51,313 nucleotides of DNA, taken from Methanobrevibacter sp. GTDB taxonomy: Archaea > Methanobacteriota > Methanobacteria > Methanobacteriales > Methanobacteriaceae. The position numbers were made by a program, and so were the translations under genes. Below, piece after piece: positions 1 through 51,313 of the stretch. The notes beneath the pieces were generated by a model. It saw only the letters and a list, made by a program, of their open reading frames with translations. It made no database searches and was not told the origin of the DNA. Position 1 is the stretch's first letter. Every line of letters begins with the position of its first letter. The stretch spans positions 1 to 51,313 of the forward strand of contig NZ_SUTM01000013.1 in the NCBI RefSeq assembly GCF_015062935.1. The letters run 5' to 3'.

Positions 1-19
1 TAACAAAAGTACACCCAAC

Positions 20-62
20 TTTTCGATTCATCCCCGACTTGCAGAAGTCGAGGTATTCTCGA
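20..62. mobile_element. Probable end of an IS200/IS605-type element (subterminal hairpin)
   Basis: A stem of CCCCGACTT (32-40) and AAGTCGAGG (45-53), with one mismatch and a 4-nt loop, is followed by the sequence TATTCTCG. Hairpins of this form, with the CCCCGACTT stem, are typical of the ends of IS200/IS605 elements downstream of tnpB. No transposase is visible because the window starts here, so the tnpB gene would lie to the left. It could instead be an ordinary terminator. Confidence 0.45.
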
Positions 63-82
63 ATTTTAAAGATAAAATTCCC

Positions 83-340
83 TTATTTTTCATCACCATC
101 TTTACCTAATTGATAGTATTTTTCAGCGTCTTCTTCTCTCAAATCAGCTATTTCAAAGGATTTTCTAATGGTTTTGTTTTCATTTGCCTCAAGGAATTTA
201 GACAGTTTTTGAGGAATAATTTCAGATACATAATAGTCATACAACGGCTTGTAAATTTCAGATCCCTTCTCACCAGTCCTGATGAAACGTTTTGTTGCAT
301 TGACATCAACATCAGCATTAATTGATGCCTCTTCTAGAGA
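83..340 (-). pseudogene. Detached C-terminal tail of the Rad3-like helicase, after an in-frame stop
   Basis: Immediately after the helicase stop codon (TAA at 341-343) the same reading frame stays open for 85 more codons. There is no ATG, GTG or TTG near the beginning. The encoded peptide starts SLEEASINADVDVNATKR and reads like normal protein, ending EKYYQLGKDGDEK. An open frame with no start, in phase with the gene before it, suggests the helicase was once about 85 residues longer and a nonsense change cut it. A sequencing error at 341-343 is also possible. Confidence 0.55.
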
Positions 341-2446
341 TTATTTGTTTATGCGACTATTAAACAATCGGCTTTTAATGATTTTATCAGCGAGTGGAAC
401 AGTATTTTTAATATTAACACTATTCTTTTGAATAAATTCATATTCAAGACTTTCCATATTGGATTTATAGTCAAAATATCCCATATTATCCAATCTCTTC
501 AGGCGTTTTTTGAACTCATTTAAAATGTCTTTAGATGCAGATATTCCTGATTTAAAAAACTTAACAATGATTTGGATTTCTTCTTCATACATATATGTAT
601 CAGAATATATCTCTGAAAGTTTAAGATAGGGATAATAATCATTGCTGAAAAGCTCATTATGAAGTAAATCATTGTAAAAACCAATTGCTTTTTCAGTTTT
701 ACCATCCTTTAAAAGATCAATTCCATTTTGAATCAAATCATATTTTAAATCTGCTTTTTCTTTAATATCTGGCAAATCTTCAGTTATAATAGTTTTTTCA
801 CCTAAATCATCATTTGATAAATTATCAATTGCATCAATAAATGTATCCGGAATGAAATGGTTCATGAAAAAGTCATGTGATAGATATCCGTCAAGTCTAC
901 TGTCAATGAAATATGTTGTGCAGTAGTCTTTTTCAAATCTCATGCCTCTTCCATGAGTCTGAACCAGTGCAAGGGATGTTTTGTAGTCATACCATTTCGG
1001 GTCAATAGCATTTCTCATGGATATCTGACGGTCACCCAAATCAGGATAGGGAATCTTGTAGATTATCTGAAATCTGCATTCATCGCCCGGAAGGTCAATA
1101 CCCTCATTAACAGAAGGTGAAACCAATACTTTAGGTTCATTGGAACATTTAAATTCATTTATAATTTCAGATCTGTTTTGTGTATCATGGGTGATGAATC
1201 TGTCTGATTTGATGTTATCTATTAGAAAATCCCTGCATTTTGCACTGACTGTATGTATAATTCCCTTGTCATTTTTGTGTTTATCTAATATTTCTTTGAT
1301 AATTGGAACAGTTTGTGGAGCTGTCTTTTCAAGAAGACTGTAAGACATGTTAAAACTGTTATATGTTTTAATAGGATTTCTTTTGATATTAAATGGGCTT
1401 TTTCTCCTTATTGCATATATATCATCAGGAGATATTCCAAGCCAGTTTGCAAAAAGCCTGTAATCCAAGATGGTTGCACTCATGAAAATGCATACATCAG
1501 CATGATTGAAAAGAGTTTCTCTGGCGTAATTGTCGATTTTAAGAGGTTTGAACTGAGCAATTCCAAATTCTTTGTCATAGTCAAAAATCCACATTTCAGA
1601 ATCTAAATATATATGGTTTAAAAATCTCTCACAGTCTCCAATCATGTTTTTGATAAAAATTTTCTTTTCTCTTAACTGGGGATTGTCAATATTTTCTATT
1701 TTAGAAAGTTCTATTTCATATTTTGTTTTGATTTTTTCAACGAAACTAATCCAATCCGTGCAGTTACCATCACTCAGCTGATTAATTAACTCTTTGGAAA
1801 GGTTGAACTTGAGATATTGCTTTAAATCATGTCTGTCAAATTCAAGAGTGAGTTGGTTCATCATCATTGACTCGATGTTGTGAGCCTCATCGCAAATCAT
1901 CATCGTTCTTTTTGAAAAATCGCTTACATAATTGAGCTCCATAACCATGTAATGGTAATTGGCAATTGTCACTTTTGAGTTTAATCCTAAAAATTTTTGA
2001 TAATAGTATTCACAGGTATTTTCTTTGGTAATTTTTTGTTTTTCATGATTATTTAGTGAAAATTTACAGGAATGGCCTTCAACAACACATTTTCCTAAAT
2101 CACAGCTTTGGATAATACCATCTTTTTGATAATTCCTGCACTGAAAATTACCCCTTCCTTTGACTAATTTAAATCCTAAATCATTGAAATCATTTAAGTA
2201 CTGGTCCTGAAGCTGTTTTGTTATCGTCAGAATAAATGATGAGTCAAACATCTGTGAAAGAGTTGCTGCAATTGCTGATTTTCCAGTACCTGTTCCTGCC
2301 TCAAGTACAATATATTTATATCCCTTATTAATTGCTTCTAGGATTTCTGAGATTGTTTCAAGCTGGAACTGTCTGGGATGGCTGAACGGGAAATGTTTAG
2401 CAACTTCAGGATTGATTTTTGAATAATTAGAATACTCCCAGGCCAT
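341..2446 (-). CDS. Rad3/XPD (DinG)-like superfamily 2 DNA helicase
   Basis: This is an ATP-dependent DNA helicase of the XPD/Rad3/DinG group, expected to unwind DNA 5'-3' in repair. Walker A (GTGTGKS) lies near residues 49-56 and the DEAH box (ICDEAHNIE) near residue 180. Between them four cysteines (FQC, SCDLGKC, HSC, NTC region) are placed as expected for the iron-sulfur domain of this family. Motif V/VI elements (SVNEGIDLPG; QTHGRGMRF) follow. The C-terminal third is helical, TPR-like. I chose ATG 2446; an in-frame GTG at 2455 is an alternative. The ORF is probably truncated by a TAA, because the same frame continues downstream. Confidence 0.88.
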   Translation of the reverse strand: MAWEYSNYSKINPEVAKHFPFSHPRQFQLETISEILEAINKGYKYIVLEAGTGTGKSAIAATLSQMFDSSFILTITKQLQDQYLNDFNDLGFKLVKGRGNFQCRNYQKDGIIQSCDLGKCVVEGHSCKFSLNNHEKQKITKENTCEYYYQKFLGLNSKVTIANYHYMVMELNYVSDFSKRTMMICDEAHNIESMMMNQLTLEFDRHDLKQYLKFNLSKELINQLSDGNCTDWISFVEKIKTKYEIELSKIENIDNPQLREKKIFIKNMIGDCERFLNHIYLDSEMWIFDYDKEFGIAQFKPLKIDNYARETLFNHADVCIFMSATILDYRLFANWLGISPDDIYAIRRKSPFNIKRNPIKTYNSFNMSYSLLEKTAPQTVPIIKEILDKHKNDKGIIHTVSAKCRDFLIDNIKSDRFITHDTQNRSEIINEFKCSNEPKVLVSPSVNEGIDLPGDECRFQIIYKIPYPDLGDRQISMRNAIDPKWYDYKTSLALVQTHGRGMRFEKDYCTTYFIDSRLDGYLSHDFFMNHFIPDTFIDAIDNLSNDDLGEKTIITEDLPDIKEKADLKYDLIQNGIDLLKDGKTEKAIGFYNDLLHNELFSNDYYPYLKLSEIYSDTYMYEEEIQIIVKFFKSGISASKDILNEFKKRLKRLDNMGYFDYKSNMESLEYEFIQKNSVNIKNTVPLADKIIKSRLFNSRINK

Positions 2447-2575
2447 TTTATCCACTCACAAATTATAACCAAAACAGTTATGTTTAGTTAATGATATCAT
2501 ACATTAACTCAGTTAGTGATATATAAAGCATTTTATCCGAGAGCGTTTGAGAAGTAATTACAATAGATTTTTTTA

Positions 2576-2920
2576 TTAAAGCAACATGTCCATATATCTT
2601 GGAGGCAAATCACTCAACTCCGGATTTTCCATGAGTTTTTCTAATTTTTCCTGCCTCTTTATAGATTTATCTTGTTGAGTTTCAATTGTTTTATCTTCAA
2701 TATCCAAAGCAAAAACCCCATTAATGTTTAATTTTACACCTTCGTTTTGCCTTTTTTCAAGCTCTCTTTCAAGATAATTAAGCTCAGAATCTGATTTTGC
2801 ACATCTTCCAGTGCATTCACCATCAAAAGTACAGTCATATATTACAAAATCAATGTTATTGTTATCGGCAATTTTCTGCCTGATTTGATTAATCAGTTCA
2901 CATTTCTCCCTTCCGTTCAT
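2576..2920 (-). CDS. Small Cys-containing hypothetical protein
   Basis: This 114-aa protein is not assigned to a family. Four cysteines occur in the first 45 residues, three of them in CTFDGECTGRC, which could bind metal. The middle is a short charged helix (SELNYLERELEKRQNEG). An AGGTGAT ribosome site precedes the ATG. It is the last gene of the UvrD/ATPase/PD-(D/E)XK operon, 8 nt after the previous stop, which suggests a shared role. The function is unknown. Confidence 0.65.
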   Translation of the reverse strand: MNGREKCELINQIRQKIADNNNIDFVIYDCTFDGECTGRCAKSDSELNYLERELEKRQNEGVKLNINGVFALDIEDKTIETQQDKSIKRQEKLEKLMENPELSDLPPRYMDMLL

Positions 2921-2928
2921 TCTATCAC

Positions 2929-3738
2929 CTATTTCAAATAGTTTTCAATGAAATTGTTAAATGCAATATTGTCTACAAAACCTGCACTGAATACAATTCC
3001 TGCTTTCTCGTATCTTCTGTGATAGGTCTGCAGACTTGATTCATAAGAGGCTTCCAATTCTTTATCATGCCTTTCACGAGCTAATTTTTTACATGCTGAG
3101 GGAATCATATTGGAGCATCTGTAGGATCTTCCTCTTGTTCTCTGCCTGTTTGGTTCATAATCCTCGGAAATTGAAACGACACGGTAGATTATCCGTGAAC
3201 TGCTTAAAAATTTTCTGATATCTAGATATTCTACATTATTGTTAGTGTAATATTCCTCATAAATCAGAGGTAAAGCTATTGTAACTGTTTCTAGTGGCTT
3301 TGATGCAAGTCCGTTTAGCATCCTGTCAGAATATTTATCAACAATTTTGTCAAGAGAAGTTATTTCAGGTGAAAGTTCATCATAGTAATTCTTGGCTTTT
3401 AAACTGTCGACAACTTCAACCAATGAACATTTACTTGAGGTTTTGCACAGGAAATCTCCCTTGAATTCAATGAGAAAAATGAAAAAGTTATCTCCCTCTT
3501 TTTTATACCAGATTGCATCAGTTGTCTTTGGAGTAAACCAAACCCCACCTTCCTTGAAAATAGAACATGAATGACATATTTCATCCAAGGCATACATCTT
3601 GAACTCGTTTTTATTGCCGTCATGAGGTAAAATGGAGACTCCTTTTGAGTTTTCGGCAATTTTGTGTGACGGCCAGTAGAACTGACTGAATGATTTGAGA
3701 AATTCAACGAATTTAATTTCATCAGACGTTAATGTCAT
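2929..3738 (-). CDS. Hypothetical protein with a PD-(D/E)XK-like core
   Basis: This 269-aa protein is not recognised by overall family. Around residues 65-95 the pattern TTDAIWYKK...FFIFLIEFKG gives Asp, a spacer of about 15 residues, then Glu-x-Lys. That is the signature of the PD-(D/E)XK nuclease fold, so a nuclease role is possible. The C-terminal part is basic and Arg-rich (RQRTRGRSYRC), compatible with nucleic-acid binding. It starts with a good AAGGAG site 4 nt after the AAA ATPase gene, inside the same operon. The nuclease assignment is inferred from the motif only. Confidence 0.6.
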   Translation of the reverse strand: MTLTSDEIKFVEFLKSFSQFYWPSHKIAENSKGVSILPHDGNKNEFKMYALDEICHSCSIFKEGGVWFTPKTTDAIWYKKEGDNFFIFLIEFKGDFLCKTSSKCSLVEVVDSLKAKNYYDELSPEITSLDKIVDKYSDRMLNGLASKPLETVTIALPLIYEEYYTNNNVEYLDIRKFLSSSRIIYRVVSISEDYEPNRQRTRGRSYRCSNMIPSACKKLARERHDKELEASYESSLQTYHRRYEKAGIVFSAGFVDNIAFNNFIENYLK

Positions 3739-3742
3739 TTTC

Positions 3743-4528
3743 CTACTCCTTAAATAAAATTTGAGCTTTCAGTTTATCCAGCCTATCATAGGGTCTGGTT
3801 AGATTCTCATAAACCTCACCCATGTTTTTAGGGTTGATTTTTTTGAAATTAAATTTGTTATTGGATTGTTTTCTGGTTAAATAGAAATTGGTGTCATCTA
3901 TTAAATCATAGTATTGGGCATAAAGTGAAATTGCTTCAATAAATATGGGACTGTATGAGTTTAAGTATAGTGTGATGTCCATTTCTTTTGTTAAAAGAAT
4001 CAGTATTTCAGCAAATTTGATTTGCCATTCTGGATGCAGGTTACTTTCAGGTTCATCAATGATTAAAAATGAGTTGTTTTTAAGTGAACCATTCTCCAAT
4101 AGAATTTGAATTACACCAATCTGTTTGATTCCGGATGAAGAATAACAGTCCTCTTTGATGATGCTTTTAATTTTAGAGACCAGTTCTGAGGAATGATTCT
4201 TGTTTTCAAGCTCCAGACATTCCTTGATGTGCTTTATGTGGTCTAAATTTAATATTTGAGAGTCCTTCAAATCAAGAACGGAAATTGTTTCAAGATAGAA
4301 AATATCTGAAAATTCCTTATTTGAGCTGAATTGGATATTTTCTTTGCTGATATTAGATAAACCTTCATTTTCAAACAAATCTGTGGATTTCAAATAGCAG
4401 TATAAAAGTTTTGCAACCGTTGTTTTACCGCTTGAGTTGACTCCCCCGACAACATTAATCTTTTTTAAATCAATATTTGCATAATCGATTTTAGCAAAAT
4501 CACTGATTTTTAAAGTAAAATTATCCAT
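3743..4528 (-). CDS. AAA/ABC-type ATPase (OLD/RecF-like), short form
   Basis: This 261-aa ATPase has Walker A (GGVNSSGKTTVAKLL) near residues 27-41 and a Walker B/D-loop (FLIIDEPESNLHPEW) near residues 155-170. It therefore belongs to the AAA_15/AAA_21 SMC-like group, as in OLD and RecF ATPases. It is much shorter than OLD proteins and shows no TOPRIM nuclease domain. Its start overlaps the end of the UvrD-like gene by 8 nt, so the two are translationally coupled. The pairing of an SMC-like ATPase with a UvrD helicase recalls Gabija, but the domains differ. Confidence 0.82.
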   Translation of the reverse strand: MDNFTLKISDFAKIDYANIDLKKINVVGGVNSSGKTTVAKLLYCYLKSTDLFENEGLSNISKENIQFSSNKEFSDIFYLETISVLDLKDSQILNLDHIKHIKECLELENKNHSSELVSKIKSIIKEDCYSSSGIKQIGVIQILLENGSLKNNSFLIIDEPESNLHPEWQIKFAEILILLTKEMDITLYLNSYSPIFIEAISLYAQYYDLIDDTNFYLTRKQSNNKFNFKKINPKNMGEVYENLTRPYDRLDKLKAQILFKE

Positions 4529-7500
4529 TTAACCCACCTGCAAATTCCTGCGGTTTACAGATTAACCTGTATGAACATCTGTCACATTCACCAGAATCCT
4601 TTGAAAAGCACCCGTTACCGATTTCAACAGCAACATCATTTAATCCGTTGAGTTCGTTTTCCATTACTTCATCATTGATTTCAACGACATGCTGGTAATC
4701 TCCTAAAACAAAGTGGGTTATTGCTTTTCGGATAGTGTAATTTTTATATTCATCCAGCTCTTTAAGGGCTGCTGCATAGATGTAGAGCTGTTTTGTGTAT
4801 CCGTCAATGTGGTCTTCATCATATTGTGCATATTTATAGTCCAGAATTACAATTTCATCTTCTGAAACTTTATAAATCAAATCGATTGCACCGTTAAGAA
4901 GATAATTTCCCTTGTCGATTTCGAATGGAAGTTCTGCTGCCATGACGTCTCTTTCAAGAGAATATGTCTCATAATAGTTTATTACATTGGTCCTGAACTC
5001 TTCGAATTCTTCGGGATTTTCTCCAATATCAAACATTGACTTGTATGTATCATATGTGATTTGTGAAAGCTCTTCAGCACTGACTTTGACACCGTCAAGA
5101 AGTTTCAGATTAACTGTTTCCATGATTTCGTGAAATACAGTTCCTCTGTTTGCAGCCTTTATTCCTGGCCTTGCAAATCCCAGATTATATCCCAAATCAT
5201 ATTTGAACGGACATGATTTGTACTGAGTGTATTTTGAATAGTTCAGCACCAATTGTTCTCCTTTTGGAGCTTCATAGGATTCCTCAATTGTTACATTGTT
5301 TAATTCCTCCATTGTGAATGGAACTGTGCAGTCACGGATATTTTCGATTTGAGTCGGCATCTCACCGATTGTAGATAAAATAAGCAGATCTGCTGCTCTT
5401 GTCATTGCAACATATAAAATCCTGTCTTCCTCTTCATCATTCAGATGATTTTCCTCTTCAATTGAAATGCTTTTATGTTTAAGTTCACCGTTTTCCTCTT
5501 TCAGTATTGTTTTATATTTTAAACATTCATTTGGAGTGTAGTATGTATCATTCGGGAAAATGAAGTCCTTTTCACGATTAGGGTCTCTTGAAACCATTGG
5601 GAACTTGTCCTTTTCAAGGGAAGTTATTATTGTTACTGGGAACTCCAGACCTTTAGCTGCATGGATCGTCATCAGCTGAACACCTTCAACTTCCTTTTGA
5701 TAGGATTCATAGTTTTCAATGGAATTCATTATGAAAAACATTACTCCTCTTAGGTCTGTTTCTGATATGAATGATTCATAGTTTGTTATGGTCTGTGTGA
5801 GTATTGCAAGGTTTGCTATTTTTCTGTAGTTGGCTTCAGTATCGGCGAACAAATCTCCCATTGCAATAAGCTCATAGAATACTGAAAGAATTGTTGGTGG
5901 TTCTTCTGATTCTATTTTATCTCGAAGCTCATCCAGTTTCATGAAGAATTCTTTATCATTTTCATGAACATTGTCAATGTTTATTATAGGAAGCTGGAGA
6001 TTTTTGAAGATTTCATTTAATGTGTCCTGGTCTTCGTTCTTTTTGACATTATGGACTGCCCTTACTTTGCCGTCACCACGGTTCTGGCGTATTTCATTTT
6101 CAATTCTTAAGATTTCATCCTCATAAGTTTTCTGCAGGTCAGCTAGATATGATTTAGTTGAATCCTCAAGTGACCAAAATACCGGTTCAAAGTATTCACC
6201 ACAAAATGCTTTAAGACTCAGTTCTTTTAATTCATCTTTTGACGGAACATATCCTAAACGAGTATTTCTGGATAGATACCACAGCAAAGTTATTATAGAT
6301 TTGACTTCATTTTGAGAAGCAAGGTCGGCCTGACCCCTTACTGAATAGTTGATATCATCGTCACTGTTGAATTTTTCAATAAGATTTGCAATAGTCTTGT
6401 CTGAATGTTTTCTGTACAGAACAGCAATATCAGAATCCTTCAGTCCCATTTCTTTTAGACGTTTAATGATATTGTAAACATTTTGAGCCTCATCATCACT
6501 GTTCTCATTTACCAGAAGGAAATTCGGATTGTTATAAGCTTTGCCGTTACTTCGCATATGCTTTTGTGAAGTTTCCTTTCTTTGAGGTGTGATAAAAGCT
6601 TCGGTTAAATTTACAATGTTTTCAGTGGATCTGAAATTGACATCCAGACTTAAAACATCAGGATTATCCAGTCTTATGAGCTCATCGAAAAAGTCATTAA
6701 AAGAGCTTCTGAATGCATAAATGTGCTGGTCAACATCTCCTACAGCTGTGAAATACTCACAGTTTTTCCTTAAAACTTCAAAAATCCTGAACTGCAGAGG
6801 GTCGGTGTCCTGAAACTCATCAACAAATATTGTAGTGTATTTTGTTTCCGGATCTTTTTCCAGTTCTTTTAAGGCCTTAAGCTGTAAGGTGTCATAATCA
6901 ACATAGTTATATTCATCCAATAGTTTCAGATATCTGGGATAAGCCTTTGCAATCTGGAGAAATCTAGCATTATACCATGATTTGGAAAATAATTCTTCAT
7001 CATCAGCCTTGTTCTTTTTAAGGGGTTTGTCATAATCATCAATTCTCTTTTTGGAAAAATAATCCATTGAACGTACAAAATCAAGATAATCTTTTGTAAT
7101 TACTCTTGAATCATTAATTTCGTGAATTAATTTATTGGAATCCACATTAAAACATGTATATTCACCAAACTTGTTTAATACGGCAGGAATCTGATAATCA
7201 AAAACTGTTGCTTCATTAACAAAACCTAACTCTTTTTTGAATTTCTGAATAAATAATGTCTTTTTTTCAGAGGTATCATCATCTAAAAGTGTTAATGACA
7301 TGTTTTTGGATTTTAAATATTCAAGACAGAATGAATGGATTGTGGAAATCTGCATCTTTAAAACAGTACTGTTTGAAAGCTCCTTTCTTAATTTGAATTT
7401 AAGATTGTCTGCAGCTTTTGTTGTAAATGTTATTACAAGAAAAGATTCAGGATCCACACCCTGTTTAACAAGTTCCTTAATTCTCTCAACAATAACTGTT

Positions 7501-7586
7501 GTTTTACCGGAACCAGGTCCTGCTTCTACGAGAAGTGTTCCATTTCCGTGTTCAATAACTTTCTTCTGATTTCCTACAAAGTCCAT
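4521..7586 (-). CDS. UvrD/AddA-type helicase with C-terminal Fe-S PD-(D/E)XK nuclease
   Basis: This 1021-aa superfamily 1 helicase is fused to a RecB/Cas4-type nuclease. Walker A (GPGSGKT) is near residues 19-26, Walker B is VDEFQDTDPLQ, and QLMTIHAAKGLEF and LYVAMTRAADLL are motifs V and VI. The C-terminal 250 residues hold NRGTVFHEIME, GAIDLIY and ILDYKYAQ (PD-(D/E)XK). Cysteines in SCPFKYD and GECDRCSYRLICKP match the Fe-S clamp of AddB/Cas4. Double-strand-break processing or defence is likely. A strong GGAGGT site precedes the ATG. The following ATPase gene overlaps it. Confidence 0.9.
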   Translation of the reverse strand: MDFVGNQKKVIEHGNGTLLVEAGPGSGKTTVIVERIKELVKQGVDPESFLVITFTTKAADNLKFKLRKELSNSTVLKMQISTIHSFCLEYLKSKNMSLTLLDDDTSEKKTLFIQKFKKELGFVNEATVFDYQIPAVLNKFGEYTCFNVDSNKLIHEINDSRVITKDYLDFVRSMDYFSKKRIDDYDKPLKKNKADDEELFSKSWYNARFLQIAKAYPRYLKLLDEYNYVDYDTLQLKALKELEKDPETKYTTIFVDEFQDTDPLQFRIFEVLRKNCEYFTAVGDVDQHIYAFRSSFNDFFDELIRLDNPDVLSLDVNFRSTENIVNLTEAFITPQRKETSQKHMRSNGKAYNNPNFLLVNENSDDEAQNVYNIIKRLKEMGLKDSDIAVLYRKHSDKTIANLIEKFNSDDDINYSVRGQADLASQNEVKSIITLLWYLSRNTRLGYVPSKDELKELSLKAFCGEYFEPVFWSLEDSTKSYLADLQKTYEDEILRIENEIRQNRGDGKVRAVHNVKKNEDQDTLNEIFKNLQLPIINIDNVHENDKEFFMKLDELRDKIESEEPPTILSVFYELIAMGDLFADTEANYRKIANLAILTQTITNYESFISETDLRGVMFFIMNSIENYESYQKEVEGVQLMTIHAAKGLEFPVTIITSLEKDKFPMVSRDPNREKDFIFPNDTYYTPNECLKYKTILKEENGELKHKSISIEEENHLNDEEEDRILYVAMTRAADLLILSTIGEMPTQIENIRDCTVPFTMEELNNVTIEESYEAPKGEQLVLNYSKYTQYKSCPFKYDLGYNLGFARPGIKAANRGTVFHEIMETVNLKLLDGVKVSAEELSQITYDTYKSMFDIGENPEEFEEFRTNVINYYETYSLERDVMAAELPFEIDKGNYLLNGAIDLIYKVSEDEIVILDYKYAQYDEDHIDGYTKQLYIYAAALKELDEYKNYTIRKAITHFVLGDYQHVVEINDEVMENELNGLNDVAVEIGNGCFSKDSGECDRCSYRLICKPQEFAGGLNG

Positions 7587-7723
7587 AAATTAACCTCCAC
7601 TTATTAATTATTTATTAATAAATTCGAATTAAATAATTTTCTAAATTAAATCAATTCTAAAATAAAAGAGATTTATTTTTATGGATTAATGTAAATAATC
7701 AATTTTAATTGCTTTGAAATAAA
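7587..7723. other. AT-rich gap between the LlaJI-like gene and the UvrD operon
   Basis: This 137-nt stretch is almost pure A/T. It carries TATA-like stretches for the minus strand, so it probably holds the promoter of the UvrD-like operon. No small gene is seen. It marks the left edge of the extremely AT-rich island. Confidence 0.4.
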
Positions 7724-9451
7724 CTACTTCCAAATTTCCTGCATTACTTTAGCCATTGGAATTTTTTTATAATCATTTATTTCCAAATATTTAATCTTTG
7801 GACTGTAAAAACTTTCAAAATCATGAATTTCAATAATTTTTGGTTCACATTTACTTTCACTTTCTTTAAACTCATCCAAATCAGTGAATACTTGAAAACT
7901 GAAAAAAACCTCAGAATCAGTGTAATCTATAATCTTAAATCCCTTAGGATCTTCAAAGATAAACTTTGCAAATCTCAACTCCATTAAGAAATCATTACGC
8001 AAATCATCTGGAGCATCATCAAATTGACGATATTTATTTAATTTTTTAATTAAACTTTTAATCTTATTGTTTTTGATTTCACTTAACATATTTTCGGAGA
8101 TTTCAAACAAATCATTGATTGTGAAATATTTTATATTTTTATCCAAATACATTTCATTTACTTTACTTGCAGGAAGCATTATGACCTGAATATCCTCTAA
8201 ACCTAAATCAGAGAGGATATCAAGTTTAACTTTACCTTTATTTTCAATTTTATCGCCGTAAGATGGGAATAAAAATGCATTTTTCACTCCTTTAAACTCA
8301 TGATCTTCAATAAACTCTTTAAATGCCAATTCATACAAGTATTGTTTTGTAATGGATTCCAGCCCAGGCTGACCATCTAAATTATCTTGTGTAAACTTCA
8401 AATTGTAATATTTTGCATCCAAAATAACAAATTCACTATCATGAAATGTTACAGTATCAGGAATAAATGTACCTTCAGCTTCTTTCGGATAGATATTTTT
8501 ATAAATCCATTTCGGTTTTTTAATTAAATCAATCAATTTCTTATTTGAAGGATATTTAGAATTTAGATTAACTGGAAGAGTTAAATCCTTTAAGCGTTTA
8601 TGCAATTTATCTCCAAATATGTATGCACATTCCGCTTCCCAGATTTCATGATAAGCTGGAGTTCCATATAACGTCAGATAGTTTTCATTGGTGTGAGCGT
8701 TTTTATTTGACATATAAGAATACATTGACTGCAGTAACTTCTGTTTTTGAGTGTTAAACTCAACATTAAGCTCTTTTTGAAGTCTCTGCAAAATTAAATC
8801 AATATCTCCAAAATCATCCTGCTCTTTATCTGAAAGCTCAACAGGAGTCAAGTCAAAGAGTTCCAACAATCCTGCCTTTTCCAGATATATTGAACACTCT
8901 GTAATGATATATTCATGCAACAGTCTGAAATAGTTAAAAAGGTCATTAATTTTATATTTTGTTTGAAGATCAGTGTAATATGGTTTGCCGTCTTTTAGGA
9001 TTGCAACATTCTCATTAACAGTTCTGTTCCAGTCAATTTCACCATTTCCATTTGTTTGAAGGATATTTTGAATGTTTGAATAAACTCCATTTTCATAGTA
9101 ATCCTCTATAAAAAACAGCATCATGGACAGCCGATTGTATGAAATGTCTTCAAGCTCATCGTTTTCGTAGCGAAAATCATCATGGGCATTGTTGTATTTT
9201 TTAACTACGTTGATAACTTGCTTAAAATCTGCTTTTATATTACTTTCCGAAGTAATGTATTTGGGATATATATTTAGGATAATATTTTCAATGATTATTA
9301 CACCAACATAGACAAACTGATATCCATCATTTGTGAATTTAACTATATCATACTTTAAAAGCTTATCCAAGACGTTTTCATCGTTTTGAAGAATTTCCAG
9401 GATTTTTCTTCTTGAATAGTATTTTAACTCTTTGATGTAGACATTCTTCAT
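7724..9451 (-). CDS. LlaJI/McrC-like restriction endonuclease subunit
   Basis: This 575-aa protein resembles the LlaJI restriction subunit/McrC group, which acts as the nuclease partner of an McrB-like motor. A PD-(D/E)XK core is visible near residues 325-346: PDTVTFHDSEFVILDAKYYN, with Asp and Asp-Ala-Lys. The N-terminus (IKELKYYSRRKILEIL...FVYVGVIIIEN) matches the start of LlaJI-type proteins as I recall them. It begins directly at the stop of the McrB-like gene with the ribosome site GGTGA inside that gene's last codons. The two must work as a pair, cutting modified or specific DNA. Confidence 0.8.
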   Translation of the reverse strand: MKNVYIKELKYYSRRKILEILQNDENVLDKLLKYDIVKFTNDGYQFVYVGVIIIENIILNIYPKYITSESNIKADFKQVINVVKKYNNAHDDFRYENDELEDISYNRLSMMLFFIEDYYENGVYSNIQNILQTNGNGEIDWNRTVNENVAILKDGKPYYTDLQTKYKINDLFNYFRLLHEYIITECSIYLEKAGLLELFDLTPVELSDKEQDDFGDIDLILQRLQKELNVEFNTQKQKLLQSMYSYMSNKNAHTNENYLTLYGTPAYHEIWEAECAYIFGDKLHKRLKDLTLPVNLNSKYPSNKKLIDLIKKPKWIYKNIYPKEAEGTFIPDTVTFHDSEFVILDAKYYNLKFTQDNLDGQPGLESITKQYLYELAFKEFIEDHEFKGVKNAFLFPSYGDKIENKGKVKLDILSDLGLEDIQVIMLPASKVNEMYLDKNIKYFTINDLFEISENMLSEIKNNKIKSLIKKLNKYRQFDDAPDDLRNDFLMELRFAKFIFEDPKGFKIIDYTDSEVFFSFQVFTDLDEFKESESKCEPKIIEIHDFESFYSPKIKYLEINDYKKIPMAKVMQEIWK

Positions 9452-11608
9452 TTATTCACCATCATCTGTGATGAAGAGATTTTTAATATCATCTGCAAAG
9501 ATTTCAATTCCGATTTCATCAAACTTATCGCAGATTTCAGAGTATGTTACATAATTTTTGGTCTTTGCACCGCTGAACATGTCATTTCTTTTAGAGCGTG
9601 CAGCATCTTCAAACAAATACATGATAATTTTACTCTTGAATGTATCTTTGAAGATATCAGTTGGTATTTCTTTGTTGTGATATTCATTAAATGCAAAGAA
9701 CGGCCCAATACATTTATCCTCATTGATTTTGTATGATAATAATTCATCGTTTATTGCTTTTCTGAGGTCGTTCCAGTTGACCTTTGTATTGTTTAGATTA
9801 ACATATGTATCTTTGATTAAATTTTCATCATTGTTGATAGCGAAATATTTGAAATCCCATCTTCTTTTGAACGCAGTATCCATTGGGAAAACACCCTGGT
9901 CAGCTGAGTTCATAGTTGCCCAGATGAAAAGATTTTGCGGTAAAAAGATTTTATCTTGGTTTAAGTATAATTTCATATCTTCGGTAGTGTCAATTGGATA
10001 AACAGATTCGTGTTTTTCAGTTCTATCTAGAAGTTGGAAGACATCACCAAAAACCGCTGCAACATTAGCACGATTGATTTCTTCAATGATTAATAAATAA
10101 GGTTTATCAGGGTTTTCCAAAGCTTTTTTAAGAATTCTCATAAATGGCCCAGGGACATATTTGTAGATAATGTCTTTACCATCAGGATATGGTTTAAATG
10201 TTCCAACAAAGTTTGCATAGGAGTAATCAGGATGAAAAGTAACTCTTTCATAATTATCTGGAAAACTTTTAAGTAATTTCTCTTTATCTTGGTTTAAACT
10301 GTATGATTTTCCAGTTCCAGGAGCTCCAAAGTAAATTAAATTACGTTTTTTACTAGATTCAAAATGTTTCGAGATTTTTTTACAATCTTTTAAATCAGTT
10401 AATCTGCCTTCTTCTATTGGGTCCCATGGATTTTCACCTTCAAAAAATAAGTCAATGATTTCCTTATTCAACAAAGAATACAGTTTTATACCTGATTTTT
10501 TAGCTAATTGATAATATTGGCCGTCTTTAATATAATAACCATTTTCAGGTTCAATACGAAATTTACGGAGAGTGTAATCCTTAATATTCACACCATGAAC
10601 TGCTGGAAACTTTTCAGGGAAAATCAAAACATAATACTTATGTACCCAACTACTTGTTGGTTTAACAATACAACTTTTGAAAATATCATTTAAATCATTT
10701 TCAAGCTGAGCATAGTCAGAAACCGATTCTAATTTAGCATTTTCAATATGTTTTGCACCATTAACTATAGCATCACGTATTTTAGATCCAACTTCAATTG
10801 CTTCAGATTCATTTAAAATTTTTGGATGTTTTGGAGAACCTGAAGTCCATTGATGTGTTTCATTGCTTTTAAACAAAGAATATTTATATGCTGAACCTCC
10901 ACCAATTCCTCCATGATTAAATTCATCTACAAACTCTAGATTATAACACAAAGTAGACTTATCACTATCATGTAAAAAGATTTTATTGATAATATCTCTA
11001 TCTTCAAGACTTTCTAAAACATCAGGACCGAACAATTGCCTGAATTTAACAAAAATACCTTCATCTTCTGAGAAATCATCAATATTATTTTCATCTAAAA
11101 ACTTTCTAATTATGCAACTAGCATTATCTATTGCATCCATATTTTTACTATAAACTTTTAAAATGTCTTCTTTAGCATCATCATTAATCTTAAAAACAGT
11201 GTTATTAGTACCAACTGTTCCTTGAGTTGACTTTTTAAGTGAATCCCTTTGAACTTCACCTAACCATTCAACATCCCTTACATCGCAATAATTATCTCCG
11301 GAAGAATCCTTTTGAGTGATAATATGAGACCTATAATAATCTGATTTGACTTTTCCTATGAAATATGTCTTAGTGCCTCCTTTAGCTGAAAGAACATAAT
11401 CACCAACATTGATTTCATTTTTAAATCTTAAAACCTGATTGAGTGAACGAGTACTTTTATATTTATTTATGAATAACTCTCTGATTTCATCATCAGATTT
11501 ATCTGTTAAATCACCTAAATTCCAACCAATTGCAACAATATTGTTTTTTAAAATTTTATCTATTAAAAAAGCTTGCTCTCCTGCCCTAACCATCCACATA
11601 TTTACCAT
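9452..11608 (-). CDS. McrB-like AAA+ GTPase with N-terminal EVE/PUA-like domain
   Basis: This 718-aa motor subunit belongs to an McrBC/LlaJI-type restriction system. The N-terminus (MWMVRAGEQAFLID...NIVAIGWNLGDL) is a PUA/EVE-like domain often seen on such proteins and thought to read modified bases. Walker A (GAPGTGKS) is near residues 426-434 and Walker B (LLIIEEINRAN) near 504. The McrB signature follows as WATMNSADQGVFPMDTAFKRRW. It hydrolyses nucleotide to translocate DNA and activates the nuclease encoded next (7724-9451). The gene follows the PD-(D/E)XK-DUF5655 gene by 12 nt. Confidence 0.87.
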   Translation of the reverse strand: MVNMWMVRAGEQAFLIDKILKNNIVAIGWNLGDLTDKSDDEIRELFINKYKSTRSLNQVLRFKNEINVGDYVLSAKGGTKTYFIGKVKSDYYRSHIITQKDSSGDNYCDVRDVEWLGEVQRDSLKKSTQGTVGTNNTVFKINDDAKEDILKVYSKNMDAIDNASCIIRKFLDENNIDDFSEDEGIFVKFRQLFGPDVLESLEDRDIINKIFLHDSDKSTLCYNLEFVDEFNHGGIGGGSAYKYSLFKSNETHQWTSGSPKHPKILNESEAIEVGSKIRDAIVNGAKHIENAKLESVSDYAQLENDLNDIFKSCIVKPTSSWVHKYYVLIFPEKFPAVHGVNIKDYTLRKFRIEPENGYYIKDGQYYQLAKKSGIKLYSLLNKEIIDLFFEGENPWDPIEEGRLTDLKDCKKISKHFESSKKRNLIYFGAPGTGKSYSLNQDKEKLLKSFPDNYERVTFHPDYSYANFVGTFKPYPDGKDIIYKYVPGPFMRILKKALENPDKPYLLIIEEINRANVAAVFGDVFQLLDRTEKHESVYPIDTTEDMKLYLNQDKIFLPQNLFIWATMNSADQGVFPMDTAFKRRWDFKYFAINNDENLIKDTYVNLNNTKVNWNDLRKAINDELLSYKINEDKCIGPFFAFNEYHNKEIPTDIFKDTFKSKIIMYLFEDAARSKRNDMFSGAKTKNYVTYSEICDKFDEIGIEIFADDIKNLFITDDGE

Positions 11609-11620
11609 AAAAACACCAAA

Positions 11621-12538
11621 TTATAATTTTTCATCATAAGATTGTTTAAACAATCTGTTAAAGTAAAAAAAATCATCATCAGAAGTTATATTGAATTCAT
11701 AATCACCTACACCATGATGACCAATATTTGAAACATCCCTAATTCTATTGTCTGGATCTGAAATATCACTGTCTTTTAAATTAATCCAAGTTTTTAAAGA
11801 TTTTGCTAAAACACTTAATGAAGCAATTATTTTATTGTTAACTTTAAAAACCAAATAATATTTTAAATGCACTATTTCAATATCATCATATTGAGATAAG
11901 ATATATTCTTTTAAATTTTCATACAATGAAATAATATCATCAGATTTACCATTTAAAGTATCTGCTTCAGTGTATTTTTTAATTTCTTTGTTTACTTTTT
12001 GTTTATTTTTATCAGAATTAGTGACCTGTTTAATAGAAGCAGAAGTATCAGTATTATTTACCTTATCAAATAAAACAGTGTCATTTGAATATTTAGAAAC
12101 TTTCCATAATTCAAATGCAATATCTGAAAACTCAACAGATTTAAGCTGATAAGTAGTATATGATGGAGATATAAACATTACACGAGTTTGTGTAAAATCA
12201 AAATCTTCTTTACCATTATTTTTACTGAAAACTTGATTATATTTTAAAACAAACTCTGCTTTGTTATTTAATAATAATGAAAGATAACTATAACCTTGAT
12301 CTATTACACTATAATTTTTAACATTTTTATATTCAATAATTACAAAAGAATTGGTTTCACTATCATATGCTAGCGTGTCAATTCTTAAATTATCCACTTG
12401 AAACTCTGTTGCAACAAATTCTAAATTGAAGAGTTCCTCCAAGTTATTTTCAGTTAATCTTTGAAGTTCTCTTTCATTTTTAAAATCCTCTTTTTTAATT
12501 AATGATAAATTGTTTTCATTGATATTGTAAATAGGCAT
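11621..12538 (-). CDS. PD-(D/E)XK nuclease-like protein with C-terminal DUF5655-type domain
   Basis: This 305-aa protein has a NucS-like nuclease core, with residues around 50-70 reading LRIDTLAYDS...FVIIEYKN (Asp, then Glu-x-Lys). A Lys/Asn-rich linker near 170-200 leads to a C-terminal domain (residues about 205-305) of the DUF5655 type, ending FNRLFKQSYDEKL. A paralog with the same architecture lies outside the island at 33141-33947. It sits between the type III cluster and the McrB/LlaJI pair, so it is a probable DNA-processing accessory. Confidence 0.78.
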   Translation of the reverse strand: MPIYNINENNLSLIKKEDFKNERELQRLTENNLEELFNLEFVATEFQVDNLRIDTLAYDSETNSFVIIEYKNVKNYSVIDQGYSYLSLLLNNKAEFVLKYNQVFSKNNGKEDFDFTQTRVMFISPSYTTYQLKSVEFSDIAFELWKVSKYSNDTVLFDKVNNTDTSASIKQVTNSDKNKQKVNKEIKKYTEADTLNGKSDDIISLYENLKEYILSQYDDIEIVHLKYYLVFKVNNKIIASLSVLAKSLKTWINLKDSDISDPDNRIRDVSNIGHHGVGDYEFNITSDDDFFYFNRLFKQSYDEKL

Positions 12539-12606
12539 GGTTTAAATTATGTTAAAAGTAGTATAAAATTGTAAAGTTTAATTAAGTGAAAATCAAAGAT
12601 TCTCAC

Positions 12607-13127
12607 TTATTTAGTTTTTAAAATATCATTTTTAATTTTGTTAAATTCATCATCTGATAAAACTGGAGTTCCTTCAAGTTTAACTAGTTTTTCAACATTT
12701 GCATAAACCATACCATTAGATCTTTTAAGTTTTTGTGGAGTATCTAATTTATAAACTCTTAAAATCCAGATTTTAGCAGAGCTTCTACTTAAGTAACTTT
12801 TAACATGTTCTCTTGTCCAGATATGGAATTTATTAAAAGCACCAATTCTTGAAGAAGATTTTTCTATGACTTCTTCAACTTTTGCATAGTATTTAACTTC
12901 ATAAGTTCTGTTTTCACCATTCGGCAAAAGATTATCTTTTACGAAATCTTTGTATTCCTCTTGAAAAGAGTCTAGAATATCCTCTTTATTAGCTAGCTAA
13001 TTGTAGGATATAATAAAAATTCTTTTTGAGTAGTGTTAATTTTTCTAATTAAAACTGTTTGTTTTCCTTGTCCTAATGCTTCAATTGTTGCATTCCATTC
13101 ATTTATGCATTTTGTTATTTCATCCAT
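12607..13127 (-). pseudogene. DUF1802-type gene broken by a one-base frameshift
   Basis: The first part starts at ATG 13127 (MDEITKCINEWNATIEALG) and runs to YPTIS, then hits TAG at about 12991-13000. From the same spot another frame continues without a gap as ANKEDILDSFQEEYKDF and joins the 106-aa ORF at 12607-12927 (VEEVIEKSSSRIGAFNKFHIW). One missing base near AGCTAGCTAA explains both. The joined protein, about 173 aa, looks like DUF1802 as I recall that family. The ATG lies next to the previous gene's stop, so it was an operon member. A real mutation or a sequencing error are both possible. Confidence 0.75.
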
Positions 13128-13128
13128 T

Positions 13129-14829
13129 TTAATCCCCATATCTATTTTTAATTGATTTATCTAATATGTAAAATAATTGGTTTTTTCCTTTTTTTACCTG
13201 TATAAAATCCATTATAACCTGATTTTTCTTAAAAACTGTTAATAGTTCCTCTAAATTCATCATCCCATCACTATAAAATTTAGCACATTCCTTAGAAAAA
13301 GTAGTTATTATTAAATTATCATCCATAAACATACATTTTTCATTAAATTTATAACCCATATAAACATATAAATTGAGAAATTGTTGTAAACTTTTAACTT
13401 GGTTAAATGTTAATTTTGAGTGTTTTTTTGAAAGATTTTTCGAATCTTTCTTAAATTTCAAATCCCATTTATCTTTTACTCTGAATACCTCAAAGAAACC
13501 TACAATTGGATGATCAGCCATAATCATTTGTTCTTCATAAATATTGATTAAATATTCAGAGACATATCTATTATTCCATTTTGCTTTAACAATCCCTTTT
13601 TCAAAATCTATTTTAAATTTAAATTCTTTTTTAAGTGTTTTGCCACAATATGGGCAAAATTTAAAATTATTATTAAATTCTTTTCCACAATTAGAACAGT
13701 ATAAATAAAATTCATTTTCAACTAATCGAGTTACATCAAATAACTTCCTTGAACATAATGGGCAAAACTTATACTCATTATTTTCAAAAGTTTTTCTGCA
13801 ATTGACACAATAAAGTTTTTTGTTATTTTTATTTTGTTCTATTTTTATCAATTCATTATAAAAATAGGTTTTATCTTTGTCATAATGATTTCTACCCTCT
13901 ATAATCCAATTAACAATTTTTGTTAATGGAATTCCTGTAACCTCTGATGCTTCTTTTCTAGTTTTTCCCTTACGAATTTCATCTAAAACAGAATCCATTT
14001 GTATTAAAATAGGTTCTGATGAATAAGTAATAAGTTGTTTTTCAGAATAGGTCCTATTATACATTTTATTAACATTTTTCGAATTAGGATATTTGTAAAT
14101 TAAATTATGAATATTAGTTGATTTTGAAAAATAATTTAAAGTAAATAAGGGATTTAAAATTTCAATTGATTTTTCTGCAATGTTACTAATATTACTCTGA
14201 GATTTATCAAAAATCACAACGGGATTAGTTTTAGAAATAAAATCAATGGGTTTATTTCCTCCAAATTTGTCATTTTCATTATTAATAATATTATTTTTAG
14301 AATTGAAACTATCCAAAGTCATAATCATGATTTGAATATTATCAGATACAGCAAAGTTTCTAATAAGTTCTAAATTTGAAGAATCATAACAAAATGAATC
14401 ATAATAAATAGAATTATAAAGTTCTTTAAAATGTTCTTTAGTATCCTCAATAATATTATAAACAAAATTTAATTGAGATTTATTTAATACAATAATGATA
14501 AACTTTGTTAAACCATAATGTTTATTTAATTCAAAAATAGTTCTTAAATAAACATAAATTTTACCTTTTTCTCCATCAATTTGAATATCAAAATTTAATT
14601 TATCTAAATTATTAGTATAATTTAACTTATTATACTCCTGAACAAATTTTAGATTTTCTAAAATATATTCTTTGGGCATATCCATAAAATTACCATTTCC
14701 TACATCTAAAGAAAAATATCTCGGCACAGTAAAATAATTATTAACTGAATGGACACCTATAAAAATATTTATTACCGAATTTACAGCTTCTACTTGATAA
14801 TCTATATTTGAATCCCATTGAATATTCAT
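13129..14829 (-). CDS. Degenerate Res N-terminal domain fused to HTH and two zinc ribbons
   Basis: Residues 1-270 align with the N-terminus of the neighbouring Res subunit, but the ATPase motifs are destroyed. The Walker A METGTGKT became IDGEKGKI near residue 85, and the DEPQ box became DKSQ near residue 203. After about residue 270 the similarity ends. An HTH-like segment (RKGKTRKEASEVTGIPLTKI) follows. Two zinc ribbons then appear as CVNC/CPLC and CSNC/CPYC near residues 340-395. A further 170-residue unknown domain completes the protein. I chose ATG 14829 because it aligns with the Res start. A non-catalytic Res decoy, adaptor or regulator is inferred. Confidence 0.75.
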   Translation of the reverse strand: MNIQWDSNIDYQVEAVNSVINIFIGVHSVNNYFTVPRYFSLDVGNGNFMDMPKEYILENLKFVQEYNKLNYTNNLDKLNFDIQIDGEKGKIYVYLRTIFELNKHYGLTKFIIIVLNKSQLNFVYNIIEDTKEHFKELYNSIYYDSFCYDSSNLELIRNFAVSDNIQIMIMTLDSFNSKNNIINNENDKFGGNKPIDFISKTNPVVIFDKSQSNISNIAEKSIEILNPLFTLNYFSKSTNIHNLIYKYPNSKNVNKMYNRTYSEKQLITYSSEPILIQMDSVLDEIRKGKTRKEASEVTGIPLTKIVNWIIEGRNHYDKDKTYFYNELIKIEQNKNNKKLYCVNCRKTFENNEYKFCPLCSRKLFDVTRLVENEFYLYCSNCGKEFNNNFKFCPYCGKTLKKEFKFKIDFEKGIVKAKWNNRYVSEYLINIYEEQMIMADHPIVGFFEVFRVKDKWDLKFKKDSKNLSKKHSKLTFNQVKSLQQFLNLYVYMGYKFNEKCMFMDDNLIITTFSKECAKFYSDGMMNLEELLTVFKKNQVIMDFIQVKKGKNQLFYILDKSIKNRYGD

Positions 14830-14847
14830 AATTTTAATCAACCCAAT

Positions 14848-17820
14848 TTAATCAACTACATCAGTTTTAAATTTCTCATATGTATCTGCTACATCAAAGT
14901 GTACATTTGTTCCAAGTGCTTCAAAATGCTTTCTTCCACAGTCAATTTTAGCTTGCTCTGTTGGCCTAAGTGCCAAATAATCAGTTGATCCTTTTGTTTC
15001 AACGACAAAGTAAAGATTAGTTTCACCATCTTTATCTAACATTACTGCCCAATCAGGATTATAACTACCTAATGGAGTATCAACTTTAAACCATCCTGGA
15101 AGTTTAGTGTACAATTTAACTTCTGGATCATTATCTAAACTTTTAGCAAATTCTTTTTCAACTTCACTATCATAAATAATGTGATCATATACAGAGTGTT
15201 GAGCTTCAATCATATTACGTTCTAAATAACCAAATAACTCATCGTTTTTAAATAACTCTTGTGAGTATGAATCATCGATTTTTGTGTATTTAATTCCATC
15301 AACAATCATCATACTCATTACTTTATTGATTAATTTAGCAGTTTGTTGCATGTATTCTTGAGGATTCTTTTTAAATTGATTTAATGTATCACTTTCAGTT
15401 AAAATCCTAACAATAGTTCTTCTTGTTAGGTCTGTTTCATTTTGCAAGTAAGTTACAATATCAGGTAGGGCAATTTCATCTTCTTCAGAATAAGCTGTAG
15501 TTATGTATCCATTTTCATCAGGTATAACTCCAGCGGCTTTAATTGTTACACCACTTTTAGTGTAAATTAATTTTGGAGCTTTAACATTTAGTGAATCTTC
15601 CATTGCAGTTATACATTTTTCAACTAATTCATCTGTGTCAAATTCAACTGCATAAGTTGTTTTATGCTTAATTGAATCCCAGAATTGCTTAAATTCTGGA
15701 CTTAAATAAACATGTTTGTTAACTTTAACCTGACGACGTTGTTTTGCAGGTCTGATTTTAATACCTTTTGTTGGTTTTTCAACAACTTCTACAATTTCTG
15801 GTCTTATTGATTCATAGTCTTCTGGAATATCAATAGTACCATCACGTACAGCGACTTTAAGTGCTTCTTGGATTTTTCCTTTTGAATCAATATATTTTTT
15901 AAGTTTAAAATGATTGAAAATAGCTAGAGAATGCTGTTTACCCAATGGTTCTTCATTACCTTTTTTATTAATCCATGGAATATGAGCAAATGCTGTTTTT
16001 TGAATTGTGCCAAATTTAATCCCAGTTTCATCTTCAATTTCTTGTTGTAAGTTACGTGCAAAGTCTTCATATGATTCATTTGCCATAATGGTTAAAATGT
16101 TAGTGTTTTTATCATGAATCCTTTCACCATCTTGGTTAACACATAATCTTAAACCACGACCAATCTCTTGGCGTTTTTTCATAGTTGAAGTAGTTTCATT
16201 TAAAGTACAAATTTGGAACACATTAGGATTGTCCCAACCTTCTCTTAATGCAGAGTGTGAGAAAATGAATTTTAATTTAGTATCAAAGCTTAAAAGTCTT
16301 TCTTTATCTTTCATAATCAGGTTAAATGTTGATTCATCATCTTTGTTTGCTCTGACTTTTCCAGCTTTTGTTTCTTTAGTATCCTTAACTTTTCCTTTTT
16401 TATCAACTGAGAAATATCCGTCATGAGCTTCTGATGCTTCTAAATCCAAGTCAACATAATTGTATAATGTTGAATATTTTGGTTTTTTAATGACTTTTTT
16501 ATATTCCTCTTCAAAAATTTCAGCGTAAGGTCCTTTAATTGGATTTCCCTCTTCATCATATTGTCTGTAATTTGCTACTTTATCAATGAAAAAGAGACTT
16601 AAAACCTTGATTTGTTTTCCGGCTTTAGCAAAAGCTAGCTCTTTATCTAAGTGTTCTTCAATGGTTTTGTGAATTTGCGCTCTTTTAAGTTTTAAATCAT
16701 CAACATCACCAAAGACTTTACCAATCCTTAAAATTTCATCCTTTTGTGTGAATGTGACATATTCATTACCTTCTTCACAATAAATTTCATCAACGACATA
16801 ACCATTGTAAACATCACGGTTTCCAAGTTTTGCTTCTGATAGGTCTGAACCTTGTTTAACTGTAACAGCTTTTCTTTTAATGGAACCTTTTACATTAGCA
16901 TCAATTTCAATTTTAGCAGTTATAGGAGATTTTTTATTATTAGTTGAAATTAATTTTAAGTAAGCGTCATTATGAAAACCCTCAGATACAAAACCTGCAA
17001 CTTCAATTTGTTTTACAAGTTCCATTTCAGATGCATCAACAGCATCAAGTTTATAGATGAGATTTTGAATTTCCTTATGAGTTGCAGAGTATCTTAAAGT
17101 ACATAAAGGGTTTAAATATGATACTGCTTCTTCACCTTTACCACCCATTACAGATTGAGGTTCATCAATGATTACAACAGGATTAGTTTCAGCAATCAAA
17201 TCAATTGGTTTATATCCACTTAATTTATCCTGTTCCCTGTGGATGATATTTGCCTTAGTTTCCTTAGATGGGTCTTTAAAACTTTTGTTAAAAGCATCAA
17301 TGTTAATAATCATTATCTGGATGTTAGAGTTAACAGCAAAGTTTCTGACTTGTTCCAGTTTTGATGAATCATAAACAAAGTGGTCGTAAATTACATTATC
17401 ATAAAGGTTTTTAAAGTGTTCTTTTGTAATTTCAATAGTTTTGTTAACTCCTTCTTTGATTGCAACACTTGGAACTACAATAATAAATTTAGTGAAGTTG
17501 TATTTTTTATTGAGTTCAAAAATTGTTTTTAGATAAACATAAGTTTTACCAGTTCCAGTTTCCATTTCAATGTTGAAATCTAAGCTTGGTAAAGACTCTG
17601 AAGGCGCAAGCTTATGGTAAGACTGTATTTTTCTTAAGTTTTCTAAAATATCTTCATGTGAAATATCTATTTTATTTCCAATACCTTGACCTGAGTCTAA
17701 TGTAGCCTGACCAGTTACAGTAAAATACTGATGCATAGCATTTTGACCTTTAAAAAGGTCGGTAACTGCATTTACAGCTTCAGTTTGATAGTCAAGATTT
17801 GAATCAAATTTAAGTTTCAT
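14848..17820 (-). CDS. res: Type III restriction enzyme Res subunit
   Basis: This is a 990-aa superfamily 2 helicase-nuclease of the EcoP1I/EcoP15I type. It needs the Mod subunit to recognise DNA, translocates with ATP, and cuts after meeting a second complex. Walker A (METGTGKT) is at about residues 85-92 and the DEAD-type box (VVIIDEPQSV) near 217. LREGWDNPNVFQI and QEIGRGLRLCV are motifs V and VI. The C-terminal nuclease has YNPDWAV...VVETKGS near 918-940. An AGGAGA site precedes the ATG. The gene is complete, while all three partner mod genes upstream are out of frame here. Confidence 0.93.
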   Translation of the reverse strand: MKLKFDSNLDYQTEAVNAVTDLFKGQNAMHQYFTVTGQATLDSGQGIGNKIDISHEDILENLRKIQSYHKLAPSESLPSLDFNIEMETGTGKTYVYLKTIFELNKKYNFTKFIIVVPSVAIKEGVNKTIEITKEHFKNLYDNVIYDHFVYDSSKLEQVRNFAVNSNIQIMIINIDAFNKSFKDPSKETKANIIHREQDKLSGYKPIDLIAETNPVVIIDEPQSVMGGKGEEAVSYLNPLCTLRYSATHKEIQNLIYKLDAVDASEMELVKQIEVAGFVSEGFHNDAYLKLISTNNKKSPITAKIEIDANVKGSIKRKAVTVKQGSDLSEAKLGNRDVYNGYVVDEIYCEEGNEYVTFTQKDEILRIGKVFGDVDDLKLKRAQIHKTIEEHLDKELAFAKAGKQIKVLSLFFIDKVANYRQYDEEGNPIKGPYAEIFEEEYKKVIKKPKYSTLYNYVDLDLEASEAHDGYFSVDKKGKVKDTKETKAGKVRANKDDESTFNLIMKDKERLLSFDTKLKFIFSHSALREGWDNPNVFQICTLNETTSTMKKRQEIGRGLRLCVNQDGERIHDKNTNILTIMANESYEDFARNLQQEIEDETGIKFGTIQKTAFAHIPWINKKGNEEPLGKQHSLAIFNHFKLKKYIDSKGKIQEALKVAVRDGTIDIPEDYESIRPEIVEVVEKPTKGIKIRPAKQRRQVKVNKHVYLSPEFKQFWDSIKHKTTYAVEFDTDELVEKCITAMEDSLNVKAPKLIYTKSGVTIKAAGVIPDENGYITTAYSEEDEIALPDIVTYLQNETDLTRRTIVRILTESDTLNQFKKNPQEYMQQTAKLINKVMSMMIVDGIKYTKIDDSYSQELFKNDELFGYLERNMIEAQHSVYDHIIYDSEVEKEFAKSLDNDPEVKLYTKLPGWFKVDTPLGSYNPDWAVMLDKDGETNLYFVVETKGSTDYLALRPTEQAKIDCGRKHFEALGTNVHFDVADTYEKFKTDVVD

Positions 17821-17832
17821 CTTTTAAATCTC

Positions 17833-19745
17833 CTATATTGTTATAAACTCATCTATATTATTTGTTTTTAATATTTCTTTAATGTTGGTTTTATCAGCGT
17901 CTGATTTAAAACCGCTGTCTTTGAAAACAACTCTTGAAGTTGAAGAGTTATTTGTAAGTTTTAATATTTGATTTGTAATATCTTTTGTGATGTTATTGTC
18001 AAGACAAATAATTAAAGCTCCAAAACCAATTGAATAAATGTTATCTATTTGTTCGATTGGATATGTGAGATCAATTCCATATTTAAGCATGATTTCATAA
18101 ACTAAATCTTCATTGGTTCTGCCTTCTTTAATATTATCTATTGTTAAAGATTGTTGGAGGTTATTGTAGTCAGGATCCCATTTTTCAAGGTTTGAAGAGT
18201 CTAATTTGAATACTTTAAATCCTATATCTAAATCTTTGTTATTAGATTCTTCTAAGATTTTATCACCTGCTCTTCTGATTCTTTCTTTTCCTATTTCACA
18301 AATATTGTAAAATCCTTCTTTAAAAGCTTTTGATTTTTCATCAATTTCCTCAGGAATTTGAACCATGATAAATTTTCTATTATTTTTATCTTCATTATTA
18401 TATTGTAAAACTGCATCTGCTGTGGAAGCAGAACCTGAAAAGAAATCTAAAATTATACCTTCTTTAAATTTAGATACTTCCATCAAATATTTTATTAAAG
18501 AAGTTGGTTTAGAATAATCAAATGGTATATTTAATTTATTTAATTCATGTGACCCAATTTGATTAATGTGATTTTCTATGAAGCTATTCGGTTTAGCTGA
18601 AGAATTTTCTAAAACATCATTTAAATATGTTTTAGTATACACATTCCATTTAGCAGGATTTTTATTTTCATCTAATAAATTTGAAGATTTGACTCTTTTA
18701 ACCACAATTTTATCTTTATTTTCTTCAAATGTTTTTCTACTCCATCTCCATATACCATCTCCTAAATTTGGTCTTTCAGGAGGAAATGTGGAACCAGGAG
18801 GTATAATTTTACTACCATCCGGGCAATCAATCCAAAATCTTTGTTCAGGATTTCTATTACGTATAGTTGACATATATAATCTAACTAATTGGTATTTTTC
18901 ACCTTTACGAGGACCTTCTTGTTCTATTAACTTATAATTTTCAACATTAGCTCCTCCAGAAAATTGAGGAGTTAAATTAACATTTTTTGCATATGTTAAA
19001 ATATAATCAAAATTTGGAGACCAAAAATCACCTTTATTATTACTTTTTTTAGTTATCCTTCCAGCACAACCAATAAAATTTTCTTCACCAAATATCTCAT
19101 TACATAACTTTTTAAGATTTTCTATTTCATTTTCATCAATACTTAAAAAGATAACACCATCATCAGTTAATAAGTTTCTAGCTAATTTTAATCTTGGAAA
19201 CATCATATTCAACCAATTACTATGATATCGTCCACTGGATTCTGAATTAGTTGAAATCTTTATACAATTGTGTGTGTGTGTGTAGAATTATCTAAACTCT
19301 TAACTTGACCTGAAATTTTTAAGTAATTTTCTAAATTATCTTTATAATTATCAGGATAAATAAACTCTCTACCCGTATTATACGGAGGATCTATATACAT
19401 CATTTTGATTTTATTATAATAACCTTTTTGTAGTAATTTAAGAACTTCTAAATTATCCCCTTCAATATACAAATTTTGAGTTGTATCCCAGTTCTTACTT
19501 TCTTCCTTACAAGGCCTTAATGTTCCGGTTGATTGTTTTTGAGATTCTTTTATAGCTTGAGTTTTTCCAGGCCATGTGAAAGAATATTTTTCACGTGAAT
19601 CATCAATGTCTTTTCCTAAAATTGATTGTAATTTTTCAAAATCAATTTTATTTTCAGTTATTACTTCAGGAAATATTTCCTTTAATTTAGAAATATTATC
19701 TGAAATAATATCTTTACTTTGCCCATCTAATTTTGTTTCATTCAT
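17833..19745 (-). CDS. mod: Type III Mod methyltransferase 1, phase-variable, OFF frame
   Basis: This is a beta-class N6-adenine methyltransferase and the specificity subunit of the type III system. It is split into an N-terminal ORF (to 19260, DPPYNTG motif near residue 118) and a C-terminal ORF (from about 19212, SAM-binding DFFSGSAST). A (TG)7 tract at 19269-19282 separates them. As sequenced, the first frame reads THTHTIV and stops. Losing one TG unit joins it to the frame reading TNSESSGRYHSNW, giving 636 aa, a normal Mod length. The ATG at 19745 (MNETK) has a GTGG site; GTG 19754 is an alternative. The central target-recognition region differs from the other two Mods. Confidence 0.88.
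19269..19282. repeat. (TG)7 phase-variation tract in mod1
   Basis: Seven TG units on the plus strand are read as Thr-His codons on the coding strand. The tract lies seven codons after the conserved KISGQV segment. Six or nine units would put both halves of mod1 in frame, while seven do not. Slipped-strand mispairing in such tracts is a known cause of ON/OFF switching of mod genes in bacteria. Confidence 0.88.
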
Positions 19746-19753
19746 TTTAACCA

Positions 19754-21659
19754 CTATATCGTTATAAATTCATCAATATGATTAATTTTAAGTATTTCTT
19801 TAATATTAGTTTTATCTGCATCTGATTTAAAACCACTGTCTTTGAATACAACTCTAGAAGATGAAGAGTTTTTCGTTAATTTTATTATTTCATTAGCTAT
19901 TTCTTTTGTGATATTATTGTCAAGACATATTACTAATGCTCCAAATCCAATTGAATAAATATTATTGTGTTCTTCAATTGGTAAAGTTAAATCAATTCCA
20001 TATTTTAGCATGATTTCATAAACTAAATCTTCATTAGTTCTATCTTCTTTAATATTATCAATTGTTAAAGATTGTTGAAGATTATTGTAATCAGGATCCC
20101 ATTTTTCTAAATTAGAAGAATCTAATTTGAATACTTTAAATCCTATGTCTAAATCTGAGTTTTCAGATTCTTCAACAATTTTATCTCCCGCACGCCTAAT
20201 ACGCTCTTTACCAATTTCACATATGTTTCTATAACCTTCTTTGAATGCATCAGTATTATCATCAATATTTTCAGGAATCTGAACTAAAATAAACTTATTA
20301 TTTTGTTTATTTTCAATATTTAATTCAAAAATGGATTCAGCCGTTGAAGCAGAACCTGAAAAAAAATCAAGATATATTTCATCATTTTCAGATTTAGAAA
20401 AATTTAATAAATATCTCATCAAGGAAACAGGTTTAGGATAATCAAAAATCTTTTTATTACCAAATAATTTCTTTAAATATTTTCCAGCATTTTCTGTTGT
20501 ATCTACATTAACTGATTTATCAATGAAATTCTTTGGGACTTCCGGATCGTATGAATCTTTTTCATATGAAGGAGATAAAGTCTGAGTTTTGATAGAAATT
20601 ATAGTATTATTCCTAATTTCATTTAATAACTTTTCTTGACTCCATTTAAATTTACTAGTTAATTTAATCTCTTTAATAAAAATACCATCTTTAATTTCTG
20701 TATCTTCTTCAAGAATGATTTTATAATTATCAGTTCCATAATAACCTTTTTTTAATACTTGATTTTTTAATTTAGTCTTTACAATATTTTTAGGGAATAT
20801 TAATGTTTTTTCAGAGTTTGTTTGATTTAATAAACCATTATCACTTTTACTAAATTTCATTATACCTTCATATTTAGAATTATTTAGAATTTTTTCATAA
20901 ACTAAAATATATTCAATATTCTTTTTTATTTTTTTAGATAAATTTGGTGGAGTTTCACTTTTATACCAATTAAATTGGCCAATGAAATTTTCCTCACCAA
21001 ATATTTCATTACACAATTTTTTTAAATTTTCAATTTCATTATCATCTATACTTATAAAAATTACACCATCATCTCTTAGAAGATTTCTAGCTAATTTTAA
21101 CCTAGGATACATCATATTTAACCAATTTGAATGATATCTTCCAGATGTTTCAGGATTACTAGTTAATTTAATTCCAATGCTCTCTCTCTCTCTCTCTCTC
21201 TCCTTCAGAATCTAAAACTTGACCAGAAATTTTTAAATAATTTTCTAAATTATCTTGATAATTATCTGGATAAATAAAATCTTTACCTGTATTATATGGC
21301 GGATCAATATAAATAGCTTTTATCTTATTATAATAACCTTTTTGAAGTAATTTAAGAACTTCTAAATTATCACCTTCAATATATAAATTTTGAGTTGTAT
21401 CCCAGTTCTTACTTTCTTCCTTACAAGGCCTTAAAGTTCCAGTAGATTGTTTTTGAGATTCTTTAATAGCTTGAGTTTTACCGGGCCAAGTGAAAGAGTA
21501 CTTTTCACGAGAATCATCAATCTCTTCCCCTAAAATTAATTTTAATTCATCAAAATCAATTTTATCTTCAGTTACTATCTCTGGAAATATTTCTTTTAAT
21601 TTAGAAATATTATCTAAAACTATATCTTTACTTTCTCCATTTAATACAGATTCATTCAT
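19754..21659 (-). CDS. mod: Type III Mod methyltransferase 2, phase-variable, OFF frame
   Basis: This is the second Mod paralog, split the same way. The N-terminal ORF (to 21168) carries YIDPPYNTG. The C-terminal ORF (21115 to 19754) carries LDFFSGSAST and the shared C-terminal domain (LDIGFKVFKLDSSNLEKW). A (TC)11 tract at 21181-21202 lies between them. The first frame reads GEREREREHWN and stops. Gaining one unit joins it to the frame reading TSNPETSGRYHSNW and gives 635 aa. The ATG at 21659 (MNESV) is chosen; GTG 21668 is possible. Its stop touches the mod1 start region. The target-recognition region (YKSETPPNLSKK...) is unrelated in sequence to Mod1 and Mod3. Confidence 0.88.
21181..21202. 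repeat. (TC)11 phase-variation tract in mod2
   Basis: Eleven TC units (GA on the coding strand) are read as Glu-Arg codons. This is the longest simple repeat in the window. Twelve or nine units would fuse the two halves of mod2 into one frame, while eleven leave it OFF. The tract is a strong candidate for slippage. Confidence 0.92.
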
Positions 21660-21668
21660 TTTAATCAC

Positions 21669-23547
21669 TTATATCGTTATAAACTCTGAAATATTATTAA
21701 CTTTTAATATTTCTTTTATATTGGTTTTTTCCGCATCAGAAGCAAATCCACTGTCTTTAAAAAGAACACGAGATATAGATGAATTTTTTGATATTTTTAA
21801 AATTTCATCAGTGATATCTTTTGTGATATTATTGTCTAAACAAATAATTAATGCACCAAAACCAATTGAATAAATATTATCATGTTTTTCAACAGGCAAT
21901 GTTAAATCAATACCATATTTTAACATAATTTCATAAACCAAATCTTCATTAGTTCTATCCTCTTTAATATTATCAATTGTTAAAGATTGTTGAAGATTTT
22001 TGTAGTCTGGATCCCATTTTTCTAGATTTGAAGAATCTAGTTTAAAAACTTTAAATCCAATATCCAACTCTTTATTTTCTGAATCTTTAATAATATTTTC
22101 TCCAGCTCGACGAATTCTTTCTTTCCCAATTTCACAAATATTCGCATAACCTTCATTATAAGCTTCTGATTTTTCATCAGTAGCCTCAGGAATTTGAACC
22201 AAAATAAATCGTCTATTACTATTTTCTTCAGCATTAAGTTTTAAAACACCATGTGCAGTTGATGAAGAACCTCCAAAGAAATCTAAGATAATTGAATTTT
22301 TATCAGAACCAACTTTCTGAATAAATTTAATTAAATCCAATGGCTTTGGAAATGAAAAAACATTTTTCTCCATAATTTCATTAAAATCATTACTTCCTTT
22401 TCCATTTGAAAAATCAATTAATGCCCTATATGGATTTTCTCGAATATATGGTTCATTATTATTATCAACGAATTGATATTGTTTAATATAAACTTTCCAT
22501 TCAGAATCTCTCTTTTTAAATTCAATGAAATTATTTTCCAAACCCCATTTAAATTTTGGTTCACTCCATCTCCAGGTATTTGGTTTTCCTTTTTTACCTC
22601 CAGAAAAAATGATATTTCCATCAGGTGTTGTTATTGGATAATCCATCTTTTCACTATAAGAACCACTATAGTTTAAATCTCTTAAATAATATTTTCCTCT
22701 TTTTTCAACAAATTCATCAGAAAATTTATATTTCGGATCATCATCAACATTGACAGGTTCTTGATTAATTTTAACTTCTTCAATATTTTTTGCATAACAT
22801 AATATATAATCAAATTCAATTGCTATATTTTTACTATCATGACCACTTCCAGATTTATTTTTTCTAACAAAATTACAAATAAAATTTGATTCACCGAATA
22901 TTTCATCACATAATTTTTTTAGATTAAATTCTTCATTATCATCAATACTAATGAAAATAACTCCATCATTAGTTAATAAGTTTCTAGCTAATTTTAATCT
23001 TGGATACATCATATTCAACCAATTACTATGATAACGACCTTGTGTTTCAGTATTTGTAGTCAATTTAACACCAAATGGTGTGTGTGTAGTCTTCTAAATC
23101 TGAAACTTGTCCAGAAATTTTTAAATAATTTTCTAAATTATCTTTATAATCATCAGAATAAACAAAATCTTTACCGGTATTATAAGGAGGATCAATATAA
23201 ATAGCTTTAATTTTATTATAATAACTTTTTTGAAGTAATTTAAGAACTTCTAAGTTATCTCCTTCAATATATAAGTTTTGAGTTGAATCCCAGTTTTTGC
23301 TCTCTTCCTTAAAAGGCCTTAAAGTTCCTGTTGATTGTTTTTGTGATTCGCGAATAGCTTGTGTTTTACCAGGCCAAGTAAAATTATATTTTTCATGAGA
23401 ACCATCTATAAATTCACCAAAATTTGATTTAAATTTATCAAAATTAATTTTATCTTCACTAACAATATCTGGAAAAAGTTCTTTTAAAATTTCAATATTT
23501 TCATGAACAATATCCTTACTTTCTCCACTTAGTTTAGTTTCAATCAT
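21669..23547 (-). CDS. mod: Type III Mod methyltransferase 3, phase-variable, OFF frame
   Basis: This is the first mod gene in transcription order. The N-terminal ORF (23547 to 23065) has YIDPPYNTG. The C-terminal ORF (about 23063 to 21669) has ILDFFGGSSST and the common C-terminal domain. A short GT tract at 23078-23087 separates them. The first frame ends DYTHTIWC. One more GT unit joins it to VKLTTNTETQGRYHSNW and gives 626 aa. The ATG directly follows the DUF4391 stop. The target-recognition region (VRKNKSGSGHDSKN...TWRWSEPKFKWG) is distinct from those of Mod1 and Mod2. Confidence 0.86.
23078..23087. repeat. (GT)5 short dinucleotide tract in mod3
   Basis: Five GT units lie at the same point of the gene as the longer tracts in mod1 and mod2. 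The gene is OFF by one unit. The tract is short, so its slippage rate may be lower. It may be a contracted state of a once longer tract. Confidence 0.7.
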
Positions 23548-24342
23548 TTACTCACCTTTTAATTCATTAATTAATTTTTCTTTTTCAATCTTAAACTTAT
23601 GAGCTTCAATATTCAAATCCATTTTACGATTAAAATTATCTTCTTCAGAAATCTTTTTTTCAATTTCTTTAATTTTTTCATCAAAAACAGAAATTTCATC
23701 ATATATTCTTTCAATTTTCTTAATTGGCAGATAAACTGGCTCTCCAGCAATGATTGCAGCATCATGTTGCACTATTGCTTCAAGATAATTATTGTAAAAT
23801 TTATAGAAATCACTACGCTCTAAATTATCGAATTGTATTTTTGTTATAAAATCATCTTCAATTTCACTTAAATTATCAATGTCCATCCAGTTTGTTGATC
23901 TTTTTTTGCCGTCAAGTACGATTTTATCATAATCTTGTTTGCTTTCACGTATATGTGATGCATAAAATTTCAATTCATTTTCATATTGTATTGTTAAAAT
24001 TAATGGATAAGGGATAAAACGCATGACAATATCTGCAATCCTATCAATTTTATCATCTTCTTTGAATTTCCCAACACCAATCTTGTGAACGTTATCATAT
24101 TTTAGGTTAATGTTGATTAATTCAACTTCATCATATCTCCTTTCACTATCTTCATATGGACTTACTCTAATATTATCTTCAGTAAAGTTATAGCACCATT
24201 TAATCTGTTTTATTAAATCCGTGAAAATTTTTTTATCTTTAGTTTTAGAGTCAGCAGCCTCAAAAATATCTTTTTTTGGTATTACACTGTCAACAATACA
24301 ATCCATTGGAACTTCAAGAATATCTTCAATTAAAACCATCAT
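23548..24342 (-). CDS. DUF4391 domain protein, helicase-Mod partner
   Basis: This 264-aa protein matches the DUF4391 family as I recall it (IPKKDIFEAAD; LIKQIKWCYNF; DRIADIVMRFIPYPLIL; KRSTNWMD). The C-terminus is a coiled coil (KIKEIEKKISEEDN...KEKLINELKGE). Members are usually found between an SNF2-type helicase and type III-like Mod/Res genes, as here. The start overlaps the helicase stop (AGGTGATATGATG). The biochemical role is unknown; a structural adaptor in the helicase-Mod complex is a guess. Confidence 0.78.
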   Translation of the reverse strand: MMVLIEDILEVPMDCIVDSVIPKKDIFEAADSKTKDKKIFTDLIKQIKWCYNFTEDNIRVSPYEDSERRYDEVELININLKYDNVHKIGVGKFKEDDKIDRIADIVMRFIPYPLILTIQYENELKFYASHIRESKQDYDKIVLDGKKRSTNWMDIDNLSEIEDDFITKIQFDNLERSDFYKFYNNYLEAIVQHDAAIIAGEPVYLPIKKIERIYDEISVFDEKIKEIEKKISEEDNFNRKMDLNIEAHKFKIEKEKLINELKGE

Positions 24343-24343
24343 A

Positions 24344-27300
24344 TCACCTGATAATTAAAAATGTAATTAACTCAAATTCTTCAAGTCCATCAATGTCTTT
24401 TTTAACAACTGCTGTTCCACCTTTTTTAAACAGGCTTTTAACACCAGTTTCTTGTTTTTTACCCAATATATCTTCAATTGTTTCAACTAATAACTCAGAA
24501 TACATTGACATATCTTTTCCATCTTTAGTATCATAGTTAAATTCTTTAACAAGATTCACTAATACTTCTTTTTTACCAAGACATAATTTCTTATAGTAAT
24601 CTAAGACTTTTTTAGATTTAATGTATGAAAATTTAACTTCTGAATCCTCACCAATATAAACAAGATAATATGGACTTAACGGATTTTTCTCTAAGTTTTC
24701 AGTTGTACCAGAAACCTGTTTTAGTAAAAATATCACTCCAGGTTCAACTTCTTCTAGAATATCTGATGGAATTTGAGTAATTGAATATATTCCTCTTGGA
24801 GCTTTTTCAAGTTCAGATTTATTTTCTTTCATATAATCCATTAATTCTATCTTAAAGTCATTGAATGTTAAATCTGTAATTGAAATTGAATTTCCAATAT
24901 CTTCTAAATCAAGAACTCTATCTTGTAATTCTTCCAATTGATTTTTACGATAAGTTAAATCGTTCATTTTTTGATCATCAGAAATAATGTTTTCTTCACC
25001 TGTTGCTGACACATCTACCATTACCATACGATTTTTAACACGTGCTTCAAGGTCAATGTATTCATCAAGTTCCATGTTTGGCCAAAAGTTTACAAGTTGA
25101 ATTTGTTTATTTTCAGATCCAATCCTATCAATTCTTCCAAATCTTTGAATAATACGTACTGGATTCCAGTGAATATCATAATTAATTAAATAATCGCAAT
25201 CTTGTAGGTTTTGACCTTCAGAAATACAATCAGTACAAATTAAAATATCAATTTCATCAGTTGCATCAGGTTCAATATTTGCTCTTTCTTTTGATTTTGG
25301 TGAGAAATTTGTTAAAATTTCATTTAAATCACTTTGAGTAACATTAGATAAAGTTGTTTTATTTGAATCCCCACCAGTAACTAATGCAGAGTGAACTCCA
25401 AATTCATCTAAAGCCCATGAGTTAATATTTTTATATAAATATTTTGCAGTATCAGCAAATGCTGTGAAGATTATAATTTTTTTATTTCCAGGGTTAATCG
25501 GATTGATAATTTTATTTTTAATCTTTTCTTTTAAATCAGATAATTTTTTATCTCTATCTGGAGTAATTTCATTAGCCTTTTTAAGTAACTCTTCAAGTTT
25601 GATTTTATCTAACTCTAAATCTCCTCTCCATTTAAGTTCATCAATATCCTGAAGCAAAACCTTCCTTTTCTTACCAATCATTAAATTATCCCAATCTTCA
25701 TCATCATCTTCTAAGTTAATGTTATTGATACCTAAATCAGGATTATAATCAACCCCTTTATCTAATTTCTTTAAAGTATCATCAATTAAATAAAGAATCC
25801 TTTGTGTTGTAAGTTTAAATGCATGAATAGAACTTTCCATACGTTTCAGGAGATTGATTCTCATCAAATGGGTTACATTAACATCACGGTCTAGTTGTTT
25901 AAATGTTGAACCCCTACCTACAACCATATCATATTTTTCTTCATATTCGTGTTTTTTATCTAATCGAATATATCTCATTGGAGAATATATTGCCATTTCT
26001 AGACTTGAAATATCTCTATTAATTGATTCCAGGGGTGGAAACATCTCTTCCGTATCAATTTCTGATTTTACATTAATAGGCCGTAGCCTTTCTGGGAAAT
26101 CTCCAATTTCAGCTAAATCATAATATTTTTCAATATGTCTTCTTGAACGTGCAATAGTTAATGTATCTAATAATTGGAAATAATCTAAATCAATTGTATC
26201 TACAAAACTAGCTCCAGTTCTTTCTGATTCAGGCTTTTTAGACCATTTATTAAAAGCCATCTGTGCATTTTTAAGTGTTGTTTCAATACTTTTAATACCT
26301 GCATCAACTAATGCATCATCTTGGTCTTCTGTAATAAATGCAATCTGATTTTTAATATCAGTCATTTTATTGTTAACAGGTGTAGCAGATAACATTAACA
26401 AACGTGTTTTATGTCCTCCTTTAATGATTTCATTCATTAATTTTTGATAACGTGTTGTGCGATCTTTAACAGCTGGATTGTTTCTAAAGTTATGAGATTC
26501 ATCAATAACAACTAAATCATAATTTCCCCAGTTAATTGTTTTAAGGTCAATATCCCCAGACATTCCTCTTTCACGACTTAAATCTGTGTGATTTAGCACA
26601 TCATAGTTAAATCTGTCATCAACAAAAATGTTTCTTTTATCATTTTTAGTGTATATTGTCCAGTTGTCTCTGAGTTTTTTAGGAACTAATACTAAAACAC
26701 GGTCATTTCTTGACTCATAATACTTGATTACTGCTAGTGCTGTGAAAGTCTTACCTAAACCAACACTATCCGCTAAAATACAACCATTGTATTTCTCAAT
26801 TTTATCAATTACACCAATAGCGGCGTCTTTTTGGAATTTATATAATTTATTCCAAATTTGAGATTCTTTTAGGTTGTTTCCTTTACGAACAATATTATCT
26901 TCATCCAATGAATCCAATTCATTAGAAAAAATATTATAAAGTGATAAAAAGTAAATAAACTCTGCAGGATTTTCCTTGTGCATTGTCTGCATCTGATTTA
27001 AAACTTCCTCTTTAACATCTTCTAAATAATCATCATTTTCCCATAAGAAGTTAAATTGCATTAATGATGATTGTGTGAAATCTTTTCCATAAACGCACTG
27101 GTTCATGTCTTGTCTGTCTGATTTTTTTAATCCTAATCCCGCAATTGTAAAATCAACAGTTCCATTAATGGCAATATCAGTATCATCACCATTATCAACA
27201 CAAATCATACGTGGCTGTGCTTCATTAGGAGTTTTAAATGATTTTATTTCAACTTTCTCACGAATCCATTCAGAACATTCTTTAGAAATAGATCCCTGTG

Positions 27301-27604
27301 TTAATTCATTTTTAAGTTTAATTTCATAATCTCCTCCAAAAATAGAGTTATTATCAATGTAGTATTGGCGTGATTCTTTAGTATTATCTTTTAAAAAACT
27401 AGGTTTTGTGTAAATAAAACGCATATTGTCAATTTTATTTAAATCTTTTTTAAGATTATCATAAGCATACATTGAAAATAATGCTGAAATAACTGAAAGC
27501 TTAGAACCTTTTTTAATGTTTTCAGTTAGTTCCTGATAAACAAAATTAAACTTGTTATCTAAAATTTTAGGAGCTTTCACAGTCAATTTAACCAACCTTA
27601 ACAA
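24344..27604 (-). CDS. SNF2/RapA-type helicase with N-terminal PLD-like domain
   Basis: This superfamily 2 translocase of about 1080 aa heads the type III operon. Residues 1-180 look like a phospholipase D-type nuclease fold as in other defence helicases (KLSVISALFSMYAYDNL...DIAINGTVDFTIAGLG), but I see no clear HKD pair. Walker A (ADSVGLGKTFTA) is near residue 277 and the DESH box (VVIDESHNFRNN) near 365. Motifs V/VI read CISEGQNLQDCDYLINYD and IIQRFGRIDRIGS. The start is uncertain: TTG 27604 lies inside a palindrome, and TTG 27595, TTG 27586 or GTG 27580 may be used instead. Confidence 0.85.
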   Translation of the reverse strand: MLRLVKLTVKAPKILDNKFNFVYQELTENIKKGSKLSVISALFSMYAYDNLKKDLNKIDNMRFIYTKPSFLKDNTKESRQYYIDNNSIFGGDYEIKLKNELTQGSISKECSEWIREKVEIKSFKTPNEAQPRMICVDNGDDTDIAINGTVDFTIAGLGLKKSDRQDMNQCVYGKDFTQSSLMQFNFLWENDDYLEDVKEEVLNQMQTMHKENPAEFIYFLSLYNIFSNELDSLDEDNIVRKGNNLKESQIWNKLYKFQKDAAIGVIDKIEKYNGCILADSVGLGKTFTALAVIKYYESRNDRVLVLVPKKLRDNWTIYTKNDKRNIFVDDRFNYDVLNHTDLSRERGMSGDIDLKTINWGNYDLVVIDESHNFRNNPAVKDRTTRYQKLMNEIIKGGHKTRLLMLSATPVNNKMTDIKNQIAFITEDQDDALVDAGIKSIETTLKNAQMAFNKWSKKPESERTGASFVDTIDLDYFQLLDTLTIARSRRHIEKYYDLAEIGDFPERLRPINVKSEIDTEEMFPPLESINRDISSLEMAIYSPMRYIRLDKKHEYEEKYDMVVGRGSTFKQLDRDVNVTHLMRINLLKRMESSIHAFKLTTQRILYLIDDTLKKLDKGVDYNPDLGINNINLEDDDEDWDNLMIGKKRKVLLQDIDELKWRGDLELDKIKLEELLKKANEITPDRDKKLSDLKEKIKNKIINPINPGNKKIIIFTAFADTAKYLYKNINSWALDEFGVHSALVTGGDSNKTTLSNVTQSDLNEILTNFSPKSKERANIEPDATDEIDILICTDCISEGQNLQDCDYLINYDIHWNPVRIIQRFGRIDRIGSENKQIQLVNFWPNMELDEYIDLEARVKNRMVMVDVSATGEENIISDDQKMNDLTYRKNQLEELQDRVLDLEDIGNSISITDLTFNDFKIELMDYMKENKSELEKAPRGIYSITQIPSDILEEVEPGVIFLLKQVSGTTENLEKNPLSPYYLVYIGEDSEVKFSYIKSKKVLDYYKKLCLGKKEVLVNLVKEFNYDTKDGKDMSMYSELLVETIEDILGKKQETGVKSLFKKGGTAVVKKDIDGLEEFELITFLIIR

Positions 27605-27630
27605 TATTGTTAACTAGTTATAATATTGTT
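27600..27630. promoter_or_regulatory. Operator-like palindrome and repeat between helicase and RHH genes
   Basis: AACAATATTGTT (27600-27611) is a perfect 12-bp palindrome. Its half AATATTGTT recurs at 27622-27630, 19 bp later. It lies between the divergent R-M operon and two ribbon-helix-helix genes, as expected for their operator. It overlaps the first possible start of the helicase gene, which favours a start further in. Confidence 0.5.
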
Positions 27631-27693
27631 GTGAATGCAATATAAGTTTTTATATTATAAACTTATTTATCCAATGAATATATAACTAAAATT

Positions 27694-27840
27694 ATGTCAG
27701 AGACAAGTAAAACTACAATAAATATACCAAAAGATATGAAAAAAGAATTGAAAAAGATTGCTATTGATGAAGATACTTCTCTTTCAGGTTTAATTTTAAA
27801 AATGATTGAAGAAGATTTAAAAAATAGAAAAACTGAATAG
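27694..27840 (+). CDS. Small ribbon-helix-helix (CopG/Arc-like) regulator 1
   Basis: This 48-aa protein has an N-terminal strand TTINIPKDMKKELKK, then two helices (IAIDEDTSLSGLILKMIEEDL). That is the ribbon-helix-helix fold, a dimeric DNA-binding unit. It diverges from the type III restriction operon and is followed after 5 nt by a second gene of the same kind. Its likely role is to repress the divergent operon through the palindrome at 27600-27611. This is inferred from context. Confidence 0.75.
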   Translation: MSETSKTTINIPKDMKKELKKIAIDEDTSLSGLILKMIEEDLKNRKTE

Positions 27841-27845
27841 ATATC

Positions 27846-27989
27846 ATGACTGAGATGAAAAAAACTACATTTAAAATGCCTGTTGAGTTAAAAAATCAGG
27901 TGAAATTATTGGCAAAAAAGCAAAATACTACAATGCAGACTTTAATTTTGGAAATGCTTAGGGAAGGTTATGAATCAAGAAAAAAATAA
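27846..27989 (+). CDS. Small ribbon-helix-helix regulator 2
   Basis: This 47-aa protein reads KKTTFKMPVELKNQVKLLAKK followed by TTMQTLILEMLREGYESRKK, again ribbon-helix-helix. It lies 5 nt after the first such gene and is probably co-transcribed. The two are only distantly similar, so they may form a heterodimer or recognise different sites. No clear ribosome site is seen. Confidence 0.72.
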   Translation: MTEMKKTTFKMPVELKNQVKLLAKKQNTTMQTLILEMLREGYESRKK

Positions 27990-28352
27990 ACCCTAACATT
28001 TCTGTGCTTTAATTTGTAAAATAAAATTAGCATGCAAATTTTCTACAAATTATTTTTTAAAACTGCTTCTTCATACAATTCTGAATTAATTTTAACTTTA
28101 TTTTTTCTTAAAATATTTTTTAATGACTTAGTGCAAATAAAACAATCAAAAACTTGATTATTTGTAATTGAAATTCTACATAATCTATTAAGTGTGAACT
28201 AGAGATTTAGAATCAATTTTCATTTTATATAAATCCACTTTAAAATTGTCATCTAATTGTTTTTCATTTTTTGTTAAATGTAGGTATTAAAGAATTATAA
28301 TCTGAGAAAAAGTTTTTTCTAATATGATATTTAAAATTAATAATTGATTATT
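27990..28352. other. Intergenic region with a possible gene remnant
   Basis: This 363-nt AT-rich gap has no complete gene. On the minus strand (about 28043-28200) an open frame without a start reads RLCRISITNNQVFDCF and ICTKSLKNILRKNKVK, which looks protein-like and may be the end of a decayed gene. A TATA-like ATTTAAAATTAA near 28328-28340 could serve the next plus-strand gene. Confidence 0.3.
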
Positions 28353-29420
28353 ATGTTAAACGATTTAAGTATGTTAAATGGGATTGATTTTTCTAAAAAA
28401 TATGTTAATAGTGATGGATTACGATCTGGCGATTTAGACAATATTCTTTCTAAACAAAAAAATAAATGTACATTTGATTTACCCTCACCAATTAGTGATA
28501 ATAGTACTGTTGACGATTTTCCGGATTTAAATTATGCAATATTATATGCTCATTATTTAGGGGATATCAATTCTCAATGTTATATTTTTATTAATGTAAA
28601 TGCTGATGAGATTGAAAGGAGAAGATTCCAAAAACATGTGATTAATATTGCTATTAATAGTGGTCATTTAATCGATATGGGTGGTAATTGGGGTCTTGAT
28701 GTTACAGAACAAGATTTAAATTATTTTTTTAATATGGAAGAGTTAAAAGATGTATTATATAAATATAAACTAAAAAGGTCAGGTAATAAATCTGTTTTAA
28801 TTAGTAGGATTACAGAAAATTTAACACAGGAACAAATAAACTATGAATTCCCACCTGAATTATGGGATTATCAATTTAAAGTAACAGAATCTGGCATAGA
28901 TTACGTTAAAAGGTTTAAATATATTGAAATGGTCCCTTTTAATTTTACATTTGAAGAATATTTATTATTATGTGAAAAAAATCCTCAATATTCTTCAAAA
29001 GATATCATTTTTTGTTTATGTTATCAGGATTGGTTGCAATTGGGAGAAAATCGATTTTCTACAATTAAATTATTGAACATTGATGAAATTAATAGATATT
29101 GTAAACAGGAATTTATGGAATCTTTCTATAGTGACTCAGAGTATATTATTCCCCTTTATGAAAAAATCATATCTGGTTGTTTGAGTGGAGACATTGGATT
29201 TTACAAAGAAGAGTTTGATGTGTACATGAAGGAGGTTGCTTGCGAACCTAAAGATAATCTTGAATTATTTGAAAATGAAGCTAATAAATATTTTAGAAAT
29301 TATGAGTATGAAAAAGCTTTAGAATATTATTTAAAAGCTCAAGAAGTATCTCCATTAGAAAATCATTTTCAACAAGATATAGAATTATGTAAAGAGAAAA
29401 TCAATAAAAAGAATTATTAA
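28353..29420 (+). CDS. SAP-domain and TPR hypothetical protein
   Basis: This protein of about 355 aa has a SAP-like helix-extension-helix near residues 126-160 (MEELKDVLYKYKLKRSGNKS...ISRITENL), a motif that binds DNA. The C-terminal 60 residues are TPR-like (ANKYFRNYEYEKALEYYLKAQ). The N-terminal and middle parts are unassigned. ATG 28353 is preferred over TTG 28344. It is monocistronic: a hairpin follows its stop and the next gene has its own TATA box. A defence accessory role is possible from location only. Confidence 0.65.
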   Translation: MLNDLSMLNGIDFSKKYVNSDGLRSGDLDNILSKQKNKCTFDLPSPISDNSTVDDFPDLNYAILYAHYLGDINSQCYIFINVNADEIERRRFQKHVINIAINSGHLIDMGGNWGLDVTEQDLNYFFNMEELKDVLYKYKLKRSGNKSVLISRITENLTQEQINYEFPPELWDYQFKVTESGIDYVKRFKYIEMVPFNFTFEEYLLLCEKNPQYSSKDIIFCLCYQDWLQLGENRFSTIKLLNIDEINRYCKQEFMESFYSDSEYIIPLYEKIISGCLSGDIGFYKEEFDVYMKEVACEPKDNLELFENEANKYFRNYEYEKALEYYLKAQEVSPLENHFQQDIELCKEKINKKNY

Positions 29421-29432
29421 ATATTTAAATTC

Positions 29433-29468
29433 AGAGATTATACTTTTAATCAACATAATCTCTCTTTA
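29433..29468 (+). terminator. Hairpin terminator after the SAP-TPR gene
   Basis: AGAGATTAT (29433-29441) and ATAATCTCT (29455-29463) form a perfect 9-bp stem 13 nt after the stop codon. It is followed by CTTTAAAA, so the T tract is weak. Confidence 0.5.
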
Positions 29469-29476
29469 AAAAACCT

Positions 29477-29487
29477 TTTATATATTA
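29477..29487 (+). promoter_or_regulatory. TATA box for the 129-aa gene
   Basis: TTTTATATATT lies 20-30 nt before the ATG at 29507 and matches the archaeal TATA box. No ribosome site is present, so the transcript is probably leaderless or nearly so. Confidence 0.5.
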
Positions 29488-29506
29488 ACACAGCATACTC
29501 ATAATT

Positions 29507-29896
29507 ATGATTGAAGCAGATTACAATAAATGGTTAAACTACCACAGAGATACTGAAAATTTTGAAACCTTATCAGAACCTATTAAAAAAGCAATATATA
29601 AAATGGAACAAGAATTTAAGGATAATGAAGAAGTAGAATTAACTAATGTCTCATTATATGATAATGGGTTTGAATTGAATTTTGATTGGTTAGGATATCA
29701 TGAAGAATGTGTTAGAGCCGGCCAAATTATCTTTGAAGCTTGCGAACATGATAAAGATGAAAATCCTGACTATGATGATTTTTATGATATGGGTCAAGAA
29801 AGTGTTGGTAGAGCTGGATATGAGGAAATGCATCAAAAAATATGTGATTATCTAAATCCTCAAGTTTCAAGTGATAGTATAAAGATTAATATGTGA
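29507..29896 (+). CDS. Acidic hypothetical protein
   Basis: This 129-aa protein is not recognised. It is strongly acidic with a run of Asp/Glu near residues 84-97 (CEHDKDENPDYDDFYDMGQE). It could be a small immunity or anti-toxin type protein, but nothing in the sequence proves it. It has its own promoter and lies between the SAP-TPR and GGCT-HEPN genes in the defence island. Confidence 0.5.
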   Translation: MIEADYNKWLNYHRDTENFETLSEPIKKAIYKMEQEFKDNEEVELTNVSLYDNGFELNFDWLGYHEECVRAGQIIFEACEHDKDENPDYDDFYDMGQESVGRAGYEEMHQKICDYLNPQVSSDSIKINM

Positions 29897-29959
29897 TGAA
29901 TATTGGATTAAATTGATTTAATGCATTGCAAATTTAAATGATTTAATTTGGTGAGATTT

Positions 29960-30970
29960 ATGGCAAAAAAAGATAAAAAACAAGAAGATGAATGTTTAAA
30001 GAACGCAAAACCATTAAAACCACCGGAACATACAGAATTTCCATTTTTAACTTATGGTTTTTTTAAACCGAATCAATTAGCTTTTAATCAAATAAAACAT
30101 CTTACTAAAAAAAATGTAACTCCAGTTTATATTGAAGCTACATTAAAACACGTAAATGGCATGCCTGTATTAATTAAAGAATTTAACACATGGAATGAAC
30201 CTATTAAAGGGTATGTACTGAAATTTAGAAAAAAGAAAGGAAAAACTGCTTATAATTATATTAGTAATACAAAGGATATGCATATATATTCATGGGAAAC
30301 TATAAAATTCAAAGGAGAACAAGTGAATGTTTTAGTTAGTGCAAATCCTAAAAAAATGGAAAACTTGTATAAAGACCCTGATTTATCTCCAACAGCACGA
30401 AATTCATATGATTATAACTGGTTAAATGACAATGTTTACAGATATACATTTAAATTTTTAAATTCTCGTTTAGATGAGTTATGTTCAGAAATTTATTATA
30501 CTCAAGAAAATGATTTTGATAAACTAGCACTATTATTTATGGAGGCCCAATCACTGTATATGGTATTATGGTCTGCAATTGATAGATTTTTAACATTTAG
30601 ATATACATTAAGACAAGGTGATAATGTTAAGAGTTTAGCTAAAGAAAGATATTTTAAAGAAGCTTTAAAAGAATGTGTGGATTATACAGACACAATTACT
30701 TCAGCTCAAAATTTAAAACAAGTTACACTAAATCGTAATGACCCTCTTTGTTCAGCTTATTATTACTATACTTTAAGAAATAATATTGTACATAATGGAA
30801 AAGAAAATGTTAAAGAAGTTAAAAAACTAGTTAGAGCATTACATGACCTGACATCAATATTTGATAAGGTTACAGTAGCTGTAAAAAAAGAAGGAGAAAA
30901 GAATTTAGCAGAATACTCTCCAGGTTTCGATAATGACTTTGAGGCTCGTAAAAATAAAATAAAATTCTAA
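29960..30970 (+). CDS. GGCT/AIG2-like domain fused to a HEPN-type RNase domain
   Basis: In this 336-aa protein, residues 25-125 begin FLTYGFFKPNQLAFNQI and continue through IKGYVLKFR. This resembles the gamma-glutamylcyclotransferase/AIG2 fold, whose hallmark is YGTLRxGQ. Residues 170-320 are helical and contain RNNIVHNG near 272-279, matching the R-x4-H motif of HEPN ribonucleases. ATG 29960 is chosen because GGTGAG lies 5 nt upstream. HEPN proteins often act as abortive-infection RNases, so this may be a one-gene defence protein. The GGCT part may sense or modify a small ligand. Both folds are inferred from motifs. Confidence 0.55.
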   Translation: MAKKDKKQEDECLKNAKPLKPPEHTEFPFLTYGFFKPNQLAFNQIKHLTKKNVTPVYIEATLKHVNGMPVLIKEFNTWNEPIKGYVLKFRKKKGKTAYNYISNTKDMHIYSWETIKFKGEQVNVLVSANPKKMENLYKDPDLSPTARNSYDYNWLNDNVYRYTFKFLNSRLDELCSEIYYTQENDFDKLALLFMEAQSLYMVLWSAIDRFLTFRYTLRQGDNVKSLAKERYFKEALKECVDYTDTITSAQNLKQVTLNRNDPLCSAYYYYTLRNNIVHNGKENVKEVKKLVRALHDLTSIFDKVTVAVKKEGEKNLAEYSPGFDNDFEARKNKIKF

Positions 30971-31021
30971 TCTTAAAAAAAATAGTTTTTACAATATCTA
31001 AGTAAATATTGCTATATATTT

Positions 31022-31303
31022 TTAACTTTCAATAGTTATTTTTTCCATATCTATAATAAAATCCTCATCAACGAAATGATTGTGCCATTCTTGATGTTCT
31101 TCATCTATAAAATCTGCAAAAACTAATTCATCACCAATATCTTCAAATCTAGATTCAATACTATTTAATAATTCTTTAAAAAGAGTATAATCTTCAGTTT
31201 CTTTTCCATAAGGATTTTTAGGAAGTGAATTTTTTAAATCGCTTCCTTCATAAAATTCAATAATCTTTCCATAAATAACACCAATTAATACTCGTCTTTT
31301 TCT
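31022..31303 (-). pseudogene. Open frame without a start codon, probably a gene fragment
   Basis: A 93-codon frame overlaps the end of the next gene and has no ATG, GTG or TTG near its beginning. It reads like real protein (YGKIIEFYEGSDLKNSLPKN, then ESRFEDIGDELVFADFIDEE). It may be the second half of the upstream 78-aa gene after a frameshift, or a separate decayed gene. Confidence 0.4.
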
Positions 31304-31521
31304 TTATCTTTTTCAATAATTAAATAAGACAATTCTGCTAAATATGCATTGTTCATTCTATAAACAACTTCAGGACTTGGTTCAATCATATAATCTTCTT
31401 CAGGTATCTTGCCTTTTTCATATCTACGAATGTCTCGTATAAGTTCGTCTCGTTCTTTTATGATTTCTTCAAGTGTAGCATTTTCTAATGATTTTCTAAA
31501 AGTTGCTGGATCAATCATCAT
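31285..31521 (-). CDS. Small hypothetical protein
   Basis: This 78-aa charged helical protein reads IDPATFRKSLENATLEEIIK...IEPSPEVVYRMNNAYLAEL. Similar short proteins occur in gut methanogens as I recall, with no known function. It follows the EEP nuclease gene by 6 nt, so the two are co-transcribed. The frame at 31022-31303 could be a displaced extension. Confidence 0.55.
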   Translation of the reverse strand: MMIDPATFRKSLENATLEEIIKERDELIRDIRRYEKGKIPEEDYMIEPSPEVVYRMNNAYLAELSYLIIEKDKEKDEY

Positions 31522-31527
31522 TGTATT

Positions 31528-32286
31528 TTACTCATGAATTTCAAAAATAATTGGCATATGATCACTTAATTTAATCCATTTTTCAGCATCACCAATTTTA
31601 AAATCAATAATCTTGTTTTTAGCGGTATATACATAATCAATGTGATATGGTTGGTCTAAATTCTTTGATTGATAAAATGTAAATTGTGTTTCTTTTCCCT
31701 GTTTTTCACCAGTTAATTCATGATATGCACTATATAATCCTTTATTATTGAGTTTTTTATTTAAATTTGATTGATTTTTAGCATTTCCTTCATTGTCTTT
31801 AGCTTTATGTAAGTTATCCCATATTGCATTGCTGTTGAAGTCACCGCACATAATGAGGTTTTCATCAAATAAATCGGTATTTGCATCAAAATAGCTATGA
31901 ATCATTTGAACGTATGGTGGCAATCCTTTTTCTTTATCCTTATTCATTGCCCAAACTCCTAGTAAATTGAATGAATCATTAACTCTTAAAGCAATAAAGT
32001 TTTTAAATTTATTATCTTGTACTTTGATTGGTTCTAGTTTAATATCTTGTTTTGCAAATATTCCAAGACCTTTGAAATGATAATCACCAATCCAAAAATA
32101 GTTACTCTCCATTAAATCAGCTATTATTTTTCTATATTCATTATATTTTGGACGTGAATCACCAGGGTTTTCACATTCAGCAATTACATAAATATCTCCG
32201 TCCAGATAATTTTCTGAATCCTCATCAATAATGGATTTAATTGTTTCTCTAAAACTACCATTACAGTTCCAACTGATAATTTTCAT
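31528..32286 (-). CDS. Endonuclease/exonuclease/phosphatase (EEP) family protein
   Basis: This 252-aa protein has the EEP signatures of the exonuclease III/DNase I fold: SWNCNG at residues 5-10, CGDFNSN near 147, YHIDYVY near 222, and SDHMPI near 243. These supply the Mg-binding Asn/Glu/Asp and catalytic His. Nucleic acid is the likely substrate. It is cytosolic with no signal peptide. A broken paralog lies 325 nt upstream (32611-33003). It is intact and complete. Confidence 0.85.
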   Translation of the reverse strand: MKIISWNCNGSFRETIKSIIDEDSENYLDGDIYVIAECENPGDSRPKYNEYRKIIADLMESNYFWIGDYHFKGLGIFAKQDIKLEPIKVQDNKFKNFIALRVNDSFNLLGVWAMNKDKEKGLPPYVQMIHSYFDANTDLFDENLIMCGDFNSNAIWDNLHKAKDNEGNAKNQSNLNKKLNNKGLYSAYHELTGEKQGKETQFTFYQSKNLDQPYHIDYVYTAKNKIIDFKIGDAEKWIKLSDHMPIIFEIHE

Positions 32287-32610
32287 TATAATTCAATCCT
32301 TTTATATCTTTAATTATATTAATGTTTGAAACATTAGTTAATTAATACTATTTTTGAAATGATTAAAATTAATTTTTATGTAATTTAATTCTTAATTTCA
32401 ATTATAAATAATATTAACACACAATATTGTATTGTAAAACAAAAAAACATGGTTTGGTCGCTTCTGTTTTTTTAGTTTTAATTAAAATTAGGGAAAATAA
32501 GTCAAAATAATTCCTTGTTTTCGAACTGTTCCTGTTCTAACCCTTATACTGACTTATTTTTCCCCCAAATCCTTTATTTTTTGTGCCGATGAAAAGTAAA
32601 AAGTCGGTGA
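32287..32610. other. Island boundary region with long inverted repeat
   Basis: This 324-nt stretch has no gene. It contains an imperfect inverted repeat: GGGAAAATAAGTCAAAATAA (32491-32510), and at 32543-32565 a sequence whose complement is GGGGAAAAATAAGTCAGTAT plus AAG. The arms are about 32 nt apart. The left part is extremely AT-rich like the island, and the right part joins the truncated EEP gene. It may be a small mobile-element remnant, a structured RNA or a terminator. Confidence 0.45.
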
Positions 32611-33003
32611 TTATTTTGAAATATTAAATGAATCATTCACTCTAACTGCAATGAAGTGTTTTAAATCTTCATTACTGTTTGGAATTTCCTCAAGAGTGAT
32701 GCCCTCTTTTGCAAATATTCCAAGTCCCTTATAGTGCAGGTTTCCTGTCCATAAGTAGTTGTCTCCTGCAAATTCCCTGTAATCTTCGTTTTTTGATTCT
32801 GCAGGATTTTCATATTCCTGAATTACATAGATATCTGCATCTTCAGAGATTATTTCCTTAAACTTTTCGCGGAACTTGCCGTTGCAGTTCCATGAGACTA
32901 TCTTAATCTGGCTTTCATCAAGCCATCTTGTAAGCAGCTTTTCAAATTCTTCAATGCCTTCAGGATTATCTTTACTACCAGCAAAGTATTCTGTAAATTT
33001 CAT
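32611..33003 (-). pseudogene. Truncated EEP-family nuclease
   Basis: This 130-aa frame aligns with the intact EEP protein at 31528-32286 through SWNCNG, YHYKGLGIFAKE-like segments and RVNDSFN, then ends abruptly (ISK, stop). It lacks the GDFNS and SDHMP motifs, so it cannot be an active nuclease. It has an N-terminal extension of about 30 residues absent from the intact copy. The break lies exactly where the host-like sequence meets the island-like sequence. Confidence 0.75.
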
Positions 33004-33140
33004 AGATTTTTATCTGATCCTTTGACCAACTTTCCGGAATCTCATCTATATTAATCAAATTAACCACCTTCAGTAAACTATCTATTGAATGATAATAATA
33101 TAACTTGTGTATAAATATGATTATCATTAAATATACTAAT

Positions 33141-33947
33141 ATGAATCGACAAATCTCTTTTGAAAGCGAATATATATTGCACCATATCACTCAAAACCGT
33201 TTGGAAGAACTGTTTGACCTGGAACTTGTTGCATCCGAAAAGCAATTATATCAATTAAGACCAGACAATCTTGCATTTGATAAAAAAAATAAATCATTAG
33301 TAATCATTGAATACAAGAACAAATTTGACAAAAATGTTTTAAATCAGGTTCAAGGATATCATAATCTGATTTTGGAAAATAAAGATGAATATTCAAAACT
33401 GGTAAATGAAAAAATTGATTTTGATAACATTAAAATATTAATCATTAGCCCAAAATTCAGCGACGATCAAATTAAAAATGCTCGAGACAATGTTGAACTT
33501 TGGAAGGTCTCCCTGTTTGACGACTGCAATGTTGAATATCTGAATCTGAAAAGCAATGAAATAAAAACCATAAAAATCAATCCAGATGATTTGAAAATCA
33601 CAGAAGAAAATTTACTCGATGACAAAACTGATGAAACCATTGAGCTATACAAAAACTTTAAAAACAGACTGTTTGAAGAATTTGACGATTTAAACATGAA
33701 ATTCCTGATTGATGCAGTTTCAATTAAGGCACAAAATGAATATCTTTGCATTGTCACTGTTAAAAGTTCAATTAAAATACATTATTATGCTGAAAAGCTT
33801 GAGGATAGCGAAAACAGAACCCGAGACATATCAGACATAACAACCGGAGGACCCCTATCCAACTATGAATTAACCCTAAACAGTGAAAATATTGATTATG
33901 CAATCGAATTGATTAAACAGGTATATAATCAAAAGGTGATTAAATGA
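33141..33947 (+). CDS. PD-(D/E)XK nuclease-like protein with DUF5655-type domain, second copy
   Basis: This 268-aa paralog of 11621-12538 has LRPDNLAFDK...LVIIEYKN near residues 38-60 as the nuclease core (Asp, Glu-x-Lys). The C-terminal domain ends IELIKQVYNQK. ATG 33141 is chosen over the upstream in-frame start at 33105. A TATA-like GTATAAATATG lies about 30 nt before. Its stop overlaps the start of the next gene by 4 nt, so it is coupled to the zinc-ribbon/HAD gene. Codon and base use are closer to the host-like region. Confidence 0.75.
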   Translation: MNRQISFESEYILHHITQNRLEELFDLELVASEKQLYQLRPDNLAFDKKNKSLVIIEYKNKFDKNVLNQVQGYHNLILENKDEYSKLVNEKIDFDNIKILIISPKFSDDQIKNARDNVELWKVSLFDDCNVEYLNLKSNEIKTIKINPDDLKITEENLLDDKTDETIELYKNFKNRLFEEFDDLNMKFLIDAVSIKAQNEYLCIVTVKSSIKIHYYAEKLEDSENRTRDISDITTGGPLSNYELTLNSENIDYAIELIKQVYNQKVIK

Positions 33948-34471
33948 TTTGTCCAGCATGCAACACCCAAAACGATTCAAATGAGGAATATTGCCTCAAT
34001 TGTGGCCAACGGCTGATTGAAAGTGAATACAAAGAAGAGATTCGTGAAACAAAACTTGAAATCCCAAAGGATAAAATCATTCTTCTGGATTTAAACTATA
34101 CACTGATTTCCAATTCATGGGCAATCAGATATGAAAAACTTCCCGGAAAGATTGAAAAGCGCCAATACGAACACGAACTAGTTGAACTAATCAAAGACAA
34201 TTATGTTATTCTTATAACAGCAAGCCCCTACTATACATCATTTGACTCCTTAAAGCATATTGAAGAGAATACTGATTTAAAAATTGATGAATCATACTGG
34301 AACTTTGGAAAAAGACCCCCTGCACTTAAAAAGTACTGGCTTGAAAATGCAGTCCTTCCAACCCATGGTTATGACCCTGAAAAATACCTCGCAATTGAAT
34401 CAAACGAGAAGACCCGTGAAATGTACGGTAAATTTGGTATTGAAGCAAGACCTAAAAGTGATTTCATATAA
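33944..34471 (+). CDS. Zinc-ribbon protein with HAD-like phosphatase domain
   Basis: This 175-aa protein has an N-terminal zinc ribbon (Cys 3, 6, 17, 20) followed by a HAD-like fold. Motif I is LLDLNYTLIS near residue 47, motif II is ILITASPY, and the motif IV region is LAIESNEKTREMYGKFG. Motif I has DLN instead of the usual DxD, so the catalytic acid is missing. It may be a kinase-type/5'-nucleotidase-like or inactive member. It overlaps the nuclease-like gene upstream, suggesting a DNA- or nucleotide-end task. Confidence 0.65.
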   Translation: MICPACNTQNDSNEEYCLNCGQRLIESEYKEEIRETKLEIPKDKIILLDLNYTLISNSWAIRYEKLPGKIEKRQYEHELVELIKDNYVILITASPYYTSFDSLKHIEENTDLKIDESYWNFGKRPPALKKYWLENAVLPTHGYDPEKYLAIESNEKTREMYGKFGIEARPKSDFI

Positions 34472-34481
34472 AAAAAGATTT

Positions 34482-34501
34482 AGAAATGAGTTTTCATTTC
34501 T
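34482..34501. terminator. Bidirectional hairpin between convergent genes
   Basis: AGAAATGA (34482-34489) and TCATTTCT (34494-34501) make a perfect 8-bp stem with a 4-nt loop between two converging genes. On the minus strand it is followed by a T-rich run, so it best serves the adhesin-like gene. Confidence 0.6.
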
Positions 34502-34510
34502 ATTTAAAAA

Positions 34511-36004
34511 TTACCATTTAGTTGTTTTAGCACTGTTCAAATTGTTTATTTCAGTACTCTTTTTAGCTCCACAAAGCCAAGGTTTGCAATAGTCCCATCC
34601 GGGATTTTGATAAGGAGTGGTTAAAGTAATGCAATATTTATTAGGAAAAGCATATTGTCCACCTGCCTTTCCCCCATATGAGAATATTATTGAAACTTTT
34701 CCAGACACTGTTTTATATACCATTTTATTAATTGAAACTTTTTTATATCCATCACAGGTATAATAGTATTCACCGTCACTTATCCAATGTTTAACATAGT
34801 TTTTAATTTTATATCCTTTTTGATGGGCCCATTCAGGTGTCATCTTACCCATATACTTCCATTTGATAATAGTTTTATAGCTACCCACATTTTGTGTGAA
34901 ATATTTATTGGTTTTTACCTCAAATGCAACTAACTTATTTGTATTTTTAGCATTGACAAGTTTTTTAAATTGATTTAATGACAAGGTAACTTTATATTTG
35001 CCTATGCTGAAAGTTCTGGCTTTTTTTGAAGTGCTGTAAACATATATTTTTGATTTTACAGTTTTTGTATAATGATTACTGCTTTTAAAAGTGGCAGTAT
35101 AGGTATAGGTTCCTGTCTTACTGATTTTAACTTTTTTAACTGCATCCCCACCGTTAACTTTAACAGTGTATGATTTACCATTAATCTTAAATGTTACAGT
35201 GCCTTCATCTATCCATCCTGATTGGTATTCATCTTCAACCTCTGCTCTTAAAGTTACGTATTGACCCTTAGTTGAATACCATTTTTTAGCTGTTAAAGTT
35301 GGAGTTGATTTTAATATTTTAACCTGAACATCAATAGGATCTGCGACATATTCCTCCTCATCTAATGATATCTGGAATTTATGTGTTCCGACAGGCAAAT
35401 AATCGATTAAAAATTGATAGCCATCATTATCATCATAATCCGGATAATAATCACCATTCATGAGAACATTTAATCCGGAAATATGTCTGCCCTTTTCATC
35501 CAATGCATAAACAGTTATCTCTGCAGTTACATCATCATAATACATAGTTACATTTTTTGAAACCAACTTAATTTTGGAAGGGGCATCATCATTATGAGTT
35601 ACCTCATGTAAAGTGGATATTTTAAAAAACAGGGGACTTGCTTTATAAAAACCGTCATCCAAAGTTAAGTTATACCCACCATTTGTGTAAATGTAAAAGT
35701 GATAATCTTTGTTTTCATCATCGATAATGTCTGCAGTATGATTGCCGTTCATATACAATTTTGCATCAGTTACAGGTTCTTGGCGATTATTATATACATT
35801 TACATAGACATCCGCACATTCATCCTTAAAATCAATATTGTGAATACGTATCTCGGCATTATAATCGTCACTGCCGTCCATTAAATTATCCTGCATATCA
35901 ATTGAGTCACTCATTGTGATATTTTCATTTGCAGCGGCTGCACCAAAACTTACAAACAATACACACAAAAGCGAACACAATACAATTAACCTTTTGAATT
36001 TCAT
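34511..36004 (-). CDS. Secreted adhesin-like protein with Ig-like repeats
   Basis: This 497-aa exported protein starts at ATG 36004, where a signal peptide begins (MKFKRLIVLCSLLCVLFVSF...AAA). It continues with Ig-like/bacterial-Ig repeats, for example TPTLTAKKWYSTKGQYVTLR and GTVTFKINGKSYTVKVNGG. The C-terminal 200 residues are rich in Tyr, Lys and Trp with three Cys. It shows the style of Methanobrevibacter adhesin-like proteins. No LPXTG-like or TM anchor is visible. Surface attachment is the likely role. The longer frame up to 36088 is not needed. Confidence 0.82.
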   Translation of the reverse strand: MKFKRLIVLCSLLCVLFVSFGAAAANENITMSDSIDMQDNLMDGSDDYNAEIRIHNIDFKDECADVYVNVYNNRQEPVTDAKLYMNGNHTADIIDDENKDYHFYIYTNGGYNLTLDDGFYKASPLFFKISTLHEVTHNDDAPSKIKLVSKNVTMYYDDVTAEITVYALDEKGRHISGLNVLMNGDYYPDYDDNDGYQFLIDYLPVGTHKFQISLDEEEYVADPIDVQVKILKSTPTLTAKKWYSTKGQYVTLRAEVEDEYQSGWIDEGTVTFKINGKSYTVKVNGGDAVKKVKISKTGTYTYTATFKSSNHYTKTVKSKIYVYSTSKKARTFSIGKYKVTLSLNQFKKLVNAKNTNKLVAFEVKTNKYFTQNVGSYKTIIKWKYMGKMTPEWAHQKGYKIKNYVKHWISDGEYYYTCDGYKKVSINKMVYKTVSGKVSIIFSYGGKAGGQYAFPNKYCITLTTPYQNPGWDYCKPWLCGAKKSTEINNLNSAKTTKW

Positions 36005-36381
36005 GATTAATTGTATATAGTTTGTTGTTAAAATATTTGTTGAAAATAAAGGGGAAAGTATCATCGTGCACGGATTGTATAAGGTCATTGAATAATTAAT
36101 TGGAGAACAGATTAAACCGCAAGCCTACACATTTTTGTCATTTTAATCATACGAATTTTACATTAACGTCAACCTTTAAAAAAATTCATTCACTTCAAAA
36201 GACTGCAGATATATGAAACGCTTCAAAAAACAGTTTTTCAAATGAAAAACCCAAACGTTAATGTGAATCCCATGTTCATCAATTACACCACTCCCATATT
36301 CCCCAATAAAAGTTCTGCAAAAATACTTAAAAACCAGTTTAAACAGACTATTATCTGTAACATATTTTTGAGGCAGGTAAA
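36005..36381. other. Intergenic region between divergent genes
   Basis: This 377-nt stretch contains no gene I can support. It must hold the promoters of the adhesin-like gene (minus) and the potassium-channel gene (plus). A TATA-like ATACTTAAAAACC lies near 36329-36342 for the latter. Confidence 0.4.
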
Positions 36382-37185
36382 GTGAAGATATTCAAAAGTG
36401 AAAAATGGGGATTATGGTATAATCGGATTTTGCCTTTCATTATAATTGCTGATTTTATACTGATTACCGTTTCACTTGTCTTGAATGTTCCCCAATCTAC
36501 AATGGCCCAGATTGAATCCTTTGATTTGATTGTGTGTCTGATTCTTCTAAGCGAATACTTTGTCAGTTTTCTTGAGGCTCCCTCAAAAAGGAAGTTCCTG
36601 CTTGACAAGGACAACATTCTGCTTCTGATTGCATCAATACCGTTTGACTTTATAATCGACCTGTTCGTGCCTGTCAATTTTCCGGGATCCGTTTTCGGAT
36701 ATTTAAGGCTTTTAAGATTAGTCAGGATTATAAGCTTTGCAAGGATGGGTTCATTCGGCGAGTTTTTCAAAAAAACCGAGTTTCACAAAATCATCATTGC
36801 AATTGCAATTATCATAATGACATTTACTGCGCTCTTTTATGTATTCGGAACAAGCTATCAGCCTTTCGATTATTTTTATTTTGTCATTGTCACTCTCACC
36901 ACTGTCGGATATGGGGACATCACTCCGCAGACTTATAACGAAAAGATACTGACCATGATTCTGATTCTTATCGGTATTGTCATATTTTCAACAATTACGG
37001 CATCGATTTCATCATATCTTACCGACAGCATGATTGAAAGTGAGGATGACGGAATTGAGGAGGTTAAAAAAAGTGTGGAGGAGAAATCCGAACATATTCA
37101 AAGCGAACTTGACGCCATCAAAAAAGAAAACCAGAAACTCCATGAGGAAATAAAGGAGCTTAAAGAGCTTATAAAAAACAAATGA
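36382..37185 (+). CDS. Voltage-gated-type potassium channel
   Basis: In this 267-aa membrane protein, hydrophobic helices S1-S4 include an Arg-containing S4 (LRLLRLVRIISFA). These are followed by a pore loop with the filter TVGYGD near residues 173-178, the potassium selectivity signature, and S6. The C-terminal 55 residues form a coiled coil (DAIKKENQKLHEEIKELKEL) expected to tetramerise. The GTG start at 36382 has a GAGGCAGGT site. A paralog lies at 42480-43301. Confidence 0.87.
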   Translation: MKIFKSEKWGLWYNRILPFIIIADFILITVSLVLNVPQSTMAQIESFDLIVCLILLSEYFVSFLEAPSKRKFLLDKDNILLLIASIPFDFIIDLFVPVNFPGSVFGYLRLLRLVRIISFARMGSFGEFFKKTEFHKIIIAIAIIIMTFTALFYVFGTSYQPFDYFYFVIVTLTTVGYGDITPQTYNEKILTMILILIGIVIFSTITASISSYLTDSMIESEDDGIEEVKKSVEEKSEHIQSELDAIKKENQKLHEEIKELKELIKNK

Positions 37186-37273
37186 TATCATTAATTAAAA
37201 TGAACCGGCAAAGATTATTAAAGTAGAAATCAGATATATATTATATACAAGTTATTTTTTAAATGTGTCCGTT

Positions 37274-38200
37274 ATGAAAACTGCTGTTCTTATCCCATGC
37301 TACAATGAAGCGAAAACTATCAGAAAGGTTGTCAGTGACTTTAAAAGAGTCATGCCCCATGCTGAAATATATGTCTATGACAACAACTCCACCGACGGCA
37401 CGGATAAAATCGCAGAAGATGCAGGGGCGATTGTCAGATACGAATACAAACAGGGAAAGGGAAACGTCGTAAGGGCAATGTTTCGCCAGATCAATGCCGA
37501 CTGCTACATCATGGTCGACGGCGATGACACATATCCCGCCGAAGCCGCCTGCGAAATCGAAAGAATAATACTTGAAAATAGGGCGGACATGGTAATCGGA
37601 GACAGATTGTCTTCAACATATTTCGAGGAAAACAACAGGCCATTTCACAATACCGGAAACCGGGTTGTGCGCAAATTCATAAACATCTTTTTCAAAAGCG
37701 ACCTGAAGGACATCATGACCGGCATGAGGGGTTTCAACTATGATTTTGCAAAATCATTCCCTATCCAGTCAAAGGGATTTGAAATAGAGACTGAAATGAG
37801 CGTGTTTGCACTTATAAACAATTTCAAGATTCATGAAATCCCAATAGATTACAGGGACAGGATGGACGGAAGCGAATCCAAGCTCAACACATACAGGGAC
37901 GGCTACAGGGTTTTAAGAATGATTTCATCACTTATAAGGGATGAAAGACCATTGCTGTTTTTCTCAGCGATTTCACTGATACTTCTTATCATTGCGGGAG
38001 CATATTTCTTCCCTATCCTATTCAGGTTTTTCTCAACAGGCTACGTTTTGAAAATCCCTACGCTGATTGTAATTTCAACAGTGGTAATCATTGCATCAGT
38101 CATCTTTTTTACCGGCGTTATCCTGCACGTTTTAAACAGGCAGCACAGGGACGAGCTTGAGCGCCACCTGATTTTGCTCAATGAACTTAAAGAGGAATGA
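37274..38200 (+). CDS. Family 2 glycosyltransferase with C-terminal membrane helices
   Basis: This 308-aa DPM1/GT2-like enzyme has PCYNEAKTIRKVV at the N-terminus, DNNSTDGT, the MVDGDDTYPAE metal motif near residue 87, and GFEIETEMS near 171. Two hydrophobic helices at the C-terminus anchor it in the membrane. It probably loads sugar onto a lipid carrier. A GTG at 37265 is an alternative start. Its stop overlaps the GtrA-like gene, the classic partner that flips lipid-linked sugars. Confidence 0.87.
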   Translation: MKTAVLIPCYNEAKTIRKVVSDFKRVMPHAEIYVYDNNSTDGTDKIAEDAGAIVRYEYKQGKGNVVRAMFRQINADCYIMVDGDDTYPAEAACEIERIILENRADMVIGDRLSSTYFEENNRPFHNTGNRVVRKFINIFFKSDLKDIMTGMRGFNYDFAKSFPIQSKGFEIETEMSVFALINNFKIHEIPIDYRDRMDGSESKLNTYRDGYRVLRMISSLIRDERPLLFFSAISLILLIIAGAYFFPILFRFFSTGYVLKIPTLIVISTVVIIASVIFFTGVILHVLNRQHRDELERHLILLNELKEE

Positions 38201-38625
38201 AATTGATAGACAGACTTTTCCGCCAGCCTACAGACAACATATTCATCCAGATGTTTCGCTACATATTTGTAGGGGGAACCGCATTTGTCGTGGACTTTTT
38301 CTTTCTCTATTTTTTCAGCGACATCTGCCATATCCACTACCTGATTTCAGGAATCCTGTCGTTCATAATTTCAGTCATGGTGAACTACTGGATGAGCACA
38401 CAATGGGTATTCAACCAGGACGGCTCCAACAACAGGTTCATGGAATTCAACATGTTTTTATTAATCAGCACAATAGGTCTGGTTTTCACAGAAATCCTCT
38501 TATGGTTTTTTACGGACATCATGGGCATGTATTATCTCATATCCAAAATCATAGCCGCAGTGATTGTTCTTTTCTGGAATTTCCTTGCAAGAAGGGTTAT
38601 GTTTTACGGCAGGGATTTCATCTAA
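38197..38625 (+). CDS. GtrA-like membrane protein
   Basis: This 142-aa protein with four predicted TM helices starts QMFRYIFVGGTAFVVDFFFL and contains VNYWMSTQWVF, matching the GtrA family. GtrA-type proteins help move polyprenyl-phosphate sugars across the membrane. ATG overlaps the GT2 stop (ATGA), so the two are translated together. The product likely serves surface polysaccharide or glycoprotein decoration. Confidence 0.86.
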   Translation: MKLIDRLFRQPTDNIFIQMFRYIFVGGTAFVVDFFFLYFFSDICHIHYLISGILSFIISVMVNYWMSTQWVFNQDGSNNRFMEFNMFLLISTIGLVFTEILLWFFTDIMGMYYLISKIIAAVIVLFWNFLARRVMFYGRDFI

Positions 38626-38659
38626 ATAGTTATATTGTAGGTTTGCCCATATTTTAAAT

Positions 38660-40105
38660 ATGGAATTTGTAGACAAGGCGAATTTTTCACAAATAAAGAA
38701 ACTGAACCGCAATGACCTTATTATATTTCTAATACCTGTCATCATATTTTCAGTTTATCTTGCAATCTTCAATCCGGGTATCGCAACAATCGATTCCTTT
38801 AATCAGCTGCACCAGATTGCATCAGGCCATTTCACCAACTGGCATCCGTTTTTCCACACTTTCATTGAAATGCTGTGCCTTAAGGTATATCCAAGCACCA
38901 TTTCAATAGCCGTCCTCCAGATTCTGGTTTTCTCAACAATGTGGACTGTAATCTGCAGGTACGTGCGAAAGGATAATGAAAGCAATGAACTTTTCAGGAT
39001 TCAGATTGCATTTACCGCAATAATGTGTTTAATCCCTATAAATGCACTGTATTCCGTCACATTGTGGAAGGACGTGCTTTTCAGTTACCTTATGATGTTT
39101 CTGTGTTTCCTGGCCATGGTAATGATAGACAAGAATGGGGATGTGGACTATAAGTTCATCATAGTCATTTCAATCGTCATGGCGATAATAGCTGAAATCA
39201 GAGGAAACGGAATGTATGTTGTAGCAATAGCGCTTTGCGTGTATGCAGTTTATCTATTTTTGAAAAGGAACAGGAAAATGAGCATGCTTCTGGTGATTTT
39301 GACCGTTGCATCAATTCTTCTTATTTCATCACTGAACATTGCATACGAAGTTGAGGACAATGAAAAGGATGCCGTCATGGCCAAGGTCATCCACATGCTG
39401 GCCGACTATGATTTGAATCTTGAAATGGAAGATGCCGACAGGGCAAAGATTCATGAGCTGATACAGGCCGACAAGGTCAAGGACTACTACATGCCTACAG
39501 GAACGGATCCGACACTTGTCATAGCCGATCTGCACCATTATAAAGACAACAAGGGCACTTATATCGGACTGGCCATAAAGTACTCGCTTAAAGATCCTCT
39601 CCACTGCATGGAATACCTTTTAGGTTCATCCCCTATGGTGTGGAACATCGTAAGGGACCACTGGGTCGGACGGCCATATTATCTTGACGGAAACCATGAC
39701 AGGCTGCAGTCAGATTTCAATTCATACTACGGCAAGCACAACTATACCCCGACAACACCCTATGAAAACCTTTCATATGCAAACTGGGGAACACCTGCAT
39801 TCGACACCCTGAATCTGATGGCACTTGGAATCGAAGGCTCACTGCTTGATACCGTATTCAACAGTCCCGCACTGTACATGTACCTGTCAATAGCAATTCT
39901 GATAGTGATGCATGTCATGTTCAATGCCCCGAGAGAAATTTATCTGATGTATGTGCCGAATCTGCTGAACATCATCATGATATTTGTTTCAACACCTATT
40001 CAGGACTACCGGTATCTGTATGCGAATCTGCTGGTGTGTTATCTTCTGATAATGGTTCTGATTGGATTGAGGCACGCCCATCGAAGCGAGCTTGAATCCG
40101 ATTAA
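38660..40105 (+). CDS. Polytopic membrane protein (DUF6020/GT-C-like)
   Basis: This 481-aa protein has about ten TM helices. An early loop after TM1 holds an acidic motif (NPGIATIDSFNQLHQ) and a later loop has SVTLWKDVLFSYL. A large extracytoplasmic region lies near residues 230-370. It resembles DUF6020-type proteins and GT-C glycosyltransferases, and follows a GT2-GtrA pair. It may transfer the lipid-linked sugar outside the cell. A run of T residues after the stop (to about 40130) acts as a terminator. The family is recalled, not tested. Confidence 0.7.
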   Translation: MEFVDKANFSQIKKLNRNDLIIFLIPVIIFSVYLAIFNPGIATIDSFNQLHQIASGHFTNWHPFFHTFIEMLCLKVYPSTISIAVLQILVFSTMWTVICRYVRKDNESNELFRIQIAFTAIMCLIPINALYSVTLWKDVLFSYLMMFLCFLAMVMIDKNGDVDYKFIIVISIVMAIIAEIRGNGMYVVAIALCVYAVYLFLKRNRKMSMLLVILTVASILLISSLNIAYEVEDNEKDAVMAKVIHMLADYDLNLEMEDADRAKIHELIQADKVKDYYMPTGTDPTLVIADLHHYKDNKGTYIGLAIKYSLKDPLHCMEYLLGSSPMVWNIVRDHWVGRPYYLDGNHDRLQSDFNSYYGKHNYTPTTPYENLSYANWGTPAFDTLNLMALGIEGSLLDTVFNSPALYMYLSIAILIVMHVMFNAPREIYLMYVPNLLNIIMIFVSTPIQDYRYLYANLLVCYLLIMVLIGLRHAHRSELESD

Positions 40106-40191
40106 ACTTTTTTTTATTTTTTTTAAAAACCGTCACACATTTGTTAAAAAAGAAAATATTGATTGGAAAAATGGATTTTCCAATAATGTAA

Positions 40192-40475
40192 CTACCTATT
40201 AATGCATCCTTCAAGATAATCCTCGATTTGCCCATCAGACATGTGAGGCCAGTTCTGTCTTATTCCCTTATACAGTGTATCAAGTATGCCATGCTCGGGT
40301 CGTTGGAAGTGCGCAGGTTCCTGTTTGTGACGGTTTTCATTTCAAAGCCGTCCATCTCGCCTAAATCAATGATGTCCTCATACCAGCCGTAGCCTTCCTG
40401 AGGTTTGCGCCCGTCGTTTTCCCTGCGGCATACATGGTCAAACTGCTCCTTTGTAATTCGAATTGCACATCACCC
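40192..40475 (-). pseudogene. GGCT/AIG2-like gene remnant
   Basis: A minus-strand frame reads IRITKEQFDHVCRRENDGRK, then WYEDIIDLGEMDGFE, and stops. A second frame shifted near 40275-40290 continues LDTLYKGIRQNWPHMSDGQI and EDYLEGCINR. The joined sequence looks like the C-terminal half of gamma-glutamylcyclotransferase/AIG2-like proteins from methanogens as I recall them. The 5' half is missing and at least one frameshift is present, so it is dead. Confidence 0.6.
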
Positions 40476-40613
40476 CGGATTCGAAAACATGGTTTTCACC
40501 ATTTTGTAAAATCCCCTCCAATTTTTCCAGACAGGGTTTTACATATTCAAACATCAAAACTTATTATCAAATTCCAACATATACCTAATTAACCAAAATG
40601 GGAGGAATATTTG

Positions 40614-41417
40614 ATGAATAGGAAAATAGCATTTGCATTAATTATAGTGGGCCTGCTTGCTGTTTCAGCAGTCAGCGCCCAGAATTCATTATTCCTGAAC
40701 GGAAATAATGATGATTCAATGTATCAGGTCTCTTTGATGCAGGCTTTCATGCATGGAGAATTTGACGGAGTAATTACAGTAGAAGATTTGAAAACACATG
40801 GTGACACTGGTCTTGGAACATTCGAAGGAGTAAACGGTGAGATGATAATTCTTGACGGAGTAGTTTATCAGGCAGCCGCCGACGGAAGCATTAATGTCAT
40901 GCAGGATAACGAAACCGTACCGTTCGCCACAATCACCAACTTTGATGAAGACGGAAAAATAGACGATATAAGCGCCAAGGACTTTGACGATTTAACAGGT
41001 CAGTTAAACAAGGAAATCGGCAAAAACAGCACAAACAACATGTATGTAATCAAACTCAAGGGCGATTTTTCAAACATTACAGTCAGAAGTGTTGAAAAAC
41101 AGGAAAAACCATACAATGAATTCACAGAAGTTGCTGCAGTTGACCAGAAAGTATTCAACCACACTGACCAGACCGGAACAGTTGTAGCGGTATACTTCCC
41201 GGAATACATGAATGAATTAAACATGCACGGCTGGCATCTTCATTTCCTGTCCGACGATAAGACAAAAGGAGGACATGTTTTAAATTTCACTGATTTCAAA
41301 GGATCAGGCCAGATTGATGAAATCCATGAATTCAACATGATACTTCCAAGTGATGACTCATTTGCAAAAATGAATTTCACAGAAGACATGACCAATAAAA
41401 TAAGCAGCGTGGAATAA
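40614..41417 (+). CDS. budA: Secreted alpha-acetolactate decarboxylase
   Basis: This 267-aa protein starts with a signal peptide (KIAFALIIVGLLAVSAVSA). The rest matches acetolactate decarboxylase, which turns 2-acetolactate into acetoin. YQVSLMQAFMHGEFDG, HGDTGLGTF and GEMIILDGVVYQ are family hallmarks. The zinc-binding HxH...H appears as HGWHLHFLSDDKTKGGH near residues 204-220. A GGAGG site lies 10 nt before ATG 40614. An exported form is unusual for a methanogen and would act outside the cytoplasm. Confidence 0.88.
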   Translation: MNRKIAFALIIVGLLAVSAVSAQNSLFLNGNNDDSMYQVSLMQAFMHGEFDGVITVEDLKTHGDTGLGTFEGVNGEMIILDGVVYQAAADGSINVMQDNETVPFATITNFDEDGKIDDISAKDFDDLTGQLNKEIGKNSTNNMYVIKLKGDFSNITVRSVEKQEKPYNEFTEVAAVDQKVFNHTDQTGTVVAVYFPEYMNELNMHGWHLHFLSDDKTKGGHVLNFTDFKGSGQIDEIHEFNMILPSDDSFAKMNFTEDMTNKISSVE

Positions 41418-41448
41418 CTCTCCAATTGAGTTATTCTTCTTTTTTTTA
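41412..41448 (+). terminator. Hairpin terminator of the acetolactate decarboxylase gene
   Basis: GAATAACTC (41412-41420) and GAGTTATTC (41428-41436) form a perfect 9-bp stem followed by TTCTTTTTTTT. The gene's TAA stop lies inside the stem. Confidence 0.75.
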
Positions 41449-41871
41449 TCACAATTATTTTTTTAATTGTCTGCATCACTAGAAAATCCCAAGATTCACA
41501 ACATTATCTATTTTTCCTGACTTTTAGGACATGCCAACAAATCAAAATTCTCAAAACATGAATCATATAGTTTTTCCAGGGATTAGAAGTGCATATGAAA
41601 AATAGCGTTGATGATTATGACTCAACGTCATATAAACTGTAATTTAAAAAACTACCTATTTTTTGTCGAAAGGGGGAGAAAATGTATTAACATATTATTT
41701 ATAAGAAAATAGGAAATCATTGAAAAATTTGATAAAAAAAGTCAGATTAATGTCTTATTGCAGAGAATAACTCTCTACAATATCCCATTTAGACATTAAA
41801 AATAATTCGATTTGTGTCTCTACGAGGTTTACTTTAAAAGAAACACTCTTGTATAATCATATTTGCATGAC
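41449..41871. other. Intergenic region
   Basis: This 423-nt stretch has no supported gene. It holds small palindromic pieces such as CGTTGA...TCAACG (about 41605-41627) and AT-rich sequence leading to the TATA box at 41872. Confidence 0.3.
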
Positions 41872-41883
41872 ATTATATAAACT
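41872..41883 (+). promoter_or_regulatory. TATA box of the mini-ORF locus, plus strand
   Basis: ATTATATAAACT fits the archaeal TATA box. Transcription would start near 41905 and give a leader of about 100 nt before ATG 42008. Confidence 0.45.
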
Positions 41884-42007
41884 TAACTATTTCTTAAAAA
41901 GGTAATTAAACAGTAGCCGTCTCAGAGAAAAGACCTCACGAAAACTTAGTTTTCAAGCTCGTCATTGACTTGTTAATATTTAACTACCAGTTAATGAGGT
42001 GAAAAAA

Positions 42008-42079
42008 ATGAGCGATTATCTTCTTTTATTTGCGACACCAATCAATGATTTAATAATTGATATAATATTAAACCAATAG
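42008..42079 (+). CDS. Mini-ORF, hydrophobic 23-aa peptide
   Basis: The ORF encodes MSDYLLLFATPINDLIIDII plus LNQ, with a GAGGTG ribosome site 6 nt upstream. The peptide is hydrophobic and could enter a membrane. It is fully antisense to the minus-strand mini-ORF at 42016-42108. Peptides this short can be chance frames, but the placement after TATA box, palindrome and ribosome site argues for use. Confidence 0.4.
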   Translation: MSDYLLLFATPINDLIIDIILNQ

Positions 42080-42108
42080 GTTCCAATTATGAAGATAACT
42101 GACTCCAT
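42016..42108 (-). CDS. Mini-ORF, hydrophobic 30-aa peptide
   Basis: The ORF starts with MESVIFIIGTYWFNIISIIK and ends with a basic tail ANKRR. It has a strong AGGAGGTG site 5 nt before the ATG. One membrane helix with a basic end recalls type I toxins of bacteria in style only. It overlaps, in opposite directions, the plus-strand mini-ORF. Confidence 0.42.
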   Translation of the reverse strand: MESVIFIIGTYWFNIISIIKSLIGVANKRR

Positions 42109-42208
42109 CGTTTTCACCTCCTAGAGACACGGAAAGAACACCAATGCAGCAAATGGGAAAAGGCCGAACTGATAAGAAATAAACAATACTTAAAAATACT
42201 AAGTTCAT
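42068..42208 (-). CDS. Mini-ORF, 46-aa peptide with strong ribosome site
   Basis: The ORF starts MNLVFLSIVYFLSVRPFPIC after GGAAGGAGGTG, one of the best ribosome sites in the window. It overlaps the 30-aa mini-ORF in another frame, so it may be a leader peptide for it. A TATA-like CTTTAAATATG (plus strand 42268-42278) lies upstream. Confidence 0.38.
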   Translation of the reverse strand: MNLVFLSIVYFLSVRPFPICCIGVLSVSLGGENDGVSYLHNWNLLV

Positions 42209-42245
42209 GTTTATTCACCTCCTTCCTAATCGAATTGAGGTCTTT

Positions 42246-42479
42246 ACTAAAAATGTATGGTTTAAATCATATTTAAAGCTTGTTGAAGCCACTTTGAAAA
42301 ATTGTAGTCATTAAAACATCCATTATAACGTTTACAGTAAATAAACGTATTTAATGCCAATGAATACATTAAAATTCATATGAAAATAGGGAATATTATA
42401 CAAATTGAGATAATTACTTCCACAAAATATATTAATTTATTAAAAAAAATAGGATAAAAAAATAAATATTTGGTTAAAA
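42246..42479. other. Intergenic, promoter of minus-strand mini-ORFs
   Basis: No gene is seen. The complement of 42268-42278 (CTTTAAATATG) is a possible TATA box for the leftward mini-ORF transcript. Confidence 0.3.
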
Positions 42480-43301
42480 TCATTTTTTAACCAGTTCTTT
42501 CAGTTCATTAATCTCAGACATCAAATCATCATTCTGGGTTTTTAAAACACTCAAATCACGCTTTAACTCATCATTTTGAGTCTTCATCAAAGCCAAATCC
42601 TGCTTAACGTCACGAAGGTCCTCTTCAATTTTTTCATCATCTATCAGTCTGTCTGTGAAAAATGATGAGAATACCGCCGTGATTGTGGAAAATACAAACA
42701 CTCCCACAAAAATCAGCACAATGGTTATTGCCTTTTCATTTAATGTCTGCGGAGTTATATCCCCGTAACCTACTGAAGTGATTGTTTCTATGACGAAATA
42801 AAGTGAATCGGTAAAACTTAAGGTTCCCCAGCTCCACAGCACCAGTGTAAATATCACTATTGTGACAAATACTCCCAAAAGCACCTTATCGATATTGGTT
42901 TTACGTATGAAATTCTCAAGGCTGGTTATGAGACTGTTGAAAAGAACGATTATTCTTAAAATCTTAAGCAGTCTGAAATATCTCAAAAGACTTACATGAG
43001 GCATGATCACAGGCAGTATTGCATCAAAAGGAATTGAAGCAATCAAATCCAGCCAGTTGCCCTTTTTTGATAAAAACTCATTTTTGGAGTCTGCTGATAA
43101 AAAGCTTACAGTCCATTCGGTTAAAAGAAATATACATATTATCAAATCAAAAGTTTGAATGAATGATACGACGCCTGCAGGGAGATTTAACAAAAGCATC
43201 AGGGATATCAGAAAAATATCCAGAACTATGAGAAACTGTAGTCCTATCCATAAGATTCCATGATTGCCTTCATTCATATCAAATATATTCAAACTATTCA
43301 C
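42480..43301 (-). CDS. Voltage-gated-type potassium channel, second copy
   Basis: This 273-aa paralog of the channel at 36382-37185 has an S4-like helix (LRYFRLLKILRIIVLF), the pore filter TSVGYGD near residue 175, and a C-terminal coiled coil with two copies of LALMKTQNDELKRD-like and LSVLKTQNDDLMSE-like repeats. It probably forms a tetrameric K+ channel. The copies are clearly diverged, so they are not a recent duplication. Confidence 0.85.
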   Translation of the reverse strand: MNSLNIFDMNEGNHGILWIGLQFLIVLDIFLISLMLLLNLPAGVVSFIQTFDLIICIFLLTEWTVSFLSADSKNEFLSKKGNWLDLIASIPFDAILPVIMPHVSLLRYFRLLKILRIIVLFNSLITSLENFIRKTNIDKVLLGVFVTIVIFTLVLWSWGTLSFTDSLYFVIETITSVGYGDITPQTLNEKAITIVLIFVGVFVFSTITAVFSSFFTDRLIDDEKIEEDLRDVKQDLALMKTQNDELKRDLSVLKTQNDDLMSEINELKELVKK

Positions 43302-43367
43302 CTATAACATTATTTTTAGATATACAGAATATAAAAATTTTCTTAAATACTCATACGGCACACACAT

Positions 43368-44105
43368 CTATATTTTCTGGATTAAAAACACTGATTCCGT
43401 TGCAGGATTTATCACCAGATCATCTTTAAAAAATTCCAATGACCTTGAAAATGTGTAAGATTGAGAATATACTTCATGAACATTGCCGAATACCTTTTTA
43501 AACTCATCAAAATCACTGAAGAGCGGAACATAGATATTGTCATTTTCATCAAATGTAAACTCATTAGCCGGACCCAGCTCCTTATCAACCCATGGTGTAA
43601 TCAGAGGCAAATCCATAAGTTCAGTGTAAAGTTCATCTTCAGTGAAATCACTTTGAAGCAGCTGCCTTAATTTCTCATTTTTAATGTCCTTGATTCTGTG
43701 ATTTGCAACAATTCCGAAGATATCTAAAAAATCATCCAAAGGCAACTCAAAGAAAGATTTGGTGAATATATTAATTGTAACTGAGGCATATTTATCAGTC
43801 TGCTTGAGCATTTCGGCCAAATCCCCCATGGTTACTGCAATTGATGTGAATTTGAGAGTATTTGACTCTGCAATCTGCGAACTTGTAAAGAGTGGCACAG
43901 TATTGCCTCCAAATCCGTCAGGAACATCAACTATGTCAAAGCCAAATTGTCCGGCAAAGTCATCTGAATTCCTGTTTTTTCTAAATATAACCGGCAAAAA
44001 CAGTCTTGAATCATGCAAGATCTCCAGAATTTCCTGTTTTACTTGAGGATTGTTTTTTTCTTTTATCAATTCTTCCAACCTGGAATTATCATTAGCTATT
44101 TTCAT
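43368..44105 (-). CDS. SseB-like domain protein
   Basis: This 245-aa protein appears to have two SseB-type modules. The first has LFLPVIFRK...NTVPLFTSSQIAES, the second EFTFDENDNIYVPLFSDFDEFKKVF, ending NPATESVFLIQK. The SseB family is poorly understood and is sometimes tied to toxin immunity. It is monocistronic and sits between a channel gene and a gap of 337 nt. The assignment is from recalled motifs. Confidence 0.6.
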   Translation of the reverse strand: MKIANDNSRLEELIKEKNNPQVKQEILEILHDSRLFLPVIFRKNRNSDDFAGQFGFDIVDVPDGFGGNTVPLFTSSQIAESNTLKFTSIAVTMGDLAEMLKQTDKYASVTINIFTKSFFELPLDDFLDIFGIVANHRIKDIKNEKLRQLLQSDFTEDELYTELMDLPLITPWVDKELGPANEFTFDENDNIYVPLFSDFDEFKKVFGNVHEVYSQSYTFSRSLEFFKDDLVINPATESVFLIQKI

Positions 44106-44442
44106 TTAAATCATCCTATTTTGTCTTCCTTTTTAACCATAATCTTTAATAATCTATTTTATATTCAGGATGTCTTTCCATAAACCCCTTTTGCCATTGT
44201 TTAAAACGCCATATTGTGATTTATTTTCATTTTTTCATGTTGAGTTCCTATGTTTAATATCTATATAAGTAACCTTTTATAATCCTCCTTATTTTTATTT
44301 ATTTTATATCCAAAATAAACATTAATGCCACATTTTTATTAAATTTTTTAATTCACAAAAACACAGCTCTTTTTTAATCTTATAAATTTTCAACACATTT
44401 CACAATAATACCAACAATAAAACCTCTAATCCAAATGCCAAT
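44106..44442. other. Intergenic region
   Basis: This 337-nt AT-rich stretch has no supported gene or clear repeat. It must contain the promoter of the SseB-like gene. Confidence 0.3.
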
Positions 44443-44604
44443 TCATTTAAAAACCTCAGTAGTTATGTTAAATATCAGAAGAACAATCTGAATCAGTATT
44501 AAAATCCAGAAAAGCTTATTCTGTTTTAAATTATCATTTGTATATGTCAGATATATCAAAATTATAAGCAGTACTATATTTAATGTTATTTTAATCCAAA
44601 ACAT
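44443..44604 (-). CDS. Small two-helix membrane protein
   Basis: This 53-aa protein has MFWIKITLNIVLLIILIYLT, then a polar loop (NDNLKQNK), then LFWILILIQIVLLIFNI. The two TM helices are clear. AAGAGGCG precedes the ATG by a few bases. It follows the small-ORF/MORN cluster, and such two-TM proteins are often immunity proteins or holins. The function is not known. Confidence 0.5.
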   Translation of the reverse strand: MFWIKITLNIVLLIILIYLTYTNDNLKQNKLFWILILIQIVLLIFNITTEVFK

Positions 44605-44633
44605 TGTTTACGCCTCTTTTTAGTCAAAATCAT

Positions 44634-44685
44634 TTTAATTTAAACAGCAAAAATTCACTTCAAATGCCACATGTTTACTTTTTCA
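44634..44685. repeat. Direct repeat copy 1, duplicated tail of the MORN-type gene
   Basis: The sequence TTTAATTTAAACAGC..., through the codons for the tail VN-x-WHLK-stop, is almost the same as 45102-45155. The copy here is detached from its gene. It indicates duplication or recombination of the gene end. Confidence 0.7.
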
Positions 44686-44794
44686 CCTTTACAGTTTCAC
44701 AAGTATATGATGTGAATCTATCGCGATGATTTTTTAAATTGTAGTTTTTCAGTGTTAAATCGATTATTTTAATTATATCTTCTTTATATACCAT
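44675..44794 (-). CDS. Small basic hypothetical protein
   Basis: This 39-aa protein (MVYKEDIIKIIDLTLKNYNL...) starts 3 nt after the 94-aa gene, using the GGAGGT in that gene's last codons as ribosome site. Its end overlaps the duplicated MORN-gene tail (repeat copy 1), where another frame would read EKVNMWHLK. It may be a young gene made by that recombination. Confidence 0.4.
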   Translation of the reverse strand: MVYKEDIIKIIDLTLKNYNLKNHRDRFTSYTCETVKVKK

Positions 44795-44796
44795 TA

Positions 44797-45081
44797 TTAA
44801 TCTATTTTACCTCCAAGTAACATGTTTAATGTGTTCACTGGTGTGGAGTTTAGATGATAGTCTTCGAATACTTTTTTACATGTTTCACTATATATTTCTG
44901 GATGGTCATATCTGAAGCAGGTTTCTGCATATAACCCTTCTATAAATTCTGGTTCGGCATTTAGTAGAGTGTTTAGTCTTTCTTTTCCAACTTCTTGTTT
45001 GTCTTTCGGATATAATTTTAGGAATAATTCTGTTACTCTTTTTTCGTATTCTTCATAGGTCATTGGATATTTTTTTCCCAT
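44797..45081 (-). CDS. Hypothetical protein
   Basis: This 94-aa helical protein (MTYEEYEKRVTELFLKLYPK...) is of unknown family. It lies between two copies of a 52-bp direct repeat together with the 39-aa ORF, as if inserted as a cassette next to the MORN-type gene. Confidence 0.55.
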   Translation of the reverse strand: MGKKYPMTYEEYEKRVTELFLKLYPKDKQEVGKERLNTLLNAEPEFIEGLYAETCFRYDHPEIYSETCKKVFEDYHLNSTPVNTLNMLLGGKID

Positions 45082-45101
45082 AATTTTTGCTCCGTTGTAT
45101 T

Positions 45102-45155
45102 ATTTAATTTAAACAGCAAAAATTCACTTCAAATGCCACTCGTTTACTTTTTCAA
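45102..45155. repeat. Direct repeat copy 2, real tail of the MORN-type gene
   Basis: This copy contains the stop and last codons (VNEWHLK) of the gene at 45124-45864. It matches 44634-44685 over about 52 bp, with mismatches mainly at ATG/TCG. Confidence 0.7.
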
Positions 45156-45864
45156 ATTTGCTTTTCATGCCGTATTTCTTTAAATCGCTTATATGGATAT
45201 TCTCTATTTTAGGACGGTTTTCCGGGTCACGGCCGTATCTCGGATATCTGATCATCGGCGCCCCAACACCACATCTGACTATTTCAAATTCACCTGAAAA
45301 TATCAAATCCCCATTTTCACTGAAAAGGCTGCCCCTGCGGGGAGCGTTTGGTCCGTATCCTGTAGTGACACTCCAGACACCTTCAAACTTCACCTGACCG
45401 TTGGGATAGAATTCCTTTCCCTCTGCCAGACCTTTTACATCAAAGACCCCTTCCTTGTACTTGTTTCCGTCATCAAAATAGAGTGTTCCAAGCCCATATG
45501 GCTTATCATCTACAGTGTATCCATCATATATTAGTTTTTTATCTGAAAACAGCTTCTTGCGGATGACATGTCCGTTTTCATAATAATTGATGTTTTCCAG
45601 AAACTCCCCCACCGAAAGCCAGTTACCGAACAGGTAATATTTGTCTATTTCAAAATAGGTCCTATGAATGGTATTGACTACAATGACAAACTCATTATTT
45701 AAGGGATTGTTTTCGAAGTATTTGCAGTATTTGAAATTGTTTAACTTTAAAAAATCGATTAGCCTGTTTTCATCACGTCTGTTTTCCGTAAAAACTCTAT
45801 AATCTCCAAGCTGCATATTATCACCGAAATGGATTTTTTTCGACAATTCATCTGAAAACCACAT
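45124..45864 (-). CDS. MORN-repeat-like protein
   Basis: This 246-aa protein has repeats of the MORN type in residues about 90-200: YYENGHVIRKKLF, LYFDDGNKYKEGVFD, EFYPNGQVKFEGVW, LFSENGDLIFSGEF. Such repeats form beta-sheet scaffolds, and proteins of this kind are often found in toxin-immunity contexts. No signal peptide is seen. Its last codons are duplicated 470 bp away. The function is not known. Confidence 0.65.
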   Translation of the reverse strand: MWFSDELSKKIHFGDNMQLGDYRVFTENRRDENRLIDFLKLNNFKYCKYFENNPLNNEFVIVVNTIHRTYFEIDKYYLFGNWLSVGEFLENINYYENGHVIRKKLFSDKKLIYDGYTVDDKPYGLGTLYFDDGNKYKEGVFDVKGLAEGKEFYPNGQVKFEGVWSVTTGYGPNAPRRGSLFSENGDLIFSGEFEIVRCGVGAPMIRYPRYGRDPENRPKIENIHISDLKKYGMKSKFEKVNEWHLK

Positions 45865-45999
45865 ATGTTAGGTAATAGTTGAATTAATATTGTTAATATA
45901 ATGTTAATATGAAGTTATATATAAAGGTTGGTAAAAAAATGTTAGTTAAGTGATGTTATATCGATTTTACCCACAACAGACAATCCATGTAACCCGCAA

Positions 46000-47424
46000 T
46001 CAAATCAGTTTTGCAACAACCCATTCATTAAACAGGATGAACTGAACTTCCGCCTGCGTTGATGAGGTATTTTTAATTTCTTCTGCACTGGCAACTTCCT
46101 TGATTAATGTATATTTGCTGTTTGCAACATAACCTACAGTTTCGCCATTGATATCAATGCGTATTGCATACCTGTCATATGGATTGTCAGGTTCCTTTAT
46201 CAAATCAACAACTGTTCCCTCACTAAATGGTGCTAAACCCTGATAGTTGTAGATTCCGGTGATGTTGATGTATCTTTTGCCGGGCTTTAATTTTTTAAGC
46301 TTACTTTCCGCCTTGCTAACCTTATCATAGTTTCCGGCTGCAATGGCACGGCAGATCCGTCCTTTAACAGGGTCTCCAAGCTGGCATAAAATATCTGCTT
46401 TGAGGTTTAGATACGGCCCGTTGTCGCAGGTATCGGGAAGTACTTTCAATGCCCTGTTGACAAGCTTCAGATGCTCGGGCGTTACGTCCTGCATAATTAC
46501 CCTGATTTCCAGTTTGGATTTGATGCATTCGGCTTCGCATTCAGCCCTGCTTTTTAAAATTTCTTTTTCAAAATTGCCTTTGGTCAGTGCAATGTCATAA
46601 TTTTTAAGGGCCTCTTCATAGCGAAAGCCTCCCTGAAGTATTTTGGCCTTTCTCATGTAGTCAAATGCAAGATTTTTTGATTTGATTTCAATGGCTGAAT
46701 CGATTAAAATCAGCGCCTCGTCGAACATCCTGTCATTTTCATATATCTTCCAGGCAATTGATGATAAGACATTCCCTTTAACTTCCATATCATCATTTCT
46801 TCCAGAGCGAATAAACCTGCTGATAGCATGTTTCAGTTCACGGTGATATTTTTCCCCCTCCTCATTATTTCCAAGCTTTTCATATGAATCTATGAGGAAA
46901 TGGGTTGTTCTTGAATAACATGAAATATTGAGGTTTTCCTCCAGGTCATCAAGCATCTTTAAAGCCCGTTCATATTCTTCAATAGCTTCGCTGTAGCGGC
47001 CTATCCTATATAGGAAATCGCCTTTATCTGCAATGTATCTGTAAACAAAATCAACACCTCCTTCAAAAGCAACTTCACGGCATGTGTTCCAGTAATTTTC
47101 TGCAGATGCGTAGTCTCCAAGCATTTCATATTCGCCTGCAATAGCTGACAGCATTATACAGTTTTCATTGTAATTCCATGCCGCATCATGAGCCCGCTTA
47201 AAAAATTCTATTGCGGAGAGATAATCGCCATTTTGTGACAACATCATCGCCTGGCTTTTAAATTGATCGTATCTGCGAATATTGTTGTCATCGTCACTCT
47301 CTTTGGGTACTATGCCCCCGCAGTGACTGCAGATATCAACTCCCAATATATAGTTATGGACCAAACCTGTGCGATTGGTGATTTTTCCCCCAACTCCTCT
47401 GGAACATGTGCAATATCTCCTCAT
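46000..47424 (-). CDS. TPR protein with N-terminal zinc motif and C-terminal HIRAN domain
   Basis: In this 474-aa protein the N-terminus carries CTCSRGVGG...DICSHCGG, a possible zinc site. Residues 60-370 are TPR repeats (SAIEFFKRAHDAAWNY, EAIEEYERALKMLDDL, EALKNYDIALTKG). The last 90 residues are a HIRAN domain (ITGIYNYQGL...KEPDNPYDRYAIRIDINGE...GYVANS), which binds 3' ends of DNA in HLTF/Rad5. This fusion suggests a scaffold recruited to damaged or stalled DNA. ATG 47424 is chosen over GTG 47433. Confidence 0.78.
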   Translation of the reverse strand: MRRYCTCSRGVGGKITNRTGLVHNYILGVDICSHCGGIVPKESDDDNNIRRYDQFKSQAMMLSQNGDYLSAIEFFKRAHDAAWNYNENCIMLSAIAGEYEMLGDYASAENYWNTCREVAFEGGVDFVYRYIADKGDFLYRIGRYSEAIEEYERALKMLDDLEENLNISCYSRTTHFLIDSYEKLGNNEEGEKYHRELKHAISRFIRSGRNDDMEVKGNVLSSIAWKIYENDRMFDEALILIDSAIEIKSKNLAFDYMRKAKILQGGFRYEEALKNYDIALTKGNFEKEILKSRAECEAECIKSKLEIRVIMQDVTPEHLKLVNRALKVLPDTCDNGPYLNLKADILCQLGDPVKGRICRAIAAGNYDKVSKAESKLKKLKPGKRYINITGIYNYQGLAPFSEGTVVDLIKEPDNPYDRYAIRIDINGETVGYVANSKYTLIKEVASAEEIKNTSSTQAEVQFILFNEWVVAKLI

Positions 47425-47440
47425 AATAACCACAAAGAAT

Positions 47441-47746
47441 TTATTTTTTGTTTTTCATTTCCTTTAACTGCCTTGAGAGATTGGAGAATGTACCGTCCTT
47501 TTCGCACTTTCTTGAAAGCTCATCGTCACCGTAGTGATGGTTTGCCCTTTCAATGAATGTGTATATTGTTATGATTTCTTCAAAAGTCAGTTTTTCTTTT
47601 GACAAATCCGCAAGTGAAGATTTTGAATACTTTTTCTCCATCTTTTCCAAATTTTTCATATAATCGAAATCTATGACCAGGCTCCTGCAGCTTTGACATA
47701 CCAGATACCCTTCAATGAGATTTTTTCCGCAAAACGGACATTTCAT
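47441..47746 (-). CDS. Small zinc-ribbon protein
   Basis: This 101-aa protein has CPFCGKNLIEGYLVCQSC (two Cys pairs) at the N-terminus, followed by charged helices (MKNLEKMEKKYSKSSLADL). It is likely co-transcribed with the TPR-HIRAN gene (16 nt apart). The function is unknown. Confidence 0.7.
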   Translation of the reverse strand: MKCPFCGKNLIEGYLVCQSCRSLVIDFDYMKNLEKMEKKYSKSSLADLSKEKLTFEEIITIYTFIERANHHYGDDELSRKCEKDGTFSNLSRQLKEMKNKK

Positions 47747-47771
47747 TTAAACATCCTCTTTAAATAACTGT

Positions 47772-48425
47772 TTAACTTAACTTTTCAGCCATCGCATCAA
47801 CAATAGCTTTTGCATTTTCATTTCTGCTTTCCACTTCACTTTCTTCAATCTGATTGAAAATGTCATTGTAGAATGTTTCGCCTTCACGGATGAAGCGGAA
47901 CTTGAAGTTGGATGATGTTGTGGCTATTTTAACTGTGCCGTAGCCTATAAGCTTGCCCATCAGTCCGTTGCTGTATGAAACAGAATCAATTTTGTTCAGC
48001 GGACTTTGCATTTGAGTGGTTGAAATCAGTCCTATCTTACCGAATACCCTTTTGTTTGTCAAAATCAAATCGTTGGTCCTGTATCCGATATATCTGATTA
48101 CAAGCCATATGAATCCGACGATTGTGAATATGTTGAAAAAGCCAAAAAATCCTAAAATAAAACCGTTATAAATATTCAATGAATTAATGAAAATAATAAG
48201 TCCTATTAAAAGCCCAAGACCGAATATTATAGACGGAAGTATCAAACATCCTTCATGTATCTGTGACTGTCTTATGACAAATTCCTCATCCATCATGTCG
48301 ATATTGTATGACCTGAACAGATTTTCAGCGAAAGATGAGCGCCCTCCGATTTTAGATCCGCATTCATCGCAAAAAACAGAACCTTCTGAAATTTCAGAAC
48401 CACAATTTCTACAATATTTTACCAT
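47772..48425 (-). CDS. Zinc-ribbon membrane protein with bacterial PH domain
   Basis: This 217-aa protein has an N-terminal zinc ribbon (Cys 5, 8, 19, 22: CRNCGSEISEGSVFCDECG). Two TM helices follow near residues 60-115, then a bPH2/YdbS-type domain (DLILTNKRVFGKIGLISTTQ...SPLNKIDSVSYSNGLMGK). This arrangement is common in archaea and Firmicutes. It is membrane-bound, and the role is not established. Confidence 0.82.
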   Translation of the reverse strand: MVKYCRNCGSEISEGSVFCDECGSKIGGRSSFAENLFRSYNIDMMDEEFVIRQSQIHEGCLILPSIIFGLGLLIGLIIFINSLNIYNGFILGFFGFFNIFTIVGFIWLVIRYIGYRTNDLILTNKRVFGKIGLISTTQMQSPLNKIDSVSYSNGLMGKLIGYGTVKIATTSSNFKFRFIREGETFYNDIFNQIEESEVESRNENAKAIVDAMAEKLS

Positions 48426-48534
48426 ATTATCACCATATAAATATTATATTGAATCCATATTATAATGATTTGGTGCTTTTAGAGTATTTTACATTAACTG
48501 ACCATAGTCGTTAAGACAAAACAATTCAGCACAA

Positions 48535-49434
48535 TTAAACCTGACAGCAGAACTTTTCAAAATCATCACAGAGGTCAAGGACAAATTCAATCTGGGGAAT
48601 GTCATGAATCCATTCTTCAGGTATGTCTTCATATCCGTAGTATATTCCTGCAAGACCTCCTGTAATAGCTGCAACTGTGTCAGTGTCACGGCCGAGATTG
48701 ACTGCCTTTAAAACTGCGCTTTTATAGTCTGATGTCTCAAGAAGACACCACAGAACTGCTTCAAGGGTTTTAATTACATAGCTGCGGCCTTCCTTAACGT
48801 CAAAGTCCATTTCAAATATGGCCTCAAAATCATCCAGATACTCATTGCCCTCATAGTATTTTTTGATTTTTTCACATGACCTTTGAATGTGTTCGGCGAT
48901 TTCAAGGTCGCATTCAAGCATTGACCTGGCGATTTCAGTGTACAGCACGCAGGCTATTTTTGATTTCGGATGTGCATGTGTCAGGGCGGATACGTTTTCC
49001 ACATCCGCATATGTTGCGTCTGGAATGAATGCCATTGGCAGTATTCTCATTAGTGATCCGTTTCCGTTGTCCCTGTCATCTCTTCCGCCACATTCAAAAA
49101 CGTTCAATCCGTCGTCAAATCTTATGATTGACTGGATTGTTGTGTTTCCAAAGTCGAATACCTCATACTGGCAGTATTTTGACTCGCTGACATATAGGTC
49201 AAACTCCATCATTATGTCTGTCAGGTCAATGTCATTTCTGTTTACTATGCTCTGCATTGTTGCAAGGGTCATTGATGTGTCATCGGACCATGTTCCCTTT
49301 GGCTGGTTGTATGTTCCGTGTCCCATCATTTCAGTTACGGGATTTTCCATCAGGTATTCCCTTGATTTGAACTCAACCGGCACTCCCAGCGCATCTCCTA
49401 CTGTCAAACCCACTATTCCGTCTTTGATTTTCAT
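48535..49434 (-). CDS. ADP-ribosylglycohydrolase (DraG family)
   Basis: This 299-aa enzyme removes ADP-ribose from proteins or other targets. MKIKDGIVGLTVGDALGVP, GTWSDDTSMT near residues 48-57 and NLGRDTDTVAAITGGLAG near 227-244 are the two Asp-rich metal-binding motifs of the family. A good AAGAGGTG site precedes the ATG. It is monocistronic, next to a small HTH regulator. The natural target is unknown; removal of toxin-made ADP-ribose is one option. Confidence 0.9.
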   Translation of the reverse strand: MKIKDGIVGLTVGDALGVPVEFKSREYLMENPVTEMMGHGTYNQPKGTWSDDTSMTLATMQSIVNRNDIDLTDIMMEFDLYVSESKYCQYEVFDFGNTTIQSIIRFDDGLNVFECGGRDDRDNGNGSLMRILPMAFIPDATYADVENVSALTHAHPKSKIACVLYTEIARSMLECDLEIAEHIQRSCEKIKKYYEGNEYLDDFEAIFEMDFDVKEGRSYVIKTLEAVLWCLLETSDYKSAVLKAVNLGRDTDTVAAITGGLAGIYYGYEDIPEEWIHDIPQIEFVLDLCDDFEKFCCQV

Positions 49435-49609
49435 GTTTAAACACCTCTTAAAAAGCAGCTGATATATATGCCAAATTAAATATTGGGCATGATTTTTAAA
49501 ACGTTAATGTTAATGTAAGATAACCCCAACCAGATTAAATCAAAACTCTTTAATCTAAAAATAATCCGGACAGGTTTTGTGATGGTTGTATCTGAAAATA
49601 CCTGGAAAA

Positions 49610-49897
49610 TCACCTGTCGGATTCTTCCAGATTTTTAGCTATTTCCTCTCCCAGATTTGTAAGCCTGTAAAGACGACCTTTTCGGTATTCCTCATTGATG
49701 CATTCTGCAATTCCTGCCTTTTTAAGCTCACCCAATACCTTGGAGATATGGTTTCTTCTTATTCCGGATTCCTCTGCAATCCTTGTCGGTGTTTCAACCT
49801 CCCCGTTTTTCAGGACATTGACTGTCCTTTTTCTGTAGTCGCTTACTTCAACATATGAAAACTTCTTCAAGTCCTCATCATTCATTTTAGGTTTCAT
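49610..49897 (-). CDS. Winged-helix transcriptional regulator
   Basis: This 95-aa ArsR/MarR-like winged helix has ETPTRIAEESGIRRNHISKV as its recognition region and GRLYRLTNLGEEIAK as its wing and last helix. An inverted repeat ATGTTAA/TTAACAT lies at its start, so it may regulate itself. If translation begins at the later ATG (49885, MNDED), the repeat would be fully upstream. Confidence 0.8.
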   Translation of the reverse strand: MKPKMNDEDLKKFSYVEVSDYRKRTVNVLKNGEVETPTRIAEESGIRRNHISKVLGELKKAGIAECINEEYRKGRLYRLTNLGEEIAKNLEESDR

Positions 49898-49919
49898 GTT
49901 AAGTATATATTATTAACAT
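49896..49919. promoter_or_regulatory. Operator-like inverted repeat at the HTH gene
   Basis: ATGTTAA (49896-49902) and TTAACAT (49913-49919) are perfect complements around an AT-rich centre that looks like a TATA box. A repressor bound here would cover the promoter. Confidence 0.5.
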
Positions 49920-49975
49920 ATTAAATATACTTTTGCGTTAAGCAACTAACCTGTTTTTAATGTTTTAGTCATAGT

Positions 49976-50269
49976 TTAGAGTTCGAAATTGAAGCTTACC
50001 GCTGTGAATTTCATTCCGCTGTCCCTGATTTTTTTGGATTTGATTTCAACATTTCCGTACTGCTTCAGAAATGTGTTGATTTCACCTGAAACAGCATGGT
50101 AGTTTTTTCGGTCATAAACCCTGTAGTTTCCCATGAACTTGATTGAATCGCTTTTCTTTAAAACATTGACCTGGTCAAGCCTGAATGATTCGCCGTTTTT
50201 CTCGAGAACGGAGTTGATCTTTTCCACTATTTCCTCTTTGATTTTCTGCTTTTCATCATCGCTTATCAT
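49976..50269 (-). CDS. Hypothetical protein
   Basis: This 97-aa protein is mostly helical at the N-terminus (EEIVEKINSVLEKNGES) and strand-rich after (SIKFMGNYRVYDRKNYHAVS). No family is recognised. A simple alpha-beta fold is likely. Confidence 0.6.
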   Translation of the reverse strand: MISDDEKQKIKEEIVEKINSVLEKNGESFRLDQVNVLKKSDSIKFMGNYRVYDRKNYHAVSGEINTFLKQYGNVEIKSKKIRDSGMKFTAVSFNFEL

Positions 50270-50390
50270 GATATCACTTCAAAGTTCTTTACATGGCAGT
50301 CAATAAAGCGTTTTACCATTGTTACTTATTTATATTGGATGAATTAAAAAAGTTTTTATATGGATATGCAAAATTATTTGGGTGATTGTT

Positions 50391-50699
50391 ATGTATGAAT
50401 GTCCTGACTGTGGAGAAAAAGTTGACGAAGATGATGTGGAATTTAACTGCCCGTACTGCGGCGAAAGTGACATGGGCGAAGGTTTCTACACCTGTGAAAA
50501 CTGCGGAACACTATTTGATTATGCAGGAGACCTGTGGGAATGTGAATCCTGTCATAACGGAGAATTTGAAGAAACATCCCCTGAAGATAAAATGGTGGAA
50601 TACTGTCCCGAATGCGGAGAAGAGCTTGAAGATTCTGATTACTGCTACTTCTGCGGATGGCCGAACAATCAGGGATGGATCGGTGAAAATTACGAATAA
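50391..50699 (+). CDS. Triple zinc-ribbon protein
   Basis: This 102-aa protein has six CxxC pairs (CPDC, CPYC, CENC, CESC, CPEC, CYFC), enough for three zinc sites, and is very acidic. ATG 50391 is chosen because GGGTGAT lies just upstream; GTG 50382 is in frame. It is a likely protein- or RNA-binding adaptor. The function is unknown. Confidence 0.75.
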   Translation: MYECPDCGEKVDEDDVEFNCPYCGESDMGEGFYTCENCGTLFDYAGDLWECESCHNGEFEETSPEDKMVEYCPECGEELEDSDYCYFCGWPNNQGWIGENYE

Positions 50700-50747
50700 A
50701 TTACTCAAAATCCATAATTTATCCAAAATGAAAAAAAAAACGAAATC

Positions 50748-51170
50748 CTAACTGACGAGACCGTCTATCGCACCGAAAAGTTCCCCGTAACTTTTAAAAA
50801 GGCTTTCCATCTCATCAGCATTTTTGGATGTGAAAACTGCCTTTATCCTGTCTTCCTTTTTAAATATTTTAACCTGTTCATCTTCACGGATATCTAAAAT
50901 CAGTGATTTGATTATATTGTATTTTTCCTCTGTGAGGTTGTACATCCTGTGGTGGTTGACTATGTCCATCGCATGAATTATTCCGTTTTCCGGCATGTCA
51001 ATGCATGAGGACATCCTTATCTTGGTATCCATGTAGTATGGAGCCTCTATCTTGTCACTTCGAAGCACGATTGAAATCTTTGATATCACATGGTCGTCAT
51101 TTGATTTTTCATTTACATAGTTAATCATCCCAAACTGTTTGATGTTTGCACCGTCATTCATGAAATTCAT
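50748..51170 (-). CDS. Hypothetical protein
   Basis: This 140-aa protein is not recognised. It has mixed strands and helices (NEKSNDDHVISKISIVLRSD...MDIVNHHRMYNLTEEKYNII) with no signal peptide or TM segment. It converges with the zinc-ribbon gene. Confidence 0.58.
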   Translation of the reverse strand: MNFMNDGANIKQFGMINYVNEKSNDDHVISKISIVLRSDKIEAPYYMDTKIRMSSCIDMPENGIIHAMDIVNHHRMYNLTEEKYNIIKSLILDIREDEQVKIFKKEDRIKAVFTSKNADEMESLFKSYGELFGAIDGLVS

Positions 51171-51205
51171 GGTAATATATTGTTTTTAGAGATATTTAAC
51201 ATTAT

Positions 51206-51313
51206 TATAAAAATCATCGCAGTATAAGTCAACAAAAATCAAAAAATAAAAATCATCGCAGTATAAGTCAACAAAAATCAAAAAATAAAAATCATCGCAG
51301 TATAAGTCAACAA
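51206..51313. repeat. 39-bp tandem repeat at the right edge
   Basis: The core ATCATCGCAGTATAAGTC starts at 51213, 51252 and 51291, giving an exact period of 39 bp over 2.6 copies, identical throughout, and the repeat runs out of the window. The units abut with no variable spacers. Confidence 0.9.

Follow-up and report, generated by a model that had tools for sequence, protein, structure and literature searches.

A probable type I toxin-antitoxin-like module in multiple chromosomal copies in Methanobrevibacter

A short intergenic stretch that combines inverted repeats with overlapping mini-ORFs raises the question of whether it encodes a toxin-antitoxin pair and, if so, which RNA acts as the antitoxin. 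The window analyzed here is a stretch of 51,313 nucleotides that forms contig C13 in an archaeal genome of 2.5 Mb (Methanobrevibacter sp., NZ_SUTM01000013.1). The locus is flanked on one side by a gene for alpha-acetolactate decarboxylase (40611-41417; Pfam 4.7e-74) and on the other by an ion-channel gene on the minus strand (42480-43301). The preliminary description placed the locus at 41872-42278 and compared its layout to that of a type I toxin-antitoxin pair or a pair of regulatory RNAs. We found the kind of system to be aptly chosen, as the locus combines a hydrophobic peptide of ~30 aa with an antisense RNA, but the RNA is a different one and the proposed extent is too short: it misses a predicted small RNA (sRNA) gene at 41734-41852 and a promoter with an operator-like box at 42270-42305. 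The complete module measures ~600 bp (about 41733-42340 in the window; full copies span ~41733-42345), and all of its meaningful elements are read on the minus strand. Overall, we consider it probable that Methanobrevibacter carries here a type I toxin-antitoxin-like module, which is present on the chromosome in multiple copies. In a different intergenic stretch of the window, we also observed a very hydrophobic ORF of 53 aa on the minus strand (44443-44604; MFWIKITLNIVLLIILIYLTYTNDN...).

The module is found at many other sites. In the same genome, a near copy on contig C15 is 94-95% identical to the C13 module, contig C6 carries a diverged copy (~70%), and further contigs carry fragments. 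A DNA search of the genus revealed the module in 53 of 67 Methanobrevibacter genomes, frequently in multiple copies; some DNA match was present in 77 of 138 family genomes, the matches beyond the genus being short and weak. A pattern scan of named genomes returned 34 stretches, every one from a record titled Methanobrevibacter; these were mostly in metagenome-assembled genomes, and many titles name a gut or rumen source. Upon alignment of 43 full-length copies, the whole block was found to be conserved. When the 43 full copies were compared pairwise, both flanks were common to 8 of 903 copy pairs, which suggests that most copies occupy different sites and that the unit moves. The module had no match in the viral contigs by pattern or in the plasmid and phage collections by blastn, and a viral or plasmid origin was rejected on these results.

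The three mini-ORFs of the preliminary description, of 23 aa on the plus strand and of 30 and 46 aa on the minus strand, are all present with strong ribosome sites. It had made its case depend on whether relatives keep these frames; we found that the 30-aa frame was kept, that the 46-aa ORF was kept only as an overlapping ORF, and that the 23-aa frame was not. The 30-aa ORF (42016-42108, minus strand; MESVIFIIGTYWFNIISIIKSLIGVANKRR), with its Shine-Dalgarno (SD) sequence at 42114-42122, is conserved and encodes a probable toxin with the consensus MELIIFxIGTYxFNIxSIIKxL..., a length of 25-31 aa and a last residue that is mostly Arg or Lys. It is small and, as judged by inspection, hydrophobic, like the peptides of type I systems. 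The SD sequence was kept in the 43-copy alignment, and 40 of the 43 copies start with GTG (28), ATG (11) or TTG (1), the standard start codon being gone in the other three (ATA in two, ACG in one). Indels of 12 nt leave the frame intact and most indels preserve it; copy L026 is frame-shifted, and copy L024 has a stop at codon 20. With L023, L024 and L026 left out of the counts, codon position 2 varied least and position 3 most. The dN/dS ratio from 19 long ORFs was 0.62, as compared with 0.74 and 0.69 in two shifted frames; because a ratio of only 0.62 is insufficient alone as proof of coding, the frame, start, SD and codon-position evidence was used instead. Diverged paralogues retain the peptide pattern (e.g., VEIIAFSLAAYYPNVICILKVLMSAKIRGA), and the profile still recognizes very divergent copies. 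At E <= 0.001, this profile matched 34 of 150 order genomes, all of them Methanobrevibacter and none outside the genus. A scan of 30 peptides (the number in the peptide alignment, A2) matched nothing in NCBIfam and nothing in Pfam below E 0.15, and no convincing known protein family emerged from Pfam, NCBIfam, PADLOC, PHROGs or PDB, the PHROGs matches being weak ones to holins (0.05-0.09). The peptide is likely to be a membrane-acting toxin.

The start of the peptide ORF is overlapped by a leader ORF, which is 46 aa long here (42068-42208, minus strand; SD at 42215-42226). The leader ATG was kept in 42 of the 43 copies, and the ORF extends beyond the peptide start in 40 of them, in all three relative frames. 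As the overlap occurs in any of the three frames, it is the overlap that is kept and not the leader peptide.

Downstream on the same strand lies a predicted antitoxin sRNA of ~118 nt (41734-41852, minus strand), which scored 128 bits with covariance model R1 and showed a minus-strand fold z of -3.5. Its layout comprises a BRE and TATA box and a 5' hairpin with AAACCUC at its end; an unpaired stretch then leads to a long hairpin, behind which most of the 43 copies have a T-run (L029 has a weak one, and that of L033 is displaced). In the window, its predicted promoter P2 (GTTAAG-TTTATATA) is located at 41874-41887, the anti-SD sequence AAACCUC at 41824-41830, and the terminator, a long hairpin followed by TTTTTTT and marked by pair conservation, at 41734-41799, all on the minus strand. 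The element TTTATATA was present on the minus strand in 42 of the 43 copies, counted at any position, and the conservation at P2 is one-sided, towards the minus-strand BRE. Two TATA-like boxes facing each other had been described here; however, the conserved bases at the left box, TATATAAACTTA, read leftwards as BRE and TATA on the minus strand with a poorly conserved other flank, and since the right box has this leftward direction too, the boxes do not face each other. In an alignment of 36 of the 43 sRNAs (A1), 97.4% of 898 pair cells over 25 pairs were standard, six pairs showed two-sided changes with 0 of 500 shuffles as high, and sliding the pairing partners lowered the pairing to 41-49%. 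A hand count gave 76 G-U cells in the helices, which would be unpaired on the opposite strand; together with the fold energies, which are better for the minus than for the plus strand, this points to a minus-strand sRNA. The covariance model found 121 matches, spread over 43 of the 138 family genomes, all but one of these (42) being Methanobrevibacter; the one match beyond the genus was weak (G085, E 4.2e-4), and six matches were in the present genome. No Rfam family matched 41400-42500 at E up to 1.

The two genes are closely linked. We compared the 69 peptide HMM matches at E 1e-4 or better (of 74) with all 121 sRNA matches and found a same-strand sRNA downstream of 63 peptides, 62 at a distance of 147-188 nt and one at 392 nt. 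Contig ends truncate two of the remaining six loci, and at two more a divergent sRNA occupies the usual position. No sRNA was found for the last two, which makes 2 of the 67 peptides that are not truncated in this way. At L213, where the peptide lacks an sRNA, the leader and promoter are also lost; at L216, the leader and peptide are present with no detectable sRNA. In the other direction, 58 of the 121 sRNA matches had no peptide match upstream, a count that may include divergent peptides missed by the profile. Two sRNA genes of the present genome (L060, G000:C10:86951-87084, and L062, G000:C27:27052-27182) have no adjoining peptide match and are possible orphan antitoxins; the address of the L060 sRNA is nearly that of L063, a locus of another species. 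Additionally, two sRNA matches lie near a single peptide gene at L024, L042 and L059, and at L073 (G021:C14, ~124470-124760) codon ~6 of the peptide joins directly to the sRNA terminator at its 3' arm, which suggests a decayed copy that has lost the intervening part.

Behind its anti-SD sequence, the sRNA carries two address segments that complement the mRNA of its own copy. Address 1 (GUAGAGACAC, 41814-41823), the segment after CCUC and contiguous with the anti-SD, complements site 1 (GUGUCUCUA, 42122-42130) directly upstream of the peptide SD; address 2 (AAUCGAAUU, 41804-41812), the next segment, complements site 2 (AAUUCGAUU, 42228-42236) directly upstream of the leader SD. Because all of these segments, and thus both RNAs, lie on the minus strand, the complementarity is not a matter of mere overlap. 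The addresses vary widely among copies, and the sRNA and mRNA segments change together. From the 74 peptide matches, we kept 55 paired loci with an SD and start, a stop, and an sRNA with a recognized terminator arm 60-450 nt downstream, of which 35 were nonredundant. In these 35 loci, the mean perfect run at the peptide site was 8.89 nt in cis versus 4.94±0.22 nt when permuted (maximum 6.06 of 20000), and that at the leader site was 7.57 nt versus 5.90±0.19 nt (maximum 6.83 of 20000). The first set, in which 20 of the 43 copies served as nonredundant representatives besides all 43, gave 8.65 nt versus 4.78±0.31 nt (maximum 6.45 of 20000) at the peptide site and 9.0 versus 5.55±0.36 (maximum 7.25) at the leader site. 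An unsupervised search of each sRNA against the whole upstream region used 107 of the 121 sRNA matches, leaving out 11 without a recognizable terminator arm and three with less than 250 nt upstream. The best complement adjoined a ribosome site in 56 of the 107, as compared with a mean of 7.7 and a maximum of 18 in 40 permutations; for the other 51, no complement of at least 7 nt was scored beside a ribosome site. In the tandem array L065, each of three sRNAs fits its own mRNA (13, 9 and 15 nt exact), with unrelated addresses even though only a single residue distinguishes two of the peptides. The leader-site match was absent in a clade of nine copies (L003, L034, L035, L048, L049, L051, L053, L055 and L056), and L013 (G036:C40:87982-88622) showed no convincing cis pairing at either the peptide or the leader site. 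The sRNA addresses of L013 resemble those of L016 (G007) and not its own mRNA, and this locus may be a recombinant or an assembly chimera. Across the copies, sRNA control of the small peptide appears strongly supported.

The mRNA is predicted to be ~350 nt long and to carry the leader and peptide ORFs (41897-42248, minus strand); both ends are approximate, the transcription start being placed ~25 nt from the TATA box. Promoter P1 with its upstream operator-like box (42270-42305, minus strand), which is kept in the 43-copy alignment, consists of ACAATTTTTCAAAGTGGCTTCAACAAGC and the TATA box TTTAAATA at 42270-42277, and the box contains the direct repeats TTCAAAG and TTCAACAAG at a spacing of 11 bp. 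Allowing up to 3 mismatches, its 21-mer occurs at five sites in the genome, as compared with none for the reversed control: four module loci (C13, C15, C6 and C19) and one small unrelated gene on C4. This confinement suggests a dedicated regulator. On C4, an exact P1 box (GGCTTCAACAAGCTTTAAATA; L004/L008, G000:C4:111286-111306) precedes the unrelated gene, whose ~52-aa product (MPYDYYDHFLKQRNH...) has no convincing Pfam match, and similar boxes lie upstream of relatives of this gene at L076 and L070; the C4 gene and the toxin-like loci possibly form a shared regulon.

The structured character noted for the locus is beyond chance, as 41897-42248 has a minus-strand folding energy of -90.9 kcal/mol (z -3.9), which none of 100 shuffles equalled, and the block is conserved in the 43 copies. 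The repeats described at the outset are also real. The outer perfect 10-bp inverted repeat (AAAGACCTCA, 41929-41938, and TGAGGTCTTT, 42236-42245) corresponds to an arm at the mRNA 5' end (AAAGACCUCA, 42236-42245, minus strand) that is predicted to pair with the arm at 41929-41938 in the 3'UTR or with the leader SD. The two arms covary in cis, scoring 8.8 in the 20 representatives versus 6.85±0.44 when permuted (maximum 8.5 of 20000). The structured 3'UTR itself (41896-41988, minus strand) contains the 41929-41938 arm and is closed by GGTAGTTAAA...TTTAATTACC followed by TTTTT, which is terminator-like. The inner inverted copies (GAGGTGAAA...TTATCTTC; plus strand from ~41998, minus strand 42091-42121) correspond to a long stem in which a 5' arm (42091-42121) with the peptide SD, start and first codons is predicted to pair with a 3' arm at and just past the peptide stop codon (41995-42023), both on the minus strand. 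In the same predicted fold, the leader SD pairs with CUUUCC. For the peptide-start stem, permutation in the 55-locus set did not support cis-specificity (z 0.5) and did not show compensatory changes.

Comparison of the copies at the level of sequence establishes the peptide family, the sRNA family, their fixed linkage, the private complementarity at two sites, the 5'-3' covariation, and the structure and strand of the sRNA. From these elements we infer a scheme of transcription, translational block, coupling, toxicity and trigger. The mRNA from P1 would carry the short leader ORF overlapping the start of the ~30-aa peptide and would fold into an inert form, in which the 5' end is held by the 3'UTR, the leader SD by CUUUCC, and the peptide SD and start by the long stem. 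By translational coupling, ribosomes translating the leader would expose the start of the peptide. The ~118-nt sRNA, made from its own promoter, would block both starts through its anti-SD CCUC and two copy-specific addresses, pairing directly upstream of the peptide SD and the leader SD; the peptide would be released if the sRNA were lost or diluted or if P1 were induced. We lean on balance towards the fuller reading that these loci form an independent archaeal type I toxin-antitoxin family. Here, a bivalent antitoxin RNA, with one anti-SD and two private addresses, would shut off the toxin as well as the leader coupled to it; the addresses would diversify and thereby insulate tandem paralogues; a dedicated operator may fire all copies together under stress; and the whole would be a self-preserving unit spreading in the genomes of gut methanogens.

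The rival that survives best retains the same RNA circuit and assigns it to a non-toxic small membrane peptide, such as a stress modulator, a signal or a regulator of a membrane complex, with the sRNA as an ordinary regulator. The lack of a convincing family match for the peptide in Pfam, NCBIfam, PADLOC and PDB agrees with this reading, as does the P1 box in front of the unrelated ~52-aa gene, which fits a regulon. We nevertheless consider it rather unlikely, since the module is multicopy, mobile and tandem-repeated with private addresses, and sRNA matches often lack a peptide match (58 of 121, some of which may have divergent peptides) whereas peptides for which no sRNA was found are rare (2 of 67). 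A mobile multicopy unit with few unaccompanied peptides is the pattern expected of a harmful peptide.

A second rival regards the module as a non-functional, MITE-like mobile repeat in which template switching at the DNA level keeps the inverted segments alike and the ORFs are incidental. The spread of the module to many sites is in keeping with such a repeat, and the sRNA:mRNA duplexes show no excess of G-U pairs (6 G-U versus 8 A-C in 25 nonredundant loci), a result that does not favour selection at the RNA level. However, the complementary segments coincide with two ribosome sites and are contiguous with an anti-SD; the peptide, its start, the promoters, the terminators and the 5'-3' pairing are all conserved; the sRNA helices contain the 76 G-U cells that the other strand would leave unpaired; and the peptide profile recognizes very divergent copies. 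We regard this explanation as very improbable.

The preliminary description had taken the antisense partner to be an overlapping plus-strand transcript with the 23-aa ORF, whereas the partner we found is the sRNA from its own downstream gene, which has the same orientation as the peptide ORF. The start column of the plus-strand ORF (start 42008) reads ATG, GTG or TTG in 28 of the 43 copies, the length of its frame lies anywhere from 0 to about 60 aa, and its apparent ribosome site is the opposite arm of the stem over the start of the 30-aa ORF; with neither start nor frame conserved, a plus-strand RNA or 23-aa peptide was ruled out as the partner. Convergent promoters with an antisense RNA opposite the 30-aa mRNA are thus the least credible explanation, for although the 23-aa ORF and a ribosome-like site exist in the window and the frame antisense to the 30-aa ORF is open in 32 of 43 copies, the plus-strand start and length vary, the TATA context is conserved in the minus direction, and the minus strand folds better.

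If the reading as a type I toxin-antitoxin family is true, a natural archaeal family would mean that peptide toxicity under RNA control reaches into a second domain and would provide a clear test case for archaeal sRNA-mRNA coevolution, with RNA design rules readable from the 55 paired loci (35 nonredundant). It would also be of use as a genetic switch and possibly as a target for controlling the growth of methane-producing archaea in the gut.

Among known systems, the hok mRNA has a 5'-3' contact. The hok/mok/sok system of plasmid R1 and enterobacterial chromosomes further combines an inert mRNA fold, a leader overlapping the toxin ORF, an antisense RNA that stops the leader and hence the toxin, and a small membrane toxin (PMC4147584). 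The module is similar in its predicted inert mRNA, in a leader that overlaps the peptide ORF (40 of 43 copies), in an RNA predicted to act against the leader and the peptide, and in its probable small membrane toxin. Unlike Sok, which lies opposite the hok leader, the module sRNA is a same-strand downstream gene that addresses both ribosome sites; the host is archaeal, and searches of Pfam, NCBIfam and Rfam revealed no sequence relation to Hok or Sok. In TisB/IstR-1, ShoB/OhsC, ZorO/OrzO and DinQ/AgrB of E. coli, the antitoxin sRNA is a neighbouring gene with limited complementarity, and TisB, a hydrophobic toxin of 29 aa, is controlled by a stress promoter (PMC4147584). The predicted module sRNA likewise has a gene of its own next to that of the peptide, and its complementarity is limited in length. 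The E. coli genes are divergent and pair in a long 5'UTR away from the toxin start, whereas the module genes are co-directional, in 63 of 63 linked pairs (same strand being the criterion of this count), and pair at the ribosome sites of both ORFs; the divergent layout of TisB/IstR was not found.

The Ibs/Sib type I loci of E. coli encode small toxins and occur in several chromosomal copies. Ldr/Rdl loci are also described as multicopy and chromosomal, with Ldr in tandem and leader coupling through ldrX proposed for ldrD (PMC4147584). The module resembles both in being multicopy and chromosomal with a small peptide; in contrast, both use overlapping cis-antisense RNA, and their sequences are unrelated to the module.

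Among archaeal methanogens, sRNA162 of Methanosarcina mazei is an sRNA with two pairing domains, which targets the mRNA of a transcription factor and a cis 5'UTR and which its authors distinguish from a type I system that they cite (PMC3510493). The module sRNA resembles it in its methanogen host and its two pairing segments, and differs in that the excerpts on sRNA162 describe no conserved toxin peptide (PMC3510493). In the literature searched, most subscription papers being outside its scope, there was no earlier report of an archaeal type I system. The msoT1/msoA1 system of Microcystis aeruginosa is a type I system outside the classical phyla, and its description confines the type I systems known earlier to Proteobacteria, Firmicutes and Tenericutes (PMC12390103, 2025). 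On this account, the module shares with msoT1/msoA1 a position outside those phyla and differs from it in that msoT1/msoA1 is bacterial. To a domain for which the searched papers report none, the module would, as its sequence comparison suggests, add a variant of the type I kind.
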